From: Verrucomicrobiota bacterium
Lineage (GTDB): Bacteria; Verrucomicrobiota; Verrucomicrobiia; Limisphaerales; SIBE01
Assembly (NCBI GenBank): GCA_016871535.1
Contig: VHCZ01000006.1
Location: 1-63,413, forward strand
Length of the DNA: 63,413 nucleotides
Direction of reading: 5' to 3'
A program made the translations under genes and the position numbers. Of this stretch, positions 1 to 63,413 are shown in pieces. The notes beneath the pieces are model-generated. The model searched no databases, was not told the origin of the DNA, and saw nothing but the letters and a program-made list of their open reading frames with translations. Position 1 is the first letter of the stretch. Every line of letters starts with the position of its first letter.

Positions 1-2
1 AA

Positions 3-107
3 TGCAACACGGGGGATTTTCAGAGCCGCTTCAATTCAGCTCGCGGCGGTCGCGAACGACTCCACGCGCTCATTCACGCCAAACACCCCAACGTGCTGGA
101 CTTATGA
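3..107 (+). CDS. Partial CDS, C-terminal tail of unknown protein
   Basis: An open frame enters from the window edge and stops at 105-107. It encodes 34 residues ending RERLHALIHAKHPNVLDL, whose composition looks like real protein rather than a shadow. The start lies outside the window. I do not recognise the family, and a repeat begins just downstream. Low confidence because of its length. Confidence 0.3.
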   Translation, partial: CNTGDFQSRFNSARGGRERLHALIHAKHPNVLDL

Positions 108-130
108 AACTGAAAAGACGCGTCCCGCGG

Positions 131-226
131 CGCCCTGCCGATTGGAAATCGGCGATACCGCAGATTGAAAATCTGCGCTACGGTTCTCCGCTCGATCTGT
201 CGCCAATCTCAGGGTTTGCACAATAA
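131..226 (+). repeat. Palindrome-array repeat, family A copy 1 (half copy)
   Basis: Contains two 7-bp-stem hairpins, GCCGATT-n3-AATCGGC and GCAGATT-n3-AATCTGC, separated by a CGATAC linker and followed by a tail shared with the copies at 61213 and 37926. Only the right half of the full four-hairpin unit is present. Confidence 0.85.
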
Positions 227-235
227 CGTAGTTGA

Positions 236-300
236 GGTGGGGCGAGGCTGCGAGCCAATGCCATCGAAGAAAAGCTCCGCAGGAGCGTCGCTCCACCGCC
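236..300 (+). repeat. Dispersed repeat family C copy 1
   Basis: Starts GGTGGGGCGAGGCT and ends GTCGCTCCACC, with an internal GAGCCAATGCC. Related copies lie at 21174, 53252 and 61147. The stretch from here to 449 is non-coding: a half copy of family B (328-368), then a CTCTCCCC/GGGGAGAG-type hairpin at about 369-400. Confidence 0.7.
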
Positions 301-449
301 GTTACCGTCGTTAACTGAGGGGTTACGGAACACGTCGGGCTCGGCTCGCTGGGACAGCTCGCCCTACCTCTCTCCCCACTGGTTCCTCGCGAGGAGAGAG
401 AGGAAAGAACCACGCGCGCGCAGCAGCGCCCCAAAACCGTCAGGCCAAA

Positions 450-2429
450 TCATCGCGCGAAAGCCGGCCCCGCGCGGAAGTTGCCCACCGCCTCGCTGGT
501 CCGCAGAGCGCGGTTGTAGATGCGCAGCGACCCAACCGCAGGGGCGATCTTCGCCGCGGCGGCGCCGGTTGGGGTGCGCAGGTTCGGACTAAACCTGCCC
601 CAGCCAAACTGCCGCTCCTCGCCGCCATCACAGAGCACGCCGTTGACGACGAACGTAATGATCTTCGGTCCGCCGTCCACAGTGATGACCCCATGTTGCA
701 GCTTGGCTGCCTCAAGCATGCCACGGTCACTTTCCCAACCACATTCCTGCCGGCCATCATTCAGGGTGATACGGATCGTGCCGGAAGCCGTGCTGGAGAT
801 GAGGAAGCCCTTGCCTGTCTCGTCACGACTGTCAAGCAACCGGGTCTCCGCCGCCACCGAATCGAGCCTGACCCACAGCTCAACGCTGAATCCCGCCCGC
901 AAATCTTTGCCGCGTTGATCTTCAGATTTGGCATCGCGTTGATGGAAATCCGGGAGCCGCGGCATCGGCACCTGCGTCGGCATTGGCCCTTCCAGGTTCA
1001 GCAACAGTCCATTCGCGGCCACTCGCCGATTGTCCCACTGGTTGAACAGGCCTTCGATCAGCGCTTCCGAGATGACGTGGACTCGCCCGATCGTCTTCTG
1101 AGTTTCTGTGACGTAGAACTTGCCACCGTCCTCAACCAGGTCAGGGTAGCTCATCCGGATGAACGGGTCGTCGTCGTAAAGCAGGATTTCCGGCTGCGAC
1201 CATTCCATTTTCAAGCCTTGAGCGGTTTGAACTTCGCGGCCCGCCATCAGCCAGGCGGGATTGCGATCGTCATAAGGACTGCGCCCGGCCTTGCCGGCTG
1301 CGCCCAGTTCGCCGATGAATCGGCCGCCGTGATTGTGGAACCAGTAGAGGAACTGCCCGTTCCCGCAGTTCCACACGAAGTTGGCGGCGCGCGGATGTTT
1401 CACGCGCCGCCCGCCTGGCGAGTGAGTCTTGTAAGCGGGCGTCGTCCACGTATGACCGCCATCTCGGCTGTAAGCGCTGGCTGGCCAGCCGTCAATCGTG
1501 CGATAGACACAGTAGAGCGACCCATCACTGAGCTTCACGATGCTTTGCTCCTCGGCGACGCGCCCGCCACCCGGCGGGGTGCGCAGGCCGATGTCTCCAT
1601 CGGGCAACGTCTCGAACGTGATCTTGTTCGGGTCGCGTTCGGTGAGGAGGTTCCGGCTCTTGAGAAACGCGCCCTCCGACTGCGCGAAAAACCCGGCGCC
1701 CATGGCGCAAACCTTGTGGATCACCAGGATTGCGGCGTCGCCGAGCAGGAGCGGCCGGCCCACGTTCCAAAAGAAACGCAGCTTGCCGCCATAGACGTTG
1801 TGGCGGTCGCACTCGAATTCACGCACCGGCACCGCATAACGCTGCGCGGACCAGGTGCGTCCGTGGTCATCGCTGTATTTGAAGACATAGTGACCGAGCG
1901 AATCGACGCGTTTAAAGACGCCCTGGTCTTCGCGCTTCACCTCGCGCACACCGTCCGTGTTGTGATTATAGAAGGCGTAGATGCGGCCGAACGGAACCTT
2001 GAGCAGGACCGCGTAACTGGCCTCCGGACCGTTTGCCGGTTCGATCGGCACGATGCTCTCCCAGGTGCGGCCCCGGTCCGTGCTGCGCATCGAGACGACG
2101 TGCTGCCCGGCCGCGCCCTCCACGCCTTTGCCGGTGGTCATCACGCACAACCAGGCCCCGTCGTCGGTTTTCACGATGTAAGGTTGGTCCGCGTAACCTT
2201 CGCTGGGAATGACCCAGCCGTTGTGGATGTGTCGCGGGTCGGGAATAGTGGGTGCGGCGTGCGTTGCAGCCGAACGACAACAGGCGATCCCGATGAGCAG
2301 GAGAAACGTCAGGGACGCAGTCTTGACACTTGGCGCGGCGAAGCCGAAGGCGCCAGCCGGCCAGGGAACGGCAAGAATGGTCCGCGTTGGATTCATCAGA
2401 GGCGATGACCCTGACAAACTTTGAGCCAC
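450..2429 (-). CDS. Secreted sialidase/BNR-repeat protein with C-terminal LamG-like domain
   Basis: Predicted exported exo-sialidase-type six-blade propeller. A hydrophobic segment near residues 38-50 followed by AATHAA suggests a signal peptide; the ATG at residue 12 (nt 2396) is an equally good start. Three Asp-box motifs are visible: STDRGRTW (116-123), SDDHGRTW (186-193) and SRDGGHTW (about 320). The last ~150 residues (LWVRLDSVAAETRLLDS onward) look like a concanavalin/LamG beta-sandwich, possibly glycan binding. Family knowledge suggests glycan trimming outside the cell; actual sialidase activity is unproven because the propeller is widely reused. It is a stand-alone gene. Confidence 0.8.
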   Translation of the reverse strand: MAQSLSGSSPLMNPTRTILAVPWPAGAFGFAAPSVKTASLTFLLLIGIACCRSAATHAAPTIPDPRHIHNGWVIPSEGYADQPYIVKTDDGAWLCVMTTGKGVEGAAGQHVVSMRSTDRGRTWESIVPIEPANGPEASYAVLLKVPFGRIYAFYNHNTDGVREVKREDQGVFKRVDSLGHYVFKYSDDHGRTWSAQRYAVPVREFECDRHNVYGGKLRFFWNVGRPLLLGDAAILVIHKVCAMGAGFFAQSEGAFLKSRNLLTERDPNKITFETLPDGDIGLRTPPGGGRVAEEQSIVKLSDGSLYCVYRTIDGWPASAYSRDGGHTWTTPAYKTHSPGGRRVKHPRAANFVWNCGNGQFLYWFHNHGGRFIGELGAAGKAGRSPYDDRNPAWLMAGREVQTAQGLKMEWSQPEILLYDDDPFIRMSYPDLVEDGGKFYVTETQKTIGRVHVISEALIEGLFNQWDNRRVAANGLLLNLEGPMPTQVPMPRLPDFHQRDAKSEDQRGKDLRAGFSVELWVRLDSVAAETRLLDSRDETGKGFLISSTASGTIRITLNDGRQECGWESDRGMLEAAKLQHGVITVDGGPKIITFVVNGVLCDGGEERQFGWGRFSPNLRTPTGAAAAKIAPAVGSLRIYNRALRTSEAVGNFRAGPAFAR

Positions 2430-2524
2430 GGTTCAAGAAATCGAGTCACGGCGGCGGAAGCGGCGGAAGGTGGCGGAGGCAAATTCTGTTCGCACGGCAA
2501 TACGCGAGTTGGTAGGCTTCCCAC

Positions 2525-2755
2525 ATGAGTTACCTGACGCTGGAAGTTCAGATTGACCACGGCAGAGTTTTGCCCAAGGAACCGGGGAAGCTTCCTGAAA
2601 CTGGCAGTGGTTTATTGACAATCCTTGAGTCGGCTCCTACGGAAACGTCGTCGATGACGCCTTTGGAGGCGTTCAGAGAGCTTCAGCGCCAACTGCAACT
2701 CACGCCAGAAAAGGCACAAGTTTGGAAGGCGACCATTCGTGAAGCTCGCCGCTGA
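2525..2755 (+). CDS. Small putative antitoxin upstream of PIN toxin
   Basis: A 76-residue protein. MSYLTLEVQIDHGRV resembles the N-terminal strand of short antitoxins that bind PIN toxins, and residues 44-76 are a charged helix (FRELQRQLQLTPEKAQVW). It lies immediately upstream of the PIN-domain gene (10 bp gap to the preferred toxin start), the normal order of a VapBC-type module. The assignment rests mainly on this linkage, not on a strong motif. Confidence 0.55.
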   Translation: MSYLTLEVQIDHGRVLPKEPGKLPETGSGLLTILESAPTETSSMTPLEAFRELQRQLQLTPEKAQVWKATIREARR

Positions 2756-2765
2756 GACGCGGTTC

Positions 2766-3137
2766 ATGGTCCATCTGGATTCGAATTATCTCGTGGATGC
2801 CCTGGTGCCCGGTTCGTCGGCGGAGGCCATGATCTTGAGCTGGCTTGCGGCAAGAGAAACTCTGGCAATGAGCGCCGTTGCTTGGGGAGAATTCCTTTTC
2901 GGGCCTCTCTCTTCATCCGCCGAGTCAGCCGCGCGACAGACCGTGACGACAATTGAATCCCTTCAGCAGGGAGATGGAGAACAGGCCGCAAAGCTATTCA
3001 ACCAGACCGGACGTCGTTCCAGAATTTTTCAGGATTGTATGATCGCCGCCGCTGCAATTCGTTGCCGAGCGAGGCTGGCCACTTTGAATACGGCTGATTT
3101 TGTGCCCTTTGTCCCGTACGGCTTGACCATCGCCTGA
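2766..3137 (+). CDS. PIN-domain ribonuclease, VapC-like toxin
   Basis: A 123-residue PIN fold. Acidic residues sit at expected places: the first Asp in MVHLDSNYLVD, a Glu in SAVAWGEFLFG, an Asp in FQDCMIAAAAI, and an Asp in LNTADFVPF. PIN toxins cleave RNA with Mg2+ held by this cluster. I chose the ATG at 2766, where the conserved first strand begins; a longer frame from 2739 would overlap the antitoxin by 17 bp. All acidic positions are present, so it looks functional. Confidence 0.8.
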   Translation: MVHLDSNYLVDALVPGSSAEAMILSWLAARETLAMSAVAWGEFLFGPLSSSAESAARQTVTTIESLQQGDGEQAAKLFNQTGRRSRIFQDCMIAAAAIRCRARLATLNTADFVPFVPYGLTIA

Positions 3138-3281
3138 GCGTCTTTCTGTGTCGTAAAGCCGAGCATCGAGGCTTTCAGCGCTACGGTGCCCAGGACTCCT
3201 TTACCCCACTACTCCAACACCCTGTACGGTTCCCACTCCTGCGAGCTTGTCATCTCGAACCGCTTTCCCGATTCTCCGCGC

Positions 3282-3983
3282 ATGGACCTGGCCGCGAATC
3301 TGGAAATGGTGAACGCCCGCATCCGCGCAGCATGCAAACGGGCGCGGCGCGATCCGGCGTCGGTCACTTTACTGGCCGTGACGAAGGGCCAGCCGCCGGC
3401 TCGAGTCGAGGAAGCGGCCAACCTGGGCTTGGCGCTGTTTGGCGAGAATCGAGTCCAGGAGGCGAAGGCCAAGATTCCGCAGTGTTCGGGCCGGCTCCGC
3501 TGGCACATGATCGGCCATCTGCAATCGAATAAAAGCCGCGACGCCGTTCAACTCTTCGAGATGATCCACAGCGTCGATAGCGCCGGCCTCGCGCAGGAAA
3601 TCGACAAATCGGGCGACAAGCTCGCAAAGACGATGCCCGTGTTGCTTGAAGTGAACGTGGCGGGCGAAGGCTCGAAATTTGGGTTCAAGCCGGATCAACT
3701 GCTCGCCGATCTCCCGGCCCTGAACAAGCTGCGCCGCGTGGAAATCCACGGTTTGATGACCATGGCGCCCTGGTCGCCCGAACCGGAAAAGGTCCGGCCC
3801 GTTTTCCGGCGCCTGCGAGAATTGAAGGAAGCTTGCGAAAAAGCTCTGGGCGCGCCGCTCGCTCATTTGAGCATGGGCATGAGCGGCGATTTCGAGGTGG
3901 CGATCGAAGAAGGCGCAACCCTCGTGCGGCTCGGCACGATCCTGTTCGGCCCGCGCAATTCGGCCAAGCCCGCTACAGGGTGA
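3282..3983 (+). CDS. yggS: YggS-family pyridoxal-phosphate homeostasis protein
   Basis: A 233-residue single-domain TIM-barrel PLP-binding protein (PLPBP/YggS). LLAVTK places the PLP lysine at residue 35, followed by FGENRVQE (53-60), WHMIGHLQSNK, IHSVDS, LLEVNVAGEGSKFG, LMTM and LSMGMSGDFEVAI, all family hallmarks. The role is PLP and amino-acid homeostasis, with no known catalytic turnover. The start at 3282 (MDLAANLEMVN) matches family length; a longer open frame from 3186 has no homologous sequence. Neighbours do not suggest an operon. Confidence 0.95.
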   Translation: MDLAANLEMVNARIRAACKRARRDPASVTLLAVTKGQPPARVEEAANLGLALFGENRVQEAKAKIPQCSGRLRWHMIGHLQSNKSRDAVQLFEMIHSVDSAGLAQEIDKSGDKLAKTMPVLLEVNVAGEGSKFGFKPDQLLADLPALNKLRRVEIHGLMTMAPWSPEPEKVRPVFRRLRELKEACEKALGAPLAHLSMGMSGDFEVAIEEGATLVRLGTILFGPRNSAKPATG

Positions 3984-4118
3984 CGGCCAATAGCCGATTC
4001 AAGTCCACGTGATGAGATGGCCATGGTCTGGTCAGATGCATTAACCTGGTAATTGGTGTGAACCGCGGATTTCGCGGATGCACGAATTCAACGACCTGGA
4101 GATTGTGAAGGAACCAGA

Positions 4119-4313
4119 ATGAAGAAACTGTTGACTGCAACAGGCTGGCGGGCGGGGTTCATCTACGGGCTGCTCGCCGTCGTTCTCGTTTATGCCGACG
4201 TGCCTCTCGCCCTTCAGGCGTTCATTGTGATCGGAGTGACCGCCGTGGGAGCCGCCGCCGGTTATTTGATCGCGTTATTGGTTTGCTCCGGCGCGCCTGA
4301 AGAAGATCGTTGA
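4119..4313 (+). CDS. Small two-helix membrane protein
   Basis: A 64-residue protein with two hydrophobic segments (about 12-28 and 33-55) and a charged tail EEDR. An AAGGAA ribosome-binding site precedes the ATG. Its stop touches the next small ORF, suggesting co-transcription. No family recognised. Confidence 0.6.
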   Translation: MKKLLTATGWRAGFIYGLLAVVLVYADVPLALQAFIVIGVTAVGAAAGYLIALLVCSGAPEEDR

Positions 4314-4324
4314 ATCCACCTGCC

Positions 4325-4546
4325 ATGAACAAGAGAAACGTTACCTTGATCGCGATTCTGATTCTGCTGCTCGCGGCTGCGCTCGGCGTTTGGCTTCGTC
4401 GGCCAGTCCCGGCGATCATGCGCCTCAATCTGACCGGAACGCCCGGACTCAAGATTTCCGGCACCCTGGTCGCCGACGGGATTGCGCGAGAGTTCAGCGA
4501 CGTGCTGCCCACGAATGTGACGGTCGAGGCTCGAATGTTTGAATAG
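4325..4546 (+). CDS. Small single-pass membrane or exported protein
   Basis: A 73-residue product from the ATG at 4325 (an in-frame TTG at 4310 would add five residues). MNKRNVTLIAILILLLAAALGVW is a membrane anchor or uncleaved signal. The rest (LNLTGTPGLKISGTLVADGI) resembles the start of a soluble beta-rich domain that stops early. It lies 11 bp downstream of the previous membrane ORF. Function unknown. Confidence 0.55.
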   Translation: MNKRNVTLIAILILLLAAALGVWLRRPVPAIMRLNLTGTPGLKISGTLVADGIAREFSDVLPTNVTVEARMFE

Positions 4547-4547
4547 A

Positions 4548-4908
4548 CGTCATCGCGGTTGATGTGCAAGCGGCCATGCTGGCCAAGGTTCAAAAGCGCG
4601 TCGTGCGAGCCGGCGTGCAAGATCGCGTCGAACTGCATCAATGCGAACCCGATACCATCGCGCTGCCAACCCGCGTCGATTTCGTTCCGGCGTTCTGGAT
4701 TCCATGAAGTTCCGGGTGTTGCGGCGCTCTTCGCAGAGATGCACGAAGCCCTGAATCCCAATGGCAAGCTCCTTTTGGTCGAACCCAAGCTCCACGTTCG
4801 CCCCAGATATTTCGAGCGCGAAGTGAACGCCGCGTTGCAGGCAAACTTCAAACTGATCGAACGCCCCTCCGTCCGTTTGAGTCACGCGGCGCTGTTTGTT
4901 TGTTCTAC
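4548..4908 (+). pseudogene. Class I SAM methyltransferase remnant
   Basis: Two reading frames together read as the middle and end of a SAM-dependent methyltransferase. The first frame gives VIAVDVQAAMLAKVQKR (motif II region) through VDFVPAFWIP and then a stop. The next frame resumes at FHEVPGVAALFAEMHEAL and NGKLLLVEPKLHV. The glycine-rich motif I is missing, so the gene is both truncated at its 5' end and frameshifted. Its last codons run into the convergent Hsp70 gene. Confidence 0.75.
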
Positions 4909-6527
4909 ACCAGCTTCACCACCGGATGATCGCGAAAGGCCACTTGGCCGGTTTTCAAGTCCCGGGCCGTGATGAGCAGGCGTTTGTGGGCGTCGATTCC
5001 AAATTCCACCGCGAATCTGGGTTCGCCTTGCTGGGCGGGCGGCTTGGCGCGCAAGAACGTCGGTGATTGCTCGTTGATCCAGAAATAACTCCGGCGCTCT
5101 TCTTCGTCCGGCGTCACTTCCATCACGCGCGCCGCGCCGCCGGGATCGAAAACCAGTTCCACCACCGGTTCGCTGCCGCGCGCATGGCGTTCGCCGAGTT
5201 CGAAGATCGCGATGCCCAGCTCGGTTTGGCCGCTGTAGGACGCTTTAACGCTCAGGCGCGCAATCGCATCTCGGGTCGGGTAAGGCGTGCCGCGCTTGAC
5301 GATGACGCGGTAATCGTAGTCGCCTTTTTGAGGGTTGGACCAACGAATCGCGTAATCGTGCTGAATGTGATCGTAAAAATCGACGCCAGCCACAAAGGCG
5401 GCCGCCCCGCGCGCCACAGCGTCGAGCGGACGCTCCAGCCGAACCAGTTCCTTCCCGAAAATCCGCTGCACAGTCTTTTGCACCGAGGGGATCAAACTGC
5501 TGCCGCCAACCATGAGCACCGATTTGACCTGGCCTTCGCCGTAGCCGCGATCGCGCGCCGCATTCAGGGCGCGTCGGATCGTCTGATCGATTTGACTGAA
5601 GACTTCATGCCGGTCCAGCAGCTCCTCGAACCGCTGCCGGCTCACTTCGGCGGAAATTTCTGCGCCGCCCGCCCGGTTTGCCGCCTTTACGACTGCCTGC
5701 TCGTGCGTCGAAAGTTTCTCTTTGGCAGCGCGGCAGGCGGCCAGCAACTCCGCGCTCGCACGCCGGACATCGTCATCGGAGTCGAGCCGATTGTTCTGCC
5801 GGAGCACTTCCTGAAAGAGCCACGTGTCGATGGTGCTGCCGCCGAGTTCCCGGCCCGCTTTGCCCAGAACCCGGCAGCGGCGGCCGGATTCGGACTTGTC
5901 CTCCTCCTCGACCAGCGCGACCGCCACGTCGAGCGTGCCGCCGCCAAAGTCGAAGATCAAATACAGGTGGCCCGGCTGAATGTGAGTTCCGTACCCCAGC
6001 GCAGCTGCGGAAGGCTCGTCAATCAGCCGAAAGCGGGGAAGTCCCGCCGATTCCACCGTGCGCGTTAGCCAATCCACGTAATGTTCGTAAGCTTCGACCG
6101 GAACGGTCAGCGCGACCTCTTCGTCGCGGACGTTCAATTCTTCGGCGGCGAACATGATGACCGCCGATAAAAAATCCTTTCCCGCGTCGAAGTGCGAAAC
6201 CGGTTTCCCTCCGAGTCGCCGGGCCACGGGGCTGCGGTTGGCAATGTAACGTTTGATCAAACTGAACGTGCGCTCGGAAGCGGCGAGATTCTTCTGGCAG
6301 ACCTGTTCGCCAATCCAGCGCCGGCCATCTTCCGCATAGTGAATTAGAGTCGGGATGATCGAAATGGATTCAGCGCCGGGACTCGTCGAGGAATTCTCGG
6401 CGGCGCCGATCACACAAACCCGGCCAAAGTCCGGCACGTGCACCGGGACGCCTTCGCGCCGCGCCTCGTCCCAGACGGCGACGACGGTATTGGACGTCCC
6501 GAAATCAATGCCCAAGCGGCCAGCCAT
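4905..6527 (-). CDS. Hsp70-family chaperone-like ATPase
   Basis: A 540-residue actin-fold ATPase related to DnaK. Phosphate-1 loop IDFGTSNTVVAVWD lies at residues 7-20, phosphate-2 loop FDFGGGTLDVAV in the middle, then DEPSAAALGYG and the adenosine motif VLMVGGSSLIPSV. The last ~150 residues form a short substrate-binding-like part without the long helical lid of DnaK. I used the ATG at 6527 because the ATPase core starts immediately after it. No dnaJ or grpE adjoins it, so this is probably an accessory Hsp70 rather than the main DnaK. Confidence 0.85.
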   Translation of the reverse strand: MAGRLGIDFGTSNTVVAVWDEARREGVPVHVPDFGRVCVIGAAENSSTSPGAESISIIPTLIHYAEDGRRWIGEQVCQKNLAASERTFSLIKRYIANRSPVARRLGGKPVSHFDAGKDFLSAVIMFAAEELNVRDEEVALTVPVEAYEHYVDWLTRTVESAGLPRFRLIDEPSAAALGYGTHIQPGHLYLIFDFGGGTLDVAVALVEEEDKSESGRRCRVLGKAGRELGGSTIDTWLFQEVLRQNNRLDSDDDVRRASAELLAACRAAKEKLSTHEQAVVKAANRAGGAEISAEVSRQRFEELLDRHEVFSQIDQTIRRALNAARDRGYGEGQVKSVLMVGGSSLIPSVQKTVQRIFGKELVRLERPLDAVARGAAAFVAGVDFYDHIQHDYAIRWSNPQKGDYDYRVIVKRGTPYPTRDAIARLSVKASYSGQTELGIAIFELGERHARGSEPVVELVFDPGGAARVMEVTPDEEERRSYFWINEQSPTFLRAKPPAQQGEPRFAVEFGIDAHKRLLITARDLKTGQVAFRDHPVVKLV

Positions 6528-6619
6528 GGTTGGCAAAATAATGCATATGAAATCCGACTCCGAATATCGAATTCCGAAACAAATTCCAATGACCAAAACC
6601 GGTGTGCGTCAGATACTTC

Positions 6620-6723
6620 CCCTGAACCCGGTAGGGCGAGCCTGTCCCCAGCGAGCCGAGTCGGACGTGTTCCACGCACGTCGAGCGGCTCGCCGGGACG
6701 GACTCGCCCTACCAGGTTCAGGG
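6620..6723 (+). repeat. Dispersed palindromic repeat, family B copy
   Basis: Core begins GGTAGGGCGAGCCTGTCC and ends GGGACGGACTCGCCCTACC, so the two ends are inverted repeats of each other. CCTGAACC and GGTTCAGG extend the palindrome on both sides. This is the best-preserved copy in the window. Confidence 0.9.
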
Positions 6724-6725
6724 GC

Positions 6726-6958
6726 CGTATGCATGCATGCCAATTCTCCAGGCACCCTTTCGCCACGGCCACGCCATCGCCGAAGTTCACTTTCAGGATT
6801 CTGGGATTTCGGAGATTCAGCCGTTGGGGGCCGTCCGGTTCGTTGGGTTCGGCGTCGGTGACCAGACAAACCTGCTCGTCGTCGCGGTCGATGGTTTGCC
6901 GGAGCAATCGGGCGGCTGGGCCCATGCGTGGCGGACTCGACGAGGGCCATGGGGTCGC
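6726..6958 (-). other. Gap with possible gene fragment
   Basis: Read on the minus strand, part of this stretch (PAARLLRQTIDRDDEQVCL, then VTDAEPNEPDGPQRLNLRN) has protein-like composition and is open for about 70 codons, but it begins and ends within repeat or remnant DNA. I do not recognise it. It is probably a decayed fragment. Confidence 0.3.
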
Positions 6959-7380
6959 CTATGGAGCAAAGGCCTCGGAACGCGGCTGGGCATTCCACAC
7001 CTTCAACTCTCCGCGCTTTGTTCTGTCATACTCGCCGCCAGCCGAGGCCAGCCGTTTTCCGTCTGGACTAAACGCGACGGCTTTGACTCCGCCGACGTGT
7101 CCTTTCAGCGTGAGCATTTCCTGACCGGTCATGGCGTCCCAAAGCTTCACCGTCCGATCATCGCTCGCCGACGCCAGTCGCTTCCCGTCCGGGCTAAACA
7201 TCAATCCACGGACCTCGTAGGCGTGCCCTTCCAACGTCAGGATTTCCTCGCCTGTCATGGCATCCCAAATCTTCAGGGTCTTATCAAAAGAAGCCGAGGC
7301 CAGCCGTTTTCCATCCGGACTAAAGGCGACGCGATTGATCCCGTGAGTGTGCCCTTTCAGCGTGTCTGACGACGCCTCCC
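6959..7380 (-). pseudogene. WD40-repeat protein remnant
   Basis: Minus-strand frame encoding at least two and a half WD40 blades: [21 protein letters not shown], preceded and followed by similar blades with GH and WD dipeptides. Translation from the first in-frame ATG (7258) gives 99 residues, but blade sequence continues upstream to about 7365 with no start, so the 5' end is lost. Such WD40 tracts usually belong to large secreted or kinase-linked proteins in this phylum. Confidence 0.75.
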
Positions 7381-7533
7381 TGAATCGGGGTCACATCTCA
7401 CAATTCAACAATTCAAGAACCTGTTTCATTCGGGCGTTCTCCGCGCAAGGGGCCTGTGGACCGTGGCAGGCCACCCTCATTTGGACACCATTTGGACCTT
7501 CCCAAAGGGAGGTTGAACAGTATCTTTGTTCAT

Positions 7534-7770
7534 ATGAACGAGCGGATTTCGATTCATCCGAAGATTTGCCACGGGCAAGCGTGCGTTGCCGGCACCCGCA
7601 TCCCCGTGCACCAGATCGTTCGTATGTTTGCACACGGCGATACAATCGAAGGGCTTCTCCGAGCATATCCTTCTCTCACACGGGACGACGTTTTGGCTTG
7701 TTTGGATTATGCCGCCTCGCTTGCTGAGGAGCAGGTGACACCGCTGGATGACTTGGTGCTGACCAAGTGA
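7534..7770 (+). CDS. DUF433-family antitoxin
   Basis: A 78-residue protein, MNERISIHPKICHGQACVAG then TRIPVHQIV and AYPSLTRDDVLACLDYAA. This is the DUF433 winged-helix-like fold, usually the antitoxin of a pair with a DUF5615 PIN-like protein. The ATG at 7534 is preceded by an AGGGAGG-like purine run. Its stop overlaps the next GTG start by four bases (GTGA), showing translational coupling. Confidence 0.85.
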   Translation: MNERISIHPKICHGQACVAGTRIPVHQIVRMFAHGDTIEGLLRAYPSLTRDDVLACLDYAASLAEEQVTPLDDLVLTK

Positions 7771-8117
7771 AAATCTTCGTGGACGAGAACATCCCGGCCG
7801 TCACCGCCGATGCACTTCGCGCTGCGGGCCATGACGTATGAGACATTCGCGGCACTTCGCGACAGGGAATCTTCGATGACGAGCTTTGGTGGCTTGCTCA
7901 AGCCGAGGGACGCATGCTCATCACGACGGACAAGGGATTTGCAGAGCACCGCGATGAGCGGCATCACGCGATCTTGATAGCGCGATTGCGCCAACCAAAC
8001 GAGGAGCGGATTCACGCCAGAGTCATGACAGCATTCCAGCAGTTTTCTGCTGAGGACTGGCCGAGATTCCTCGTCGTGATGCGCGATGTGGTGCAGAGCA
8101 CCTACCGAGCACCGTGA
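7767..8117 (+). pseudogene. DUF5615 PIN-like toxin with in-frame TGA
   Basis: From the GTG at 7767, coupled to the DUF433 gene, the frame reads VKIFVDENIPAVTADALRAA, then GHDV, then TGA at 7839-7841, and continues in the same frame as DIRGTSRQGIFDDELWWLAQ and MLITTDKGFAEHR to 8117. Family members read GHDV(R/L)D here, so the TGA most simply comes from CGA. The acidic residues of the fold are present on both sides. Expected product without the stop is about 116 residues. Confidence 0.8.
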
Positions 8118-8225
8118 CGATGCCGCCGAACAGCCATATCTTTTACCGCAGCCATCTCCCGCGCCGTTTGCTCCCACGAGAGCTTCTTCCTTCTTCCGGC
8201 CAGCCTTGGGCTTGACCCGAGCCAA

Positions 8226-8310
8226 CGCACCTCCTCTCCCAGCCCACTCCTCCCTTTGGGAAGAGAGGGAGAAGACTTCGTTGACCGACAGTTTTAATCA
8301 CCCAGTTGCC
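8226..8310. repeat. CTCTCCC-type hairpin repeat (family G)
   Basis: Pyrimidine-rich then purine-rich palindrome (CTCCTCTCCCAGCC then GGGAAGAGAGGGAG) followed by ACTTCGTTGACCGACAG. The reverse complement recurs at 33098-33170. It fills the gap before the giant minus-strand gene. Confidence 0.75.
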
Positions 8311-8324
8311 TGGGCGGAAGGCAA

Positions 8325-10286
8325 TCAATGCTTTGGTTGGGACGCGCGGAGGAGAGCTTCCGCCTGGCCCAGCGTGCGCCAGGCATAGGCGTAGCTGCGC
8401 TGGTCGAGATAGGTTTTGAGATCGGCGAATAGCGCGAACAGGCTGGAGATTTCCTGGGGCGTCAGTCGATTGGGCAGCGCCAGAAGTGATTCGAAAGCGC
8501 GATAGGCTTTTGCCGCGCGCGGCCTCAGGCCGGCGTCACGGACCCCTTCGCGGTCGAGCCATTGCACGACTCGGCCGATCCAGAAACCCGCCAGCACGAC
8601 GCCGATTGCGCTCAACATGCCGGTCAGGATGGCTCCCATTTTCACCGAGATTCGATACTCGGCTGCGGTGAAGACAAAGAGCCCCGGCACGGGCACAATG
8701 AAAAACCAGACCAAAACCAGCAGCGCGAGCACGAAGGCGCGCTTGAACTCCGAGATCGCGCGGCTCTGGAATGAAAAATCCTGTGGCAGATCCTGAACCG
8801 GTTCGCGCAAGGCGGCGCCGAGCTTCTCCTGAGCCCAATGCAAGAGAGCGGAGCGCTTTTCGAGCGGAACGTTCGCGCGTTCCAGGCTCGCGGCAATTTG
8901 CGCCGGATTGTTCCCGGCAATTTGGAGGATCTCCCTGGCGAGCTTTTGGGCCGCCTTGCCTTCTATCCCGGAAGCGACCAGGAGACGCTCGGCTTCCTGA
9001 GCCAGCTTGCCGAGCTCCCTTCGGAATCGAAGATATTTCGCGCCCTGGACGAGCACCGCAGCCAACAGCGTGAGACCGAGTGTCGAACCGAGCCAGGCCA
9101 GCGCGCCGCCGTTCCCGATCAGAATGGAAATGATCGTGTAAAACAGGAAGGCTGCCAGCCAGGCCAGTGTTTTGGGAATGACAATCCAATTTCCCATCGG
9201 TTTCCCGAGGGCCGGCCTCAGAATGAACGGCCCGGCCACCAAACTCACGCTGAAGAGCAGCGAAGGCAGGAGCAACAGGACGTTGAGCATGTCCAGATTC
9301 GAGAGCGCGAAGAGATTCAGCACCACCGAGGGCAAGCCGACGAACCAGACGACCGTTTTCAGATTGATGAAGTGCGGGTAAGTGTCGAGCGGGCGGTCTT
9401 CGCGGGGCCCGACCCACGCGCGGAACGCCATGTTCACGCTTTTGGCATCGGCGGGCGCCGCGCCGGAAAGCACAAACTCCAGCGATTGGCGCACGCACTG
9501 GCCGAGCGCGTGCAGCACCAACTGCGGCCCGAACAGCACGATGTCGCGCACGCGCGAGTAGAGCCAGCGGTTGAGGCCGACGATGAATCCGCCGCACAGA
9601 AACCCCAGCGCGATGAATCCCGGGGCGAAGGCCTGAAGCCCCGGCGCGAAATAGGCCGCAAGCCCGGCCGCTCCTGCGACGAGCAACGCGGGGACGCGAT
9701 AGAATACGCCGCTCTCCAGATACGTGTTCAGCCCGTGCAACGTCAGGACCTGATTCATCAGAAATCCAAAATTCCAGAGGACGACCAGGATTTGCACGAA
9801 CGGCGCGAGGTCGAGCAGGATCGCCAGCGGCATGAGGAGAATGTTCAACAACGCAAACGGCGCCGTCAGAAAATTGCGCCCGCTGTTGGCGCGGATTTCT
9901 TTCGCGAACACGGAGGAAGAACCGAAATCGTTGATCCGTTGCATGATCGGGTCGTGCATCATTTGCAGGTAACCGCCCGACCACCGCGGGAAAGAAGCCA
10001 GCCATTCCGCGTGGCTCCAGGTCTCGCGAATCTTGTGCCAGAACGCGCGGGACAACAAAAACTTCACGCGCGCGCCAAAGGCCATCGCGTTGTGCGCCGT
10101 CTGCGACACCGCCCATGTGTCCTCGGAAATCCCGACCGCGTGCGGAGCGAATCCGATCAGGCCTTCGGCGCGCGCGGCGAAGGAGCACCCGCGTTGGATC
10201 CGCGACGTGATCGGCATTTTGGGCGTTTGCCAATCCACCATGGCCCGCTGTACGCGCCCATAAAAAACGGCCAGCAATTTCCCCAA
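8325..10286 (-). CDS. Giant protein segment 5: end of GT-like region plus C-terminal membrane helices
   Basis: A 653-codon frame continuing segment 4. Residues 8-135 complete the catalytic-like region, with VGISEDTWAV at 51-60 giving an xED motif typical of GT-A processive glycosyltransferases, then MQRINDFGSSSVFAKEIR. From about 140 (NFLTAPFALLNILLMPLAIL) several long hydrophobic stretches follow, a cytoplasmic helix-rich section (about 425-500), two more helices (about 520-570), and a basic C-terminus. The nominal ATG is internal; the true upstream sequence is in segment 4. Confidence 0.6.
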   Translation of the reverse strand: MGKLLAVFYGRVQRAMVDWQTPKMPITSRIQRGCSFAARAEGLIGFAPHAVGISEDTWAVSQTAHNAMAFGARVKFLLSRAFWHKIRETWSHAEWLASFPRWSGGYLQMMHDPIMQRINDFGSSSVFAKEIRANSGRNFLTAPFALLNILLMPLAILLDLAPFVQILVVLWNFGFLMNQVLTLHGLNTYLESGVFYRVPALLVAGAAGLAAYFAPGLQAFAPGFIALGFLCGGFIVGLNRWLYSRVRDIVLFGPQLVLHALGQCVRQSLEFVLSGAAPADAKSVNMAFRAWVGPREDRPLDTYPHFINLKTVVWFVGLPSVVLNLFALSNLDMLNVLLLLPSLLFSVSLVAGPFILRPALGKPMGNWIVIPKTLAWLAAFLFYTIISILIGNGGALAWLGSTLGLTLLAAVLVQGAKYLRFRRELGKLAQEAERLLVASGIEGKAAQKLAREILQIAGNNPAQIAASLERANVPLEKRSALLHWAQEKLGAALREPVQDLPQDFSFQSRAISEFKRAFVLALLVLVWFFIVPVPGLFVFTAAEYRISVKMGAILTGMLSAIGVVLAGFWIGRVVQWLDREGVRDAGLRPRAAKAYRAFESLLALPNRLTPQEISSLFALFADLKTYLDQRSYAYAWRTLGQAEALLRASQPKH

Positions 10287-13200
10287 CCCGTGCCGACCGA
10301 TTCGCTGGCCGTGCCGCCGAGCATCGACATGAGTCCCTTGAGGAACGACCGGTGGCCTTCCTCGACCAGTTGCGAACCCTGGCCGACGGGCGTGAGCGTG
10401 TTGGTGGTGCCCCGGCCCGGAATGACGATGATGACGTCCGGATCGGCCAGTGCGCGCGCGAGATCTTCCATCAGCGCGTCCAGGTCGTGAACGGTGGCGT
10501 TGCGATCGAGCAAGAGCATGGTCGTCAGTTTCAGCGACTCCTCGTAAATCAGATCCATGCCCGTGAGGCCGCCCGCCTTGAATCCGAAGGGCGTCCAGTT
10601 TTGGATGCTGTAGGCGCGGGCGCCCGGCGCCGCTTCGCTCAGCAAGCGCGCCAGTTTGTTGCGCTGGCCCAATTCGCCTTTGTCGTACGCCGTCTGGACC
10701 GGGCGATTGCTGTCATTGTTATCGTATTTGTTTTGGATCAGGTAAAAGACGGTGTTGGGCGCGAGACCTTCGCGGGCGAGCCGCAGGGCGATATCGACGA
10801 GATTCACGGCGGTGTCCTGCGCGTGGCCCGCCGAGGACATCATGGTCACGAGCCAGCGCCGGATATGCCAGGCGTGAAGGATTTGCTGGCGCTGTTCCTG
10901 GTTTTGCACCACGAGATGAAGTCCCAGTTCGGGGCGGAAGCGCGGCGCTTCCTCCGCCAGGCAAACCTGGGAGGGATGCCAGAGAGTGACGTCGAATTTC
11001 TTTTCCAGTTCGTACAAGGCGCTAAACCAGCCCTCGAGCACGGCTGGATTCGGGCGTTGCGCCATGTCGTGGAGCAAACCGATGGCGTCGGACGCCAGTC
11101 GATCGCGCAACAGATTCCAGCGGTCCATGAGCAAGGCCGGCGTCAGTTTCTGGTAAGACAGATCGTCGCCGCCCATATAGACAACGCCCAGCGCCTGAAC
11201 CGATGTCTTGACCGCGGATTTCGCGGATTTCGCGGATGCAGAAGTGGTCCTATCCGTGTGATCCGTGTCATCGGTGGTTGAATCAGGTTCGTGGGGAGGG
11301 AATGCTGGGGCTCGCGCATCGATCAATCGGGCACGGCGGAGCGCGGCGAGAATTGAGCTTTCAAACCCGGCCAGGAGAATGCCTCCGCAGAGGATCGGAT
11401 AACTCCAATACGAATAGGCATTCGCGTCCACGTTCAGCACCGGCGAAAACAACGCGAAAACGGCGTAACCCAGCGCGAGCAAACCCAGGCTGGCCTTGAT
11501 CGGAAACGCCGCCAACGCGGAAGCGATCCCGGTGAACAACACAAACAGCCCGTAACGCAGAAGATACATGGTGTTCCAGAACAGCAGGCTCCCCAGAAAA
11601 AGTTTCCAGTTGGACGCCAGGAGATACGTGTCGGTGAACCACAACGAGAGAATCTCCTGGCACAGATAGCCGCCGACGAAAAAGAAGACCGCCGCGAGAA
11701 CGAAGTAGAACACCACCGCCTGTATCATGCCCCAGAAACCGCCCGACGGCACGGACGGCTGCGTGTGATATTTGATCGAGAGCCAAAGCGGCGACGCGGG
11801 CGTGGTCGCCGTCAGATTCAGCCGGTTGAGAAACTGGGTGAAGGGGGACGCTGCAGGAGGCCTTGTGACGCGGTCTTGCAGGTATTTGCTGAGCAGCGTT
11901 GCGGCCAGAGGCAGGATGATCGCGAGCACTTCCGCGAAGGCGAGCATCGCGAGCAGTCCTTTGACCACGAGAAACGTGGCGAAACTCGGCGTCGGCTCGC
12001 GCAGCAGTTGCAGACCGAGAAAAGTGAACGCCACCGCGCGCAGTCCCCAGCTTGCCCATTGGTAAGGCTTCGGGTTCCACGCGCGGCCCGTTTTGATGCC
12101 CGGCATTGCGGAGTCGCGTTTGATGAAAAAGCTGGTGAGCGTGGCATCGAGCACGAACCGGGATTGCTCGCGCGAGAGGAGGCTGCCTTCAAATCGATAA
12201 ACGCGGACGCCGTGGGCGGCGACCGCCGCCGCCAGGCTTCCCAACAACGGCAAGGCCCAGACCAGGGAAACCGGGTTGAGCGCGAAACCGCTGATCACCG
12301 ACCAGAGATAAGGCACGATCGCGCTGTCGCCGATGCGTTGATTGTACCAGACCAGCGCGCCCAGGCCCATCAAGAGGAAATGGGGCAGCATCTTCGCAAA
12401 CTCGATCAGGTACGGATGGACCGGGTGCGGTTCCTCGCGGCGTTTGAACTCCTTGTATTTCTCCACGAATCCCACGAGGTGGGTAAAAGGAATTTTCAGC
12501 TTCAACGAAGCTTCGAGCATGACCTTGCTGAGCGTCATCCCGGGTTTCTGAATAATGAGCAGGTCCATCGCCGAAGGATTCGCGGGAAAGTTGAAGAGCT
12601 TCCGCGCGTCGAAGCCCTGGCTGCGCTGCCGGATGCCCAGCGCCTGGAGCAATTGGGAAATCTGGCCGTAGCAATTGGCCTTGTCCTGATGCGTGACCAG
12701 ATTGCTGTAAGTCTTCATCAGGGTGAGGAATCCCCAATAATGTTCGGACAAATACATCACCAGGCGCGACCAGATGTGGTTGCTGTCTTCGTTCTCTTCG
12801 AGGACTTCCTTCTTCGAGAACCCGTCCTTGGCGCCGGCTTTGATCACCCAGCGCATGTAAAGGCCCACCACGCTGGCGAACTCGTCCAGGCCATTGAGCC
12901 ATTCGTCCGTGTCGTCTTCCGCCAGGCGCGCATCGTCCTCGTCCCAGCCGTTTTCCTGGCGGCGCCATTCGAGGACCAGCTTGTAGATGGCGCGCAGTCG
13001 CATGAGGAAGTTCTGCTCGACCGTGGCGTTGGAGAAGCGCGTTCTCTCGGCGTTCCCCGGGCTTTGCGCGCCCAGGACGCGTTTCGCCCAGCGTTCTTCG
13101 GCCCGTTGCATGACCGAATCCGGCACCAGTTGGCTGACCAGAAATTGATCGGCGGCGGCCGCTCCGGATTTCTTCTGTCCGCGGAGGCTGCGGAACAGCC

Positions 13201-15361
13201 ACCAAAAAAATGCGGTTGATAAAATGAACCCGTAAAACGCGGCCGCGATGAGAACGAAGACGGTCAAATCATCGAGCGCCAGCCCGCCGTTTTGCGGTTC
13301 GCCGTGTTGGCCGAGCCCAATTCGGTTCCCGCCGCGGCGCGCCGCCTCATTGGGGGAGGGAAGCGCGGCTGCGGCGAGATTCTGTCCGGCGCCCAGAATC
13401 TCGCTTTCGACACTGTAGGCCGGCGGCCAGGACTGGAGATTGGTCCGGGGATAGAGGAAGAATCCTTGCCCGGACGGCAAGGGCAAAGTCGAAGGCGCGT
13501 CTGTTCTGAAGCTGGGGAAACGTTCGGCCGTTCGGAGCGCGCTGAGTTGGCCGCTGGCAAAAGCGGCGGCCTGTTCGTGCCCGATCAGCCCGGCCACGCG
13601 CGAAAACTTGGCTGTCAATGCAGAGGAAATGACCGGCGGCCGCAGCGCCGGCAGGCTGAAATCGATTCCCCAGTTCCGGCCCACCTGGACGCCATGAACG
13701 CGCGCCAGATTCTCCAGCCAACGCTGCGTTTTCTCCGGAGGAACGCCCATCCGATGGGCCGCCTCCAGAAACGCGAGCCAATCCTCCGCCGCGCTCGCAC
13801 GCTCGACTCCGAAATCCGTCGTTCCTTCGTTGATGTCCTGAATCTCGAACACGTCCTGAGGCACGACGCCGCTTCGTTCGACCTGCGCCAGGATATGTTT
13901 TCTGAGCCAGGCTTCCTGCTCAGCGAGCGCGGCGGTGATCTTCGATTGCCAGATGAGTGAGGTGGGAATCAGATAAGGCCAGAGCGCGGCGGGAATCGGA
14001 CCTGATTTCGGTGGCGGATATTTCGTCACTTGCAACTTCAACAATTCCAATCCGAGCTTGCGCCGGTCCACTTCGATTGCCGGCGCCTGCGCCGAGGCAT
14101 TGGTGTTCCAGGGAAGGGGGCGCGCCGGGAGAATGGCTTCCGCCAGGAAAGGCAGCTTGTCGATGTCGCGCGCCTGGATGTGGGCGTGATGGAAATGAGA
14201 ATAATGGTAACGGCTGGAAGGCTCGCTCGTTGGCCGTGGCGCCGAAAGCCATTGCGCCGCCTGTTCGCCTCCCTGTTTGAACAGGTTCGCCCCGATCCGA
14301 TTGTTCAAGGTCGCAAGCGTCTGCGCCAGAAGGCCGCTCCCCTTCGCGTAGCGGACGGTGACGCGGTAATCGTATCCGTAATGAACGCGACTCGCCGCGA
14401 TTTCGTCATCGAGGATTTTGGCGTCGAACACTTCGAGCTTCGGCAGCGCGAAGCCCTGTGCCACGGTGAAGACGTAGGAGGCGCCTCCATCTTTGAGCAG
14501 TTTGTAGTGCTCAACGAATCGGCCGGTGTCGGGCGACACCGCATAGAGCGGACGGGGAGCGTCTGCGTTGGCGTAGTCCACCACGATCAGATTCCGATAT
14601 TCCGAGCCGCGCACCGGCTCGCGCGTCACAGCCACTGGCGAACCACCGGACTCGACGACCGCATTCAGGCCGTAACCGGCGTATGGCTTCCCCGGCTTCG
14701 GCAGCGTGTCACTCCAGGCGAATTGCGTGAATCCTCCGGTAATGGCCTCTTCCCGATGCGTGGCGGGAAGATAGTCGTGATCCGGAACGAATTCGCCATC
14801 GTGCGCCAGGCGATAAACAGGCGAGAAGCTGACGGACGTCTCCCGGTCCGTCGTGATCTGGAGCGCGATCGAGTTGAGCCGCCGAACGTTCAATCCCTTC
14901 GCCGCCAGTTCGGGGACGCAGACGGCCAGAATCCGGTTGGACGGGCGCAAGGAATCCGGAGCATCCGCAACCACGGCGCGTTTGGGGAACACTTTGTTCG
15001 GCAGCCATTTCACGTGCGAGGGATGAAGCGACCAGAAGGGCAGTTCACCCGCGGCATTTTCCGATCCAACCGTCACGGTGCGACCTCGATCATCCGTGAT
15101 GAGGAGTCCCAGACGGGCATTCGGACCTCTTCCGCGATCCCCTTCAGCAGTCCTGCGGAGACCCTCTCTCCCACGAACGGACCCCCTCACCCCGTCCCTC
15201 CTCCGAGGGGGAGAGGGTGTCCGTAGGACGGGTGAGGGGGCCGTTCGTGGTGAGCGGGATCGCTTCATCGACCGCGCGCCCTTCTCCGTGGAACGGGCGG
15301 CTCTCCACGAAAACATACAGAAAGTCCGCTCCCGAAAAATCGGTCGCGCCCCCCGTCCCAA
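10157..15361 (-). CDS. Giant protein segment 4: extracellular region, membrane bundle and GT48-like catalytic region
   Basis: A 1,734-codon frame; genuine sequence starts near 15180 (ARLGLLITDDRGRTV). Residues ~65-690 are soluble, then one helix (about 699-720), a cytoplasmic stretch, and a cluster of hydrophobic helices (about 990-1340). A repeat-coded linker (TTDDTDHTDRTTSASAKSAK, about 1362) precedes the catalytic-like part. There, RRWLVTMMSSAGHAQDT (~1500), FYLIQNKYDNNDSN (~1540), DRNATVHDLDALMEDLARAL, and GHRSFLKGLMSMLGGTASES occur in the order of analogous FKS/callose synthase blocks. This is read by eye only; a divergent GT2-type synthase is the alternative. Confidence 0.6.
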   Translation of the reverse strand: MGRGARPIFRERTFCMFSWRAARSTEKGARSMKRSRSPRTAPSPVLRTPSPPRRRDGVRGSVRGREGLRRTAEGDRGRGPNARLGLLITDDRGRTVTVGSENAAGELPFWSLHPSHVKWLPNKVFPKRAVVADAPDSLRPSNRILAVCVPELAAKGLNVRRLNSIALQITTDRETSVSFSPVYRLAHDGEFVPDHDYLPATHREEAITGGFTQFAWSDTLPKPGKPYAGYGLNAVVESGGSPVAVTREPVRGSEYRNLIVVDYANADAPRPLYAVSPDTGRFVEHYKLLKDGGASYVFTVAQGFALPKLEVFDAKILDDEIAASRVHYGYDYRVTVRYAKGSGLLAQTLATLNNRIGANLFKQGGEQAAQWLSAPRPTSEPSSRYHYSHFHHAHIQARDIDKLPFLAEAILPARPLPWNTNASAQAPAIEVDRRKLGLELLKLQVTKYPPPKSGPIPAALWPYLIPTSLIWQSKITAALAEQEAWLRKHILAQVERSGVVPQDVFEIQDINEGTTDFGVERASAAEDWLAFLEAAHRMGVPPEKTQRWLENLARVHGVQVGRNWGIDFSLPALRPPVISSALTAKFSRVAGLIGHEQAAAFASGQLSALRTAERFPSFRTDAPSTLPLPSGQGFFLYPRTNLQSWPPAYSVESEILGAGQNLAAAALPSPNEAARRGGNRIGLGQHGEPQNGGLALDDLTVFVLIAAAFYGFILSTAFFWWLFRSLRGQKKSGAAAADQFLVSQLVPDSVMQRAEERWAKRVLGAQSPGNAERTRFSNATVEQNFLMRLRAIYKLVLEWRRQENGWDEDDARLAEDDTDEWLNGLDEFASVVGLYMRWVIKAGAKDGFSKKEVLEENEDSNHIWSRLVMYLSEHYWGFLTLMKTYSNLVTHQDKANCYGQISQLLQALGIRQRSQGFDARKLFNFPANPSAMDLLIIQKPGMTLSKVMLEASLKLKIPFTHLVGFVEKYKEFKRREEPHPVHPYLIEFAKMLPHFLLMGLGALVWYNQRIGDSAIVPYLWSVISGFALNPVSLVWALPLLGSLAAAVAAHGVRVYRFEGSLLSREQSRFVLDATLTSFFIKRDSAMPGIKTGRAWNPKPYQWASWGLRAVAFTFLGLQLLREPTPSFATFLVVKGLLAMLAFAEVLAIILPLAATLLSKYLQDRVTRPPAASPFTQFLNRLNLTATTPASPLWLSIKYHTQPSVPSGGFWGMIQAVVFYFVLAAVFFFVGGYLCQEILSLWFTDTYLLASNWKLFLGSLLFWNTMYLLRYGLFVLFTGIASALAAFPIKASLGLLALGYAVFALFSPVLNVDANAYSYWSYPILCGGILLAGFESSILAALRRARLIDARAPAFPPHEPDSTTDDTDHTDRTTSASAKSAKSAVKTSVQALGVVYMGGDDLSYQKLTPALLMDRWNLLRDRLASDAIGLLHDMAQRPNPAVLEGWFSALYELEKKFDVTLWHPSQVCLAEEAPRFRPELGLHLVVQNQEQRQQILHAWHIRRWLVTMMSSAGHAQDTAVNLVDIALRLAREGLAPNTVFYLIQNKYDNNDSNRPVQTAYDKGELGQRNKLARLLSEAAPGARAYSIQNWTPFGFKAGGLTGMDLIYEESLKLTTMLLLDRNATVHDLDALMEDLARALADPDVIIVIPGRGTTNTLTPVGQGSQLVEEGHRSFLKGLMSMLGGTASESVGTGWGNCWPFFMGAYSGPWWIGKRPKCRSRRGSNAGAPSPRAPKA

Positions 15362-16247
15362 GCGGAAGGACGCTACTCCCCTGGGCGACCGTGTTGGATC
15401 TCAAAACCTCGTGGAGCGGAGGTACAATGGAATAGGCGAATTTCGCGGCGAGCTCTCCAGTGCTCGTCCCTTTCGTCGTTTTTGTCACCGCGGCGCGGCC
15501 CTGGGCATCATAAACGGTCCTCGAATCGAAAAGGCGGCGGCCTTCCGAATCGAGTTCGGTAAGAGTCCATTCGGCCCAGGCATCGGCGCGATCCGGCAAA
15601 AACGGATTCCGCTCCAGCTCGCGCGGGGCTTGCGCCTGCCGGAACACGTGCCACCCCGCTCCCGACGGGACAAGGCCGGTGGCCGCGTCTTGCTGCCCTT
15701 CGATTCTCGTGACCACTTGCCTCCACGCGCCTCGATTGACGGGCCAGTTCCTGATTGTCGCGGCGGGCGCTTGATTGGTGAACGCAACACTCCGTCCTTC
15801 GGCGGGCCGGGTTGTTTGTTCGACGAGCCAACCGGAGTCGTAATGGCAAGTGAATCTCTGAAAGGGGACCGCGTTGGCGCCGGCACGCCAGAGCGCCGTG
15901 GCGGTGTAGTTCGTTTGGCCAAGGCTTGGAATCAAAGTCGCCTCTTCCTCCAGCAGGTTTCCAGCCCGGTCAAATTTCTGCCGCGCGACTTTGTGCTGGA
16001 AGAGACCCCGCAGATCGACGGCCTGAATTCGGAGTGCGATCTCTGCGCCCGGATTGGCGCCTGTCGGGTTCTCCAGTCCGTCCGCCTGAGTTGAGAATAC
16101 TTTGATCACGGAAGACCGAGCCGCGCCGTTGATCGTGACCGGAATCCCGCTTCCACTTCGCGCATCCACGGCGTAAAGGGGCGCTTTGTAAAGCCGGGTT
16201 CGGTCGTAGTAGGTCCTGGCTTCCGCTCCGTCGCTGAACAACGGCAA
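15144..16247 (-). CDS. Giant protein segment 3: secreted YD-like region
   Basis: A 367-codon frame continuing segment 2, beginning SDGAEARTYYDRTRLYKAPL. It is rich in Tyr-Asp and beta-strand patterns (FDRAGNLLEEEATLIPSLG, DSRTVYDAQGRAAVTK), like RHS/YD shells. It ends in a repeat-coded stretch (RPTDTLSPSEEGRGEG) that derives from an inserted hairpin at 15186-15245, after which the coding frame shifts into segment 4. It is not a free-standing gene. Confidence 0.6.
   Translation of the reverse strand: MPLFSDGAEARTYYDRTRLYKAPLYAVDARSGSGIPVTINGAARSSVIKVFSTQADGLENPTGANPGAEIALRIQAVDLRGLFQHKVARQKFDRAGNLLEEEATLIPSLGQTNYTATALWRAGANAVPFQRFTCHYDSGWLVEQTTRPAEGRSVAFTNQAPAATIRNWPVNRGAWRQVVTRIEGQQDAATGLVPSGAGWHVFRQAQAPRELERNPFLPDRADAWAEWTLTELDSEGRRLFDSRTVYDAQGRAAVTKTTKGTSTGELAAKFAYSIVPPLHEVLRSNTVAQGSSVLPLGTGGATDFSGADFLYVFVESRPFHGEGRAVDEAIPLTTNGPLTRPTDTLSPSEEGRGEGVRSWERGSPQDC
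15186..15245. repeat. Hairpin repeat inside giant gene (family G type)
   Basis: CCCCCTCACCCCGTCC and GGACGGGTGAGGGGG are inverted repeats around CTCCGAGGGGGAGAG. It interrupts the coding sequence between segments 3 and 4, and a G5 run at its edge coincides with the frame change. Confidence 0.8.
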
Positions 16248-18580
16248 ATCCGGGCATCGCGTTGGCCATGGTCCCAGCGGTAGTCCTCTTCGACGTGAGC
16301 AAGCAGATCGAATTGGCCCGAGGCCGGGTTCCGGCGAAACGTGCGCCGCGACTCCTCGATCCCGTCGCGATTGTAGATTGGCCGCGCCTCAAAGAGGCCA
16401 CTCGACCGCGTGGCAATGAGTCGTCCAAATCCGCTGTAGAATTCCGATTCGGTGCGATTGGTGATTCCGGGACGAAACCACAGGGTCCGATCCATGCGCC
16501 AGCTCGCCGCCGCCGGATCGAATTGGCCGGCAAACCGGCTCAGCTCTTCGCCGGACGCCCGGCTGACGGTGGCGCCGGTGGCCGCGGTTTCATCACGATT
16601 GAAAACCGTCACCGTCCGGCGCGCAGCCGTTTCCACATGGACTGGACTTTCCCAACGGGAATCCCAAACGTTCGTGGAGAGTTTGCCCGTGTAATCTTCA
16701 ACAGTTCCGGTCAGCCGCCGTGAGCGGGGATCGTAGCTTTGCGTCCGCGTCTCGGCCAACCGGACATCGTTGGCCGCGCTTTGGGTCACTGCCCGCCGCG
16801 GGATCAGTCCATAAAAAAAATCATCCGCGTATTCATAGATCGTGCTGACTTCGACCGAATTCGTGCGGTCGTATCGGTCGGCGTAACTCTCGCGGGTCTT
16901 CCTGCCAAAGCAGGCGTTGTCGAACGCAACGACATTTGTGCGTTGCCGGGTCAGGTCCACTCGCTCGATCGTGGTCCGAAAATTCTCGGTCGCAAGGAAG
17001 GAGCTATCGGCGAGTTCGCCCGCCGTTCCATTGAGGCGAAACCTCTCCCGGCCCGCGACCGGGTTGAGCAGCTTTTCAGAAAGCGCGCGTGCAAAATCCG
17101 GCTCGGCCGCGCCGTTTTCCACGACCGAGCCTGACTGAAAGATTCCGTAGCTGTTAAACCGGTTGCGCATGATGAATTGGTCGTCCGCAACCGCGACCGG
17201 CAGAGCAAACAGCCCGTAAGTTTCGCGGCTCGCCAGGCCGGTGACATGATCGAATTTCAGTTTTGAGATGGCAGGCTGGTGCGGATCGGCGTTCGCTTTG
17301 CCTGGATCGGGATGCCAGATTTCCAGCGTGCGCGTCTCGGACAGCAGCGGGCCGGGAATCGGTCGTTCGCGGCTGCCCAGGTTGAAGTGCGTGCGGCTTC
17401 GAGTTTCCTCGGCGCGCTCGCTGTAATCGATCTCGACGATCCGCTTCTCCGTCACGACGCGCTTCAGGAGACCGTGCTCGTAGTGCTGGGTCTCGGTTTC
17501 GCCCGTCAGCGGGTTCCTGGACTGCTGCCGGACTGCGCCGCCGGGAAATTCCATCGTCAAAAAAAACTTGCGCCGCTCGCCTCCGCCGGGCGGCAGTAAC
17601 TCCACCAGCGTGGCGGAGAAATTGTTCAACTTGATCCGGGCCTGCTCCTTCACCGGGAGTCGATGGATTCGATCGATCATAGCCTGCAAGTTCGCTCCGT
17701 TGGTGATCACGCCGGCGCCGAAGACTTCATTCTGCGCCGCGGCCAGCAGAGGTCCGGCTTCATACCGGCCGTTCACGAGTTTGGCTTCGTTGAGAAAGAT
17801 CACCGCGGAACTCCGGTTCAACGCCACGTCCCGCCGCGCCTGCTCGACGCGCCAGCCTTCCTCCGCCTTTTGCAGTTCGCGTTCGATGTCTTTCAAACTC
17901 GGAATGACCGTCAGCTTCATCAGCCGCGACTTTCCGTTCACGACTTTGCGATAAAGGAACGTGCTGTGGGAGCGGTCCACGCCGACGAGCGCGTCGTCCT
18001 GGTTCACGCCGAAGTTCCCGCGCGCAAGTTCCTGGCGGATCGCTTCGGCGCGCGCGAGATCGTTGGTGGTGGCCGGCAAATGCCAGGCGCGGCGTTGGGA
18101 ATGGCGTTTGATCTCGATCAGGCCGCCAAGCAAGGGCGCGTAAACACGCTCCACCGCCTCCGGGCCGGCGGTGATCTTGGGTTCGAATGCTTCCGGCGGA
18201 ATCTCGGCCCGGTCCTCGGCGTCCTCCAGTTTTTCGATGACGGCGCCGTTCTGCAGGGCTTTCTCAAATTCCTTGAAACGGAGCAACTCGCGCTCGACGT
18301 ATCGGGAGTGATCCTCGTAAGCCCTCAGTCCGTAAATGATCAGCACCATCCGGCCTTTGTATTTGCCCCCTGGAATCTCGTGCGCGAAAACCGCCAGATT
18401 GGTTTCGCGCCACCCGCCTTTTCCGTCCGGGACTTTGACGTAGCCAATCGGCGCCATCCGGCCCGCGCGAATTTCCCGGTCCATTTCCTCCTTGGTCCTG
18501 AAGTGCTCCAGGATTCGGGCGCCGTCGATTCCGTAAGCGTAATCCTCCTCGAACCGCTTTCGCGAAATGGTTGGAATCAT
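16106..18580 (-). CDS. Giant protein segment 2: secreted YD-like region
   Basis: An 824-codon frame; genuine sequence runs from KRFEEDYAYGIDGARILEHF to YRWDHGQRDA. The first ~300 residues are mixed alpha/beta; from ~330 repeated patterns such as TRTQSYDPRSRRLTGTVEDY and SEFYSGFGRLIATRSSG suggest a YD/RHS-type extracellular beta shell. There are no membrane segments, consistent with a location outside the inner membrane behind segment 1's signal peptide. No known toxin tip or protease motif was recognised. Confidence 0.6.
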   Translation of the reverse strand: MIPTISRKRFEEDYAYGIDGARILEHFRTKEEMDREIRAGRMAPIGYVKVPDGKGGWRETNLAVFAHEIPGGKYKGRMVLIIYGLRAYEDHSRYVERELLRFKEFEKALQNGAVIEKLEDAEDRAEIPPEAFEPKITAGPEAVERVYAPLLGGLIEIKRHSQRRAWHLPATTNDLARAEAIRQELARGNFGVNQDDALVGVDRSHSTFLYRKVVNGKSRLMKLTVIPSLKDIERELQKAEEGWRVEQARRDVALNRSSAVIFLNEAKLVNGRYEAGPLLAAAQNEVFGAGVITNGANLQAMIDRIHRLPVKEQARIKLNNFSATLVELLPPGGGERRKFFLTMEFPGGAVRQQSRNPLTGETETQHYEHGLLKRVVTEKRIVEIDYSERAEETRSRTHFNLGSRERPIPGPLLSETRTLEIWHPDPGKANADPHQPAISKLKFDHVTGLASRETYGLFALPVAVADDQFIMRNRFNSYGIFQSGSVVENGAAEPDFARALSEKLLNPVAGRERFRLNGTAGELADSSFLATENFRTTIERVDLTRQRTNVVAFDNACFGRKTRESYADRYDRTNSVEVSTIYEYADDFFYGLIPRRAVTQSAANDVRLAETRTQSYDPRSRRLTGTVEDYTGKLSTNVWDSRWESPVHVETAARRTVTVFNRDETAATGATVSRASGEELSRFAGQFDPAAASWRMDRTLWFRPGITNRTESEFYSGFGRLIATRSSGLFEARPIYNRDGIEESRRTFRRNPASGQFDLLAHVEEDYRWDHGQRDARICRCSATERKPGPTTTEPGFTKRPFTPWMREVEAGFRSRSTARLGLP

Positions 18581-19361
18581 CGACTTCGTACTCGACGGCC
18601 ACGAACAAGTCCTGCGGGCGCGCTGGTCTTGCGGGCGGTTCGGCGAGGAGAATCGACCCGTCCTCGACGGCCTGTTGCAGCGCGTTCCACTGGGCGACGG
18701 CGCTGAGTTTGCCGCCGGCGTCGCGCGCGCTCAGGACGTTCTGCATCGTGATCTGGAACTGACGATGCCGCTGATAAGCTTGCTGTGCGGCCAGCGCCTT
18801 CTCCGCCGCGGTGAAACTGAATTCGACCTGTGCGGTCCGAACCTCGTCCGTCGAAGCGCCGCGCCAGGTGACGGTGATAAAAGTCGGCTGTTCGCGGGGT
18901 TCGTTCTTCAGCTTCCAGAGTTCCGTGGCTGGAATGCGCCGGGCTGGAACGGTTCCGCCTTCGCCATAGCTCCAGACGTCCACGAGCGCGTTGTGTTCCC
19001 GCAAGAAATCGACAAACCCATTCCAGGTGGCGAACCGTCCCAGGATGGCGAAGGAATCGTCCACCAGCGCCGCGAACCATTTGTCCTCGGCTTTCTCCGC
19101 GAGAAATTTCTGGTAATTCTGCTGCCGTTGCCAGCGTTGCTCCACCTCGCGTTCAGACAGATCGTCGAAATGTCTGATCAGTGCGGGGGCTTTCTCGAAG
19201 AGCGCGGAGGCTTGAGCGGCCAGCTCATGTGCGACGGCCTGGGCGGCAACCGTTCCGTCCGTCCGGGAGGTCTGAGCCGGGGAACTCAGTTCAAATTGGA
19301 GCGCCCAAAGGACGCAAAAGGCAGCCGAGGGTACGGAGCGGGAGACTCTCTGTCCCAACAT
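18264..19361 (-). CDS. Giant protein segment 1: N-terminus with signal peptide
   Basis: A 365-codon frame starting MLGQRVSRSVPSAAFCVLWA, a plausible signal peptide ending near SSPAQ. The next 250 residues are helical and charged (LSEREVEQRWQRQQNYQKFL) followed by strand-rich sequence to VEYEVDDSNHF, where the frame shifts into segment 2 near 18560; codons after that are shadow. This is the likely true start of the giant gene. Family C/B-type repeat DNA lies upstream. Confidence 0.65.
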   Translation of the reverse strand: MLGQRVSRSVPSAAFCVLWALQFELSSPAQTSRTDGTVAAQAVAHELAAQASALFEKAPALIRHFDDLSEREVEQRWQRQQNYQKFLAEKAEDKWFAALVDDSFAILGRFATWNGFVDFLREHNALVDVWSYGEGGTVPARRIPATELWKLKNEPREQPTFITVTWRGASTDEVRTAQVEFSFTAAEKALAAQQAYQRHRQFQITMQNVLSARDAGGKLSAVAQWNALQQAVEDGSILLAEPPARPARPQDLFVAVEYEVDDSNHFAKAVRGGLRLRNRRRPNPGALQDQGGNGPGNSRGPDGADWLRQSPGRKRRVARNQSGGFRARDSRGQIQRPDGADHLRTEGLRGSLPIRRARVAPFQGI

Positions 19362-19907
19362 ATGTTCTTGGGTCGCGTCAGGACTAGCATTTCAAGGAGG
19401 GCAGAGCAAGACCCGAAGCAAGATTCCGAGATTCCCTAACACAGAGATTGGTAAGGACGCGTTCCACCGCGTCCCTGAAATTGTCTTTCCGATTGCAGAG
19501 TAAAGTCAGGGACGGAGTGAAATCCGTCCCAACCGGTTCATGGGAAGCTGCCTTGGTTTCAGAACCATGCACTCGGCCCGTGAACCCGGTAGGGCGAGTC
19601 CGTCCCGGCGAGCTGCTCGACGTGCCTGGACCACGTCCGACTCGGCTCGCTGGGTACAGGCTCGCCCTACCGTCTGATTCATGGGAGGCTTCCACGGCCT
19701 CCTGAACCGTGCGGACCGCAGATTTCAGATGCTTCCTGCCACGTTCTGGAGTTCGACGTGAAGGCGCCTAACGTCGCCTAAAGGCCACGGTCCGAAGAGA
19801 CAGTTCATGGCCAGGTTGAAGATGCAGGATCAGAGGTTGAAGGCAGGTCGCTAACCAGATACCCTGCCTGTCGGCTTAGGTTGCTGGCTCCAGTCCGTGG
19901 CAGTGAA
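19362..19907. repeat. Intergenic block of repeat modules
   Basis: Holds no gene. It contains GGACGCGTTCCACCGCGTCC and GGGACGGAGTGAAATCCGTCCC hairpins (about 19456-19530), a complete family B module with its CATGGGAAG...CATGCACTCGGCCC leader (19533-19685), and a GGACCGCAG...GGTCCGAAG module (family I, 19709-19815) that recurs at 53757. Confidence 0.8.
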
Positions 19908-21113
19908 ATGAAACTGAAGTTTGCGAGTCTTGTTTTGGCGTTTTGGGTTCTTCCGCTCCGGTTCGTTGCCGCGGCGGAAAACCTGCTGCTCACCGAGGTC
20001 CCGGATTACACCTGGTACGCGGGATGTTTTGGAACCGCGTCCGGCAATCTGATGGGTTATTGGGATCGCTGCGGACTTCCGAATCTTTACACGGGACCTA
20101 CGGCGGGCGGGGTCGCGCCTCTGGACAGCGACCGCTCCAATGAAGGCATTCGCTCCCTGTGGGCCACGAAAGCCGGATTCGATGGCCGGCCCGCGAACCA
20201 ACCCGGACACATCGACGATTATTGGCGATTCTACACCGCGGAGGGCATCAACAGCTACGAGAGCACCGCGCCCGATCCGTACCTGGTCAATGGCCGCCCG
20301 GAACACGCGCCCGATTCGATTTGCGATTTCATGGGGGCCAGCCAGAACAAATGGATCAATCTCGATGGCGAATGCGACGGCAATATCGACGCCTACGCGG
20401 TCACGTACTGGGATCGCGCAGGCGATCGCCGGGTGAACTACACGCCGCCGCCCCAGGGCGAACTGGCGGTGCGAGACATTCCTTCGGGCTTGCGCGCCTG
20501 GACGCAGCATCGCGGTTATGATTGTGCCGTTTTCTCCCAGTTGACCGATTTCAACCCGACGGTTCCCTCCGGGAAAGGATTCACGTTCGAGGATTTGAAG
20601 CGTGAAATCGATGCCGGTTACCCGGTCATGCTCTTTTTGCAAAACTTTCGCGAAGTGTCCCGTCCGCTGGCCAACATGCCTCTAGCGAACCCAGACGTTC
20701 ATGGCATGCTGGCTTTCGGGTACTTCATCACGGACGACGGACGAAAGTTCGTGCGCTACCGGACGAGCTGGGGCGGCAGCGGGGACAACCGGATGCGGAT
20801 GTGGAATTCAGATCCGTGGGAGGCGGAATTGCCGGTGCGCGGAGTGATCGGATTCCATCCTTTGCCGCGCATCACGAGCATCAGCCGCAACAACGGTTCC
20901 CTGACGGTGAAGTGGCACGGGCCGTCCGCGACGCTGCTCAACGTCACCACGGGCACGGCGGCGCCCGTGCACTATTACGTGCTCGAACGTTCCACGTCGC
21001 TTGCGCGGGACGGCTTCACCGCGGTTTCGGAAAAATCGACCAGCCTTGAAGCCACGCTTCCGAATTGCTGCGACGGAACGTCCTATTTTCGGGTGCGGCT
21101 GGCGCAGCGTTAG
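19908..21113 (+). CDS. Secreted C39-like cysteine peptidase-family protein
   Basis: A 401-residue exported protein. Residues 1-23 are a signal peptide (LVLAFWVLPLRFVAAAE). A papain/C39-type triad is suggested by Cys40 in WYAGCFGTASGNLMGYWD, His265 in NPDVHGMLAFGY, and RTSWGG about 20 residues later. Residues ~310-400 look like a fibronectin-III-like domain (VHYYVLERST). The start at 19908 (MKLKFASL) is preferred over 19881 because the signal peptide begins there. It probably processes or binds extracellular peptides; substrate unknown. Confidence 0.7.
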   Translation: MKLKFASLVLAFWVLPLRFVAAAENLLLTEVPDYTWYAGCFGTASGNLMGYWDRCGLPNLYTGPTAGGVAPLDSDRSNEGIRSLWATKAGFDGRPANQPGHIDDYWRFYTAEGINSYESTAPDPYLVNGRPEHAPDSICDFMGASQNKWINLDGECDGNIDAYAVTYWDRAGDRRVNYTPPPQGELAVRDIPSGLRAWTQHRGYDCAVFSQLTDFNPTVPSGKGFTFEDLKREIDAGYPVMLFLQNFREVSRPLANMPLANPDVHGMLAFGYFITDDGRKFVRYRTSWGGSGDNRMRMWNSDPWEAELPVRGVIGFHPLPRITSISRNNGSLTVKWHGPSATLLNVTTGTAAPVHYYVLERSTSLARDGFTAVSEKSTSLEATLPNCCDGTSYFRVRLAQR

Positions 21114-21443
21114 TGATGCGTGAAACGTGAAACGTAAAACGTAATGCATGATTCGTGATAACCCTCGGCTAACGGCGGTGGGGCGAAGCTCCCACCGAGC
21201 CAATGCCAACGACGAAAGCTCGGCAGGAACCTCGCTCCACCTGCCGCTGGCCACTGACAACTGACCACTGAAAACTGACAACCGATCCTTCCGGAAATGC
21301 ACATTGAAAAGACACCCCCGACGCGTAGAAGGGCTTATGCGACGGCTTCCCACAAGATTCGTTTTCACCTTCACGGTTTCCGTCTGGTACATCAATGAGA
21401 CCGGCCAGTTCGATCAATTTTTTCCGAACAGCGATAGGAAACA
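21114..21443. repeat. Intergenic repeats: family E words and family C copy 2
   Basis: CGTGAAACGTAAAACGTAAT words (21116-21163) are followed by a family C module (21174-21246), then by a run of ACTGACAACTGACCACTG words (about 21245-21285). The remaining 150 bases show no recognisable feature. Confidence 0.75.
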
Positions 21444-21446
21444 TTG

Positions 21447-21773
21447 ATGGAACAGACCATTGAGCCTCGGCATGCCCTGGACGCGCTTTTTGACGCTGAG
21501 CCTATGATGCATCCTGCCGTTACGGAAGCGTTTGAAATGGCCGCCAGCCTCCTCCGGAAAAACCGAATTCGGTTTCGTGCGATTGGCGGCATCGCGCTGA
21601 ATCTGGCCGGCGCGGGCCGGCCCACCAAGGACGTCGATTTGGTGGTGGCCCGTCGAAATTGGCATCGGGCGCGCGGCGTCCTCCAAGGGCTTGCCACCCA
21701 GGTTCAGGGGATTCGGCTCGGCCTGGCAGACGAGCCTGAGAGCCTGTTTGGAAGATGCCCTCCTGGTCAATGA
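21447..21773 (+). CDS. Nucleotidyltransferase-fold protein, apparently 3'-truncated
   Basis: A 108-residue product. FRAIGGIALNLAGAGRPTKD followed by VDLVVAR is the strand-GG-helix-DxD signature of MNT/AbiEii-type nucleotidyltransferases. The frame stops soon after LGLADEPESLFG, shorter than relatives of ~150-200 residues, and the stop overlaps the next ORF's ATG (ATGA). It is probably a truncated antitoxin- or AbiEii-like protein at the edge of the rearranged stretch. Confidence 0.6.
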   Translation: MEQTIEPRHALDALFDAEPMMHPAVTEAFEMAASLLRKNRIRFRAIGGIALNLAGAGRPTKDVDLVVARRNWHRARGVLQGLATQVQGIRLGLADEPESLFGRCPPGQ

Positions 21774-22777
21774 CCACCACCATCTTGGGATTCATAGCCC
21801 TTGGCCTTCTGCACATCTCCACCGCTGCGCCCGCCATCCAACGCGTTCAAATCGGTCCCGTCGCAGACCGGTCGCAAGTGCCCGAGGTCACGGCGCAAGG
21901 CCGTTTTCTCTCGCCGCAAGCCGTGTCCACGATCGACATCAGCGCGGACGGAAAAGTTGTCACGGTCGGCACGATGGCTTTCAGCCACGATGCCAACGTG
22001 TGGCAGTTTGCGCCGGACGGAACAATTCTCGCCAAACGCCATTTCCCGCCGTGGGCGCCGATGCAAGCCGCTACACTGCCCGGCGCAAGAGCCGTGGCTG
22101 TGGGATTGGCTTACTCGCGCGTGACTTCGCCAGACCCAACCGTTTGGTTTGGCCGAGCCGAGAATCTCTGGGCGGGGAATTTGACGGACGATCTCGTCGA
22201 AGCCGATTCGCGTGATGCCCAACTGGCGCGGTTGCGTCCGGGCGCGGGTGATTGGCGCGCGGGCTGGTTCGCCAGCGTTTTCGGAGAACTGTTCGTGCGC
22301 GGGCCGGATTGGATCTTCAAGCCGCCCGCGCAGTTTCTCGACGCCGACGGCCAGCGCCTGCAACTGCGCCACGCGGACAACAACCTTCTGCCAACCAGCC
22401 GGGCCATGCGCATGACCTCCAGCCAGGATGGAAAACGCGTGGCGTTCGGCTGGCTCGGCTTTTCGCGAAACATTCCTGGACTCCCAACCCACGCGGACGC
22501 AGTGAGCGTCTGGCGCGTCAAACCGAACGAGCAGCTTTGGTCGGCGCTCCCAAGCCTCACCAACACGCCGCCCTCGCTGCCGGATCCGGCCCAAGATATG
22601 CTCCACCGCTGTTGGGGCGACATCGAAAAAGCCCGCGCGCTGGCGCCGGTGATCCGCGACAAGCTGCTCGCCTGGCGTCCGGACATCGTTTTCACCGGCC
22701 ACGGCGTGCGGCCCAACGGAACGGAGTTCATTGAAGCGCTGGTGCAGCGGACCGAGAAATCGCTCCTCGAAAAATGA
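21770..22777 (+). CDS. Chimeric ORF: exported propeller-like N-terminus fused to hydrolase tail
   Basis: From ATG 21770 the first ~20 residues (TTILGFIALGLLHISTAAPA) are a signal peptide, then WD40/propeller-like sequence (VSTIDISADGKVVTVGT, RMTSSQDGKRVAFGW). From about residue 276 the sequence changes to HRCWGDIEKARALAPVIRDK, then WRPDIVFTGHGVRPNGTEF, typical of the end of a metal-dependent hydrolase such as the MBL type. The abrupt change after a proline-rich LPDPAQD suggests that a deletion joined two unrelated genes. Confidence 0.55.
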   Translation: MTTTILGFIALGLLHISTAAPAIQRVQIGPVADRSQVPEVTAQGRFLSPQAVSTIDISADGKVVTVGTMAFSHDANVWQFAPDGTILAKRHFPPWAPMQAATLPGARAVAVGLAYSRVTSPDPTVWFGRAENLWAGNLTDDLVEADSRDAQLARLRPGAGDWRAGWFASVFGELFVRGPDWIFKPPAQFLDADGQRLQLRHADNNLLPTSRAMRMTSSQDGKRVAFGWLGFSRNIPGLPTHADAVSVWRVKPNEQLWSALPSLTNTPPSLPDPAQDMLHRCWGDIEKARALAPVIRDKLLAWRPDIVFTGHGVRPNGTEFIEALVQRTEKSLLEK

Positions 22778-22799
22778 CTCGCCCTGGTTTGCCATTGGC

Positions 22800-22968
22800 T
22801 GCGCGTGGACAAGAGCCGCGACTACAAGCCGCTGTTGAAGCAGGCCCTGCCGCGACCTTGAAGGATCTGGGTTATCAAGGTCCGATTGGCCTGCAGTGTT
22901 ACGGCATCGGCGGCGACGCCCGCGAACACCTGACGCGGCCGATGGCGGCGTGGAGAAAACTAAATTAG
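22800..22968 (+). pseudogene. TIM-barrel sugar epimerase/isomerase C-terminal remnant
   Basis: The end of a xylose-isomerase-like (AP endonuclease family 2) protein is visible: LRVDKSRDYKPLLKQAL in one frame and DLGYQGPIGLQCYGIGGDA with REHLTRPMAAWRKLN in another. The N-terminal three quarters are missing and there is a frameshift. It ends exactly at the left end of the inverted-repeat element at 22965. Confidence 0.7.
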
Positions 22969-23111
22969 AGCCTGTCTGAAAATTGTCTTCTGGGTGGAAC
23001 AGGCCACTGGCCTGTTGCGGCGGGCTACCAGCCCGCCGGGCCTTTTGGCGGCAGGTTACCGCCAAACACGGGCTGGTAGCCCGTTCCACCCATTTTTCAG
23101 ACAGGCTCTAA
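22965..23111. mobile_element. 147-bp MITE-like inverted-repeat element (family D copy 1)
   Basis: Ends are 18-bp inverted repeats, TTAGAGCCTGTCTGAAAA and its complement. The interior holds successive small palindromes, GGCCACTGGCC, GGCGGGCTACCAGCCCGCC and TTTGGCGGCAGGTTACCGCCAAA-type units, and GGGTGGAAC pairs with GTTCCACCC. It has no coding capacity. A related element lies at 56021-56300. Confidence 0.8.
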
Positions 23112-23166
23112 GAACGTGTACAGCCGCGTTCCTGTTTGTTGCCGCGATGCCCGCCGCGATGCCTGC

Positions 23167-23559
23167 TCACGCTTTTGTTCGCTGCCTGCCGAAGTCGCGA
23201 GTGGCCAGGGCTTCGACGATTTGACCAAGCACGGCGCCGAACAGCAGCAGCAGACCGTGGTTTCGGTCCTGTTCCTCGGCAAGCCGCGCCTTCTCCCAGC
23301 GCCGGGAGATCACAATGCAAATCTCCATGAGAATCTGTACGGGAATCACCATGAAAAATGTGCTGAGGGTGTCCGGAGTGATGAACGCGCACAAGGCGAC
23401 GTTTGCGAACAGAAAATACCGCCGGCCTTTGGCCAGCCAGGCGTGCGGAATGACGCCCAGACGAACCAAAGTCAGGACCACAACCGGTATTTCGAGGCTC
23501 AGCCCGGTGCCCGCCATGAGAATGATCACAAAACTGAGACATATAATCTCCGTCGTCAT
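23167..23559 (-). pseudogene. tatC: TatC fragment (C-terminal half)
   Basis: A 130-residue open frame matching the last four membrane helices of TatC, the Tat translocase core: GTGLSLEIPVVVLTLVRLGV, then HAWLAKGRRYFLFANVALCA, then FITPDTLSTFF and VIPVQILMEICIVISRRW. TatC is normally ~240-260 residues; the first two helices and the P1 loop are missing. The ATG overlaps the stop of the upstream gene (ATGA), perhaps by chance at a deletion joint. The protein could be made but should not form a working translocase alone. Confidence 0.75.
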
Positions 23560-25205
23560 TTCTCCCCGCCTTGAAAGTGACGAAAGGCTTCCAGCATCTT
23601 CAATGGCACCTCCGCGCGGCTGGACAGCCGGCCATCCAGATCGACACGGAATCGCACGTCTCCGCCTTGGGGATTCAACCGCTCGAACTTCTCTTTGATT
23701 TGGGGCGCGAGCATGGGGTTCATCGCCAGCATCTGTTTGATCAACGCCAGAACGTTCGCGCGCCCGATCAAGGCGGTATTCGCCGTCGCTCCCGAACCGC
23801 TTGCGGCGGCTGGCCGCGCTGGAGCGTTGAGGAGTTCAGTCATTTTGTCCGGGCTGGCGAGATACAAGCGGCTGGCTTTCACGGCGTAATCGAACTCCAT
23901 TTTGCCGCCGTTCCACATTCGCTCCAGGGCTTCCCGCTGTCCGGGCATCTTGAACATCGGAGCATCCAGGTTGAGAGCCAGGCTAAATCGGTCCACGGGA
24001 GTTCCGTTCACGTTGTGATGGCCTTCCTTGAAGTCGAAGGACGAATACGGCTTTCCTTTGCCCGCCAGGGAAGGCATGGCCTCGGTGAAGAATTGCTTGA
24101 ACGACGCATAAACGTCCTTCGCGCCCCGATTCGGAAATTCGTAAAACCCGGAATACGAAATCCCTTTCCCGAAATCCACCGACCCGACAAATTTCATCGG
24201 CGCCAGCCCATCCATCATGCGGTCGATCTGGCCCGCCAGCTTTTCGTTTCCTTCCTGGTTCTGTATCTGGAAACTGACGCGGGTGAATTTCTTGAGCAGC
24301 GGAAAGAAAGCCGGATTTTCGCCGATCGCACCGGCCACCGAGGCCGTGGCTCTGGGATCGAGCTGGCTGGCGAGATCCGCCACGCCTCCGCCGCTCGCCT
24401 TGAACCAGCGCGACAATTCCGAATCCGGCAGAGGCTGGACCAGTTTTGTGAACGTGATCGCTTGCGCGCCAAAATCGGCCTGAACTTCCAGGCGTTGCAG
24501 TCCTTTGATGAGCGTATCAATTCCGTCGAAATACAGCCCGATCATCTGGGTCATCGCCTGGGGATTGATCGCGACGCCGGCGGGCAGCTTTTGCTGGCCG
24601 AGGCTTTGCGACACGATCATCCGGCCCATGACCAACGCTTGCAGCACTTGCTGCCGCGTGACCTCGTCCAGTTGCAGGCCGAAGTCGATCAAATGCGAAC
24701 CTGCTCCGGCCGCCGGAACCCAGGCGGACAACTTCTTCTTTTCGTCATCGGAAAGCTCCCCGCCCTGGCCGAACTGGAAAACCACGACGGCCGACTCGCC
24801 CGCTTGAATGATTGGATTCGGCTTGTCGCCTCCCTTGAGCAGGCTGGAATCCTTCAGGCCGTTCTTGAACGTCTCAAAGTTCGTGACCGGCACGTAGAGG
24901 GCGACGAGCGGCAGCGCGCCGGGACCTTTGGTCGCCACGGCCAATTGCCACGTCCGCTTGCGGTCCACGCCTGCGAGGTCCGGGCTGCCGATGACCTCGG
25001 AGAGTTTGGCTCCGGGATCCACATCGGCGTTCAGTCCCAGAGCGGTCGCGATACGTTTGGCGTTCGCGTTCAGCGCGTCGAAGCTCTGAATTTTCAACTG
25101 GACGAGCGGCGGTTGGGGTTTTTCTTGAGCGACGACCGTGCAGCCGCAAAGCGCCGCGATGAGAAGTTGGATGGAGATTTGTATTTTCACCTTGGCGCGG
25201 AGCAT
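23556..25205 (-). CDS. Secreted hypothetical protein, DUF3352-like
   Basis: A 549-residue exported protein. MLRAKVKIQISIQLLIAALC followed by GCTVVAQ is a signal peptide; the Cys in ALCGCTVV could be a lipobox but is not ideal. The body is low in cysteine and rich in FxxxL patterns, with paired domains (FKNGLKDSSLLKG; GVADLASQLDPRATASVAGA) like DUF3352-type secreted proteins of Verrucomicrobiota. I chose the ATG at 25205 because the signal peptide starts there; 25316 adds repeat-coded sequence. Function unknown. Confidence 0.65.
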   Translation of the reverse strand: MLRAKVKIQISIQLLIAALCGCTVVAQEKPQPPLVQLKIQSFDALNANAKRIATALGLNADVDPGAKLSEVIGSPDLAGVDRKRTWQLAVATKGPGALPLVALYVPVTNFETFKNGLKDSSLLKGGDKPNPIIQAGESAVVVFQFGQGGELSDDEKKKLSAWVPAAGAGSHLIDFGLQLDEVTRQQVLQALVMGRMIVSQSLGQQKLPAGVAINPQAMTQMIGLYFDGIDTLIKGLQRLEVQADFGAQAITFTKLVQPLPDSELSRWFKASGGGVADLASQLDPRATASVAGAIGENPAFFPLLKKFTRVSFQIQNQEGNEKLAGQIDRMMDGLAPMKFVGSVDFGKGISYSGFYEFPNRGAKDVYASFKQFFTEAMPSLAGKGKPYSSFDFKEGHHNVNGTPVDRFSLALNLDAPMFKMPGQREALERMWNGGKMEFDYAVKASRLYLASPDKMTELLNAPARPAAASGSGATANTALIGRANVLALIKQMLAMNPMLAPQIKEKFERLNPQGGDVRFRVDLDGRLSSRAEVPLKMLEAFRHFQGGEK

Positions 25206-25675
25206 ACGGGTCGCTCCGCGTCCGGCAAGAAAATACAATTTACCACGGATAAACCCAGCGTGGCTGATGTCGCAACCGAACGAGTGCATGCCTCGCCTGC
25301 CGCGCTGGGAGTTCAAAGTTCAAGGTTTCAAGTTCATTAGTCTCAACGCTAGGCCTGTCTGGCGGCATTTTCAACGCCAGCGTTGGGGGACGCGAAGATT
25401 CTTCGTTGCGCAGGTTGCACTCTATCAGTATCGCTCGAAATCGTCGCAGACCGCACAAGTTCTCTCGTCCTGGTCGTGATCGCGACAAACGTTGCCTCGC
25501 TACACTTATGAAAGGACCGATTAAAGCCGAAGCGGTTTTGCGGAAAGGACAACTTGCTTTCCATGAACCGGGTAGGGCGAGCCTGTCCCCAGCGAGCCGA
25601 TCTGGGCGTATTCCAAACACGTGGTGCGGCTCGCCAAGACAACCTCGCCCTGGCTCATGGGCCGTTTGCATGGCG
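25206..25675. repeat. Intergenic repeats: family H and family B copy
   Basis: CCCAGCGTGGCTGATG...AACGAGTGC (25255-25320) recurs inverted at 53870-53965, followed by TTCAAAGTTCAAGGTTTCAAG words. A family B copy with a degenerate right end lies at 25571-25652, flanked by CCATGAACC and GGCTCATGG. The rest shows nothing recognisable. Confidence 0.75.
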
Positions 25676-26090
25676 CTGTAGCCGCCGCACTCGCTCTTCT
25701 TGCCATTGAAATGCGCGGCCCGGACTTGCTGGAATCGCAGCCGGCGGCTTTGGCGCGATTGGCCACTCGCTCGGCGGCCACAAAGGCTGGACGCAGGAGC
25801 GCTACATGCCACGGCTCGCGGACTACCGTGGACGGCTGGCCGAAATCCCGTTCGGTTTTCACGAACTTATCGGCGCCCTGGCGCCGCGCGTTTGTTACCT
25901 CAGCGCGCCGCTGCACGATTCCAACTTCAAATGGCGAAGCGTCGATGGCATCGCGGCCGCGGCGTCGCCGGTCTATCCCCTTCACGGTGCCCCACAAAAT
26001 CTGCGAGTTGACCACCCCGATTGCGATCACGATTTCCCGATATCCTCGCGCGAGACTGCTTACCGATTGTTTGACGCACATTTGCGCTGA
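25676..26090 (+). pseudogene. Alpha/beta-hydrolase (esterase) remnant with internal deletion
   Basis: One frame gives LLAIEMRGPDLLESQPAALA. After a frame change, GAIGHSLGGH (the nucleophile elbow) is followed directly by KGWTQERYMPRLADYRGRL, then LAPRVCYLSAPLHDSNF and HPDCDHDFP with the catalytic His. In relatives about 30 residues separate GHSLGGH from the GWT..RYMPR segment, so an internal deletion joins them. The 5' end is lost in repeat DNA. Confidence 0.75.
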
Positions 26091-26293
26091 GCGCGCTGCC
26101 TGGCGCATCAAAACGGTAGGGCAGACCTGCCGGTCCGCCGATCTTCGTCGGGCCTGACCCAGCCATGCCCGTGAATCTCCTGAACTTCACAAGTCGAGGC
26201 GGAGCGGCAGCTCCACCATACCCGGCGGCTCGCGTGCTTCGCCGCGGCATTCTCTTCTTTTCATTCGCGAACCGTCGTGTTTAGTGGCGGCCA

Positions 26294-27220
26294 ATGCAAA
26301 AGACCGCTTTATTGTTCGCTGGCCAGGGCGCGCAAACTGTCGGGATGGGGAAGGACCTGGCTGCCGCCTTTCCGTCCGCGAAAGGGCTATTCGATCGCGC
26401 CAATGCTGCGCTGGGCTACGACCTCGCTTCAATTTGCTTCGACGGGCCGGAATCCGAGCTAACCAAGACCGAACACGCGCAGCCAGGAATCTTTCTGATC
26501 AGTTGGGCAGCTTTTGAGTTGTTGAAGGAGCGCGTTCCGCCGGCTTTCCAGGCCACGGCAGGATTGTCTCTCGGTGAATTCACCGCGCTGGCCGCGGCCG
26601 GCGCGATCTCGTTCGAGGACGGCTTGAAAGTCGTGCGCGCACGCGGGCGATTCATGCAGGAAGCGTGCGAAGCGACGCAAGGAAGCATGGCCGCGATTAT
26701 TGGTCTGGACGAAGCGCCCGCGCGCGAGGTGTGCCGCGAAGCCGGAGTCGAACTGGCCAACCTGAACTGCCCCGGTCAGATCGTGATTTCGGGCGAGAGC
26801 GCCAAGATCACTCAGGCTTGCGAGCTGGCCAAATCGCGCGGCGCGAAAGGCGCCCTGCCGCTTGCCGTGGCTGGGGCTTATCATTCCCGGCTCATGTCGA
26901 GCGCCCAGCCGAAGTTGCGGAATGTGTTAGCCGGCGTCTCGCTCCGCAGCCCCAGCGTCCCCGTCATCAGCAACGTCACGGCGCAGCCGCATGGCGAACC
27001 GGCGGATATTTTGTCGTTGCTCGTGGATCAGGTGACGTCGTCCGTGCGATGGGAGGAATCGATTCGCTTCTTGTTGGCCCAAGGATTCACGCGTTTCATT
27101 GAATTAGGCCCCGGCACAGCCTTGACCGGTTTCATGAAGCGGATCGACAAGGGCGTGCAAGCGCTCAACGTGGCGGACATTTCCAGCCTTGAGGCTACGG
27201 TCAAGGCGCTCGTCACGTAA
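26294..27220 (+). CDS. fabD: Malonyl-CoA:ACP transacylase
   Basis: A 308-residue cytosolic enzyme that moves malonyl from CoA to acyl carrier protein at the start of type II fatty-acid synthesis. LLFAGQGAQTVGMG opens the protein, GLSLGEFTAL carries the nucleophile Ser92, Arg117 lies in VVRARGRFM, and AGAYHSRLM gives catalytic His198. Length matches the family. It heads the cluster fabD-fabG-acpP-fabF; plsX and fabH, often upstream, are absent and replaced by gene remnants. The TAA stop falls within a repeat (27215-27287). Confidence 0.97.
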   Translation: MQKTALLFAGQGAQTVGMGKDLAAAFPSAKGLFDRANAALGYDLASICFDGPESELTKTEHAQPGIFLISWAAFELLKERVPPAFQATAGLSLGEFTALAAAGAISFEDGLKVVRARGRFMQEACEATQGSMAAIIGLDEAPAREVCREAGVELANLNCPGQIVISGESAKITQACELAKSRGAKGALPLAVAGAYHSRLMSSAQPKLRNVLAGVSLRSPSVPVISNVTAQPHGEPADILSLLVDQVTSSVRWEESIRFLLAQGFTRFIELGPGTALTGFMKRIDKGVQALNVADISSLEATVKALVT

Positions 27221-27287
27221 AACGTAAAACGTAATACGTAACATATTGGGATTACGCATTACGTTTTACGTTTTACGTTTTACGAAA
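27215..27287. repeat. Family E hairpin between fabD and fabG
   Basis: Tandem ACGTAAAACGTAAAACGTAA words on the left and their complement TTACGTTTTACGTTTTAC on the right form a stem of over 20 bp around ACATATTGGG. The first ACGTAA supplies the fabD stop codon. Similar words occur at 21116 and 63137. Confidence 0.85.
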
Positions 27288-27328
27288 GGTTGACAACCGC
27301 CCCCTGACCACTCACAAGAGGGCGGAGT

Positions 27329-28072
27329 ATGAACCAGCTCGCGAATCAGATCGCCGTTGTGACCGGCGCCGGACGCGGCATCGGGCGCGCCATCGCGCTG
27401 AAGTTTGCCGCCGAAGGCGCGGACGTCGTGTGCGTGTCCCGAACCGCGGAGAACTCCGAAAAAGTGGCGGGCGAAATTCGCGCTTTGAATCGCAAGGCCT
27501 GGGCCTGCGCGGTCGATGTCGCGGATTCGGACGCCGTCGCCGCCGCCGCCGAGAAGATCCTGACGGAGGCCGGGCGCGTCGATGTGCTCGTGAACAACGC
27601 GGGCGTGACTCGCGACGGGCTGCTGGTCCGCATGAAAGATGAAGATTGGGACGCGGTGTTGAATACGAATCTGAAAGGCGCGTTTGCGTTCACCCGCGCG
27701 CTGGCGCGCAGTTTTCTCAAGCAGCGCTCCGGACGCATCATCAACGTGGCGTCCGTGGTCGGGTTGATGGGCAACGCCGGCCAGTGCAATTACGCGGCCA
27801 GCAAGGCGGCGCTCCTCGGCTTCACCAAATCCATCGCCCGCGAGCTGGCCTCCCGGGGCATCACGGTGAACGCCCTGGCGCCGGGTTTCATCGAGACGGA
27901 TATGACGGCGGGTTTGAATGAGGAATCCCGGCAGGCATTGCTGGCGCGGATTCCGCTGAACTGCCTGGGCCAGCCCGAGGACATTGCGAACGCCGCGTTA
28001 TTCCTGGCGAGCCCGGCGGCCCGCTACATCACCGGGCAGGTCTTGACAGTGGATGGCGGACTGGTCATGTAG
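27329..28072 (+). CDS. fabG: 3-oxoacyl-ACP reductase
   Basis: A 247-residue short-chain dehydrogenase that reduces 3-oxoacyl-ACP with NADPH. The dinucleotide loop is VVTGAGRGIGRAIAL (residues 10-24), NNAG lies at 89-92, and the catalytic Ser142, Tyr155 and Lys159 lie in INVASVVGLMG and YAASKAALLG. It ends GQVLTVDGGLVM, as usual. GAGGGCGGAGT before the ATG is a reasonable ribosome-binding site. It sits 108 bp after fabD with a repeat hairpin between, so co-transcription may be attenuated. Confidence 0.96.
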   Translation: MNQLANQIAVVTGAGRGIGRAIALKFAAEGADVVCVSRTAENSEKVAGEIRALNRKAWACAVDVADSDAVAAAAEKILTEAGRVDVLVNNAGVTRDGLLVRMKDEDWDAVLNTNLKGAFAFTRALARSFLKQRSGRIINVASVVGLMGNAGQCNYAASKAALLGFTKSIARELASRGITVNALAPGFIETDMTAGLNEESRQALLARIPLNCLGQPEDIANAALFLASPAARYITGQVLTVDGGLVM

Positions 28073-28223
28073 AGCCTCACGGAACCGGTGTGAAGCGGCA
28101 TTTTTGAGGGACTGAACGCGTTGAAACGAACCGAAAACGTGCGGAAACAAAATCACGAATCGGGGCTTGACGGGTCCGGGAACGTCGCTTAGACACACAA
28201 CGAAACCTAAACCGAAGAAACTC

Positions 28224-28472
28224 ATGGGTGCCGATAAATCGATCGAACAGAAAGTCAAAGAGATCATCGTGGAACAGTTGGGCGTGAACCCGGATCAAGT
28301 CACCCCGGAGGCGAAATTCATCGAAGATCTCGGAGCGGACTCCCTCGACACGGTCGAGTTGGTCATGGCTCTCGAAGAGGAATTTGGACAGGAGATCCCC
28401 GACGAAGAGGCGGAGAAACTCCAGAGTGTGGGCGACGTCATCAAATACATCGAAGAATCCCAGCAGCGATAG
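28224..28472 (+). CDS. acpP: Acyl carrier protein
   Basis: An 82-residue acidic protein that carries growing acyl chains. [20 protein letters not shown] contains the phosphopantetheine site Ser40 in the DSL motif, and [13 protein letters not shown] is characteristic. The start at 28224 (MGADKSIEQ) gives the family length; the upstream codons from 28167 are not conserved. It lies between fabG and fabF. An intrinsic terminator follows its stop and should raise its transcript level relative to fabF. Confidence 0.97.
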
Positions 28473-28489
28473 TTTTCCGAACCATTTCC

Positions 28490-28531
28490 GGGGCAGCTAC
28501 GGCTGAACACAGCGCGAGCTGCCCCCTTTTT
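28490..28531 (+). terminator. Intrinsic terminator abutting the fabF start codon
   Basis: GGGGCAGCT (28490-28498) pairs perfectly with AGCTGCCCC (28517-28525) around an 18-nt loop, followed by CTTTTT (28526-28531). The next base is the A of the fabF ATG. This looks like a partial terminator that allows excess acpP mRNA, and it leaves no separate ribosome-binding site for fabF. Confidence 0.75.
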
Positions 28532-29788
28532 ATGGCAAACGGTCTCCAGAATCGAAGAGTGGCCATCACCGGCCTTGGCGTGGTCAGTTCCCTGGGGCAC
28601 GACTTCGACACCTTCTGGAAACACCTCCTCGCCGGCGAATGCGGGATCGACAAAATCACGCTGTTCGATGCTTCCGCCTACGATTGCCAGATTGCCGCGG
28701 AGGTGAAGAATTTCGATCCCAACCCTGCGTTCCCTTCCCCCAAGGATGTCCGCCGCGCCGATCGCTTCACGCAATTTGGTGTCTATGCGGGACACAAAGC
28801 GCTGATCGATTCAGGACTCGACCTGGATAAAGTAAACCGCGATGAGGTCGGCGTTTTCATCGGATCCGGCATTGGCGGCCTGAACACGGTGGAGGAACAG
28901 CACAAAATTCTATTGGCGAAGGGACCGGGCCGCGTTTCGCCGTTCATGATCCCGATGCTCATCCTGAACATGGCCTCGGGGTTGTTCTCGATGTATCACA
29001 AGCTGCGCGGGCCGAATCTGGCCACTTGCTCCGCCTGCGCCACCTCCAATCACGCCATCGGCGAAGCCTGGCGCACGCTCAAAATGGGGGACGCGACCAT
29101 CATGTTCGCCGGAGGTTCGGAGGCGACGATCGTTCCGCTGGGGATTGGCGGCTTTTGCGCCATGAAAGCCATGAGCACGCGCAACCACGAACCCAAGCGC
29201 GCTTCGCGGCCTTTCGACCGGGATCGCGGCGGCTTTATCATGGGGGAAGGCGCCGGCGTGATCGTGCTGGAAGAGTTGGAGCATGCCAAAGCTCGCGGCG
29301 CGCGCATCTACTGTGAATTGATCGGTTACGGCAACACGGCGGACGCCAATCACATGACCGCTCCTGCGCCCTTTGGCGAAGGGGCCGCGCGCTGCATGAA
29401 CATGGCCTTGCGCTCGGCGGGTCTCCAGCCGACGGACATCTCGTACATCAACGCGCACGGCACCTCGACGCCTCAAGGCGACTTGTGTGAAACGCAAGCG
29501 ATCAAGACCGTTTTCGCGGACCACGCACGCAAGCTCGCGGTCAGTTCTACCAAAGGCGCGACCGGCCACATGCTCGGCGCGGCGGGCGCCGTGGAAATGG
29601 CGATTTGCGCGAAGGCCATTTACACGAATCTCGTGCCGCCCACGATCAATCTCGAGAATCCCGATCCCGAATGCGATCTGGATTACGTGCCGAACGTGGC
29701 GCGCGAAATGGCGGTGCACGCCGCCGTCAATAATTCGTTCGGATTCGGCGGCCACAACGCCAGCCTCGTTGCACGGAGGTTTGTGTAG
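28532..29788 (+). CDS. fabF: 3-oxoacyl-ACP synthase II
   Basis: A 418-residue condensing enzyme that elongates acyl-ACP with malonyl-ACP. The nucleophile is Cys169 in ATCSACATSNHAIG, with His in NAHGTSTPQGD and His in KGATGHMLGAAGA; NNSFGFGGHNAS closes the thiolase fold. The start MANGLQNRRVAITGLG matches relatives. The ATG follows directly on a terminator T-run, so translation may be leaderless-like or start from an mRNA beginning nearby. Last gene of the fab cluster. Confidence 0.97.
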   Translation: MANGLQNRRVAITGLGVVSSLGHDFDTFWKHLLAGECGIDKITLFDASAYDCQIAAEVKNFDPNPAFPSPKDVRRADRFTQFGVYAGHKALIDSGLDLDKVNRDEVGVFIGSGIGGLNTVEEQHKILLAKGPGRVSPFMIPMLILNMASGLFSMYHKLRGPNLATCSACATSNHAIGEAWRTLKMGDATIMFAGGSEATIVPLGIGGFCAMKAMSTRNHEPKRASRPFDRDRGGFIMGEGAGVIVLEELEHAKARGARIYCELIGYGNTADANHMTAPAPFGEGAARCMNMALRSAGLQPTDISYINAHGTSTPQGDLCETQAIKTVFADHARKLAVSSTKGATGHMLGAAGAVEMAICAKAIYTNLVPPTINLENPDPECDLDYVPNVAREMAVHAAVNNSFGFGGHNASLVARRFV

Positions 29789-30333
29789 GGATGCTTGCGC
29801 CAGTTTCCCCCGTCTCTCGGCTGCAGGCAGAATTCGAGGATGGCGTGTGGATCGTCAGTCTCGAAGATCACTCGCCGCCGCGTCGTTCGCAACCAGCTTG
29901 GCGGCTTGGGTCACGATTGGCCTGGCGGTTACCCTCACGGTCACCCTCCCGAAGCAGAAAGCTGAACCTCTCTCAAGAGAACCCAACGGGGTGGGTCCAG
30001 GCTTTCACTCACCTGCACCTGCAAAGCCCGGCCCGCGGTCCCTTGAATCGTAAAACGCAGGAGGTCACCGGGGGCGAGATGAACGCCAGCTACGCGCGGC
30101 GGACGCACGCCGGCAAACGTCAACACCAGATCAGTCCCTCGCGCCTCCACGTTCAGCTTTCCGCCATTCAGCCGATTGGCCAATTGCGTTGTCACAATTT
30201 CAAACGTTCCGGCCGAGAAATTCCACCGAAGTGTAATACGCCGCGATGATGCCTTTCTTTTCCCGTTCGGTCAGGTCGTTGCTGACAAAACTGAGGCTTG
30301 CCCGCACAGTAGGTCGAGCAACTTGGACCATCG
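29789..30333 (-). pseudogene. Intergenic region with two minus-strand gene fragments
   Basis: 29941-30195 encodes 84 residues ending in a beta-rich module (LLRFTIQGTAGRALQVQVSE) like the C-terminal domain of secreted proteins. Upstream, 30231-30327 in another frame gives SFVSNDLTEREKKGIIAAYY then TSVEFLGRNV, resembling an internal part of a sulfatase (AYYASV region), ending in a stop. Both are isolated pieces. The bases 29789-29940 show nothing recognisable. Confidence 0.5.
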
Positions 30334-31416
30334 ATGACGACTCCCGACCTCCAGGCTCGCCACATCTTATCGGCCTTGGCCGCGCCGCAGACTGATCCCA
30401 CGCCGATCTTTGAATTCTTCCGGGGCAATTACGGAACCGAGTTGCTGGTGGCGGCGGCCCGGCACTTCAATCTTTTTGCGCGCCTGGCATCGGCGCCTTT
30501 GTCATTCGCGGACCTTGGCCGAGAGTTGAAGCTGGCGGAGCGGCCGGCCACGGTGCTGCTGACCGCGCTGCGCGCGTTCGGTCTTTTGACGAAAGACTCC
30601 CAGGACCGCTTCGATTTGTCACCGCTCGCACGCGAACATCTGGTTCCAGGCGCACCCTTCGACGTGAGCGATTATCTGAGTCCGGCGCTCAAGTCGCCCG
30701 GTGTGCAAGCCATGATCGAACGGTTGCAGACCAATCGCCCGGCCGGCGTGAAACAGGACGAACCGGGCGCGGCGTTCATTTATCGCGACGGAATCGAGTC
30801 CGCGATGGAAAAGGAAGCCAGCGCGCGATTCCTTACCCTGGCCCTGGCAGGGCGCGCGAAAAACGTAGCCCCAATCCTGGCGGCGCGAGTTCCGATGACG
30901 GGCGTCTCTTCGTTGGTGGACATCGGAGGGGGAACCGGAATCTACAGCATCGCTTTCCTGCAAATGAACCCGCGCCTCCGCGCCATCGTGCTCGATCGTC
31001 CGGAAGTCTTGAAAGTGGCGTCGGAAATGGCGGCGCGCTACGGCGTCGCGGACCGGCTCGAATGCCGGGCAGGTGACATGTTCGTTGATCCATTGCCGGA
31101 AGGCGCCGAGGCGATCTTGCTCTCGAATGTGTTGCACGATTGGGACGTGCCGCAGTGCCGGACGCTTGTGCAACGCTGCGCCGCCAGCCTCGGGCCTGGA
31201 GGCCGGTTGCATATCCACGATGTCTTCTTGAATGACGACCAGGACGGTCCGCTGCCCGTGGCATTGTACTCGGCGGCGTTGTTCACGCTGACGGAAGGCC
31301 GCGCGTACAGTGGCGCAGAATTTCGGGAATGGCTGGTGCGCGCCGGATTGAGGCCCGGCGAAGTTGCTCCAACCTTGATTCATTGCGGCGTATTGACTGC
31401 AGCCAAAACTCCTTAG
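30334..31416 (+). CDS. SAM-dependent O-methyltransferase (acetylserotonin/caffeate OMT type)
   Basis: A 360-residue two-domain enzyme. Residues ~15-100 form the winged-helix dimerisation domain (LVAAARHFNLFARLASAPLS, LLTALRAFGLL), and residues ~160-355 the Rossmann methyltransferase with SAM motif LVDIGGGTGIYSIAFL, then AIVLDRPEVL, GDMFVDPLP, and LSNVLHDWD, where the His would be the catalytic base. It methylates a hydroxyl on an unknown small molecule, often a polyketide or quinone in bacteria. No biosynthetic partner genes adjoin it. Confidence 0.85.
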   Translation: MTTPDLQARHILSALAAPQTDPTPIFEFFRGNYGTELLVAAARHFNLFARLASAPLSFADLGRELKLAERPATVLLTALRAFGLLTKDSQDRFDLSPLAREHLVPGAPFDVSDYLSPALKSPGVQAMIERLQTNRPAGVKQDEPGAAFIYRDGIESAMEKEASARFLTLALAGRAKNVAPILAARVPMTGVSSLVDIGGGTGIYSIAFLQMNPRLRAIVLDRPEVLKVASEMAARYGVADRLECRAGDMFVDPLPEGAEAILLSNVLHDWDVPQCRTLVQRCAASLGPGGRLHIHDVFLNDDQDGPLPVALYSAALFTLTEGRAYSGAEFREWLVRAGLRPGEVAPTLIHCGVLTAAKTP

Positions 31417-31635
31417 CGTGACTATTCAAATGGAAGAGTGAATCGTTACGGCTTAGTGGTCTTCGCAAGCGTTACGGCTCCAACCGCGTGCAGAGACGAA
31501 CCCGGGAGATCGTCAAGCGGACCCGGGCGAAGTTCATTTTGTTTCTTTTTGACCCGCGTCAAGGAATCGCCTCTTTCCGGTCGGCACCCAGCGCGGGGCC
31601 GACTATTGTCTCGGCCGTCCGACAACAAATCGAAG

Positions 31636-33081
31636 ATGAATGTGTTACTCAAACGAATGAAATCGACGGCGCTTCCCAACCAGACGGTAGGGCGAGCCTG
31701 TCCCCAGCGAGCCGAGTCGGACGTGTTCCACGCACCTCGAGCGGATCGCCGGGACAGACTCGCCCTGCCTGTCCCTGGTTGCCGGGTCCTACAGCCGCTG
31801 GTCGTCTTCTTAGCCGCCGGAATCGTTCTCGCAGACGACTTCCAGGGCTCGACCCATCAAGTGGCTTACGATGGCGAAGAGATTCGGTATTCAATTGAGG
31901 CACCCGACGATCCGGTCGCCCGGCTCCAAAAACGAATCGATAACGGGGAAGCGCGACTGAAGTTCGACTCCAAGTTCGGATACCTGCCCGCGCTCCTTGA
32001 GTTTCTCCATGTTCCGCAGGCCTCCCAGATGCTGGTCTTTTCCAAAACATCGCTGCAACGGCACTTGATCAGTCCGAGCAACCCGCGGGCGATCTACTAT
32101 AGCGATGACGTGTATGTCGGGTACATTCCCGGCGCGCCACTGCTGGAGGTCAGCGCCATGGATCCGAACCTGGGCGGGGTCTTTTACAGCCTGGCGCAGG
32201 AGGAAACGGCGCAACCCAAGTTCAAGCGCAGTGTCGATTGCCTGCAATGCCACGGCGCAGCCAAGACAATGGGCGTGCCCGGGCATTTCGTCCGCTCGAT
32301 TGCCACGGACGAAACCGGCGAACTCGATACGCACAATGAAGCCAGTTACATCACACATCGCACGCCGTTGGAGGATCGATGGGCCGGGTGGTACGTCACC
32401 GGCACGCACGGAGATCAAATCCATCGCGGCAATCTTATCGGCGCGGCGGCATTCGAGCAGGCCGCGAAAGAACCCTACGAACTCGGCAACCTCGCGGACT
32501 TGAGCCGCTTTTTCGAGACCAGGAAATACCTCGGCACCGGCAGCGATATCGTCGCGTTGATGGTGCTGGAGCACCAGGCGCACATGCAGAATTACGTGAC
32601 TCGCCTCAATTTCGAGAGCCGGATCATGCTCCGGCAGTACGGCCACATCCGTTACCTCAAATCACAATCCGAAGCGTTCCTGCGTTACCTGCTCTTGACC
32701 GCGGAAGCGCCGCTCACGGGCCCGGTTCGCGGCAATCCGGAATTCACGAAGGAATTCCAGTCGCACGGCCCGCGCGACCGGCGAGGACGTTCGCTGCGCG
32801 ACCTCGATCTGCAGACGCGGCTTTTCAAGCACCCGTGCAGCTATGGGATCTACTCACCCGCGTTCGACAACCTCCCGGCGCCGATGAAAGAGCACCTTTA
32901 CCAGCGGCTCTGGAACATCCTCACGGGCCAGGATCAAAGCCGGGACTTTGAAAAGGTCCGCGCGGAAGATCGAGCCGCCATTCTGGAAATCCTTCTCGAA
33001 ACCAAGTATGGACTGCCGGAGTATTGGCAATCCGGGCGAACCCGTTCCTCCGCGACTGCCGGCCGTGAGCTGGCGAATTAG
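31636..33081 (+). CDS. Exported haem c protein, uncharacterised
   Basis: About 481 residues. VDCLQCHGAAKTMG is a CxxCH haem-attachment site near the centre; GVPGHFVRS and MVLEHQAHMQNYV provide possible axial or metal ligands. A hydrophobic export segment (LQPLVVFLAAGIVLADD) lies ~60 residues into the ORF because a family B repeat (31686-31769) is translated between the first ATG and that segment. I used ATG 31636; ATG 31657 is an alternative. It precedes the DUF1549/1553 haem protein and may share an electron-transfer role; exact family not recognised. Confidence 0.65.
   Translation: MNVLLKRMKSTALPNQTVGRACPQRAESDVFHAPRADRRDRLALPVPGCRVLQPLVVFLAAGIVLADDFQGSTHQVAYDGEEIRYSIEAPDDPVARLQKRIDNGEARLKFDSKFGYLPALLEFLHVPQASQMLVFSKTSLQRHLISPSNPRAIYYSDDVYVGYIPGAPLLEVSAMDPNLGGVFYSLAQEETAQPKFKRSVDCLQCHGAAKTMGVPGHFVRSIATDETGELDTHNEASYITHRTPLEDRWAGWYVTGTHGDQIHRGNLIGAAAFEQAAKEPYELGNLADLSRFFETRKYLGTGSDIVALMVLEHQAHMQNYVTRLNFESRIMLRQYGHIRYLKSQSEAFLRYLLLTAEAPLTGPVRGNPEFTKEFQSHGPRDRRGRSLRDLDLQTRLFKHPCSYGIYSPAFDNLPAPMKEHLYQRLWNILTGQDQSRDFEKVRAEDRAAILEILLETKYGLPEYWQSGRTRSSATAGRELAN
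31686..31769 (+). repeat. Family B repeat inside the haem-protein ORF
   Basis: GGTAGGGCGAGCCTGTCCCC...GACTCGCCCTGCC, in frame, encoding VGRACPQRAESDVF and RRDRLALP between the start codon and the signal segment. Confidence 0.9.
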
Positions 33082-33327
33082 ACCGAGGGTGCGATTAAGA
33101 CTGTCGGACGACAAAGTCTCCTCCTTCTCTTCCCGAAGGGAGGAGAGGGCTGGGGAGGAGGTGCGTTGGCTCGCTTCTCCTGTTTCCAAGAAGCCCCTCT
33201 CTCCAACTCTCTCCCCACTCGTTCCTCGCGGGGAGAGAGAGAAGTCAATCGGAGTCGCTGACCGACACTTTTAGTCGCACCTTAGACCGATGCCGGGGTT
33301 GACACATGATGCACGGCTGACGATAGT
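33082..33327. repeat. Intergenic family G hairpins
   Basis: Two tandem units. 33098-33170 (GACAAAGTCTCC...CTTCCCGAAGGGAGGAGAGG) is the inverse of the 8226 copy; 33195-33280 is CTCTCTCCCC...GGGGAGAGAG followed by GACCGACACTTTTAGTCGCACC. GATTAAGACTGTCGG and CCGACACTTTTAGTC flank the pair. Confidence 0.75.
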
Positions 33328-36222
33328 TTGGCCAAACCTGTCCGTCCTGTGTTTGCGCCAAAACCAGTTTGGGTCGTGCTTCTGGGCGCTCCTTTAACTC
33401 TGGCCGCCCCGCTTCTTTGCCAGGTCGGCGAAGTCCAGGCCACGCCCGCGAACAAAGCCAGCCTGGAGCGTCATTACGACAAATTCCTGAGCAAAGAACT
33501 CGCGCGCTGCACGACTTGCCATTTGCCGAGCGCCAAGACCGCGCCGGAAAGCCTTGCAGAATTTCCGCACAATCCGTTCGGCCATCGGCTGCGTCTCCTG
33601 GGTGAAGAACTCCGAAAAGCTGAGGCGAAAAGCGACTTACCCACGCGCCTCGCCGTGATCGCCAAGGAAGATTGCGACGGCGATGGCGCCGAAAATGAAA
33701 CCGAACTGTTGTTGGGCCGCAATCCGGGCGACGCCAAGGATTCGCCGGGCCAGGCTGAGATTTCGGAAGCGGACAAACGGCGCGCAGATTTCGCGAAGTT
33801 TCTTGCCTCGTACCGCTGGCTGCCCTTCGAGAAGGTGAAACGACCGCCGGCGCCAACATTTCCACGCTCTTCAGAACCAACCCACCCCTTCGCCCCTCCC
33901 AAGAGGAGAACTACGCCGGAGGCTGCCGGATCAAGCTCCCCTCCCTGGGAGGGGTCAGGGGGTGGGTTACTCGTCCGCAACCCCATTGACTCCTTCATTG
34001 CGGCCGAGCATCGAGCGCGAAACCTTCAGCCTCGCCCGGAAGCGTCCAAGGAAGTTCTGCTGCGGCGGATTTATCTCGATTTCATCGGGCTTTCGCCAAC
34101 TCCGGAAGAACAGCGCGCTTTCGCCCAGGACGGTTCCCGTGCCGCTTACGAAAAAGTCGTGGACCGCTTGCTGAATGATCCGCGCTACGGCGAACGCTGG
34201 GGACGCCACTGGATGGACGTTTGGCGCTACAGCGACTGGGCCGGGTGGAGCGGCGGCAACCAGATCCGCGACAGCAAACCGCACATCTGGCGCTGGCGCG
34301 ATTGGATCGTGGAATCGCTGAACCAGGACAAGAGCTATGATCGGATGATCCTGGAAATGCTCGCGGCGGATGAACTCGCGCCGGACGACACGGATGCGCT
34401 CCGGGCAACCGGTTACCTCGTCCGAAATTACAAAATGCTCAGCCGCGAGCAGTGGCTCGAAGATACGATCAAACACACGGCGCAGGCGTTTCTCGGATTG
34501 ACTGTCGGTTGCGCCAAATGCCACGACCACATGTTCGATCCCATTTCGCAGGCGGAATATTATCAGCTCCGCGCCGTGTTCGAGCCGCATCAGGTTCGCA
34601 CCGATCGCGTGCCTGGCGAATACGACACGGGCAAGAACGGTCTGGTGCGCGTCTTTGACGCGGGCACGAACGCGCCAACTTACTTTTTCATCCGCGGCGA
34701 CGAGCGGCGGCCGGACACGAACCGCGTGATGCAACCCGGCGTTCTTCAGATTTTAGGCGGCAAGCTGCGGCTTCAGCAAGTCAGTCTCCCGCGCTTCGCC
34801 ACGCTGCCCGACAAGCGCGATTTTGTCGCGAGAGACGCGATCGCCGCAAGCGAACACGCCTTGGTCGCAGCGCGCGAGGCTTTGGAAAAGCTGCGGAACG
34901 ACAAGGGTGCCAAAACCGAGAAACTCAACGAGCAGGAATTGAACACCGCCCTTGCCGAGACGAAGCACGAATCTCTCCTCGCTTCCATCCGCGCCGAGAA
35001 ACTCGAAGACCAAAACAAGAAGGGCTCGGACGAGTGGAAAGCCGCCGCCACCGAGGCGGCCGAAACTCAACTCAAGCTGGCGGTCCTCGAGGCGAAACTG
35101 AAACTTCACTCCGCGCAGGTCGCTCAGGCGGATGCCCAGAGCAAAGCGGACCAAGCGAACAAGGCTGTTGAAAGCCTCGCCAGCACCAACAACGAGTCGA
35201 GTGAGAAGACTGAAACGGAGAAAGCCATCGCCGATAAGCTGGCCGCGCGAAAGAAGGATGCCGAAAAAGCGGCGAAGAATCTGGAGACGGCGCAGAAAAC
35301 AACCGCGGAGGCCGAGAAAGCGCTGGCGGACGCCGGGAAGAAACTTGATGAGCCGGCCACAACGAATTACAAGCCGCGTCCGATGGAGACGTATCCGGCC
35401 GCCAGCACGGGGCGTCGTCTGGCGTTCGCCCGCTGGATCGCGAGTCCCGACAATCCGCTCACGGCGCGCGTGGCGATGAATCACATCTGGCTGCGGCACT
35501 TCGGCCAGGGAATTGTGCCCACGCCTTCGGATTTCGGCCGTAACGGGCGCCCGCCGTCGCATCCACAATTACTCGATTGGCTCACGGCGGAATTCATGGC
35601 TCAGGGCTGGAGCATGAAAGCGATGCACCGGTTGATCGTCACGAGCAGCACGTATCGCATGGCTTCGACTCCAGATGAAGCGAATGCCGGTATCGATCCG
35701 GACAACGTTTATCTCTGGCGGATGCCTTCGCGCCGCATGGAAGCGGAACTGGTGCGCGACAATTTGCTGTATGTCTCCGGTGATCTCGACGCGGCGATGA
35801 GCGGGCCCGACATCGACCACAAATTGGGACTCACCTCCAAACGCCGCAGTCTTTATTTGCGCATCGCCGCCGAGAAGGAAGTTGAGTTTCTCAAGATTTT
35901 CGACGGCCCCAGCGTGACCGAATGCTATCTGCGCCGCCCGACCGTCGTGCCGCAACAAGCGCTGGCGCTGGCCAACAGCGGCTTGACCCGCAGCGAGTCC
36001 AAACGGCTGGCCGAACGGCTCGCACAAGAAACCGGGGATGACGACGCCCAATTCGTTGCGCAAGCGTTCCGCCGCATCTTGGCCCGCGAGCCGAATCTGA
36101 CCGAGATCCGGCATTGTCAGGATTTCTTGAGCAAGCAAACCAGGCTGTCATCCCCCGATCGCGCGCGCGCGAATCTGATTTTGGTCCTGTTTAACCACAA
36201 CGATTTCGTCACGGTGCGATAG
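33328..36222 (+). CDS. Planctomycete-type cytochrome protein with DUF1549 and DUF1553
   Basis: A 964-residue exported protein. After a signal segment, CTTCH (~61-65) is a haem c site, then an EF-like DCDGDGAENE. DUF1549 follows (~210-420) with LRRIYLDFIGLSPTPEE, YGERWGRHWMDVWRYSDW and a second CAKCH. Residues ~510-680 are Lys/Glu/Ala-rich coiled coil, then DUF1553 (~690-960) with ARWIASPDNPLTARVAMNHI and FGRNGRPPSHPQLLDWL. Start is a TTG, so uncertain. Paired with DUF1501 downstream, as is usual in Planctomycetes/Verrucomicrobia; function unresolved, possibly polysaccharide or sulfatide breakdown. Confidence 0.85.
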   Translation: MAKPVRPVFAPKPVWVVLLGAPLTLAAPLLCQVGEVQATPANKASLERHYDKFLSKELARCTTCHLPSAKTAPESLAEFPHNPFGHRLRLLGEELRKAEAKSDLPTRLAVIAKEDCDGDGAENETELLLGRNPGDAKDSPGQAEISEADKRRADFAKFLASYRWLPFEKVKRPPAPTFPRSSEPTHPFAPPKRRTTPEAAGSSSPPWEGSGGGLLVRNPIDSFIAAEHRARNLQPRPEASKEVLLRRIYLDFIGLSPTPEEQRAFAQDGSRAAYEKVVDRLLNDPRYGERWGRHWMDVWRYSDWAGWSGGNQIRDSKPHIWRWRDWIVESLNQDKSYDRMILEMLAADELAPDDTDALRATGYLVRNYKMLSREQWLEDTIKHTAQAFLGLTVGCAKCHDHMFDPISQAEYYQLRAVFEPHQVRTDRVPGEYDTGKNGLVRVFDAGTNAPTYFFIRGDERRPDTNRVMQPGVLQILGGKLRLQQVSLPRFATLPDKRDFVARDAIAASEHALVAAREALEKLRNDKGAKTEKLNEQELNTALAETKHESLLASIRAEKLEDQNKKGSDEWKAAATEAAETQLKLAVLEAKLKLHSAQVAQADAQSKADQANKAVESLASTNNESSEKTETEKAIADKLAARKKDAEKAAKNLETAQKTTAEAEKALADAGKKLDEPATTNYKPRPMETYPAASTGRRLAFARWIASPDNPLTARVAMNHIWLRHFGQGIVPTPSDFGRNGRPPSHPQLLDWLTAEFMAQGWSMKAMHRLIVTSSTYRMASTPDEANAGIDPDNVYLWRMPSRRMEAELVRDNLLYVSGDLDAAMSGPDIDHKLGLTSKRRSLYLRIAAEKEVEFLKIFDGPSVTECYLRRPTVVPQQALALANSGLTRSESKRLAERLAQETGDDDAQFVAQAFRRILAREPNLTEIRHCQDFLSKQTRLSSPDRARANLILVLFNHNDFVTVR
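33885..33970. repeat. In-frame palindromic repeat in the DUF1549 gene linker
   Basis: AACCCACCCCTTCGCCCCTC on the left and GAGGGGTCAGGGGGTGGGTT on the right are near-complementary arms. The insert encodes a Pro/Gly/Ser-rich linker (THPFAPPKRR; SSPPWEGSGGG). The left arm recurs at 47277-47308. Confidence 0.8.
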
Positions 36223-36422
36223 CCGTGCATCGCATCTTCCAACCGCCGATGAACGCAGATCGAACCATGAGAAAGTGCCGCTGCGCGTGTCGATTCAGTC
36301 GGCGAGACGCCGACGGATGCAACCGAGACGGCTGCTCTCCCGCTTTCTTCCACCCATTTAACCGATTTAACGATTTAACCTTGTAACGTTTTTAACGTTT
36401 TAACGACTTCGCCTGCGGCTTT
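36223..36422. repeat. Intergenic family K fragment and TTTAACG words
   Basis: AGTCGGCGAGACGCC (about 36297) recurs at about 44146. It is followed by tandem words of the TTTAACGATTTAACC type (36355-36405), including AACGTTTTTAACGTTTTAAC, close to the start of the DUF1501 gene. Confidence 0.65.
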
Positions 36423-37904
36423 ATGAATCCATCATCTCAATGCAAATGCCCCGGCGTCACACGCCGCTCCTTCCTCGTCGATACCGGTATGGGTTTCACG
36501 GGGCTGGCGTTATCCGCGATGCTTTTTCGTGACCGCGTTGCCCGGGCTGAGGAGCCGGATTCAAACTGGCGCCCGCCGAACGGCCAGCCGCATTTTCCGC
36601 CGCGCGCCAAATCTGTGATCTGGATTTTTCTCTGCGGCGGCGTCAGCCATCTGGAGAGCTTCGACGTCAAACCGGAGTTGAACAAATACGGCGGCAAATC
36701 AATCGACGAAACGCCCTACAAAGACGTGCTCGACCCCAAACGCGTCAACGCGAATATCGTCGGGGCGAATCCCTCCCACGGCAATCGTAAGGTCATCATG
36801 CCGCTGCAGGCGGGCTATCGGACATACGGCCAAAGCGGGCTGGTGGCCGGCGATTGGTTCAAGCACGTCGGCGAATGCGCGGACGACCTCGCCGTGGTGC
36901 GTTCGCTCTGGACCATTCACAACGATCACGGCGCCCAACTCACCTGGCAGACCGGCCGTCATCCGCGCGAACTGGAATACCCAACCATCGGCTCGTGGGT
37001 TTGCTATGGCCTCGGCACATTGAACGAGAATCTGCCAGAATATGTCGTGCTCGGCGTTCCCACGGGCGATTGCTGCGGCGGCGCCTTCACACACGGCGCG
37101 GCCTATCTCGGCCCCGAATACGGCGGCGTGCGTTTGAACGTGGATCCGAAGAAGCCGCTGCCGTTCATCGCGCCCAGCGACAGCTCCATCACGCCCGCAG
37201 AACAATTGGAGAATTTGAGCTTGCTCGGAAAACTCAATCACCTCGCCGGGATCGATTATCCCGACGACAAAGACCTGCGCGCGCGCATCAAATCCTACGA
37301 ACTGGCCTTTCAGATGCAGACGTCGATTCCGGAGACACTCCAATTGGAAAAAGAGACCGAGGCGACGCGCAAGCTGTACGGCCTGGACAAAACCGAAACG
37401 AAAACCTTCGGGGAACAGTGTCTGGCCGCGCGGCGGCTCGTCGAGCGCGGCGCGCGCTTCATCCAGATCTTCCACGGCGGCGGCGGCGGCGGCGAATGGG
37501 ACGCGCACTCGGAAATCAAATCGAACCACACGAAACTGGCGGCGCAAGTGGATCAGCCGATTGCCGGCTTGCTGAAGGACCTCAAGCAGCGGGGCATGCT
37601 GGACGAGACGCTGGTGGTGTTCGGCACGGAATTTGGCCGTTCACCCGGCGCGGAAGGCACGGGCCGCGACCATCATCCGCAAGGGTTCTGCGCCTGGCTC
37701 GCGGGCGGCGGCGTCAAGGGCGGCGTCATCAACGGCGCAACCGATGAGCTGGGCTTTCACGCCATTGAAGATCGCCATTACGTGACCGACATTCACGCGA
37801 CGGCCCTGCACTGCCTGGGCTTGGACTCGCGCAGGCTTGAACTTCCCGGACGCAAGCGCCTCGAGATCGACCACGGCGAAGTCATCAAGGAGATTTTGGC
37901 CTGA
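36423..37904 (+). CDS. DUF1501 protein, Tat-exported sulfatase-fold
   Basis: A 493-residue protein. TRRSFLVDTGMGFTGLALSA is a Tat signal (residues 14-33), implying export in folded form. DUF1501 proteins have an alkaline-phosphatase/sulfatase fold: WIFLCGGVSHLESFDVKPEL near 70, then SLWTIHNDHGAQLTWQTGRH, a Gly-rich IFHGGGGGGEWDAH, FGTEFGRSPGAEGTGRDHHP and DIHATALHCLGL. All blocks are intact. It follows the DUF1549/1553 gene by 200 bp and probably works with it outside the cytoplasm. Confidence 0.92.
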   Translation: MNPSSQCKCPGVTRRSFLVDTGMGFTGLALSAMLFRDRVARAEEPDSNWRPPNGQPHFPPRAKSVIWIFLCGGVSHLESFDVKPELNKYGGKSIDETPYKDVLDPKRVNANIVGANPSHGNRKVIMPLQAGYRTYGQSGLVAGDWFKHVGECADDLAVVRSLWTIHNDHGAQLTWQTGRHPRELEYPTIGSWVCYGLGTLNENLPEYVVLGVPTGDCCGGAFTHGAAYLGPEYGGVRLNVDPKKPLPFIAPSDSSITPAEQLENLSLLGKLNHLAGIDYPDDKDLRARIKSYELAFQMQTSIPETLQLEKETEATRKLYGLDKTETKTFGEQCLAARRLVERGARFIQIFHGGGGGGEWDAHSEIKSNHTKLAAQVDQPIAGLLKDLKQRGMLDETLVVFGTEFGRSPGAEGTGRDHHPQGFCAWLAGGGVKGGVINGATDELGFHAIEDRHYVTDIHATALHCLGLDSRRLELPGRKRLEIDHGEVIKEILA

Positions 37905-37925
37905 TGCGTATCCCTTCAGGTTAAG

Positions 37926-38152
37926 TTACTGTGCAGACCGTGGGATTGACGACAGATCGACCGGAGAACCGTAGCGCAGATTTTCAATCTGCTGTATCGC
38001 CGATTTCCAATCGGCAGGGCGCCGGCAAGTCCCAGCGGGCTCGGACTGGGAGACGCCCCGCAGAATACAATTCTGCGATACGGCAGAGTGCAACTCTGCG
38101 CTACGAGCTTTGTCGTCCATTCCGCGGATCCCGCGGACCAAGCAGCAATTAC
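37926..38152 (-). repeat. Palindrome-array repeat, family A copy 2 (full)
   Basis: Full unit in reverse orientation, with four hairpins: GCAGATT-n3-AATCTGC, CCGATT-n3-AATCGG, GCAGAAT-n3-ATTCTGC and GCAGAGT-n3-ACTCTGC, split in the middle by GGGCTCGGACTGGGAGACGC. Flanks match the copy at 61213. Confidence 0.92.
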
Positions 38153-38212
38153 CTTTTGACTCGTCCGGGCAATAGGGCTAAAAGGTTGCGATCTCCTCAA
38201 CGAGCGCTTGCT

Positions 38213-39055
38213 ATGAAGACTTTCCTCAAACAACCCAACTCCTTCTCGGCCCGCGGAGCCTTCACGCTGATTGAACTCCTGGTCGTCATTGCGATCATTG
38301 CCATTCTCGCCGGCATGCTCTTGCCGGCTTTGGCCAAATCCAAGACCAAGGCGCAAGGCATTGGCTGCATGAACAACCTCCGCCAGATGATGCTGGGCTG
38401 GCGGCAGTACGCCGACGACGACAACGACACGCTGCTCCTGGCGCGCGACATTATCGATGGCCGGCGCGCCGTCTGGGTGAAGGGGTGGTTGGACTATTCC
38501 TCTGCCCCCGCGAATTGGGACGTGAATGTCGATGTCGCCAAAAGTCCGCTCATGCCTTACATCGGGAATAGTTTTACGCTTTGGAAATGCCCCGCCGACA
38601 AAGTCTCGGTAAAAAACAACCAGGGGCTGAAATTGCCGCGCGTCCGCAGCAACTCGATGAGCCAGGTCTTTGACGATGGCACGTGGCTGCCGGCCAGCGC
38701 CTGGCGCATTTACAAAAAGACCAGTGACATCATCAACCCGGTCAAAACATGGGTGCTGCTCGACGAGCACCCGGACAGCGTCAACGATCCGGCGTTTGCG
38801 GTGCAGATGTACAAGCCCGATGCGAAGAACGCGCAGATCATCGACGTGCCGGCGTCCTATCACAATGGGGCCTGCGGTTTTTCGTTCGCGGACGGCCACT
38901 CCGAAATCCACAAATGGATCGGTTCAAAGATCAAGGTGCCTGTGCGAAACACGCTGTTGCCGCTGCCGCTGGGCCCGGCCGGCGACTCGCTTCGGGATGC
39001 CTTGTGGATGTGCGAGAACACCACCGTCTCCGTCAAAGAAGGCACTTACCCGTAG
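38213..39055 (+). CDS. Type II secretion-like pseudopilin with H-X9-DG-type C-terminus
   Basis: A 280-residue protein. [20 protein letters not shown] is a prepilin N-terminus, cleaved and methylated before Phe, with Glu at +5. The globular part has WKCPADKV and a [19 protein letters not shown] signature close to the H-X9-DG motif found in hundreds of paralogues in Verrucomicrobia and Planctomycetes. I started at the ATG 38213 directly before the basic n-region. Another paralogue is at 61427-62215. The role is presumably surface assembly or matrix; unknown. Confidence 0.9.
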
Positions 39056-39100
39056 CTGGCCGATGTCCTGATTCTAAATTCAGCGACAAATTGGTTCCGC

Positions 39101-39550
39101 TTGTCTCGCGAGACCGTACTGCCGTTGGCGAAAGAGAATCCCATTCACGGAGAACCCAGGCCGGATCGCTCAAGCACAGATAGCCTCATTGAAATCGGCG
39201 GTGAACCTAGTAAGTTTTCCCTCGGTAATGGCAGAATCATAAGACATCCGAGCACAAACAGGTTTATCGAGCAACTGGAGGCACATCGAACCGATATCCG
39301 GCGGTTCGGGGTCAGCCGCGTCGGATTGTTCGGCTCGTGCGCCCGGGGCGAAGAAAGCACGGCCAGCGATGTGGATCTGCTTGTGCACTTCGAAACGGGC
39401 CGAAAGACGCTCGCGAACCTGGTGGAGCTGGGAGACTTCCTGCAAGCCCTATTTGGACGGCGCGTCGAACTGGTGACGCCAGAATCTCTCAGTCCTTACA
39501 TTGCCCCAATGATTCTCCGAGAAGTGCGATATGCCCGCCTCGCCGCTTGA
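39101..39550 (+). CDS. MNT-domain nucleotidyltransferase, MntA-like antitoxin
   Basis: Conserved part starts near residue 52 (FIEQLEAHRTDIRRFGVSRV), then GLFGSCARGEESTASDVDLL, the GSx10DxD signature of minimal nucleotidyltransferases, and RVELVTPESLSPYI. MntA-type proteins neutralise HEPN toxins by transferring AMP to them. The preceding ~50 codons from the TTG at 39101 are not conserved and no ATG lies in between, so the start is uncertain. It overlaps the HEPN gene by 20 bp, supporting a co-translated pair. Confidence 0.85.
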   Translation: MSRETVLPLAKENPIHGEPRPDRSSTDSLIEIGGEPSKFSLGNGRIIRHPSTNRFIEQLEAHRTDIRRFGVSRVGLFGSCARGEESTASDVDLLVHFETGRKTLANLVELGDFLQALFGRRVELVTPESLSPYIAPMILREVRYARLAA

Positions 39551-39872
39551 ACGGCTTCGGCACATCCGTGACGAAGCGGTTTATCTCGCACGGCGGACTA
39601 AAGACTTGCGGGGCGACGACTTCTTGACCAACGAACACTTGAAGCGCGCCTTTGTGCGCAGCCTTGAGATTATTGGAGAAGCCACCAAACAGATTCCATC
39701 CGACTTTCGCCAGGGCAATCCCGAATTGCCGTGGCGGCTCATGACCGGAATGCGCGACCGCCTAATCCACGACTCCGGCGGTGTGGATTACGAGATCGTT
39801 TGGCAAACGGCAACCGAAGACATCCCCGGCGTGCTCGAAAAGGTGAAGAGAATTCTCGAAACCGCTGAGTGA
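39531..39872 (+). CDS. HEPN-domain protein (DUF86), HepT-like toxin
   Basis: A 113-residue helical protein. GDDFLTNEHLKRAFVRSLEI, then IGEATKQIP and LPWRLMTGMRDRLIH, is the DUF86/HepT pattern. The catalytic RX4H is Arg75...His80. The Tyr that follows two residues after His in HepT proteins (the AMP acceptor) is Ser82 here (HDSGG). HepT proteins are RNases controlled by MntA. With the adjacent MNT gene this is a type VII-like toxin-antitoxin module, though its regulation may differ. Confidence 0.85.
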   Translation: MPASPLERLRHIRDEAVYLARRTKDLRGDDFLTNEHLKRAFVRSLEIIGEATKQIPSDFRQGNPELPWRLMTGMRDRLIHDSGGVDYEIVWQTATEDIPGVLEKVKRILETAE

Positions 39873-40060
39873 GGCGTCAGGGGATTCCATGGACAAACGA
39901 CAAGCGCGATTGGATCGTATGCGCTTTGACTCTTCTTCCGTCCCTCGAAGTCGATTCGTCGAAGCACCCGTGGAAGTTCATGGAATCGATTCATCAGCAC
40001 CTTTTCTCGCAAAAGTAGCTTGATCGAAGGCGAGTCCCTGGCAGAGCGATGGCCACGGCT
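39873..40060. other. Intergenic gap, nothing recognised
   Basis: Separates the MNT/HEPN pair from a convergent gene. No hairpin, repeat or ORF stands out. Confidence 0.5.
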
Positions 40061-42682
40061 TTAAGCCGAGTCGAAAAATATTCCCGATATCACCGTTCCG
40101 TTGTCCTCAGCGGTATTGTCCTTGATGCGAAATTTGATGTGGCCTTTGACGCGGTACTTCAAATAAACGCCGTTGGGAAATTCGGAGAGGCTTTGCGAAT
40201 TCAGCACTTCTTCCGTTTCCCCGTCCAGCGCCTCGACGGTCATCGACAGCTTCGCGCCTTTGAAGTCAGCAAAATACAACGCGACTGATCTTGGGCTGTA
40301 ATCGTTGATCGCGACATCAACGAGGATGCCTGAGTGGCATTGCGAATAGGGCGTGTGCAGGCTTGCGATCGCTCTTCCGACTCGGCCCTCGTCCGAGCCA
40401 GGTTTCTGCAGCGCGTTGTCGCCCGGCGAGCTCGTGAAGAACGCCGACGTGGCGGTGACTGGCCCTGCGCCTTTTCCCCAGGGCGAATATTGGAACTCCA
40501 AAATATCGCCGTAGTCCATAAACCGCGCCGTGACGTATGCGGGAAGTTTTGAGGGATACCCCGCCAACAAATAGCCATCGGCGCCATAGATGCCCTTCCA
40601 GTTGCCGGAAGTCGTCGCATCCTTGCCAGCGAAACTCACCGAGTTTTCATAACCGAAGAAGACGTCGGGGAGAACCGCGCCTCTGTCATTCTTCCCCGTC
40701 AACTGAAACCGGATGCGGCCTTTAAGGTGGTACTGCAGATACACGCCATTCTGAAAGTCATCGACCGTCTGCGACTCGATCAATGTGTTTGTGTCCGGAT
40801 TGAACGCTTGCACCGTTGCCGATCGGCCGGACCTGTCATAGTCGCAGAAATACAAAGCTACCGGCTTTGGTGTGTTGCCCTTGATCGTGACGACGACGGA
40901 CAGTGTTTTGTCCTGATAATTCGCCGCAATGCGGTCCGTCGTCGAATCCGGCATCTGCAAAGCGTTCGGCCAGTCGCGGGCCTCCTTCACCACGTTTGGT
41001 TTCGCATTCGCATACGAAACCGTGGCATAGGCCGGCAGCCTTGGAGTGACGCCGGCCATTGAATATCCATCGATGCCGTACAAATTCTTCCAGCCGCCCG
41101 AGTGAATCGTGTCCTTCATGGCAAAGCTAACCTGGCTTGGACTGTGCGGAATAATGGCGACGCCCACGTCTCCGTAACTGTTCTGAATGGGATGCCCCAT
41201 CATGGCGAAGCCGACAAACACCGTGGATTGGTCGGACGGCAAGATCGCGATGCCCGCGCCTTTGTCCGCTCCGTTGGCCTCGGGATGATAACCGGTGAAA
41301 TTGATGACTTCCTTGCCGTCATCGGAGAAACTTGTGTCTGGCGACCCATCCGCATTTAAGACGACCAGGCCGTACGCACTCGGCAGATGGTGCATGTCGA
41401 TCAAGTCCATGTATTCCAGAAAGACCATGCCGCCGATCACGATTTTCCCGTCGGAGCGCACCTGAATATCGTTGCCGCGGTCGCGCACGCCGCCTTTGGC
41501 GGGATTGCAATTGAAAGGAATGATGGCGACGCCGTTTCGGCCAAAGGTTGCATCGGGAGTGCCATCCGGATTCAGGCGAGCGGCGGCAAAATCCGAATCC
41601 ATCGCCGCCGGGGACATCGCGCCGCCGGGATCCCTCGCTCCTCCGCTGGTGCCGCCAAAGACAATCTTGCCGTCGGGTTGAAGGTCCAGCCCGGCGGCTC
41701 CAATGCCGATCAGCGCTTTTCCATCTTTGTTCGCGCCAAAGGTTGGGTCGAAGGTGCCCGCCGGCGTAAGGCGATAGCAGTATCTCCCGCCGATGAAGAT
41801 AGCGTTGCCGTTTGCATCCACCGCAATATCGGCCGCGGCGCCGCCGGGAACGGAAAGTTTGCCTGTGCCGTTGAAACTCGGGTCCAGCGCGCCATCGGCG
41901 GTTAACTTCGCGACGAGCGCAGTCGGTTGCATCATCCTTCCTCTGTCGCCCCGAGTCAGCCCGGCGACCCAAATCGCTTTTCGCTTCTGATCGTAAGCCA
42001 GCGCCGTGGCCACGTCGGCCAGACCATTGAAATCAAACGAGACTCGGCCGCTCTTCTTGCCTTGCGCATCCGTTTCGCCGAACGCCGTGTCCTCCAGGCC
42101 GTTTTCCGTAAGCTGGATCACGCCGATGTCAGTCAGTCCGGGCGAATTCTTTTGAGGAGCGGAGCCGGCCAGAAGGATCTTGCCGTCCTCCCGGACCGCG
42201 ACGCCTTTGATGGTGAACCCATTTCCGGGCGAGTCCTTATCCGTCCAGGAAAGCAGGGAATACCCCTTTCCGTCAGGCCCGAACCGGGTGTCCGGCGTCA
42301 AATCCGTGTTGTATTTCAACACGTACGACCGCGGAGGGCTGTTGAGGATGATGCCCGGAACGATGATTTTCTCATTCTTCGGATCCCGGGCATCCACGAC
42401 GGCGTCCCAGGATTCTTCCCACGCGACAGTCGGAGGAGGGTACAGAAAACTAAAATCGAAATTCGTCAACCGGACGCCGTTCCTCGCGTACGAGGCTGCG
42501 TTGGCTTCCGGCGCGCCCCAAGAAACCACCGCCGCGCCGAGGCACAGAACAAAGGCCCATTCAGCCCAAACGCACCCATTCAGCCTTGCCGCGAATTGGC
42601 CCGCCCTGTCTGGAGTGCTTCGGGAAATCCTGGTTGGATCCGGATGGGTGTCCATGGTGTCGCTCTGCCAACCACTGATCAC
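40061..42682 (-). CDS. Exported Delta-60 repeat propeller protein with tandem C-terminal domains
   Basis: An 873-residue protein with a hydrophobic export segment (FVLCLGAAVVSWGAPEANA, ~44-62). Residues ~65-520 contain Delta-60-type blades with the PDGKI/REDGKILLAG, LNPDGTPDATFG and LDPSFNGTGK patterns. The C-terminus has two homologous ~165-residue units, each with SGxWKxxYGxDGY, LPAY.T and NGVYL.Y..KG.I.F, of which the second begins near 40650. The units look like surface or carbohydrate-associated beta domains. The ATG at 42655 (MDTHPDP) is an alternative start. No partner genes. Confidence 0.85.
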   Translation of the reverse strand: MISGWQSDTMDTHPDPTRISRSTPDRAGQFAARLNGCVWAEWAFVLCLGAAVVSWGAPEANAASYARNGVRLTNFDFSFLYPPPTVAWEESWDAVVDARDPKNEKIIVPGIILNSPPRSYVLKYNTDLTPDTRFGPDGKGYSLLSWTDKDSPGNGFTIKGVAVREDGKILLAGSAPQKNSPGLTDIGVIQLTENGLEDTAFGETDAQGKKSGRVSFDFNGLADVATALAYDQKRKAIWVAGLTRGDRGRMMQPTALVAKLTADGALDPSFNGTGKLSVPGGAAADIAVDANGNAIFIGGRYCYRLTPAGTFDPTFGANKDGKALIGIGAAGLDLQPDGKIVFGGTSGGARDPGGAMSPAAMDSDFAAARLNPDGTPDATFGRNGVAIIPFNCNPAKGGVRDRGNDIQVRSDGKIVIGGMVFLEYMDLIDMHHLPSAYGLVVLNADGSPDTSFSDDGKEVINFTGYHPEANGADKGAGIAILPSDQSTVFVGFAMMGHPIQNSYGDVGVAIIPHSPSQVSFAMKDTIHSGGWKNLYGIDGYSMAGVTPRLPAYATVSYANAKPNVVKEARDWPNALQMPDSTTDRIAANYQDKTLSVVVTIKGNTPKPVALYFCDYDRSGRSATVQAFNPDTNTLIESQTVDDFQNGVYLQYHLKGRIRFQLTGKNDRGAVLPDVFFGYENSVSFAGKDATTSGNWKGIYGADGYLLAGYPSKLPAYVTARFMDYGDILEFQYSPWGKGAGPVTATSAFFTSSPGDNALQKPGSDEGRVGRAIASLHTPYSQCHSGILVDVAINDYSPRSVALYFADFKGAKLSMTVEALDGETEEVLNSQSLSEFPNGVYLKYRVKGHIKFRIKDNTAEDNGTVISGIFFDSA

Positions 42683-42786
42683 ATGACGCCGACATTCCCG
42701 TCGGCAAGTTCTGAAGGCGCTCCTGCCTCAACGAAGGCAAGGTTGGGAAACCTCGCAAGCCGCCGGCTCGAAAGCCGGCGTTCGGA

Positions 42787-43077
42787 TCACTCGCCCGCCT
42801 GGAGAGCCGGCACGGGAGAACCGCGCCACGCGTTGTGCTTGGCCCAGGCGATCAGTTCCGGATACAACTCGGATTGGATCGGATCGGGGAGATAGACTTT
42901 TTCCAGAGTTTCTTCCCAGATCAGGCCGAAGCTTTCTTCGACGGAGAAGCCACGTCTCACGCATCGGGCCAGGGCGCGCTTGAATCGAAACTGAAATTCA
43001 GTTTTCACTTCCACTTCGCGAACCCGGTCCTTCACCTCCTGCGGAGCGACGATTGCGGAGTCCCACGAATTTTTCAT
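42787..43077 (-). CDS. Conserved-looking small hypothetical protein
   Basis: A 96-residue, mostly helical protein (VKTEFQFRFKRALARCVRRG, EESFGLIWEETLEKVYLPDP). The composition is typical of a real small cytosolic protein. The upstream 180 bp have no clear ribosome-binding site. I do not recognise the family; it lies upstream of nothing in the same direction except, farther on, the Delta-60 gene. Confidence 0.5.
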   Translation of the reverse strand: MKNSWDSAIVAPQEVKDRVREVEVKTEFQFRFKRALARCVRRGFSVEESFGLIWEETLEKVYLPDPIQSELYPELIAWAKHNAWRGSPVPALQAGE

Positions 43078-43261
43078 GCGGGTGCAAAACTGAACTTGCC
43101 GAAAAAATAGTCAAGTCATCGCGCAAAAAAGTTGTCCACTCTGTTCACACTGTTCACAAGCGCGGCCGCAATTCTGCCCATGAACCGGACAGGTCGGAAA
43201 GCGGTTCAAGCGGGGGGCGCGGCTTCGAGAGATTTTTTCATGGCTCGTGGTTCGTCCACGC

Positions 43262-43855
43262 TCAACAGCCATTCGGCACTTTCGATCGTTGCAAAAACCG
43301 GATGATCGAATCGCCGTGCTTGAGCACCTTGATCTCCTCCCAGCCGCCGGGAAGGCTCAAGGTGTCGCGCCGGGCGTGGCCGAGAATGAATAGCCCATCG
43401 GGAGCAATCAGGCGGGGAAGTTGCGCGTCGTCCAGGAGTTGTTGCGCGAACGAAGTGGAGCGGCGTCCGAGGTTTTTCTCGCCGTAAGGAGGGTCCGCGA
43501 CGGCCATCTCAAACTGGCGGCCCGCCGCCGCAAGCTGGGTCATGGCTGCGAACGCGTCTTGCACGCGGAGCTCGAAGCGCGCGCCGTCGAGATGCGTCGT
43601 CCGCAGATTCTCCTCGATCAACCGCGCGTGGCGGCTGGTTTTCTCCACGCACGTCAGATGGGCCGCGCCGCGGCTCAGGCATTCCAGGCCGAGCGCGCCC
43701 GTGCCCGCGAAAAGTTCGAGCACGCGCGCTTCGATGACCCGCCCGCCCAGGCTGTTGAACAGCGCTTGTTTGACGAGGTCGGGCGTGGGCCGCACTTCAA
43801 ATCCTTTCGGCGCCTTGAGCAACAGGCCCGCCGCAGTTCCGCCAATAATGCGCAT
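43262..43855 (-). CDS. rsmD: 16S rRNA (guanine(966)-N2)-methyltransferase
   Basis: A 197-residue enzyme that methylates G966 of 16S rRNA late in 30S assembly. MRIIGGTAAGLLLKAP and RPTPDLVKQALFNSLG are the RsmD N-terminal block, LELFAGTGALGLECLSRGA is the SAM motif, VEKTSRHARLIEENL follows, and ADPPYGE is the catalytic DPPY motif. Length is normal. It stands alone; coaD, a common neighbour, is absent. Confidence 0.95.
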   Translation of the reverse strand: MRIIGGTAAGLLLKAPKGFEVRPTPDLVKQALFNSLGGRVIEARVLELFAGTGALGLECLSRGAAHLTCVEKTSRHARLIEENLRTTHLDGARFELRVQDAFAAMTQLAAAGRQFEMAVADPPYGEKNLGRRSTSFAQQLLDDAQLPRLIAPDGLFILGHARRDTLSLPGGWEEIKVLKHGDSIIRFLQRSKVPNGC

Positions 43856-43913
43856 ATCGTGTTCGGGGAGGCGCGCGTCTCGCGTGCCGCGCTCGGCGTC
43901 CTGCCGAGTTTCT

Positions 43914-44073
43914 GTTTAGCGTACCGCAGATTTGTAATCTGCCGTATCGCGGAATTGCATTCCGCAGAGGCTCGACAAGTTTGAGGGCTCTCGAACTCGC
44001 CGAAGCGCCGCCGATTGAAAATCGGCGATACGGCAGAGTGCAACTCTGCGCTACGGCGGAAGGCACGCTAAAC
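43914..44073 (+). repeat. Palindrome-array repeat, family A variant copy 3
   Basis: Bounded by 9-bp inverted ends, GTTTAGCGT and ACGCTAAAC. Hairpins: GCAGATT-n3-AATCTGC, GCGGAAT-n3-ATTCCGC, GCCGATT-n3-AATCGGC and GCAGAGT-n3-ACTCTGC. Stem sequences differ from the other copies by paired changes. The rest of the gap to 44212 holds a family K module. Confidence 0.88.
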
Positions 44074-44212
44074 ACATGCCCCGTCGAGCAGCCGGAGCGT
44101 TCGGCGGGTTCTATTTGAAATGGGGGGCGGGCGCGACTGGTTTCAGTCGGCGAGACGCCAGCCGAGACAGCCGCGCTCCCCATTGCGGACCGAGTTGCGG
44201 CCAACAGGACCC

Positions 44213-45724
<1,512 letters not shown>

Positions 45725-46285
45725 TCACCAATGGTTCCTCCGCGCCGTCCACCAGCCCGCGATTGCGCCCGCCAGATGCCCTTCCCACGACACGTGACCT
45801 TGCTGAGGCAGGACGCCGTAGAAAATGCCTCCGTAAATCACGAAAACGAAGATCGCCACGACAGCGGGACGCCAGCGTTTCATCCAGAACGCGGCCGCGA
45901 TGAGATAAACCACCAGCCCGTAAATGATCCCGCTGGCCCCAATGTGGATCGACTGGCCGCGGCCAATGAGCCAGGTCCCAAGACCGCTCGCCAGCCATAC
46001 AACCGCCAGCGTCTCGAACGGGTGATATTTCCGGTCCCAAAACAGAAGAATGAGCAGGACGAAGAGCGGAAACGCATTGGCCATCAGGTGCGACTTGTCC
46101 AGGTGCAGCAGCGGGCTGAAGAAAATCCCGAGCAACCCCGGCAGCGTGCGCGGGATGATGCCGAGCGCGTTGAGCCCCAGCTTCAAGAAGTGATCCACGG
46201 CGGCTACCAGAACCATCAGGCCCACCACCAGCGCGCTGCTCTCGACGGCGTTCGACCAGTTTCCGAACTTAAGTGTCTTCGCCAC
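45725..46285 (-). CDS. Rhomboid-family intramembrane serine protease
   Basis: A 186-residue protein with six membrane segments. HIGASGIIYGLVVYLIA gives the GxSG nucleophile Ser118 and EGHLAGAIAGWW the catalytic His170. HLDKSHLMANAFPLFVLLIL matches the conserved H-x-xxN helix of rhomboids. It cleaves substrates inside the membrane; target unknown. Complete and of the short six-helix type. Minus strand, 456 bp from gapA with repeats between. Confidence 0.88.
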   Translation of the reverse strand: MAKTLKFGNWSNAVESSALVVGLMVLVAAVDHFLKLGLNALGIIPRTLPGLLGIFFSPLLHLDKSHLMANAFPLFVLLILLFWDRKYHPFETLAVVWLASGLGTWLIGRGQSIHIGASGIIYGLVVYLIAAAFWMKRWRPAVVAIFVFVIYGGIFYGVLPQQGHVSWEGHLAGAIAGWWTARRNHW

Positions 46286-46427
46286 GAGCGGGGATTATTG
46301 GCATCAGCGCAGGCAAAGCAATGCCGGGCGTCTGTGTTCAAAGTTCAAAGTTCAAACTGGAATCGTTGAATCGCGGAAATCTTTTGACGGGACGGCAAGA
46401 CTTGACGGATGCTTGTGGCCAACCGAA

Positions 46428-47105
46428 ATGCGCGTCCTGGAAATCTCAGACCTTCGGAGATCCTTTCTTCGACCGGACGGAACGCGCCACGACGTGGTCC
46501 GCGTCCGCGACTTTGCGTTGGAGGAAGCCGCGCACGTCGCGCTGCGAGGGGAAAGCGGTTCCGGAAAAACGACCTTCTTGAATTTGATCGCCGGCATCCT
46601 GAAACCCGATTCCGGCCGCGTCGCCGTGGCGGGCCGCGAAATGTCCGCCCAGCCGGAGCCGGAGCGGGACCGGATTCGAGCCACGACGCTGGGCTACATT
46701 TTTCAAACGTTCAATCTGCTCCAGGGCTACACCTGCCTGGAAAACGTGCTCCTGGGAATGTCTTTCGGCCGCGGCGCGGATCGCGAAAAGGCGCGGCGGC
46801 TTTTGGACCGCGTGGGTTTGAGGGATCATCTGAACCATTATCCGCGACAGCTCTCCACCGGCCAGCAGCAGCGGGTCGCCGTGGCGCGGGCGCTGGCGAA
46901 CCAGCCCAAACTGGTGCTGGCGGACGAACCCACGGGCAACCTGGATCACGCCAACGCGCGCGAAGTTCTGACGTTGATTCGCGAAACCTGCCGCGAGAAC
47001 GGCGCCGCGCTGCTCCTGGTGAGTCACGACCGGGAAGCGCTCGGCCAGTTCGAGCAGGTTCGAGATTTTGAGAGCCTGAACAATTCCAACGCGGTTGAGA
47101 AATGA
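46428..47105 (+). CDS. ABC transporter ATP-binding protein (LolD/MacB type)
   Basis: A 225-residue ATPase. Walker [14 protein letters not shown]-loop [10 protein letters not shown], signature [15 protein letters not shown] (LSGGQ variant), Walker [14 protein letters not shown] and H-loop SHD are all present. LolD/MacB-type ATPases drive FtsX-like permeases in lipoprotein or peptide export. The start at ATG 46428 fits; a GTG at 46413 is possible. Its permease partner is downstream, separated by 330 bp of repeats. Confidence 0.92.
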
Positions 47106-47436
47106 GATCGTTTCGGTTTCCCATGAACCGCTGGGTAGGGCGAGCCTGTCCCCAGCGAGCCGGTCCGGACGTGTTCCAGGCGTGTCGAGCGGCTCGCCGA
47201 GACGGCCTCGCCCTACCATCGACGGGTTCAAGGGCCGAGTGCATGGTTCCGAGACCAAGGCAGCTTCCCATGAACCAACCCACCCCTTCGCCCCTCCCGG
47301 GAGGGGAACTGAGCCATGCGACGCCGGACGGAGATACCTTCCCGGGTCCGGCGAGCCTGTCCGCAGCGAGCCGTGTCGGACGTGTTCCACGCGCGTCGAG
47401 CGGCTCGCCGGGACGGACTCGCCCTACCCGCCTGCT
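47106..47436. repeat. Two family B copies and a CCCACCCC module between transporter genes
   Basis: A family B copy at 47134-47217 is followed by an inverted CATGGTTCCGAGACCAAGG leader, an AACCCACCCCTTCGCCCC arm (47277-47308), and a second family B copy lacking its left end at 47345-47429. The permease ATG begins 7 bp after the latter. Confidence 0.88.
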
Positions 47437-48648
47437 ATGACCTTGTGGCTGATCATCTATAAAAGCCTTCGCCAGCACGCGTTCTCGACCGTGCTCACGG
47501 CCTTGTCCATCGCGCTGGCGGGAGGCTTGTTGATGTCTGTGTGGACGGTTCGCGAACAATCGCACGCCGCCTTCACGGGCATGAGCGGCGGTTTCGACGC
47601 CGTGCTGGGCGCGCGTTCTGCCAAACTTCAGTTGGTTCTCAACGCGGTCTTTCACCTCGAAGAATCACCCGGCAATCTGGGGTGGTCCGATTACCTGGAG
47701 ATTCAAAAAAATCCCAACGTCGAATTGGCGGTCCCGATCGCGATGGGCGACAATTATCGCGGCTACCGCCTGGTGGGAACTTCGCCGGAGTTTTTCACGA
47801 AGGCCGAATACGCGCCGGGCAAGCGTTGCGCCCCGCGCGCCCCAGGGCGAATCTTTGATCCCACCGCGCGCGAAGCCGTCGCGGGAAGTCTCGTGGCGGA
47901 GAAGCTTGGCCTGAAACGGGGCGACGTGATCCATCCCTTCCATGGCCTCCTGTTCGACGAAGAAAAGGAACACGCGGAAACCTATTTGGTCGTCGGAATC
48001 CTGGAACCGACGAACACTCCGGCGGACCGTGTGATCTGGATTCCACTGGAAGGTTTGCAGCGAATGAGCGGACACGATCCCGCCGCCGCCTCGGACATCA
48101 GCGCCGTGCTCATCAAACTCAAAGCGGGCAGCGCGATCGCCGGGCAGCGCCTCAACTTGCTCTACAACAAGGAAGGAAGCCGGCTCACGTTCGCCTGGCC
48201 CATCGGGCAAATCATGGCGCAACTTTTTGGAAAGATCGCCTGGTTCGATCGCGTGCTGGAACTCGTGGCGTACCTGGTCGCGCTCGTCGCCACCGGTTCG
48301 ATTCTCGCCAGCCTTTACAATTCGATGAATGAGCGCCGCCGGGAGATCGCCATCCTGCGCGCGCTGGGCGCGCATCGGCGCACGGTGTTGGCTTCGATTA
48401 TTTTGGAAGCCGCCGCAATTGCCACCTTGGGCATGGCGATTGGATTTGGATTTTACGCGGTGATTCTGCTGGGCGTGGCTTCGGTAGTGCGCGCGCAGAC
48501 GGGCATCGTGCTCGACCCGCTGGCGTTTCACGCGATCATGCTCTGGGCGCCGCTGGGATTGATCGGGCTGAGCGCGTTGTCCGGCATTGTTCCGGCCGTG
48601 AAAGCGTATCGCACGGACGTCGCGGAGAACCTGGCGCCGATTTCTTAG
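47437..48648 (+). CDS. ABC transporter permease, FtsX/MacB family
   Basis: A 403-residue membrane protein. One N-terminal helix (FSTVLTALSIALAGGLLMSV), a large periplasmic domain (~45-270), then three helices, with the FtsX core at LASLYNSMNERRREIAILRA, LGAHRRTVLASIILEA, and a final PAVKAYRTDVAENLAPIS. It partners the upstream ATPase. The ATG at 47437 immediately precedes MTLWLIIYKSLRQHAF, the usual cytoplasmic start; the longer frame from 47095 is repeat-coded. Confidence 0.92.
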   Translation: MTLWLIIYKSLRQHAFSTVLTALSIALAGGLLMSVWTVREQSHAAFTGMSGGFDAVLGARSAKLQLVLNAVFHLEESPGNLGWSDYLEIQKNPNVELAVPIAMGDNYRGYRLVGTSPEFFTKAEYAPGKRCAPRAPGRIFDPTAREAVAGSLVAEKLGLKRGDVIHPFHGLLFDEEKEHAETYLVVGILEPTNTPADRVIWIPLEGLQRMSGHDPAAASDISAVLIKLKAGSAIAGQRLNLLYNKEGSRLTFAWPIGQIMAQLFGKIAWFDRVLELVAYLVALVATGSILASLYNSMNERRREIAILRALGAHRRTVLASIILEAAAIATLGMAIGFGFYAVILLGVASVVRAQTGIVLDPLAFHAIMLWAPLGLIGLSALSGIVPAVKAYRTDVAENLAPIS

Positions 48649-48668
48649 CCAACAATGCAGTCGAAACC

Positions 48669-48817
48669 GGGGAGCACACGCGCCCTCGCGTGTTCCGACC
48701 GGCGCCTCGCCGGTCGGAAGGAACGCGTCAGAAGGTCAGTCGATGGTGAGTGTTCGACGGAACCCTCGTGGTCGGCGAGGGCGCCGACCACGGCACGCGA
48801 GGGCGCGTGCGCTCCCC
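48669..48817. repeat. Nested palindromic repeat, family F
   Basis: GGGGAGCACACGCGCCCTCG and CGAGGGCGCGTGCGCTCCCC are near-perfect inverted arms. They enclose two hairpins, CCGACCGGCG...CGCCGGTCGG and GTGGTCGGCG...CGCCGACCAC. Confidence 0.85.
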
Positions 48818-48902
48818 GTCGAAATCAATAGATGGCTTAGCCGTAACGATGAGCAGAGTTGAAACCGCGCCTGGACCAGAGTAAAAGCAATGCCGAGACG
48901 TT

Positions 48903-49634
48903 ATGAGCAATCCGATGTGGAATCTAAGCGCTGAATTGCGAGCAGCATTTTGCGCTTCCCTGGCCGCCTGCCTCCTCGCTGGCTGCTCTGCGTCAAGCCG
49001 GTCCTCCGAAGACAACGCGCCGGCGGACATCCGGGGCGAACCGATCAATCCGTCGAAGCCCGAATCCAAACCTTCCGTTGCCGATTCCAGCGGATCCGCC
49101 TCGACGAATTCGACCCAGAGCGAGCTCCAGCGCTCGGAACAGGTTCAGACAGCGGCAGGGCCGAACCTCGCCCAGCCGCAGGATTCCCAGGCTCCGAATT
49201 CCACCACCGAGGAATTTGTTCCCGTGGCATTCGACAAACTGGCTTCCTTCAATTTCGTGATCCCGGATGACCGGCCTTCGACCAACCAGGTCGCGACCCC
49301 TTCCAAATCCGAGGAGCAGATTCCGGCCGGCGTGAAGGCGCTCGATCAAACGAAGGTCGCGCTCAAAGGTTTCATGCTTCCGCTCCGCGTCGAAAGCGGA
49401 CTCGTCACGGAAATGCTCATCATGCGCGACCAATCGATGTGTTGTTACGGGACCGTGCCCAAGATCAACGAGTGGGTGAGCGTCAAAATGACGAACAAAG
49501 GCGTGAAGCCCATCATGGATCAGCCCGTGACGGTTTTTGGCAAGCTTCGCGTCGGCGAAATGCGCGAGAACGGCTACCTCGTCGGCATCTACGCGATGGA
49601 CGGCGAAAAGATGGCCGTCCCGGCGGATCTCTGA
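48903..49634 (+). CDS. DUF3299 lipoprotein
   Basis: A 243-residue exported lipoprotein. ASLAACLLAGCSAS contains a lipobox with Cys28. Residues ~30-105 are a Ser/Pro/Gln-rich linker, and ~110-243 the DUF3299 domain with FDKLASFNF, KGFMLPLRVESGLVTEMLIM, MCCYGTVPKINEWVSVKM and VTVFGKLRVGE. DUF3299 proteins are often encoded beside FtsX-type ABC transporters, as here (255 bp downstream). The paired Cys in MCCYG may bind metal. Function unknown. Confidence 0.85.
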   Translation: MSNPMWNLSAELRAAFCASLAACLLAGCSASSRSSEDNAPADIRGEPINPSKPESKPSVADSSGSASTNSTQSELQRSEQVQTAAGPNLAQPQDSQAPNSTTEEFVPVAFDKLASFNFVIPDDRPSTNQVATPSKSEEQIPAGVKALDQTKVALKGFMLPLRVESGLVTEMLIMRDQSMCCYGTVPKINEWVSVKMTNKGVKPIMDQPVTVFGKLRVGEMRENGYLVGIYAMDGEKMAVPADL

Positions 49635-49705
49635 AAGCGTGAGCGGGGCGGTGCTGAGGCGCTGCCGCATCGACAGAAGACCGACTGCGCGGCAACGAGA
49701 CCTAC

Positions 49706-49856
49706 CGGGTTCATGGGAAGTTCGCTAGGTTTCAGAATCATGCACACGGCCCATGAACCCGGCAGGGCGAGTCCGTCCCGGCGAGCCGCTCGACGTGCGT
49801 GGAACACGTCCGACTCGGCTCGCTGGGGACAGGCTCGCCCTACCGTCTGGTTCATG
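49706..49856 (-). repeat. Family B module with leader
   Basis: The leader CCGGGTTCATGGGAAG...CCCATGAACCCGG is itself palindromic and runs into the GGCAGGGCGAGTCC...GGCTCGCCCTACC core (49761-49844). The 3' flank TCTGGTTCATG supplies the ATG of the next gene. Confidence 0.9.
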
Positions 49857-51716
49857 AGAAGACAAAAACCTGTGGCATTGTGGCACCGATTGGCGCTGGG
49901 CCTGGCCTTGCTGGCCCTTCCCGCACTCGCCGCGGAACGCCTCGAATTCACTCGCCTGGTCGCCCATTGGTCGGATTACGCTGATCCGGGTTATCTGCCG
50001 TTTATCGAGGAAGTGAAACCGGAAATCGCGCAGGTGGGTTTCTACGGGGCGCACTTCTGGAGTCTGGCCGACACTCCGTATGGCAAGGGTTATCCGGCGC
50101 ATTTCCCAGTGCAAGGCCATCGCCCCTGCGCGGAATGGTTCGCGCGCCTCAACGCAGAGTTGCATCGCCGCGGGGTGAAAGTCGTCGGCCACATGAACGT
50201 GAAGTTCCTCGTCGGCGATCCGGAAAGTGCGGAAGGGCCGCGCGGCTTTTTCCGGTTTTATCGGCAGCAATGGGACGCGGATCAACTCGGCGCGAAACCC
50301 GCGGAGGATCCGCTGGAGTTCCTCGAGAAAGGTCGGGACGGCAAACCGATCTCCAACCAGAACTACAGCATCGGCGGCATGCGGGAATACTGGGCGTGCC
50401 TGAACAATCCGACCTGGCGCGAAGTGTTGAAAGCGTGGACGCGCTTCGGCATTCGGCAAGGCGTGGATGGGTTCATCGTCAATTACTTCTACCGCCACGA
50501 TTGCCATTGCGAACACTGCCTCCGCGGATTCAAAGATCACCTGCGCGAACGCTTCTCTCCACAGGAGCTGGAGCGCCGCTTTCAAGTTCGCGACCTCGCG
50601 GAGCATCGCTTCGATGAAATTGTCGGCTGGCATGATCCGGCGCGGTCCCCGCCGATCCGCCGTGAGATGCTTGCGTTTTCGCAACTCGCGAACAAACGCG
50701 CGTTCGATGAAGTGTTCGTGCAGTTTGGACGCTCCCTCAAACCGGACCTGATCGTGGCCCAGTGGAATCATCTGGGGAACTTCAGCCAGATCAGCGGGGA
50801 TGAGCGATGTCTGCTCCCGGCGGATGTTTGGGGTCGAGATGAAGATTACCTCTGGTACAGCACCGGCGACGCCGCCAACTTTACTGACATCACGGCGGGA
50901 CTTCTTGGCGAAGCGACTCTGCAAGCGCGTTACATTCGCGGCGCGTTCGCCGACAAGCCGTTCACGCTGGGCAAATACGAGAGCACCCGCATCCGCGCCG
51001 CCATCGCAGAGCTGGCCGCGAACGGCGGCGCGCCCATGGGATTCTACACGCGCTTCACCGATCCGCTGGCCCGCCAGGAAATCGTGCGCTACTACGGCTT
51101 TCTCCGCCGCCACGACGCGCTTTATCGCGGCAACGGCTCTTACGCAGAGTTGCTCCTGCTTTTTCCGCGAGCCCGCGTGCATCAAGGCGACGTGACCGCC
51201 GTCGAACGATTCAAGGAGATCGGCCGGCGGTTGCTGGATGCGCACGTGTTGTTCGATGTCGCTCCCGATGACCTGAAGGACGCGCGGGGCCAAAACCGTT
51301 ACGCTGCCGTGTTCGATCCGGGCGATCCACGGCTGGAGGCCCACGCGGTCACGGCGCGGTTCCCGGAATCCCTGAGCCGATTTGAAGCGCCGCCGGCCGT
51401 TCGCGTGTCCGCCAGCCGTCCGGTCGCGGACGAAGAAATCGATCTCCATTTCGTGAATTACAATCGCGTGGAACCGGCGCAGAAGCGGAGTCCGGGCAGC
51501 GGGATTCAGGATGAAAAACCCATCACCGCGCCCGGATTTCGCGCGCGCTTTCGTCTCCCGCCGGGGACGCGGGCGGGGCGGTTGGAATTCGTAACGCCGG
51601 AGAAACCGGCCGCCGAGATTCTGAAATTCGAACCGAGCGGCGCCGAAATCCGATTCGAAGTGCCCTCCTTCCTCGTTTACGGAGTCGTTCGCGTGCAGAT
51701 CCAGTCCGGCGAATGA
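49854..51716 (+). CDS. Secreted glycosidase-like (TIM-barrel) protein
   Basis: A 620-residue protein with a signal peptide (LALGLALLALPALAAERLEF). Residues ~30-420 look like a TIM barrel: QVGFYGAHFWSLADTPYGKG, GVKVVGHMNVKFLVGD, DGFIVNYFYRHDCHCEHCLR, NGGAPMGFYTRF, with possible catalytic carboxylates. RHDCHCEHCLRGFKDHL is a recurring motif in hypothetical alpha-amylase/GH42-like proteins of this phylum. The C-terminal ~150 residues are beta-rich. The start codon lies in the flank of a repeat, so translation signals may be repeat-derived. Confidence 0.65.
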   Translation: MRRQKPVALWHRLALGLALLALPALAAERLEFTRLVAHWSDYADPGYLPFIEEVKPEIAQVGFYGAHFWSLADTPYGKGYPAHFPVQGHRPCAEWFARLNAELHRRGVKVVGHMNVKFLVGDPESAEGPRGFFRFYRQQWDADQLGAKPAEDPLEFLEKGRDGKPISNQNYSIGGMREYWACLNNPTWREVLKAWTRFGIRQGVDGFIVNYFYRHDCHCEHCLRGFKDHLRERFSPQELERRFQVRDLAEHRFDEIVGWHDPARSPPIRREMLAFSQLANKRAFDEVFVQFGRSLKPDLIVAQWNHLGNFSQISGDERCLLPADVWGRDEDYLWYSTGDAANFTDITAGLLGEATLQARYIRGAFADKPFTLGKYESTRIRAAIAELAANGGAPMGFYTRFTDPLARQEIVRYYGFLRRHDALYRGNGSYAELLLLFPRARVHQGDVTAVERFKEIGRRLLDAHVLFDVAPDDLKDARGQNRYAAVFDPGDPRLEAHAVTARFPESLSRFEAPPAVRVSASRPVADEEIDLHFVNYNRVEPAQKRSPGSGIQDEKPITAPGFRARFRLPPGTRAGRLEFVTPEKPAAEILKFEPSGAEIRFEVPSFLVYGVVRVQIQSGE

Positions 51717-51723
51717 CGCTTGG

Positions 51724-51805
51724 CAAGGCGGCGCTGCCCCCAGCGAGCCGATCCGAACGTATTCCCAGCACGCCGCGCGGCTCGCCGAGACGGGCTCGCC
51801 CTACC
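51724..51805 (+). repeat. Family B repeat copy, degenerate left end
   Basis: Retains CCCCAGCGAGCCGATCCG and CGCCGAGACGGGCTCGCCC, ends in CTACCAGG, and lies 70 bp before the oxidoreductase start. Confidence 0.85.
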
Positions 51806-51878
51806 AGGTTTATGGGAGGTGTGGATGACACCGAGATCACTGCTTGTCAGGGAAGTGAGTTGCGCCTACAAGAAGCGC

Positions 51879-53228
51879 ATGAACCGTCGAAATTTCCTCA
51901 AAACTGGCGCGGCGGGTTTGGCCTTGTCCGCTCTTCCCAACTACGCCGCAGAATTCGCCGATCAAAAGAAACGCGTCGGGCTCATTGGCACGGGCTGGTA
52001 CGGCAAGTGCGATTTGTTCCGATTGATCCAGGTCGCGCCCGTCGAAGTCGTCTCGCTTTGCGACGTGGACAAGCGCCTGCTGGCGGAGGCCGCGGACATG
52101 GTCGCGGCCCGGCAAGCTTCGAAGAAGAAGCCGCGCACTTACGCTGACTACCGCGAAATGCTGAAAGAGAAAGACCACGACATCGTGCTGGTCGAAACCC
52201 CGGACCACTGGCACGCCTTGCCGATGATCGCGGCCGTTCAAGCGGGCGCAGATGTCTGGGTGCAAAAGCCGATCAGCGCCGATGTCGTCGAAGGCCAGGC
52301 CATGCTCGCCGCGGCGCGCAAATACAACCGCGTCGTGCAGGTGAACACGCAACGCCGCAGCACTCCGCATTTGATCGAGGCCAGGGACCGAATCCTCAAG
52401 GAAGGGAAGCTGGGCAAGATCGCGCACGTCGATATCTGCTGCTACTGGGGCATGGGGCGAGCTGGCCGGACGCCGGACGTGCCCGTTCCCGATTACCTCG
52501 ATTACGAGATGTGGACCGGCCCGGCGCCGATGCGGCCCTTCAACCGCCGGACCCATCCGCGCGGCTGGCGCGCCTTCATGGAATACGGCAACGGCATCGT
52601 GGGCGACATGTGCATCCACATGCTCGACATGGTGCGTTGGATGCTCGATTTAGGCTGGCCGCAACGGGTCAGTTCCACTGGCGGCATCCTGGTCGAGAAA
52701 GAGAGCAACGCCAACACCACTGACACGCAGACCGCGACGTTCGACTTCGGAGACCTTCAGGTGGTTTGGAAACACCGCACGTGGGGTGACATGCCGGATC
52801 CCGATTATCCCTGGGCCGCGACGTTTTACGGAGACAAAGGCACGCTCAAAGCCAGCGTGTTCAATTACGAGTTTTTCCCGCGGGGCAAAAAGGAGCCGAC
52901 TGCCAAAGGCGAGCCGCTCTACGAGTACGACAAATATCCCGAAGACCAGACTGAGAAAGATTTGGAAAAACATTGCGCCTCAGCGATTCGCTGGCACATG
53001 AAGGATTTCCTGTCAGCCATCGCCAAGCGTAGCAAGCCGGTAGCCGATATTGAGCAAGGGTTCATTTCGAGCGCCTCCTGCATTCTGGCCAATCATTCCA
53101 TGAAACTCGGCCGCACTCTGACATGGGACGCCGCGAAGGGCCAGGTCGTGGGCGATGACGAAGCCAATCGCCTTTTGCGCCGGACTTATCGTTCGCCCTG
53201 GGTTCATCCGGAGCCGGCGAGCGTCTGA
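51879..53228 (+). CDS. Gfo/Idh/MocA-family oxidoreductase, Tat-exported
   Basis: A 449-residue protein. MNRRNFLKTGAAGLALSALP is a Tat signal. RVGLIGTGWYGKCDLFRLIQ is the Rossmann loop, VLVETPDHWHALPMIAAVQA and VWVQKPIS carry the conserved EKP-like lysine (here QKP), and GIVGDMCIHMLDMVRWML contains the D-x-x-x-H motif of the C-terminal domain. Such secreted members handle sugars or inositols in Planctomycetes/Verrucomicrobia; substrate unknown. Downstream of the glycosidase-like gene in the same direction, possibly one catabolic unit. Confidence 0.9.
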   Translation: MNRRNFLKTGAAGLALSALPNYAAEFADQKKRVGLIGTGWYGKCDLFRLIQVAPVEVVSLCDVDKRLLAEAADMVAARQASKKKPRTYADYREMLKEKDHDIVLVETPDHWHALPMIAAVQAGADVWVQKPISADVVEGQAMLAAARKYNRVVQVNTQRRSTPHLIEARDRILKEGKLGKIAHVDICCYWGMGRAGRTPDVPVPDYLDYEMWTGPAPMRPFNRRTHPRGWRAFMEYGNGIVGDMCIHMLDMVRWMLDLGWPQRVSSTGGILVEKESNANTTDTQTATFDFGDLQVVWKHRTWGDMPDPDYPWAATFYGDKGTLKASVFNYEFFPRGKKEPTAKGEPLYEYDKYPEDQTEKDLEKHCASAIRWHMKDFLSAIAKRSKPVADIEQGFISSASCILANHSMKLGRTLTWDAAKGQVVGDDEANRLLRRTYRSPWVHPEPASV

Positions 53229-53251
53229 GTCAGGCGAAGGTATCCCCTCGA

Positions 53252-53320
53252 CGGTGGGGCGACGCTCCTGCGGAGCCTTTCCTCGATGGCATTGGCTCGG
53301 CGGGAGTCTCGTCCCACCCT
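53252..53320. repeat. Dispersed repeat family C copy 3
   Basis: CGGTGGGGCGACGCTCCTGC...GGAGTCTCGTCCCACCC, palindromic ends. The following 150 bases hold CATACCAGG direct repeats (53330-53350) and nothing else obvious before rpsU. Confidence 0.75.
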
Positions 53321-53474
53321 CAACTGAGGCCATACCAGGCCATACCAGGCAGGCGAAGATACTCCTTGCGTTCTCGCGAAATTGCGGGGAGCGTAGGGCA
53401 TTCTTGAACGATCTGATCGTCCCGGTTTCCCAAAAGGCAGCCAAGCAACCCCGGATCGTCCTGTTTAGGCTAAC

Positions 53475-53672
53475 ATGACTGAAATCAAACTCAGGAGAGG
53501 CGACGACGTAGGCAAGGCGCTGCGGCGATTGAAGAAAGCGCTCGGCCGAGAGCGGCTCTTCGATGAACTCAAAAAGCGGCGCCATTTTCAAAAACCGAGC
53601 GATTACCTCCGGAAGAAACAGAAGGAGGCGCGGTTCAACGCCATGCTGCGCCAGCGCCACGCCGACCAGTGA
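53475..53672 (+). CDS. rpsU: 30S ribosomal protein S21
   Basis: A 65-residue basic protein. TEIKLRRGDDVGKALRRLKK, then RHFQKPSDYLRKKQKEARF, is the S21 pattern. In some bacteria S21 helps translation initiation with anti-Shine-Dalgarno binding. Normal length, a short intergenic leader with repeats upstream, and no dnaG or rpoD downstream, unlike the enterobacterial operon. Confidence 0.95.
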   Translation: MTEIKLRRGDDVGKALRRLKKALGRERLFDELKKRRHFQKPSDYLRKKQKEARFNAMLRQRHADQ

Positions 53673-53987
53673 GGCGGCGCAAGGCACGCAAGCGGAATGT
53701 CAACGCGGCGGCCAAAGTCCCACCAATGGTAGCGCGTGCTGCCGCGCCGCCGCATCGTGCGGACCGCAGCCTTCAGGCTGCATCCGCGCACTCTCCGGAG
53801 TCCAGCGCTGAAGCGGCCTAAAGGCCGCGGTCCAGAGGAACGCGTCATGGGAAGTTCCCCGGATCCTCGGAACCATGCGCTCGGCCCAAGAAACTTTGAA
53901 CTCCCAGCGCGGCGGGAGAGGCGCGCACTCGTTTGGTTGCGGCGTCAGCCGCGCTGGGTGTTTCGTGGGCCAAACCCCTTTTCCAGT
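53673..53987. repeat. Intergenic repeats, families I and H
   Basis: 53757-53850 is the GGACCGCAGCCTTCAGGCTG...GGCCTAAAGGCCGCGGTCC module (also at 19709). 53870-53965 is the AACTCCCAGCGCGGC...GTTGCGGCGTCAGCCG module, the inverse of 25255. A CATGGGAAG...CATGCGCTCGGCCC leader joins them. Confidence 0.8.
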
Positions 53988-55091
53988 TCAGCTCGGCACG
54001 ATCACGCTCTTGGCGGATTCCCAGCGGGCGGTCGTGGCCAGGGCTTCGTTCGCTTGATCCAAGTCGAAGCGATGACTGACCATGGTGTGGAAGGGGAATT
54101 CCGTCTGGTGCGTCCGGAGAAAATCAATCGCGACCTTCAGGTGACGCGGTTCGCTCGACCACGATCCGAAAACCTGGAGTTGTTTGCGCGTGATGACCTG
54201 CGGGTTGAAGACCACGGTCCCCGCGTCGCAATAATGGCCCAGGACGAGATATTTGCCCCCGTCGCGGCACATTTCCATGCCTTCAGGCACGGCTGACGGG
54301 ATTCCAACGCATTCCAGGACGGCGTCCGCGCCGTGGCCGCCGGTGAGGTCGTGGACCGCCGCGATTCGCTGTTTTGGATCGGACACGTCGGACAGATCGA
54401 TGACGTGATCCGCGCCGAAGCGCCGCGCGGTTTCGAGCCGATGTTTGGGGCCTCCGATCACGATCACTTTCGCCGCCCCCGCGCTCCGCGCCACCGCCAG
54501 TGCGGCAATGCCCACCGGTCCGGCGCCCTGAACAACCACCGTGTCACGCCACGCCACACCGGTGCGTTCGATCCCATGAATGGCTGTGATCAACGCGCAA
54601 CCGGCGCCGATGAGCGATTCGGTGAGCAGATCGTCCGGGAGCTTGAAGATCGTCGTGCGCGGCCGGAGATAGTGAAATTCAGCGTAACCGCCGAGAAAAT
54701 GCGGCGGTTCGTCGCAGCGATAACCGATGCCATACGCGCGCCGCTGGGAGCACTTCGTCGGCTGCCGGATCTCGGTGCAGTGGTAGCATTGCCCGCAGGA
54801 CGTCGCGGAGTTCCACGTCACGCGATCACCGGCGCGCAACGGCTGTCCGGTCCAGTCGCGGCTCAATCCCTCGCCGAGTTGCTCGATGCGCCCGACGGTT
54901 TCGTGGCCCATGATGACGGGCAGCGCGATCGGGAGCTGGCCTTTCCAGAGGTGGACATCCGTGCCGCAAATGCCGGCCATCTCTGTGCGGACGAGCGCGG
55001 CGCCGGGATCAATTTTCTCCGGGAGCGGGAACGATCTCAATTGCAGGGGCGCGTCAAACTTTTCAAGAACCGAGGCGCGGGCGTTTCGCAT
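53988..55091 (-). CDS. Zinc-dependent alcohol dehydrogenase-like protein (MDR family)
   Basis: A 367-residue medium-chain dehydrogenase. AGICGTDVHLWKG and VIMGHETVGRIEQLGEG hold catalytic zinc ligands, CGQCYHCTEIRQPTKC the four structural-zinc cysteines, and VVQGAGPVGIAALAVARSAG the NAD(P) Rossmann loop. It oxidises a polyol or alcohol; threonine- or sorbitol-dehydrogenase-like subgroups are possible. Divergent from the cassette region that starts upstream of it. Confidence 0.92.
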   Translation of the reverse strand: MRNARASVLEKFDAPLQLRSFPLPEKIDPGAALVRTEMAGICGTDVHLWKGQLPIALPVIMGHETVGRIEQLGEGLSRDWTGQPLRAGDRVTWNSATSCGQCYHCTEIRQPTKCSQRRAYGIGYRCDEPPHFLGGYAEFHYLRPRTTIFKLPDDLLTESLIGAGCALITAIHGIERTGVAWRDTVVVQGAGPVGIAALAVARSAGAAKVIVIGGPKHRLETARRFGADHVIDLSDVSDPKQRIAAVHDLTGGHGADAVLECVGIPSAVPEGMEMCRDGGKYLVLGHYCDAGTVVFNPQVITRKQLQVFGSWSSEPRHLKVAIDFLRTHQTEFPFHTMVSHRFDLDQANEALATTARWESAKSVIVPS

Positions 55092-55139
55092 AAAATGTGG
55101 CTCGAATAGGAGTCAACGGAACTAGAAGCTTGGGCCGCG

Positions 55140-55416
55140 CCGGGACTTTTTCAAGGTATTCCCTTCAGTGAAGGTGAGGGGAGCGTCCTCCCGCGCCTTC
55201 GCGACGACGCAGCCGCTCCGGCGGCGCAGGCTGCTCCGCTGATTGCTTGGGGAATCGCGGTCGCTGTTGACTACTTTATCCCTCCTTGGGGATCCTGGAT
55301 TATTCCCGGTTTTCACGGAGTTCTATTAGTAATCACTGTTGTGATCATGATCCGAGATGTGCGCTGCCTGAGGGGGCTCAGAGCATTACCAAGCCGAACC
55401 AACGGATCGAGCCAAT
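55140..55416 (+). CDS. Start-less small membrane ORF ending within attC site 1
   Basis: An open frame including AAPLIAWGIAVAVDYFIPPW, then GSWIIPGFHGVLLVITVVIMIRD, has one or two membrane segments and stops in TGA at 55416-55418 inside the first attC-like site. Integron cassette ORFs commonly stop in their attC. No convincing ATG exists upstream, so it is a partial or unusual-start ORF. Confidence 0.35.
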
Positions 55417-55498
55417 GACGAGGAGCGCGATGACGTTGCTGTTCCAATTCGGATCTGCCTGCCGCGCTCCTCGTCATGGCTCATCCTGATCGTTCGGC
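55394..55498 (+). mobile_element. attC-like recombination site 1
   Basis: Ends GCCGAAC and GTTCGGC form the R''/R' boxes. Inner arms at 55410-55430 and 55463-55482 (GAGCCAATGACGAGG and CCTCGTCATGGCTC) pair along 20 bp except for one extra A in the left arm, as expected for an extrahelical base. Size 105 bp. Confidence 0.75.
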
Positions 55499-55509
55499 GG
55501 CATTCACGT

Positions 55510-56030
55510 ATGCGTATCCGTCCTTATTTTTCAAACCCTGCTGAGTTTCACGCATACGAGCCAGAGGTCATCGAGATTGCGCGTCGGCTTCGTAGCGGCA
55601 TTCAAGGTGTGGAACCAGCGTTACAGGTTGAGCACGTTGGCAGCACCTCCGTTCCAGGTTGCGGTGGGAAAGGCATCATCGATCTGGCCGTTCTCTATCC
55701 GGAAGGGTTGCTTGCCCGCGCGAGGGTGGTTCTCGATGAACTTGGATTTCAGAAACAGGGCGGGCCGGAGCCATTCCCCGAGGACCGGCCGATGCGCGTC
55801 GGATGTGTTGAGGACGATGGCCGTTTGTATCGCATTCACGCCCACGTCATCGCGCTGGGTTCGGAGGAGCATGACGAGTTGGCGTGGTTCCGAGAAGCGC
55901 TCCGTCGCGATTCAACTTTAAAGCAGAGCTATGAGGAGCGGAAGCGCGCGATTCTCGCGGCGGGGATTCAGGATGAGCTCGAATACTGCAAGGCGAAGGG
56001 AGCGTTCGTCACCGATGCGCTTAAGAGCGT
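55510..56030 (+). CDS. GrpB/UPF0157-family protein
   Basis: About 174 genuine residues: EPEVIEIARRLRSGIQG, then VEHVGSTSVPGCGGKGIIDL (the family's nucleotidyltransferase-like signature), RIHAHVIALGSEEHDELAWF, and CKAKGAFVTDALK. GrpB proteins belong to the Pol-beta nucleotidyltransferase superfamily; function unclear. The frame stays open to 56394 only because an inverted-repeat element entered at the natural stop, replacing it with element-coded residues. It is the cargo of an attC cassette between sites 1 and 2. Confidence 0.85.
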
Positions 56031-56300
56031 GTCCGAAAATTGCGCGGGGTCCTGCGGCGAGGGATTTTGGCTGTGGCCAAGGCGGCGAGGTCCGAGCATC
56101 CCCAACGCGGGCTGTAAGGACCGAGCCAACGCAGGCCACGGACAAAAGACCCGCCGCCCGGAGGGTTTTCGCGCCAAAGGCCGCCTGGCTTCGTTGCTCC
56201 TCAGTCGAAGATCCAGGGAGGATATTCTCCTTCGTCGCGCCTCGCCATCCGGCCTTTGGCGCGAAAACAGGACCCCGCGGAATTTTCGGACACGCTCTAA
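56021..56300. mobile_element. MITE-like inverted-repeat element (family D copy 2)
   Basis: 31-bp terminal inverted repeats (30 matches): AGAGCGTGTCCGAAAATT at the left and its complement at the right, each extended by GCGGGGTCCTG-like sequence. Inner arms with GCGCCAAAGGCC and GGCCTTTGGCGC. It sits exactly at the end of the GrpB gene. Confidence 0.85.
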
Positions 56301-56313
56301 GGAAAGACAACCT

Positions 56314-56409
56314 GCCGAACCAACCGCGGCACCGAATGGCGGCCCCGCGACGCGGTTCGGCCATTCGGAAGCCACGGAGGGCCGCCATCGGTGAGCCGAA
56401 TCCTTCGGC
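56314..56409 (+). mobile_element. attC-like recombination site 2
   Basis: Left box GCCGAAC; right box CTTCGGC (one change from GTTCGGC). Arms ACCGAATGGCGGCCC (56331-56345) and GGGCCGCCATCGGT (56379-56392) pair except for one extra A on the left, the same asymmetry as site 1. 96 bp. Confidence 0.7.
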
Positions 56410-56454
56410 AAATCGCCGTTGAACGCGCTGGGGTCATCGTTTAAGCTTTGCAGC

Positions 56455-56673
56455 ATGCAAAGTCAGGTTGATCTCAAACAGATGGCACTGTCCGAAAAGC
56501 TTCAACTTATGGAGGCACTTTGGGATGAACTGTGTAACCGGGAGGAGGAGATTCCCGTTCCGGATTGGCATAAGACGGTCCTCGATGAACGAGAGCGACA
56601 GGTCGCCGAAGGCAAGGCAACGTTCGTTGATTGGGAGACGGCCAAGCAGAGAATTCGGAAGCGGATTTCATGA
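56455..56673 (+). CDS. Addiction-module antitoxin (TIGR02574-like)
   Basis: A 72-residue protein from ATG 56455. MALSEKLQLMEALWDELCNR, then PDWHKTVLDERERQVAEGKA with TFVDWETAKQRIRKRIS, is the addiction-module component pattern (helix, W-H linker, ER-x-x-x-x-G, W-x-x-A/V-K). It is followed, with a 4-bp overlap (ATGA), by the toxin gene. Cargo of the second attC cassette. The open frame upstream to 56419 is not conserved. Confidence 0.85.
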   Translation: MQSQVDLKQMALSEKLQLMEALWDELCNREEEIPVPDWHKTVLDERERQVAEGKATFVDWETAKQRIRKRIS

Positions 56674-56963
56674 CGATCGAGATTCTGGACAAGGCTGAGA
56701 ATGATCTTGTTGCCGGATTTCACTTTTACGAGGAGCAAGAGATTGGTTTGGGGACGTATTTCCTGGAGAGTCTCTATTCGGATATTGAATCACTGAAACT
56801 GTACGCGGGGATTCATCGGCTGGCGTACCGAGATTTCCATCGCATGCTCTCGAAGCGGTTTCCATTCGCGATTTATTACAGGACGGCTGCGAGGATTGCT
56901 TACGTTCATGCCGTCGTTGACTGTAGGAAGAGTCCAGCATGGATCAGGGATCATTTGACGTGA
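56670..56963 (+). CDS. RelE/ParE-family toxin
   Basis: A 97-residue protein. MTIEILDKAENDLVAGFHFY, FLESLYSDIESLKLY and RRFPFAIYYR-like KRFPFAIYYRTAARIAYVHA show the ParE/RelE fold, ending VDCRKSPAWIRDHLT. ParE types poison gyrase and RelE types cut mRNA; the type here is undecided. Coupled to the preceding antitoxin. The stop lies 5 bp before attC site 3. Confidence 0.88.
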   Translation: MTIEILDKAENDLVAGFHFYEEQEIGLGTYFLESLYSDIESLKLYAGIHRLAYRDFHRMLSKRFPFAIYYRTAARIAYVHAVVDCRKSPAWIRDHLT

Positions 56964-56967
56964 ACTT

Positions 56968-57063
56968 GCCGAACCAGATCACTGGACCGAACGCGGGCGG
57001 GCCATGTCAGTTGACGATGCGGACGCGTTGGGCCGCCCGCGTCGCTCAGTTTTGTCGTTCGGT
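56968..57063 (+). mobile_element. attC-like recombination site 3
   Basis: Left box GCCGAAC, right box GTTCGGT. Arms CGAACGCGGGCGG and CCGCCCGCGTCG pair with one extra A in the left arm, flanked by ACTG/CAGT. 96 bp. Same architecture as sites 1 and 2. Confidence 0.72.
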
Positions 57064-57084
57064 GAAACCCAAGGACGTGAGCGC

Positions 57085-57402
57085 ATGAAGAGAAGCTTGG
57101 CGAGAACAGCCCTCATTGGTGGAAGCGTTGGCATTCCGCTATGGCTTCTGTCCTACTCGTGGCTTCCGTTTGCCTTGGCTGGGCGTGATGGGCAATTCGT
57201 GCTCCACGCGGTGGTTGTCGGCGAGGTGGGCGCCTTTGCGGCGGGAGCTCTCGGCGTTGGTTTGGGCTTTACGGCCAGGAAACGCTCCGCACCCGGGTCA
57301 CGCGAGCACCGGTTGGCCTCACGCAGCGTAACCGTGGCCTCGGTGGTACGAACGCTAGTCCTGATCCCGAATGTCCTGGGCCGTCTATTGCATGCTCAAT
57401 AA
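57085..57402 (+). CDS. Small membrane protein, putative cassette cargo
   Basis: About 105 residues from ATG 57085 (MKRSLARTALIGGSVGIPLW) with two or three hydrophobic stretches (LWLLSYSWLPFALAG; LHAVVVGEVGAFAAGALGVG) and a basic C-terminus. A larger frame from 57004 starts inside attC site 3. No family recognised. It lies directly downstream of site 3, as a cassette gene would. Confidence 0.55.
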   Translation: MKRSLARTALIGGSVGIPLWLLSYSWLPFALAGRDGQFVLHAVVVGEVGAFAAGALGVGLGFTARKRSAPGSREHRLASRSVTVASVVRTLVLIPNVLGRLLHAQ

Positions 57403-57441
57403 CCATGGCTCCCATCTTCTCCATCTTCTCTGCATTCACCG

Positions 57442-57499
57442 GTTGAACCAAGCCGCGTAAAAGCTTCGCTCACGCGGCAGGCCGCGTCGAAGGTTCGGA
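57442..57499 (+). mobile_element. Possible degenerate attC-like site 4
   Basis: GTTGAAC and GTTCGGA frame a GCCGCGT/ACGCGGC 7-bp stem; GAACC pairs with GGTTC. 58 bp, much simpler than sites 1-3. It could instead be an ordinary hairpin. Confidence 0.3.
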
Positions 57500-57567
57500 G
57501 GGCGGTTCTCAACGGGAGGGTTTCCTTGAGGAAAGATCGGTGCTTCGTCTCGAGCGCGATTGCGCAA

Positions 57568-59460
57568 TTATTCAAAGTCCTCGTTCAGCGAACGGAGAAA
57601 TGCGGACAGCGGGGCCTGGGCTTCCTTGGTGAGAAGGACTTTGGCCATTTCCGGGTCGCCATTGCGAATCCTCTGTTCCCGCGCCAGGTCGGAAGTGAAG
57701 CGGTAGAAAAACACGACCGCTTCGATGGTCGAGGATTGGCCCGTGTGCAGGTAGGGCGCCGAGTGGCCCAGATCGCGCAAGCCGGGCGTCTTGAAGAGCG
57801 CAATCGTTTTAGGCAAGAGAGTCTCTGCGGTATTCGCCCCCAACGACGCCGAGAGCATCGTTTGGAGGGCGGCTTGCGGCGCGGGAAAATCCGGATTGGC
57901 GTACACGTTCCACAGACCGAGATCGACATCGCCAGGCGCCTTTTTGGCCGGCGCGGCGTTGAATCGGCCTGTAGCGTTCGGATGCCGGGCCGTGGGCGGC
58001 AGGAAATCATCCGGAGCGGCGAGGCGCTCGGCGAGGCCAGGGACCCGGAGTTGCACGAACGCCCCCTCGCCGTGGACCGAGTCGAACTCCCACTGCGTCG
58101 CGCCCGTGTTGTGAAAACTGAAATCCGTGAAGTGCGGCGCGGCGTGGCACGCGAGGCAATTTCCCATTCTCCCCGGCGGCGAGGAATCGTCGCCAGGCTC
58201 GGCGAAAAAGATTTTGAGCCCTTCCAATTCCGCCGGGCCAAAAGCGAACTTCTGAGCGTGCGTCGTGAAGGAGCCGTCGTCCGCGGTGACAAACACAGGC
58301 GATTTCAGATTGGCCACCAGTGCCCGCAAGCGGCGGCTGTACGATTTGTCGTCCTCGCCCGCGGCGGGGCGGCGGGGAAAGGAATTCTTTTTGAGGAAGA
58401 CGTCGTAGGGGCTGGCGTCGTACTCCCCGGCTTCGTTCGTCGAGAACGTGAGCGACTTGAGGTAGGCGTTGAGGATTTTCGCCACCGCGTCGAGAACTTC
58501 GTCATCGGCAGCTTTGGACCCATCGATCCTGAACGCTTCCGGCAATCGGAACTCGGCGGGAATGGCGGGATCGAGGCCGGCCAGAATCGTTCGGTAAGCG
58601 CCGCCCGTTTTGTGGCCGAGCGCGCTCTGGCCGTTGTCCTCGCGGATGACTTTGGCGATGTGCCGGACGGCCAGCGCGCGTTCCGCAGGCAGCCAGCCGA
58701 AGTTGCGGCCGGTCAAGGTAGCTTTGATCAGAGCTTCGCCAGTCGGGAATTCGCCGTCGAAGTGCAGGAAGAATGCTCCGCGCCGGGGGATGGAGGCGTT
58801 GGCGAGAGCGGGCGAGTTGCGCGCCGTGAACCGACGGCCATCTCCGCGCTCCGGAATCGGCGAACGAATTGCGAAATCCGCGTATGCGCGCGTGCCCAGA
58901 CCGCCGGCCTTGTGCTCGTCCACGAGGTGACAGGCGCGGCAATTCATGGACTGACCGGCGAACGCGCCCGGCACGGTGGTGTTGACGGTGCGGGTCGCGT
59001 CGAGAACGGGGTCGCCGCTGGACAGCGAAGCGTTCACGTCTCCGCCCGAATGTGCGTAAAAGTATTGCGCGAAGCGAGTCTCCAGAAAGAAGCGCCGGCC
59101 AATCGCGACTTCGGGCGGCTCAAGCTTTGTGGTTGCCGGTCCGGCGGAAAAAGCGCGAAAGAACAGGCGAGGGGAGGTCAACGGAATGGCGAAGGCCGTT
59201 CGGCCGCTGGCGTCGGCGGTCTGGGCAGGCCAGGTGGTCCATTTCAGAAAGTCCTCCGTGGATGCGATGCCATAAGCCGCGCCGCTCGTTCCCGACACCA
59301 CGAGCTGAGCGCTGTTGCTGGAAGTGACAAGAATCGCAAGCCCCGGCGGCCGGCGCGAAACCGTGCCGGGCTGAACGGAGTCGGCCGTGAGCAGCGCCCC
59401 ATGAAAATCCAACGACAAACCCACCGCCAGAAAACCGCGTATAATCCTCAGCGCGACGCA
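57568..59460 (-). CDS. Di-haem cytochrome c peroxidase/MauG-like protein
   Basis: Exported protein of ~630 residues. FLAVGLSLDF-HGALLTADS is a possible signal; an ASTEDFLKWTTW stretch precedes the catalytic part. Two haem sites: MNCRACHLVDEH and GNCLACHAAPHFTDFSFHNT; TPGLRDLGHSAPYLHTGQ near the C-terminus is the CcpA/MauG signature with a distal ligand. RNSPALANASIPRRGAFFLH is also conserved. The open frame extends to 59733, but that portion is repeat DNA (59480-59600), so the true start is unclear and may be non-ATG. Confidence 0.8.
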   Translation of the reverse strand, partial: CVALRIIRGFLAVGLSLDFHGALLTADSVQPGTVSRRPPGLAILVTSSNSAQLVVSGTSGAAYGIASTEDFLKWTTWPAQTADASGRTAFAIPLTSPRLFFRAFSAGPATTKLEPPEVAIGRRFFLETRFAQYFYAHSGGDVNASLSSGDPVLDATRTVNTTVPGAFAGQSMNCRACHLVDEHKAGGLGTRAYADFAIRSPIPERGDGRRFTARNSPALANASIPRRGAFFLHFDGEFPTGEALIKATLTGRNFGWLPAERALAVRHIAKVIREDNGQSALGHKTGGAYRTILAGLDPAIPAEFRLPEAFRIDGSKAADDEVLDAVAKILNAYLKSLTFSTNEAGEYDASPYDVFLKKNSFPRRPAAGEDDKSYSRRLRALVANLKSPVFVTADDGSFTTHAQKFAFGPAELEGLKIFFAEPGDDSSPPGRMGNCLACHAAPHFTDFSFHNTGATQWEFDSVHGEGAFVQLRVPGLAERLAAPDDFLPPTARHPNATGRFNAAPAKKAPGDVDLGLWNVYANPDFPAPQAALQTMLSASLGANTAETLLPKTIALFKTPGLRDLGHSAPYLHTGQSSTIEAVVFFYRFTSDLAREQRIRNGDPEMAKVLLTKEAQAPLSAFLRSLNEDFE

Positions 59461-59479
59461 GCCGAAGGAGCCGCAGCCA

Positions 59480-59600
59480 AAACGGAGCGCGGCTGTGGTC
59501 GAAGACACAGCCGCAGTTCGCTCGAACTGCCGGGCTGCTGCGGCTGGTGCTGCGCACACAGCCGTGCTCCGAGAACTTGTCGCGAGTTGCGGCGATTTTC
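59480..59600. repeat. Repeat module at the 5' end of the peroxidase ORF (family J)
   Basis: GGAGCGCGGCTGTGG...ACACAGCCGCAGTTCG and CAGTTCGCTCGAACTGCC hairpins, then GCTGCGGCTGG...CACACAGCCGTGCTCCG. The outer CGGAGC-type arms are inverted. It would encode an Ala/Ser/Arg-rich leader in the minus frame. Confidence 0.65.
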
Positions 59601-59787
59601 GGCGATACGGACATAGTGTTGTCTTGAGGCGCACGGGTCGGAAAAATCGCGCAGAAGGTTCGAGGGAAATGCTCGATACTGGCACAAAAAGTGGCCGTTC
59701 CTGGTTGCTGTCCCTTTGAGATTGGGGTGGCATTGGCCGCGCTTCCGGTGTTCAACTCACTCTTATCCGGGTGAAACGTGTGGGGCG

Positions 59788-60030
59788 TCACCGTTTCAGG
59801 ATACGGCCGATGCGAGCGGAGACTTCTTCTCCGGGGATGCCCTGAACTTTGCCGGTCTGGATTTCCTCCATGCGCCTGTCGATCTCGGCTTTCCAGGCGA
59901 TCTCGATTTCGGGCGGGCTCCGGTGCAAGTGCTCGGCCAAACGGCTCACCAGTTCGCCCACCTTCTCCGGCGGCCAGTGGCGGGTTTCTTCAACGATTTG
60001 TTCCACGGTCAACGGCATGGAATGTCGCAT
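59788..60030 (-). CDS. Orphan addiction-module antitoxin-like protein
   Basis: An 80-residue protein from the ATG at 60030, with GGAGG nine bases upstream. MPLTVEQIVEETRHWPPEKV, ELVSRLAEHLHRSPPEIEIA, then WKAEIDRRMEEIQTGKVQGI with EEVSARIGRIL, matches the addiction-module component family (also at 56455). No RelE/ParE gene adjoins on either side, so it is an orphan. The longer frame from 60090 is not supported. Confidence 0.75.
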   Translation of the reverse strand: MRHSMPLTVEQIVEETRHWPPEKVGELVSRLAEHLHRSPPEIEIAWKAEIDRRMEEIQTGKVQGIPGEEVSARIGRILKR

Positions 60031-60140
60031 ACGATCCTCCGGGGGCAGATGCAATCGCCTCTTGGCCAGACACGAGCCAGCGCTGATCATTCCCCATTAA
60101 CCCAGCAGTCCAGCCTGTCCGCTTGGGCGCGCAGCGTCTT

Positions 60141-61139
60141 TCAAGGGTCACCGGGCGACAGCACAACCCGAAAACCCACGTAACCCGTCTCGCCTTCGGG
60201 ATTGTAGCCGCGAGTCGCGGAGCGGCATTGCGGCGGTTCACAACCCCAGCTTCCGCCGCGGTAAACGCGGTAAGTGCCCGTGGCCGGCCCTTTCGGATCG
60301 ACGACCCTTCCCCCCGGATAGCGGCCGTACCAATCCTGGCACCATTCCCAGAGTCCGCCGTGCATATCATACAAGCCCCAGGGATTGGGCAGTTTCAGGC
60401 CGACCGCGTGAGTCGTGTGGCTGCTGTTGTCTTCGTACCACGCGTAGTCGGCCAGCTTGGTGTAGCCCGGATCGTCGCCAAAGCTGAAGCGCGTCGAGGT
60501 CCACGCCCGGCAGGCATACTCCCACTCCGCTTCGGTCGGGAGCCGATAGACGCAATTGGGCGGAATCACTCTGGCCGCCCGTTCCTGCCTCGTGAGCCGC
60601 GCGCAGTAATTCGTCGCATCCTCCCAGCTCACGGTCTCCACCGGCCGGTTCAAATCGCCCGTAAAAACGCTGGGAAACGTGCCCAGCACCCATTGATAGT
60701 CCTGTTGGGTGACTTTGTATTTCGCCATGTAAAAGCCGCGACTCAACGTGACAGTAGTTTGCGGACCTTCGTCCTCGGCACGGCCGACTTCGTTCGTCGG
60801 GCTTCCCATCCGAAAGGCGCCGGGCGGGATGAATACCATTCCCGGCCGCGCTTGTTTTACAGCTCGGTAATACCGCCGCGGGCCGGTCGCAGGCGTGGGA
60901 TCGCCCCATAAATAACTCTCGGAGAGCAGTTGGAGGAAGTCCAGACAGCGCCACGCATTGGTCTGGGAAAGGTCCGTGGTGTATTCAATTGAATAGACCG
61001 CGCCCGCTTCTCCCGTGACGGTCAGCCCCGGATACAAATCAATTTCGAGCGCCGAGGCCGTTTGCGCGAAGGAACGTGGCACCGCCATGCCGGCCAATAA
61101 ACACAAGAAAGTGAACGTCAGGATGAAGCAACGGTTCAA
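60141..61139 (-). CDS. Exported formylglycine-generating-enzyme-like (SUMF1) protein
   Basis: A 332-residue protein. The TTG start at 61139 gives LNRCFILTFTFLCLLAGMAV, a good signal peptide ending at SFAQ. Residues ~40-100 are a short beta module, and ~105-332 the SUMF1/FGE-sulfatase domain: GMVFIPPGAFRMGS, MAKYKVTQQDYQW, RLPTEAEWEYACRA, WGLYDMHGGLWEWCQDWYG, YRVYRGGSW and GFRVV. Many such proteins are not real FGEs but bind or modify other targets; the catalytic cysteine pair of FGE is not evident. The long upstream frame to 61970 is artefactual (repeat plus antisense). Confidence 0.85.
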   Translation of the reverse strand: MNRCFILTFTFLCLLAGMAVPRSFAQTASALEIDLYPGLTVTGEAGAVYSIEYTTDLSQTNAWRCLDFLQLLSESYLWGDPTPATGPRRYYRAVKQARPGMVFIPPGAFRMGSPTNEVGRAEDEGPQTTVTLSRGFYMAKYKVTQQDYQWVLGTFPSVFTGDLNRPVETVSWEDATNYCARLTRQERAARVIPPNCVYRLPTEAEWEYACRAWTSTRFSFGDDPGYTKLADYAWYEDNSSHTTHAVGLKLPNPWGLYDMHGGLWEWCQDWYGRYPGGRVVDPKGPATGTYRVYRGGSWGCEPPQCRSATRGYNPEGETGYVGFRVVLSPGDP

Positions 61140-61146
61140 TAGTGAC

Positions 61147-61213
61147 GGTTGGGCGAGACTCCTGCCGAGCCTTTCCTCGATGGCATTGGCTCGGCAGGAG
61201 CCTCGCCCCACCT
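61147..61213. repeat. Dispersed repeat family C copy 4
   Basis: GGTTGGGCGAGACTCCTGCC...GGCAGGAGCCTCGCCCCACC, arms inverted, with CGATGGCATTGGCTCG between. It lies directly upstream of the FGE-like gene. Confidence 0.8.
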
Positions 61214-61430
61214 TACTGCTTGGTCCGCAGGATGGACGACAAAGCTCGTAGCGCAGAGTTGCACTCTGCCGTATCGCAGAATTGTATTCTGCGGGGCGTC
61301 TCCCAGTCCGAGCACGCTGGGACTTGCCGGCGCCCTGCCGATTGGAAATCGGCGATACCGCAGATTGAAAATCTGCGCTGGGGTTCTCCGGTCGATCTGT
61401 CGTCAATCCCACGGTCCGCACAGTAATTAC
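61213..61430 (+). repeat. Palindrome-array repeat, family A copy 4 (full)
   Basis: Full four-hairpin unit, forward: GCAGAGT-n3-ACTCTGC, GCAGAAT-n3-ATTCTGC, then GCCGATT-n3-AATCGGC and GCAGATT-n3-AATCTGC. A CCCAGTCCGAGCACGCTGGG hairpin is central. Lies between two minus-strand genes. Confidence 0.92.
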
Positions 61431-62215
61431 GGCTCCGCCACCGGGACCTTGAAGAAACATTGCCAATCTCCGTAGGCCGAGCCGAGCAAAACGCGGCGGC
61501 CCCGGAACCATTCGACATGGCCGTCTTCGAATCCGAAATTGCCACCCTCCGGCGCCCCGGCTGCATTGCGATGCACCGCCGTCAGCACCTTCTTGCCCTC
61601 GTAATCGGTGGTCCATCTCAAGCGGGCATCGTAAATATTCGTGGTTTTCGGACCGAGAGCCTGAAGGCGGTCGATCAAGATCGGGGCGGAAGCATAAGGC
61701 CCGTTGAGCTTCTTGCGGAAGAACCATTCCGAGGTGCCCTGGGCGTAGCTCGTGACGTCGGGATCGCCCGTGCGGCGGCCGGGCAAATAGAAGTAACCCA
61801 TCAATTGCGCGCCGCTGTCCGACGTAATCATGCCGCGTTCGGCGACGCGGTGCCAGACGTCTGTCGGGCAAAAGAGAACGTCGTTGCGCGGGCGCTCGGA
61901 TTTCGCGGTCGTGCGCTGGTTGCGGATAAGATAGTTGTTCCAAAAATTGCTCATCGAGGGCGTCATCCAACTAAACCCAAGCCCGTCGCGATTGTCGGGA
62001 AACGAATTGTCGTAGTCGCCGGCATACAGATTGACCGCCAGTCCCCATTGCTTGGCGTTGCTGACGCAAAGCGACTTGTGCGATTGTGCCTTGGCTCGCG
62101 AGAGCGCGGGAAGCAGCAAGGAAGCGAGAATCGCGATGATCGCAATGACCACCAGCAATTCGATGAGCGTGAAGGCAGGACACGGCCTGGCTGCCGTCGG
62201 ACAGATTGTTTTCAT
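61427..62215 (-). CDS. Type II secretion-like pseudopilin with H-X9-DG motif
   Basis: A 262-residue protein, paralogous to 38213-39055. [20 protein letters not shown] is the prepilin segment. [20 protein letters not shown], then [20 protein letters not shown] with VEWFRG, is the C-terminal signature. It starts at ATG 62215, before the basic n-region. Such single pseudopilins are scattered through Verrucomicrobial genomes without a nearby secretion machine. Its 3' end overlaps the repeat by a few bases. Confidence 0.9.
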
Positions 62216-62325
62216 GGCACGAGGTGCGGCAACTGTTCCTCCCGCTCCTCTCGGCGTCAACCTGGATTTCGTCGCGCATGCTTTGTCCACTTGTGGGTTG
62301 TCCCCGTTCCGGTTTAAACAGGGAC

Positions 62326-63081
62326 ATGCAATTGAATCGCACGGCATCCATTTTGGTGACGGGATCGTCCGGGAGCATCGGACGGGCGGCCGTGTCCGGT
62401 CTGCGGGCTGCCGGATGGCCTGTCCGAGGTTTCGACCGCTTGCCTACGCCGGGGACGGCTGATTTCGTGGTGGGCGACCTCACTGACGCTGCGGCTTTGC
62501 GAAAAGCCGCCGACGGCGCCGCGGCGATCATCCATCTCGCCGCCGTGCCGGATGATGACGACTTTCTTTCGCGCTTGCTGCCGAACAATCTTGCCGGGTT
62601 GCACAACGTTCTCGAAGCGGCGCGTCTTGGCGGAGTGAAACGCGTGTTGCTGGCGAGCACGGGACAGGTTGTCTGGTGGCAGTTGCTGGAAGGCCCCTGG
62701 CCCATTGGACCCGATGCGCCCTACACGCCGCGCGATTGGTACGCCGTGACCAAGATCGCCGCCGAAGCCGCGGGGCGGGTTTACGCCCGCAATTGCAGCA
62801 TGACGGTGCTGGCGCTGAGGCTGGGCTGGTTTCCGCGCAACCGCGAGCACGCCGCCGAAGTCGGGCGCACCGTGCGCGGACCCAATATTTATCTCAGTCC
62901 GGGCGATGCCGGACGATTCTTTGCGCGCGCGATGGAAGCGACGTTGACGCCTGGCTTCGAAGTACTGTACGTCGCGAGCCGGCCCACGAACCGAATCGTT
63001 TTCGACCTGGAACCGGCGATGCGTGTCGTGGGATGGGAACCGCAAGACCAGTGGCCCACGGGCGTGGAACATTGGCTCTAG
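62326..63081 (+). CDS. NAD-dependent epimerase/dehydratase (extended SDR)
   Basis: A 251-residue protein. [20 protein letters not shown] is the NAD-binding loop; [23 protein letters not shown] and [10 protein letters not shown] supply the S/Y-x-x-x-K catalytic pattern. It acts on a sugar nucleotide or related alcohol; short for the family (usual 280-330), but the C-terminus ([20 protein letters not shown]) looks complete. Divergent from the pseudopilin, with 110 bp between the starts. Confidence 0.9.
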
Positions 63082-63265
63082 CCTTCGTGCTTTGTGATTG
63101 TCCGTCGAATGGGTTTTCGTCCTCGGAGGGAAGCGCAAAAACGTAAAACGTAATGCGTAATGCGTGATGCGCGACAGGCAACTGACTCCTGATCACTGAT
63201 GACTCCGATTGCCACTCCATTTCGCTCAACAGTGATCGAAGGGAAGGCTGAATGATCAGGTTTCA
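63082..63265. repeat. Intergenic family E words
   Basis: AAACGTAAAACGTAATGCG words (63137-63170) and ACTGACTCCTGATCACTGAT words, resembling 21116-21285. Otherwise empty. Confidence 0.7.
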
Positions 63266-63413
63266 AATTACTGCTTGGTCCGCGGGATGGACGACAAAGC
63301 TCGTAGCGCGGAGTTGCACTCTGCCGTATCGCAGAATTGTATTCTGCGGGGCGTCTCCCAGTCCGAGCACGCTGGGACTTGCCGGCGCCCTGCCGATTGG
63401 AAATCGGCGATAC
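63266..63413 (+). repeat. Palindrome-array repeat, family A copy 5, cut by window end
   Basis: Same order as the 61213 copy through the third hairpin (GCCGATT-n3-AATCGGC), ending in CGATAC at the last base. The first hairpin has one unpaired change (GCGGAGT versus ACTCTGC). Confidence 0.9.

What the first reader, a model, noticed from the sequence alone, without database searches (positions are those of the whole stretch)
55394..57063. Integrase-less array of attC-like sites carrying GrpB and toxin-antitoxin cassettes
Seen: three ~96-105 bp imperfect palindromes with GCCGAAC...GTTCGGC-type boxes; each pairs with exactly one extra A in the left arm, mirroring the extrahelical base of integron attC sites. 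Each follows a short plus-strand gene unit (small membrane ORF; GrpB; antitoxin+toxin). Known: integron cassettes are ORF plus attC, and TA pairs are frequent cargo. No integrase is in the window, so this would be a CALIN.
Basis: partly seen in the sequence, partly recalled or inferred. Interest (0 to 1): 0.85.

Follow-up and report, generated by a model that had tools for sequence, protein, structure and literature searches.

The report
Integrase-less integron cassette array (CALIN)
Three hairpin sites that integrons use to move genes sit in a row in a Verrucomicrobiota chromosome, carrying a GrpB-family gene and a toxin-antitoxin pair but no integrase beside them; this is a genuine example of a known kind of element.

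Summary
The finding holds. A covariance model built from 15 attC sites on integrase-bearing contigs of eight other genomes was run on the 63-kb window. At E<=5 it gives exactly three hits: 55393-55498 (3.8e-9), 56314-56409 (2.6e-7), 56968-57063 (1.5e-10), all + strand. It also weakly recognises two attCs of a class 1 integron. Cassette edges are confirmed by comparison: the toxin-antitoxin unit recurs in two other genomes, with DNA homology starting within 3 bases of the predicted cut point and ending at, or 3 bases past, the next left box, between different attCs. No integron integrase matched on this contig, but one (422 bits) lies on another contig. Corrections: the first 'membrane ORF' has no start codon and abuts a dispersed repeat; a 273-bp MITE (41 copies listed) sits at the 3' end of the GrpB gene; site 2 reads CTTCGGC where the two relatives read GTTCGGC and folds poorly, so GrpB and toxin-antitoxin may now move only together. 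CALINs and Verrucomicrobiota integrons are in print: a well-supported new member of a known kind. Most novel reading: attC bodies exchanged independently of their genes.

The parts
55158..55231 (.). dispersed repeat of the genome that abuts the left end of the array
   Evidence: 86% (71-74 nt) and 98% (40 nt) matches on other contigs
55232..55392 (+). remnant of cassette 1: small membrane ORF without an ATG/GTG/TTG start, apparently 5'-truncated
   Evidence: frame 0 open, no start codon; no convincing homolog in the loci held
55393..55498 (+). attC site 1 (R'' GCCGAAC, R' GTTCGGC at 55492-55498); bottom-strand pfold 0.41
55493..56403 (+). cassette 2: from the TT of site 1 R' to the base before the TT of site 2; 911 bp with the MITE
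   Evidence: inferred from attC anatomy; left edge supported by homology edges at 55496, 55497 and 55508
55510..56023 (+). GrpB family gene (PF04229); the reading frame now runs through the MITE to 56394
56025..56297 (.). 273-bp MITE with 31-bp terminal inverted repeats, TAA on both sides, inserted at the 3' end of the GrpB gene
56314..56409 (+). attC site 2 (R'' GCCGAAC, R' CTTCGGC): GTT triplet altered; bottom-strand pfold 0.006
56404..57057 (+). cassette 3: toxin-antitoxin unit plus site 3, 654 bp
   Evidence: homology edges 56401/56404 and 56974/56977 in two other genomes
56455..56670 (+). antitoxin, PF09720 (Unstab_antitox)
56670..56963 (+). ParE-like toxin (97 aa); itself without a Pfam match, 11 of 20 aligned family members match PF05016 at E<=0.1 (best 4.3e-6)
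56968..57063 (+). attC site 3 (R'' GCCGAAC, R' GTTCGGT); bottom-strand pfold 0.22; 89% identical to a site on contig C276 preceded by unrelated DNA
57085..57402 (+). small membrane ORF starting 22 nt after the site 3 boundary; possible fourth cassette without attC
   Evidence: no attC after it up to 57700

Best explanation
This is a CALIN: a short row of integron gene cassettes left in a chromosome without a neighbouring integrase. Shown: three attC sites in one orientation, each after a gene unit, with cassette edges that recur in other genomes; no integron integrase match on the 63-kb contig; an intact-looking IntI elsewhere in the genome. Inferred: the bottom strand of each attC folds into a hairpin that an integron integrase would cut at the G/TT of the right box, so sites 1 and 3 could still recombine, with the C258 IntI acting in trans. 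Site 2 is probably impaired (C for G at the cut triplet, poor folding), so GrpB, the MITE and the toxin-antitoxin pair would leave together as one 1565-bp unit (55493-57057). The toxin-antitoxin pair would penalise loss of the array. The first ORF without a start beside a dispersed repeat suggests that the array was cut off from its integron by rearrangement rather than inserted here cassette by cassette.
For: Covariance model from relatives' attCs: three hits in the window, no others at E<=5. The 15 model sites lie on eight contigs that carry an IntI over the TIGR02249 cut-off; in all eight the sites lie on the 5' side of intI and point away from it. The model also hits two attCs next to cassette genes of a class 1 integron plasmid (19.1 and 17.0 bits, E 0.0064 and 0.021) and one Thiodictyon site (28.4 bits). 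Covariation on 67 distinct sites: 92.8% of cells paired against 76.3 +- 0.9 shuffled; inner helix 98.3%. Modularity: 122 pairs of attCs at >=75% identity, none with BLAST-detectable similarity upstream. Toxin-antitoxin homologs in G192 and G006 share DNA with the window essentially only between R' and R'' and read GTTCGGC at the left edge. 6 of 29 non-window toxin loci examined have an attC within about 110 nt downstream on the same strand. IntI on C258: 421.9 bits, cut-off 265; none on C6.
Against: Neither attI nor a cassette promoter was identified here. Site 2 lacks the conserved GTT. R1 found no attC by the three GrpB relatives of the order (G002, G015, G125), so GrpB is not always a recognisable cassette gene. 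The IntI on C258 has no attC hit on its 8.6-kb contig, so its link to these sites is inferred. Over the 67 sites the folded bottom strand is not favoured over the top (median pfold 0.018 against 0.027, mean dG difference 0.14). In the class 1 control a third cassette gene had no hit after it. Two of five covariation measures did not exceed shuffling clearly. The genome is a 460-contig draft. Recombination itself was not tested.
Confidence: 0.93

Rival explanations
1. The palindromes are ordinary dispersed palindromic repeats (REP- or MITE-like) that happen to follow genes.
For: The genome carries such repeats: a ~105-bp palindrome family (CATGAACC...GTTCATG) at window 6621, 47122, 49752 and in tandem on C258, and a MITE with 41 copies listed. 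Similar attC-like sites do recur in the genome, e.g. a site 89% identical to site 3 on C276.
Against: The model made from integrase-linked attCs hits the three sites but not those other repeats, neither in the window nor on C258; in the scan they were best fitted without a bulge or with one 13 pairs in, not 5. The sites vary in sequence with compensatory pairs, and the toxin-antitoxin unit has edges at two of them in other genomes.
Confidence: 0.03
2. The array was formed here by off-target insertion of cassettes by an IntI acting from elsewhere in the genome, not by separation from an integron.
For: An IntI exists on C258; attC sites occur on at least five other contigs of the genome (C67, C276, C320, C213, C61); this route is among those listed in PMC8618304 (passages read).
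Against: The leftmost ORF lacks a start and abuts a dispersed repeat, which fits truncation; a clean secondary-site insertion should begin with a whole cassette.
Confidence: 0.3
3. The array is part of a complete integron split by assembly.
For: Draft genome of 460 contigs; PMC9024848 (passages read) warns that drafts inflate CALIN counts.
Against: The array is internal to a 63-kb contig with 55 kb to its left and 6 kb to its right, and no TIGR02249 match on it.
Confidence: 0.03

Closest known systems
[quoted passage not shown] IntegronFinder 2.0, PMC9024848, passages read)
   Same: Three attCs, start-to-start spacing 921 and 654 bp, no integron integrase match on the contig
   Different: Short; one site with an altered cut triplet; a MITE inserted in one cassette
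Sedentary integrons of the same bacterial order (e.g. G052:C183 = L082, G049:C6 = L076, G002:C410 = L147)
   Same: Same attC anatomy (7-nt R boxes, spacer of about 9-10 nt, inner stem with an extra base); closest relatives of sites 1, 2 and 3 among 63 other sites are 89%, 73% and 89% identical
   Different: Those have an IntI beside the array (partial in L147); the model's sites mostly have TAAC/GTTA boxes instead of GAAC/GTTC
Class 1 integron cassettes (L150, plasmid NZ_CP146075.1)
   Same: Two sites recognised by the same model beside qacG2 and cupin cassette genes
   Different: Much lower scores (19.1 and 17.0 bits); IntI1 adjacent; resistance cargo
Toxin-antitoxin cassettes of integrons (PMC8618304, passages read)
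   Same: Two-ORF toxin-antitoxin cassette
   Different: PF09720 antitoxin with a ParE-like toxin that itself has no Pfam match

Membership tests
CALIN / integron cassette array | attC sites recognised by a covariance model of known attCs | tested here: met
   model from relatives' integrase-linked arrays; positive control
CALIN / integron cassette array | R boxes, unpaired spacer, L box with extrahelical base | tested here: met
CALIN / integron cassette array | GTT at the cut point (a CALIN needs two attCs by the default in PMC9024848) | tested here: met
   met in sites 1 and 3; not met in site 2, which has CTT
CALIN / integron cassette array | at least two attCs in one orientation, each after an ORF | tested here: met
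   the ORF before site 1 lacks a start codon
CALIN / integron cassette array | no integron integrase nearby | tested here: met
   no TIGR02249 match on the contig
CALIN / integron cassette array | cassette edges vary independently in relatives | tested here: met
CALIN / integron cassette array | hit by IntegronFinder's own attC model | not testable with these tools
   the model is not held; Rfam gave no attC family match
CALIN / integron cassette array | recombination by IntI | not testable with these tools
   needs an assay
Complete integron | intI beside the array | tested here: not met
Complete integron | attI and cassette promoter | not tested
   no model of attI for this lineage; only a candidate motif elsewhere

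The most novel reading that the evidence does not exclude
In this lineage attC bodies are exchanged independently of cassette genes at the R'' box. The toxin-antitoxin gene unit is 77-80% identical in DNA among the window, G192 and G006, up to and including TGAACTTGCCGAAC, yet beyond that box the three attCs are no more alike (58-65%) than a shuffled control (mean 54%, max 68%), while the window's site 3 is 89% identical to a site preceded by unrelated DNA in the same genome. That would point to a step that gives genes new attCs, bearing on the open question of how cassettes arise. Fast divergence of attCs, selected only for shape, is the plainer reading, and the case rests on three genomes; in a closer pair (G208/G102, gene DNA 88% alike) the attCs share their left arm, so there gene and attC seem to stay together.
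Probability: 0.2. Interest if true: 0.65.

Novelty: new member of a known kind. Interest (0 to 1): 0.38.

Why it matters
It documents a chromosomal CALIN in Verrucomicrobiota with cassette edges checked across genomes, and shows that all 7 same-family genomes examined have attC model hits (131 matches at E<=0.01, lower bounds). Such attC-rich relatives could be used to ask how cassettes acquire their attCs and whether one integrase serves scattered arrays in trans.

Tried and rejected
Exact box pattern GCCGAAC-N(60-85)-GTTCGGC in the genome: 6 matches per strand, none attC-like in the listing, against 15 for the reversed-pattern control; too strict. MAFFT alignment A2 of 13 relatives' sites misplaced right arms and was dropped; the model was built on A1, all 15 rows, one of which (L066:1553-1687) fits the structure poorly. 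Rfam over 54500-58500: one chance-level hit. PDB by sequence, toxin alone and as a 20-sequence profile: nothing relevant. PADLOC, three proteins: nothing. Synteny: the oxidoreductase left of the array is kept in 6 of 7 family genomes, but no other window ORF of >=120 codons in 40001-63413, apart from frames overlapping that gene, matched the fetched neighbourhoods, so no empty site could be read. The C276 recombinase (255 aa) near an attC is under the IntI cut-off.

Limits of counts. The genome-wide model searches scored 150 candidates per genome, so counts are lower bounds; one search missed site 1 that way. The BLAST scored 40 of 379 candidates: it listed the MITE copies but missed the 89% relative of site 3 on C276, so it says nothing about absence. 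One search scored at most 20 candidates in some genomes. One search used 64 of the 67 distinct sites (three left out when the list was typed: L116:2662-2754, L125:2036-2163, L135:559-661); 4 of its 122 pairs had under 250 bp upstream; the largest upstream identity, 0.65, slightly exceeds the random maximum, 0.63.

Full report
What was claimed. Three palindromes at 55394-57063 resemble integron attC sites and follow short gene units, without an integrase in the window.

Check of the observation. The sequence shows palindromes at 55393-55498, 56314-56409 and 56968-57063. All begin GCCGAAC. They end GTTCGGC, CTTCGGC and GTTCGGT. Inside the outer boxes lies a mostly unpaired spacer of about 9-10 nt, then a stem with one extra A in the left arm after five pairs. 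In DNA folding with the box pairs enforced, the bottom strands of sites 1, 3 and 2 have pfold 0.41, 0.22 and 0.006. The median of the 67 distinct sites's alignment, which includes these three, is 0.018 for the bottom and 0.027 for the top strand, so there is no general preference for the bottom strand.

Independent model. I fetched 20 contigs of relatives that carry matches over the cut-off of the integron integrase family TIGR02249 (33 of 97 genomes, this one included, had such a match). A structural scan found attC-like sites in several. Fifteen of them, on eight contigs (L066, L069, L075, L076, L077, L080, L081, L082) and none from the window or its genome, gave model R1 with 15 base pairs. 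On all eight contigs these sites lie on the 5' side of intI and point away from it, as in known integrons (positions compared by hand). Run on the whole 63,413-base window, both strands, R1 returned the three sites and nothing else up to E = 5. With filters off over 54900-57700 the next best was an opposite-strand echo of site 1 at 13.9 bits. As a positive control, R1 hit two attCs beside the qacG2 and cupin genes of a class 1 integron plasmid (19.1 and 17.0 bits), but none after a third cassette gene there (chlorite dismutase), and one site in a Thiodictyon plasmid (28.4 bits).

Structure under selection. On 84 matches, 67 distinct, aligned to R1, 92.8% of pair cells are standard against 76.3 +- 0.9 after shuffling, and 147 cells carry changes on both sides against 54.6 +- 5.0; the inner helix is 98.3% paired, the outer 86.2%. 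Two measures did not clearly exceed shuffling: pairs with a change on both sides (9 against 8.8) and further pair types (22 against 19.9, reached by 66 of 500). The alignment was fitted to the model, which favours the structure; sliding the partners by 1-3 columns gives 18.6-41.5%.

Cassettes as modules. Among 64 sites, 122 pairs are at least 75% identical. The 300 bp before them are near background (0.57-0.65 in the 118 pairs with enough upstream DNA; random pairs mean 0.60, max 0.63), with no BLAST match in any of the 122 pairs. Site 3 is 89% identical to a site on C276 of the same genome and site 1 89% to a site in G006, each preceded by unrelated DNA; site 2's closest is 73%. The toxin is found in 81 of 293 genomes of the order, this one included. 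Of 29 non-window toxin loci examined, 6 have an attC directly downstream in the same orientation (L155, L160, L163, L168, L178, L181); 23 do not. In L155 (G192, another family) and L168 (G006, same family; its toxin match covers residues 31-96 with one stop) the DNA homology to the window begins at 56401 and 56404 and ends at 56977 and 56974, that is, at the right box of one attC and at or just past the left box of the next. Both relatives read GTTCGGCAAATC at the left edge and the window CTTCGGCAAATC, so site 2 has probably lost its G. GrpB relatives are rare (4 of 293 genomes including this one). Their homology starts at 55496, 55497 and 55508, near the predicted edge, but R1 found no attC by them. 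By eye, G125 (L185) has what looks like half of an attC after the gene, and in G015 (L187) the gene is preceded by GTTCGCC.

The integrase. No match to TIGR02249 lies on contig C6, the window. C258:775-1710 scores 421.9 bits (cut-off 265) and by eye keeps the tyrosine recombinase residues and the IntI-specific insert (recalled motifs). It has an N-terminal extension, is 68% identical to an IntI of a same-genus genome (G002:C621) whose contig has an attC upstream of it, and has no attC hit on its own contig. attC matches occur on other contigs of the genome: C67 (2), C276 (1), C320 (2, opposite strands), C213 (2), C61 (3, one partial), and weaker ones on C26, C66 and C48.

The ends and the MITE. 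The leftmost ORF has no start codon, and the DNA to its left up to 55231 is a dispersed repeat. After site 3, a 105-aa membrane ORF starts 22 nt from the boundary but has no attC after it up to 57700. The 273-bp element at 56025-56297 has inverted ends and 40 other near-full matches at 97-100% identity in a capped list; 7 of 8 copies examined have TAA on both sides.

Kind and novelty. CALINs are described in PMC9024848 and their possible origins in PMC8618304, which also lists Verrucomicrobiota among phyla with integrons and toxin-antitoxin systems among common cassette functions (passages read). attC anatomy, the 57-141 bp length range and the three conserved cut-site nucleotides are in PMC5371416; PMC8352920 discusses attC similarity within taxa and cassette genesis (passages read). 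A search for integron with Pedosphaer and attC found no paper; CALIN with integron, Verrucomicrobi and attC found three, of which I read passages of one. The other searches were seen as listings except where a paper is named above.

Verdict. A genuine CALIN, a new member of a known kind.

Noticed in passing
56025-56297 and 40 other places listed in the genome (capped): A 273-bp MITE with 31-bp inverted ends, 97-100% identical copies, TAA on both sides in 7 of 8 copies examined; looks recently active. Its transposase was not sought.
   Followed up: partly
L018 (G000:C258) 1-1858; L072 (G002:C621) 932-3193: In both genomes an IntI with an N-terminal extension is followed by a 3' remnant of a different, canonical IntI (45 and about 100 residues; 84-86% identical to the IntI of G002:C410), as if it had replaced or invaded it.
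   Followed up: partly
L019 (G000:C276) near 991, - strand; L187 (G015:C83) near 1476; weaker L123 (G007:C113) near 579: An 18-nt motif GATACACTGCT(A/C)CACGTT occurs exactly in two of 187 loci plus the window searched (L084 repeats L019's stretch), ending in the GTT just before a cassette-like gene start, before different genes; a third copy has 2 mismatches. Candidate attI or promoter-like insertion point; not in the window.
   Followed up: partly
window 6621-6722, 47122-47232, 49752-49856; L018 5107-5916: A dispersed ~105-bp palindromic repeat (CATGAACC...GTTCATG, core GGTAGGGCGAG), also in tandem at about 141-bp spacing on C258; resembles attC in length only and is not hit by the model.
   Followed up: partly
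L147 (G002:C410), L148 (G001:C358), G005:C503, G006:C298: Longer attC arrays in same-family genomes; 131 model matches in 7 genomes (lower bound).
   Followed up: partly
L185 (G125:C374), just after the GrpB gene: GTTTAACAAGCGCGCTGCAGCG after a GrpB homolog: looks like the left half of an attC without its right half.
   Followed up: no
55510-56394: The GrpB reading frame now runs through the MITE into site 2, giving a predicted 294-aa ORF.
   Followed up: no
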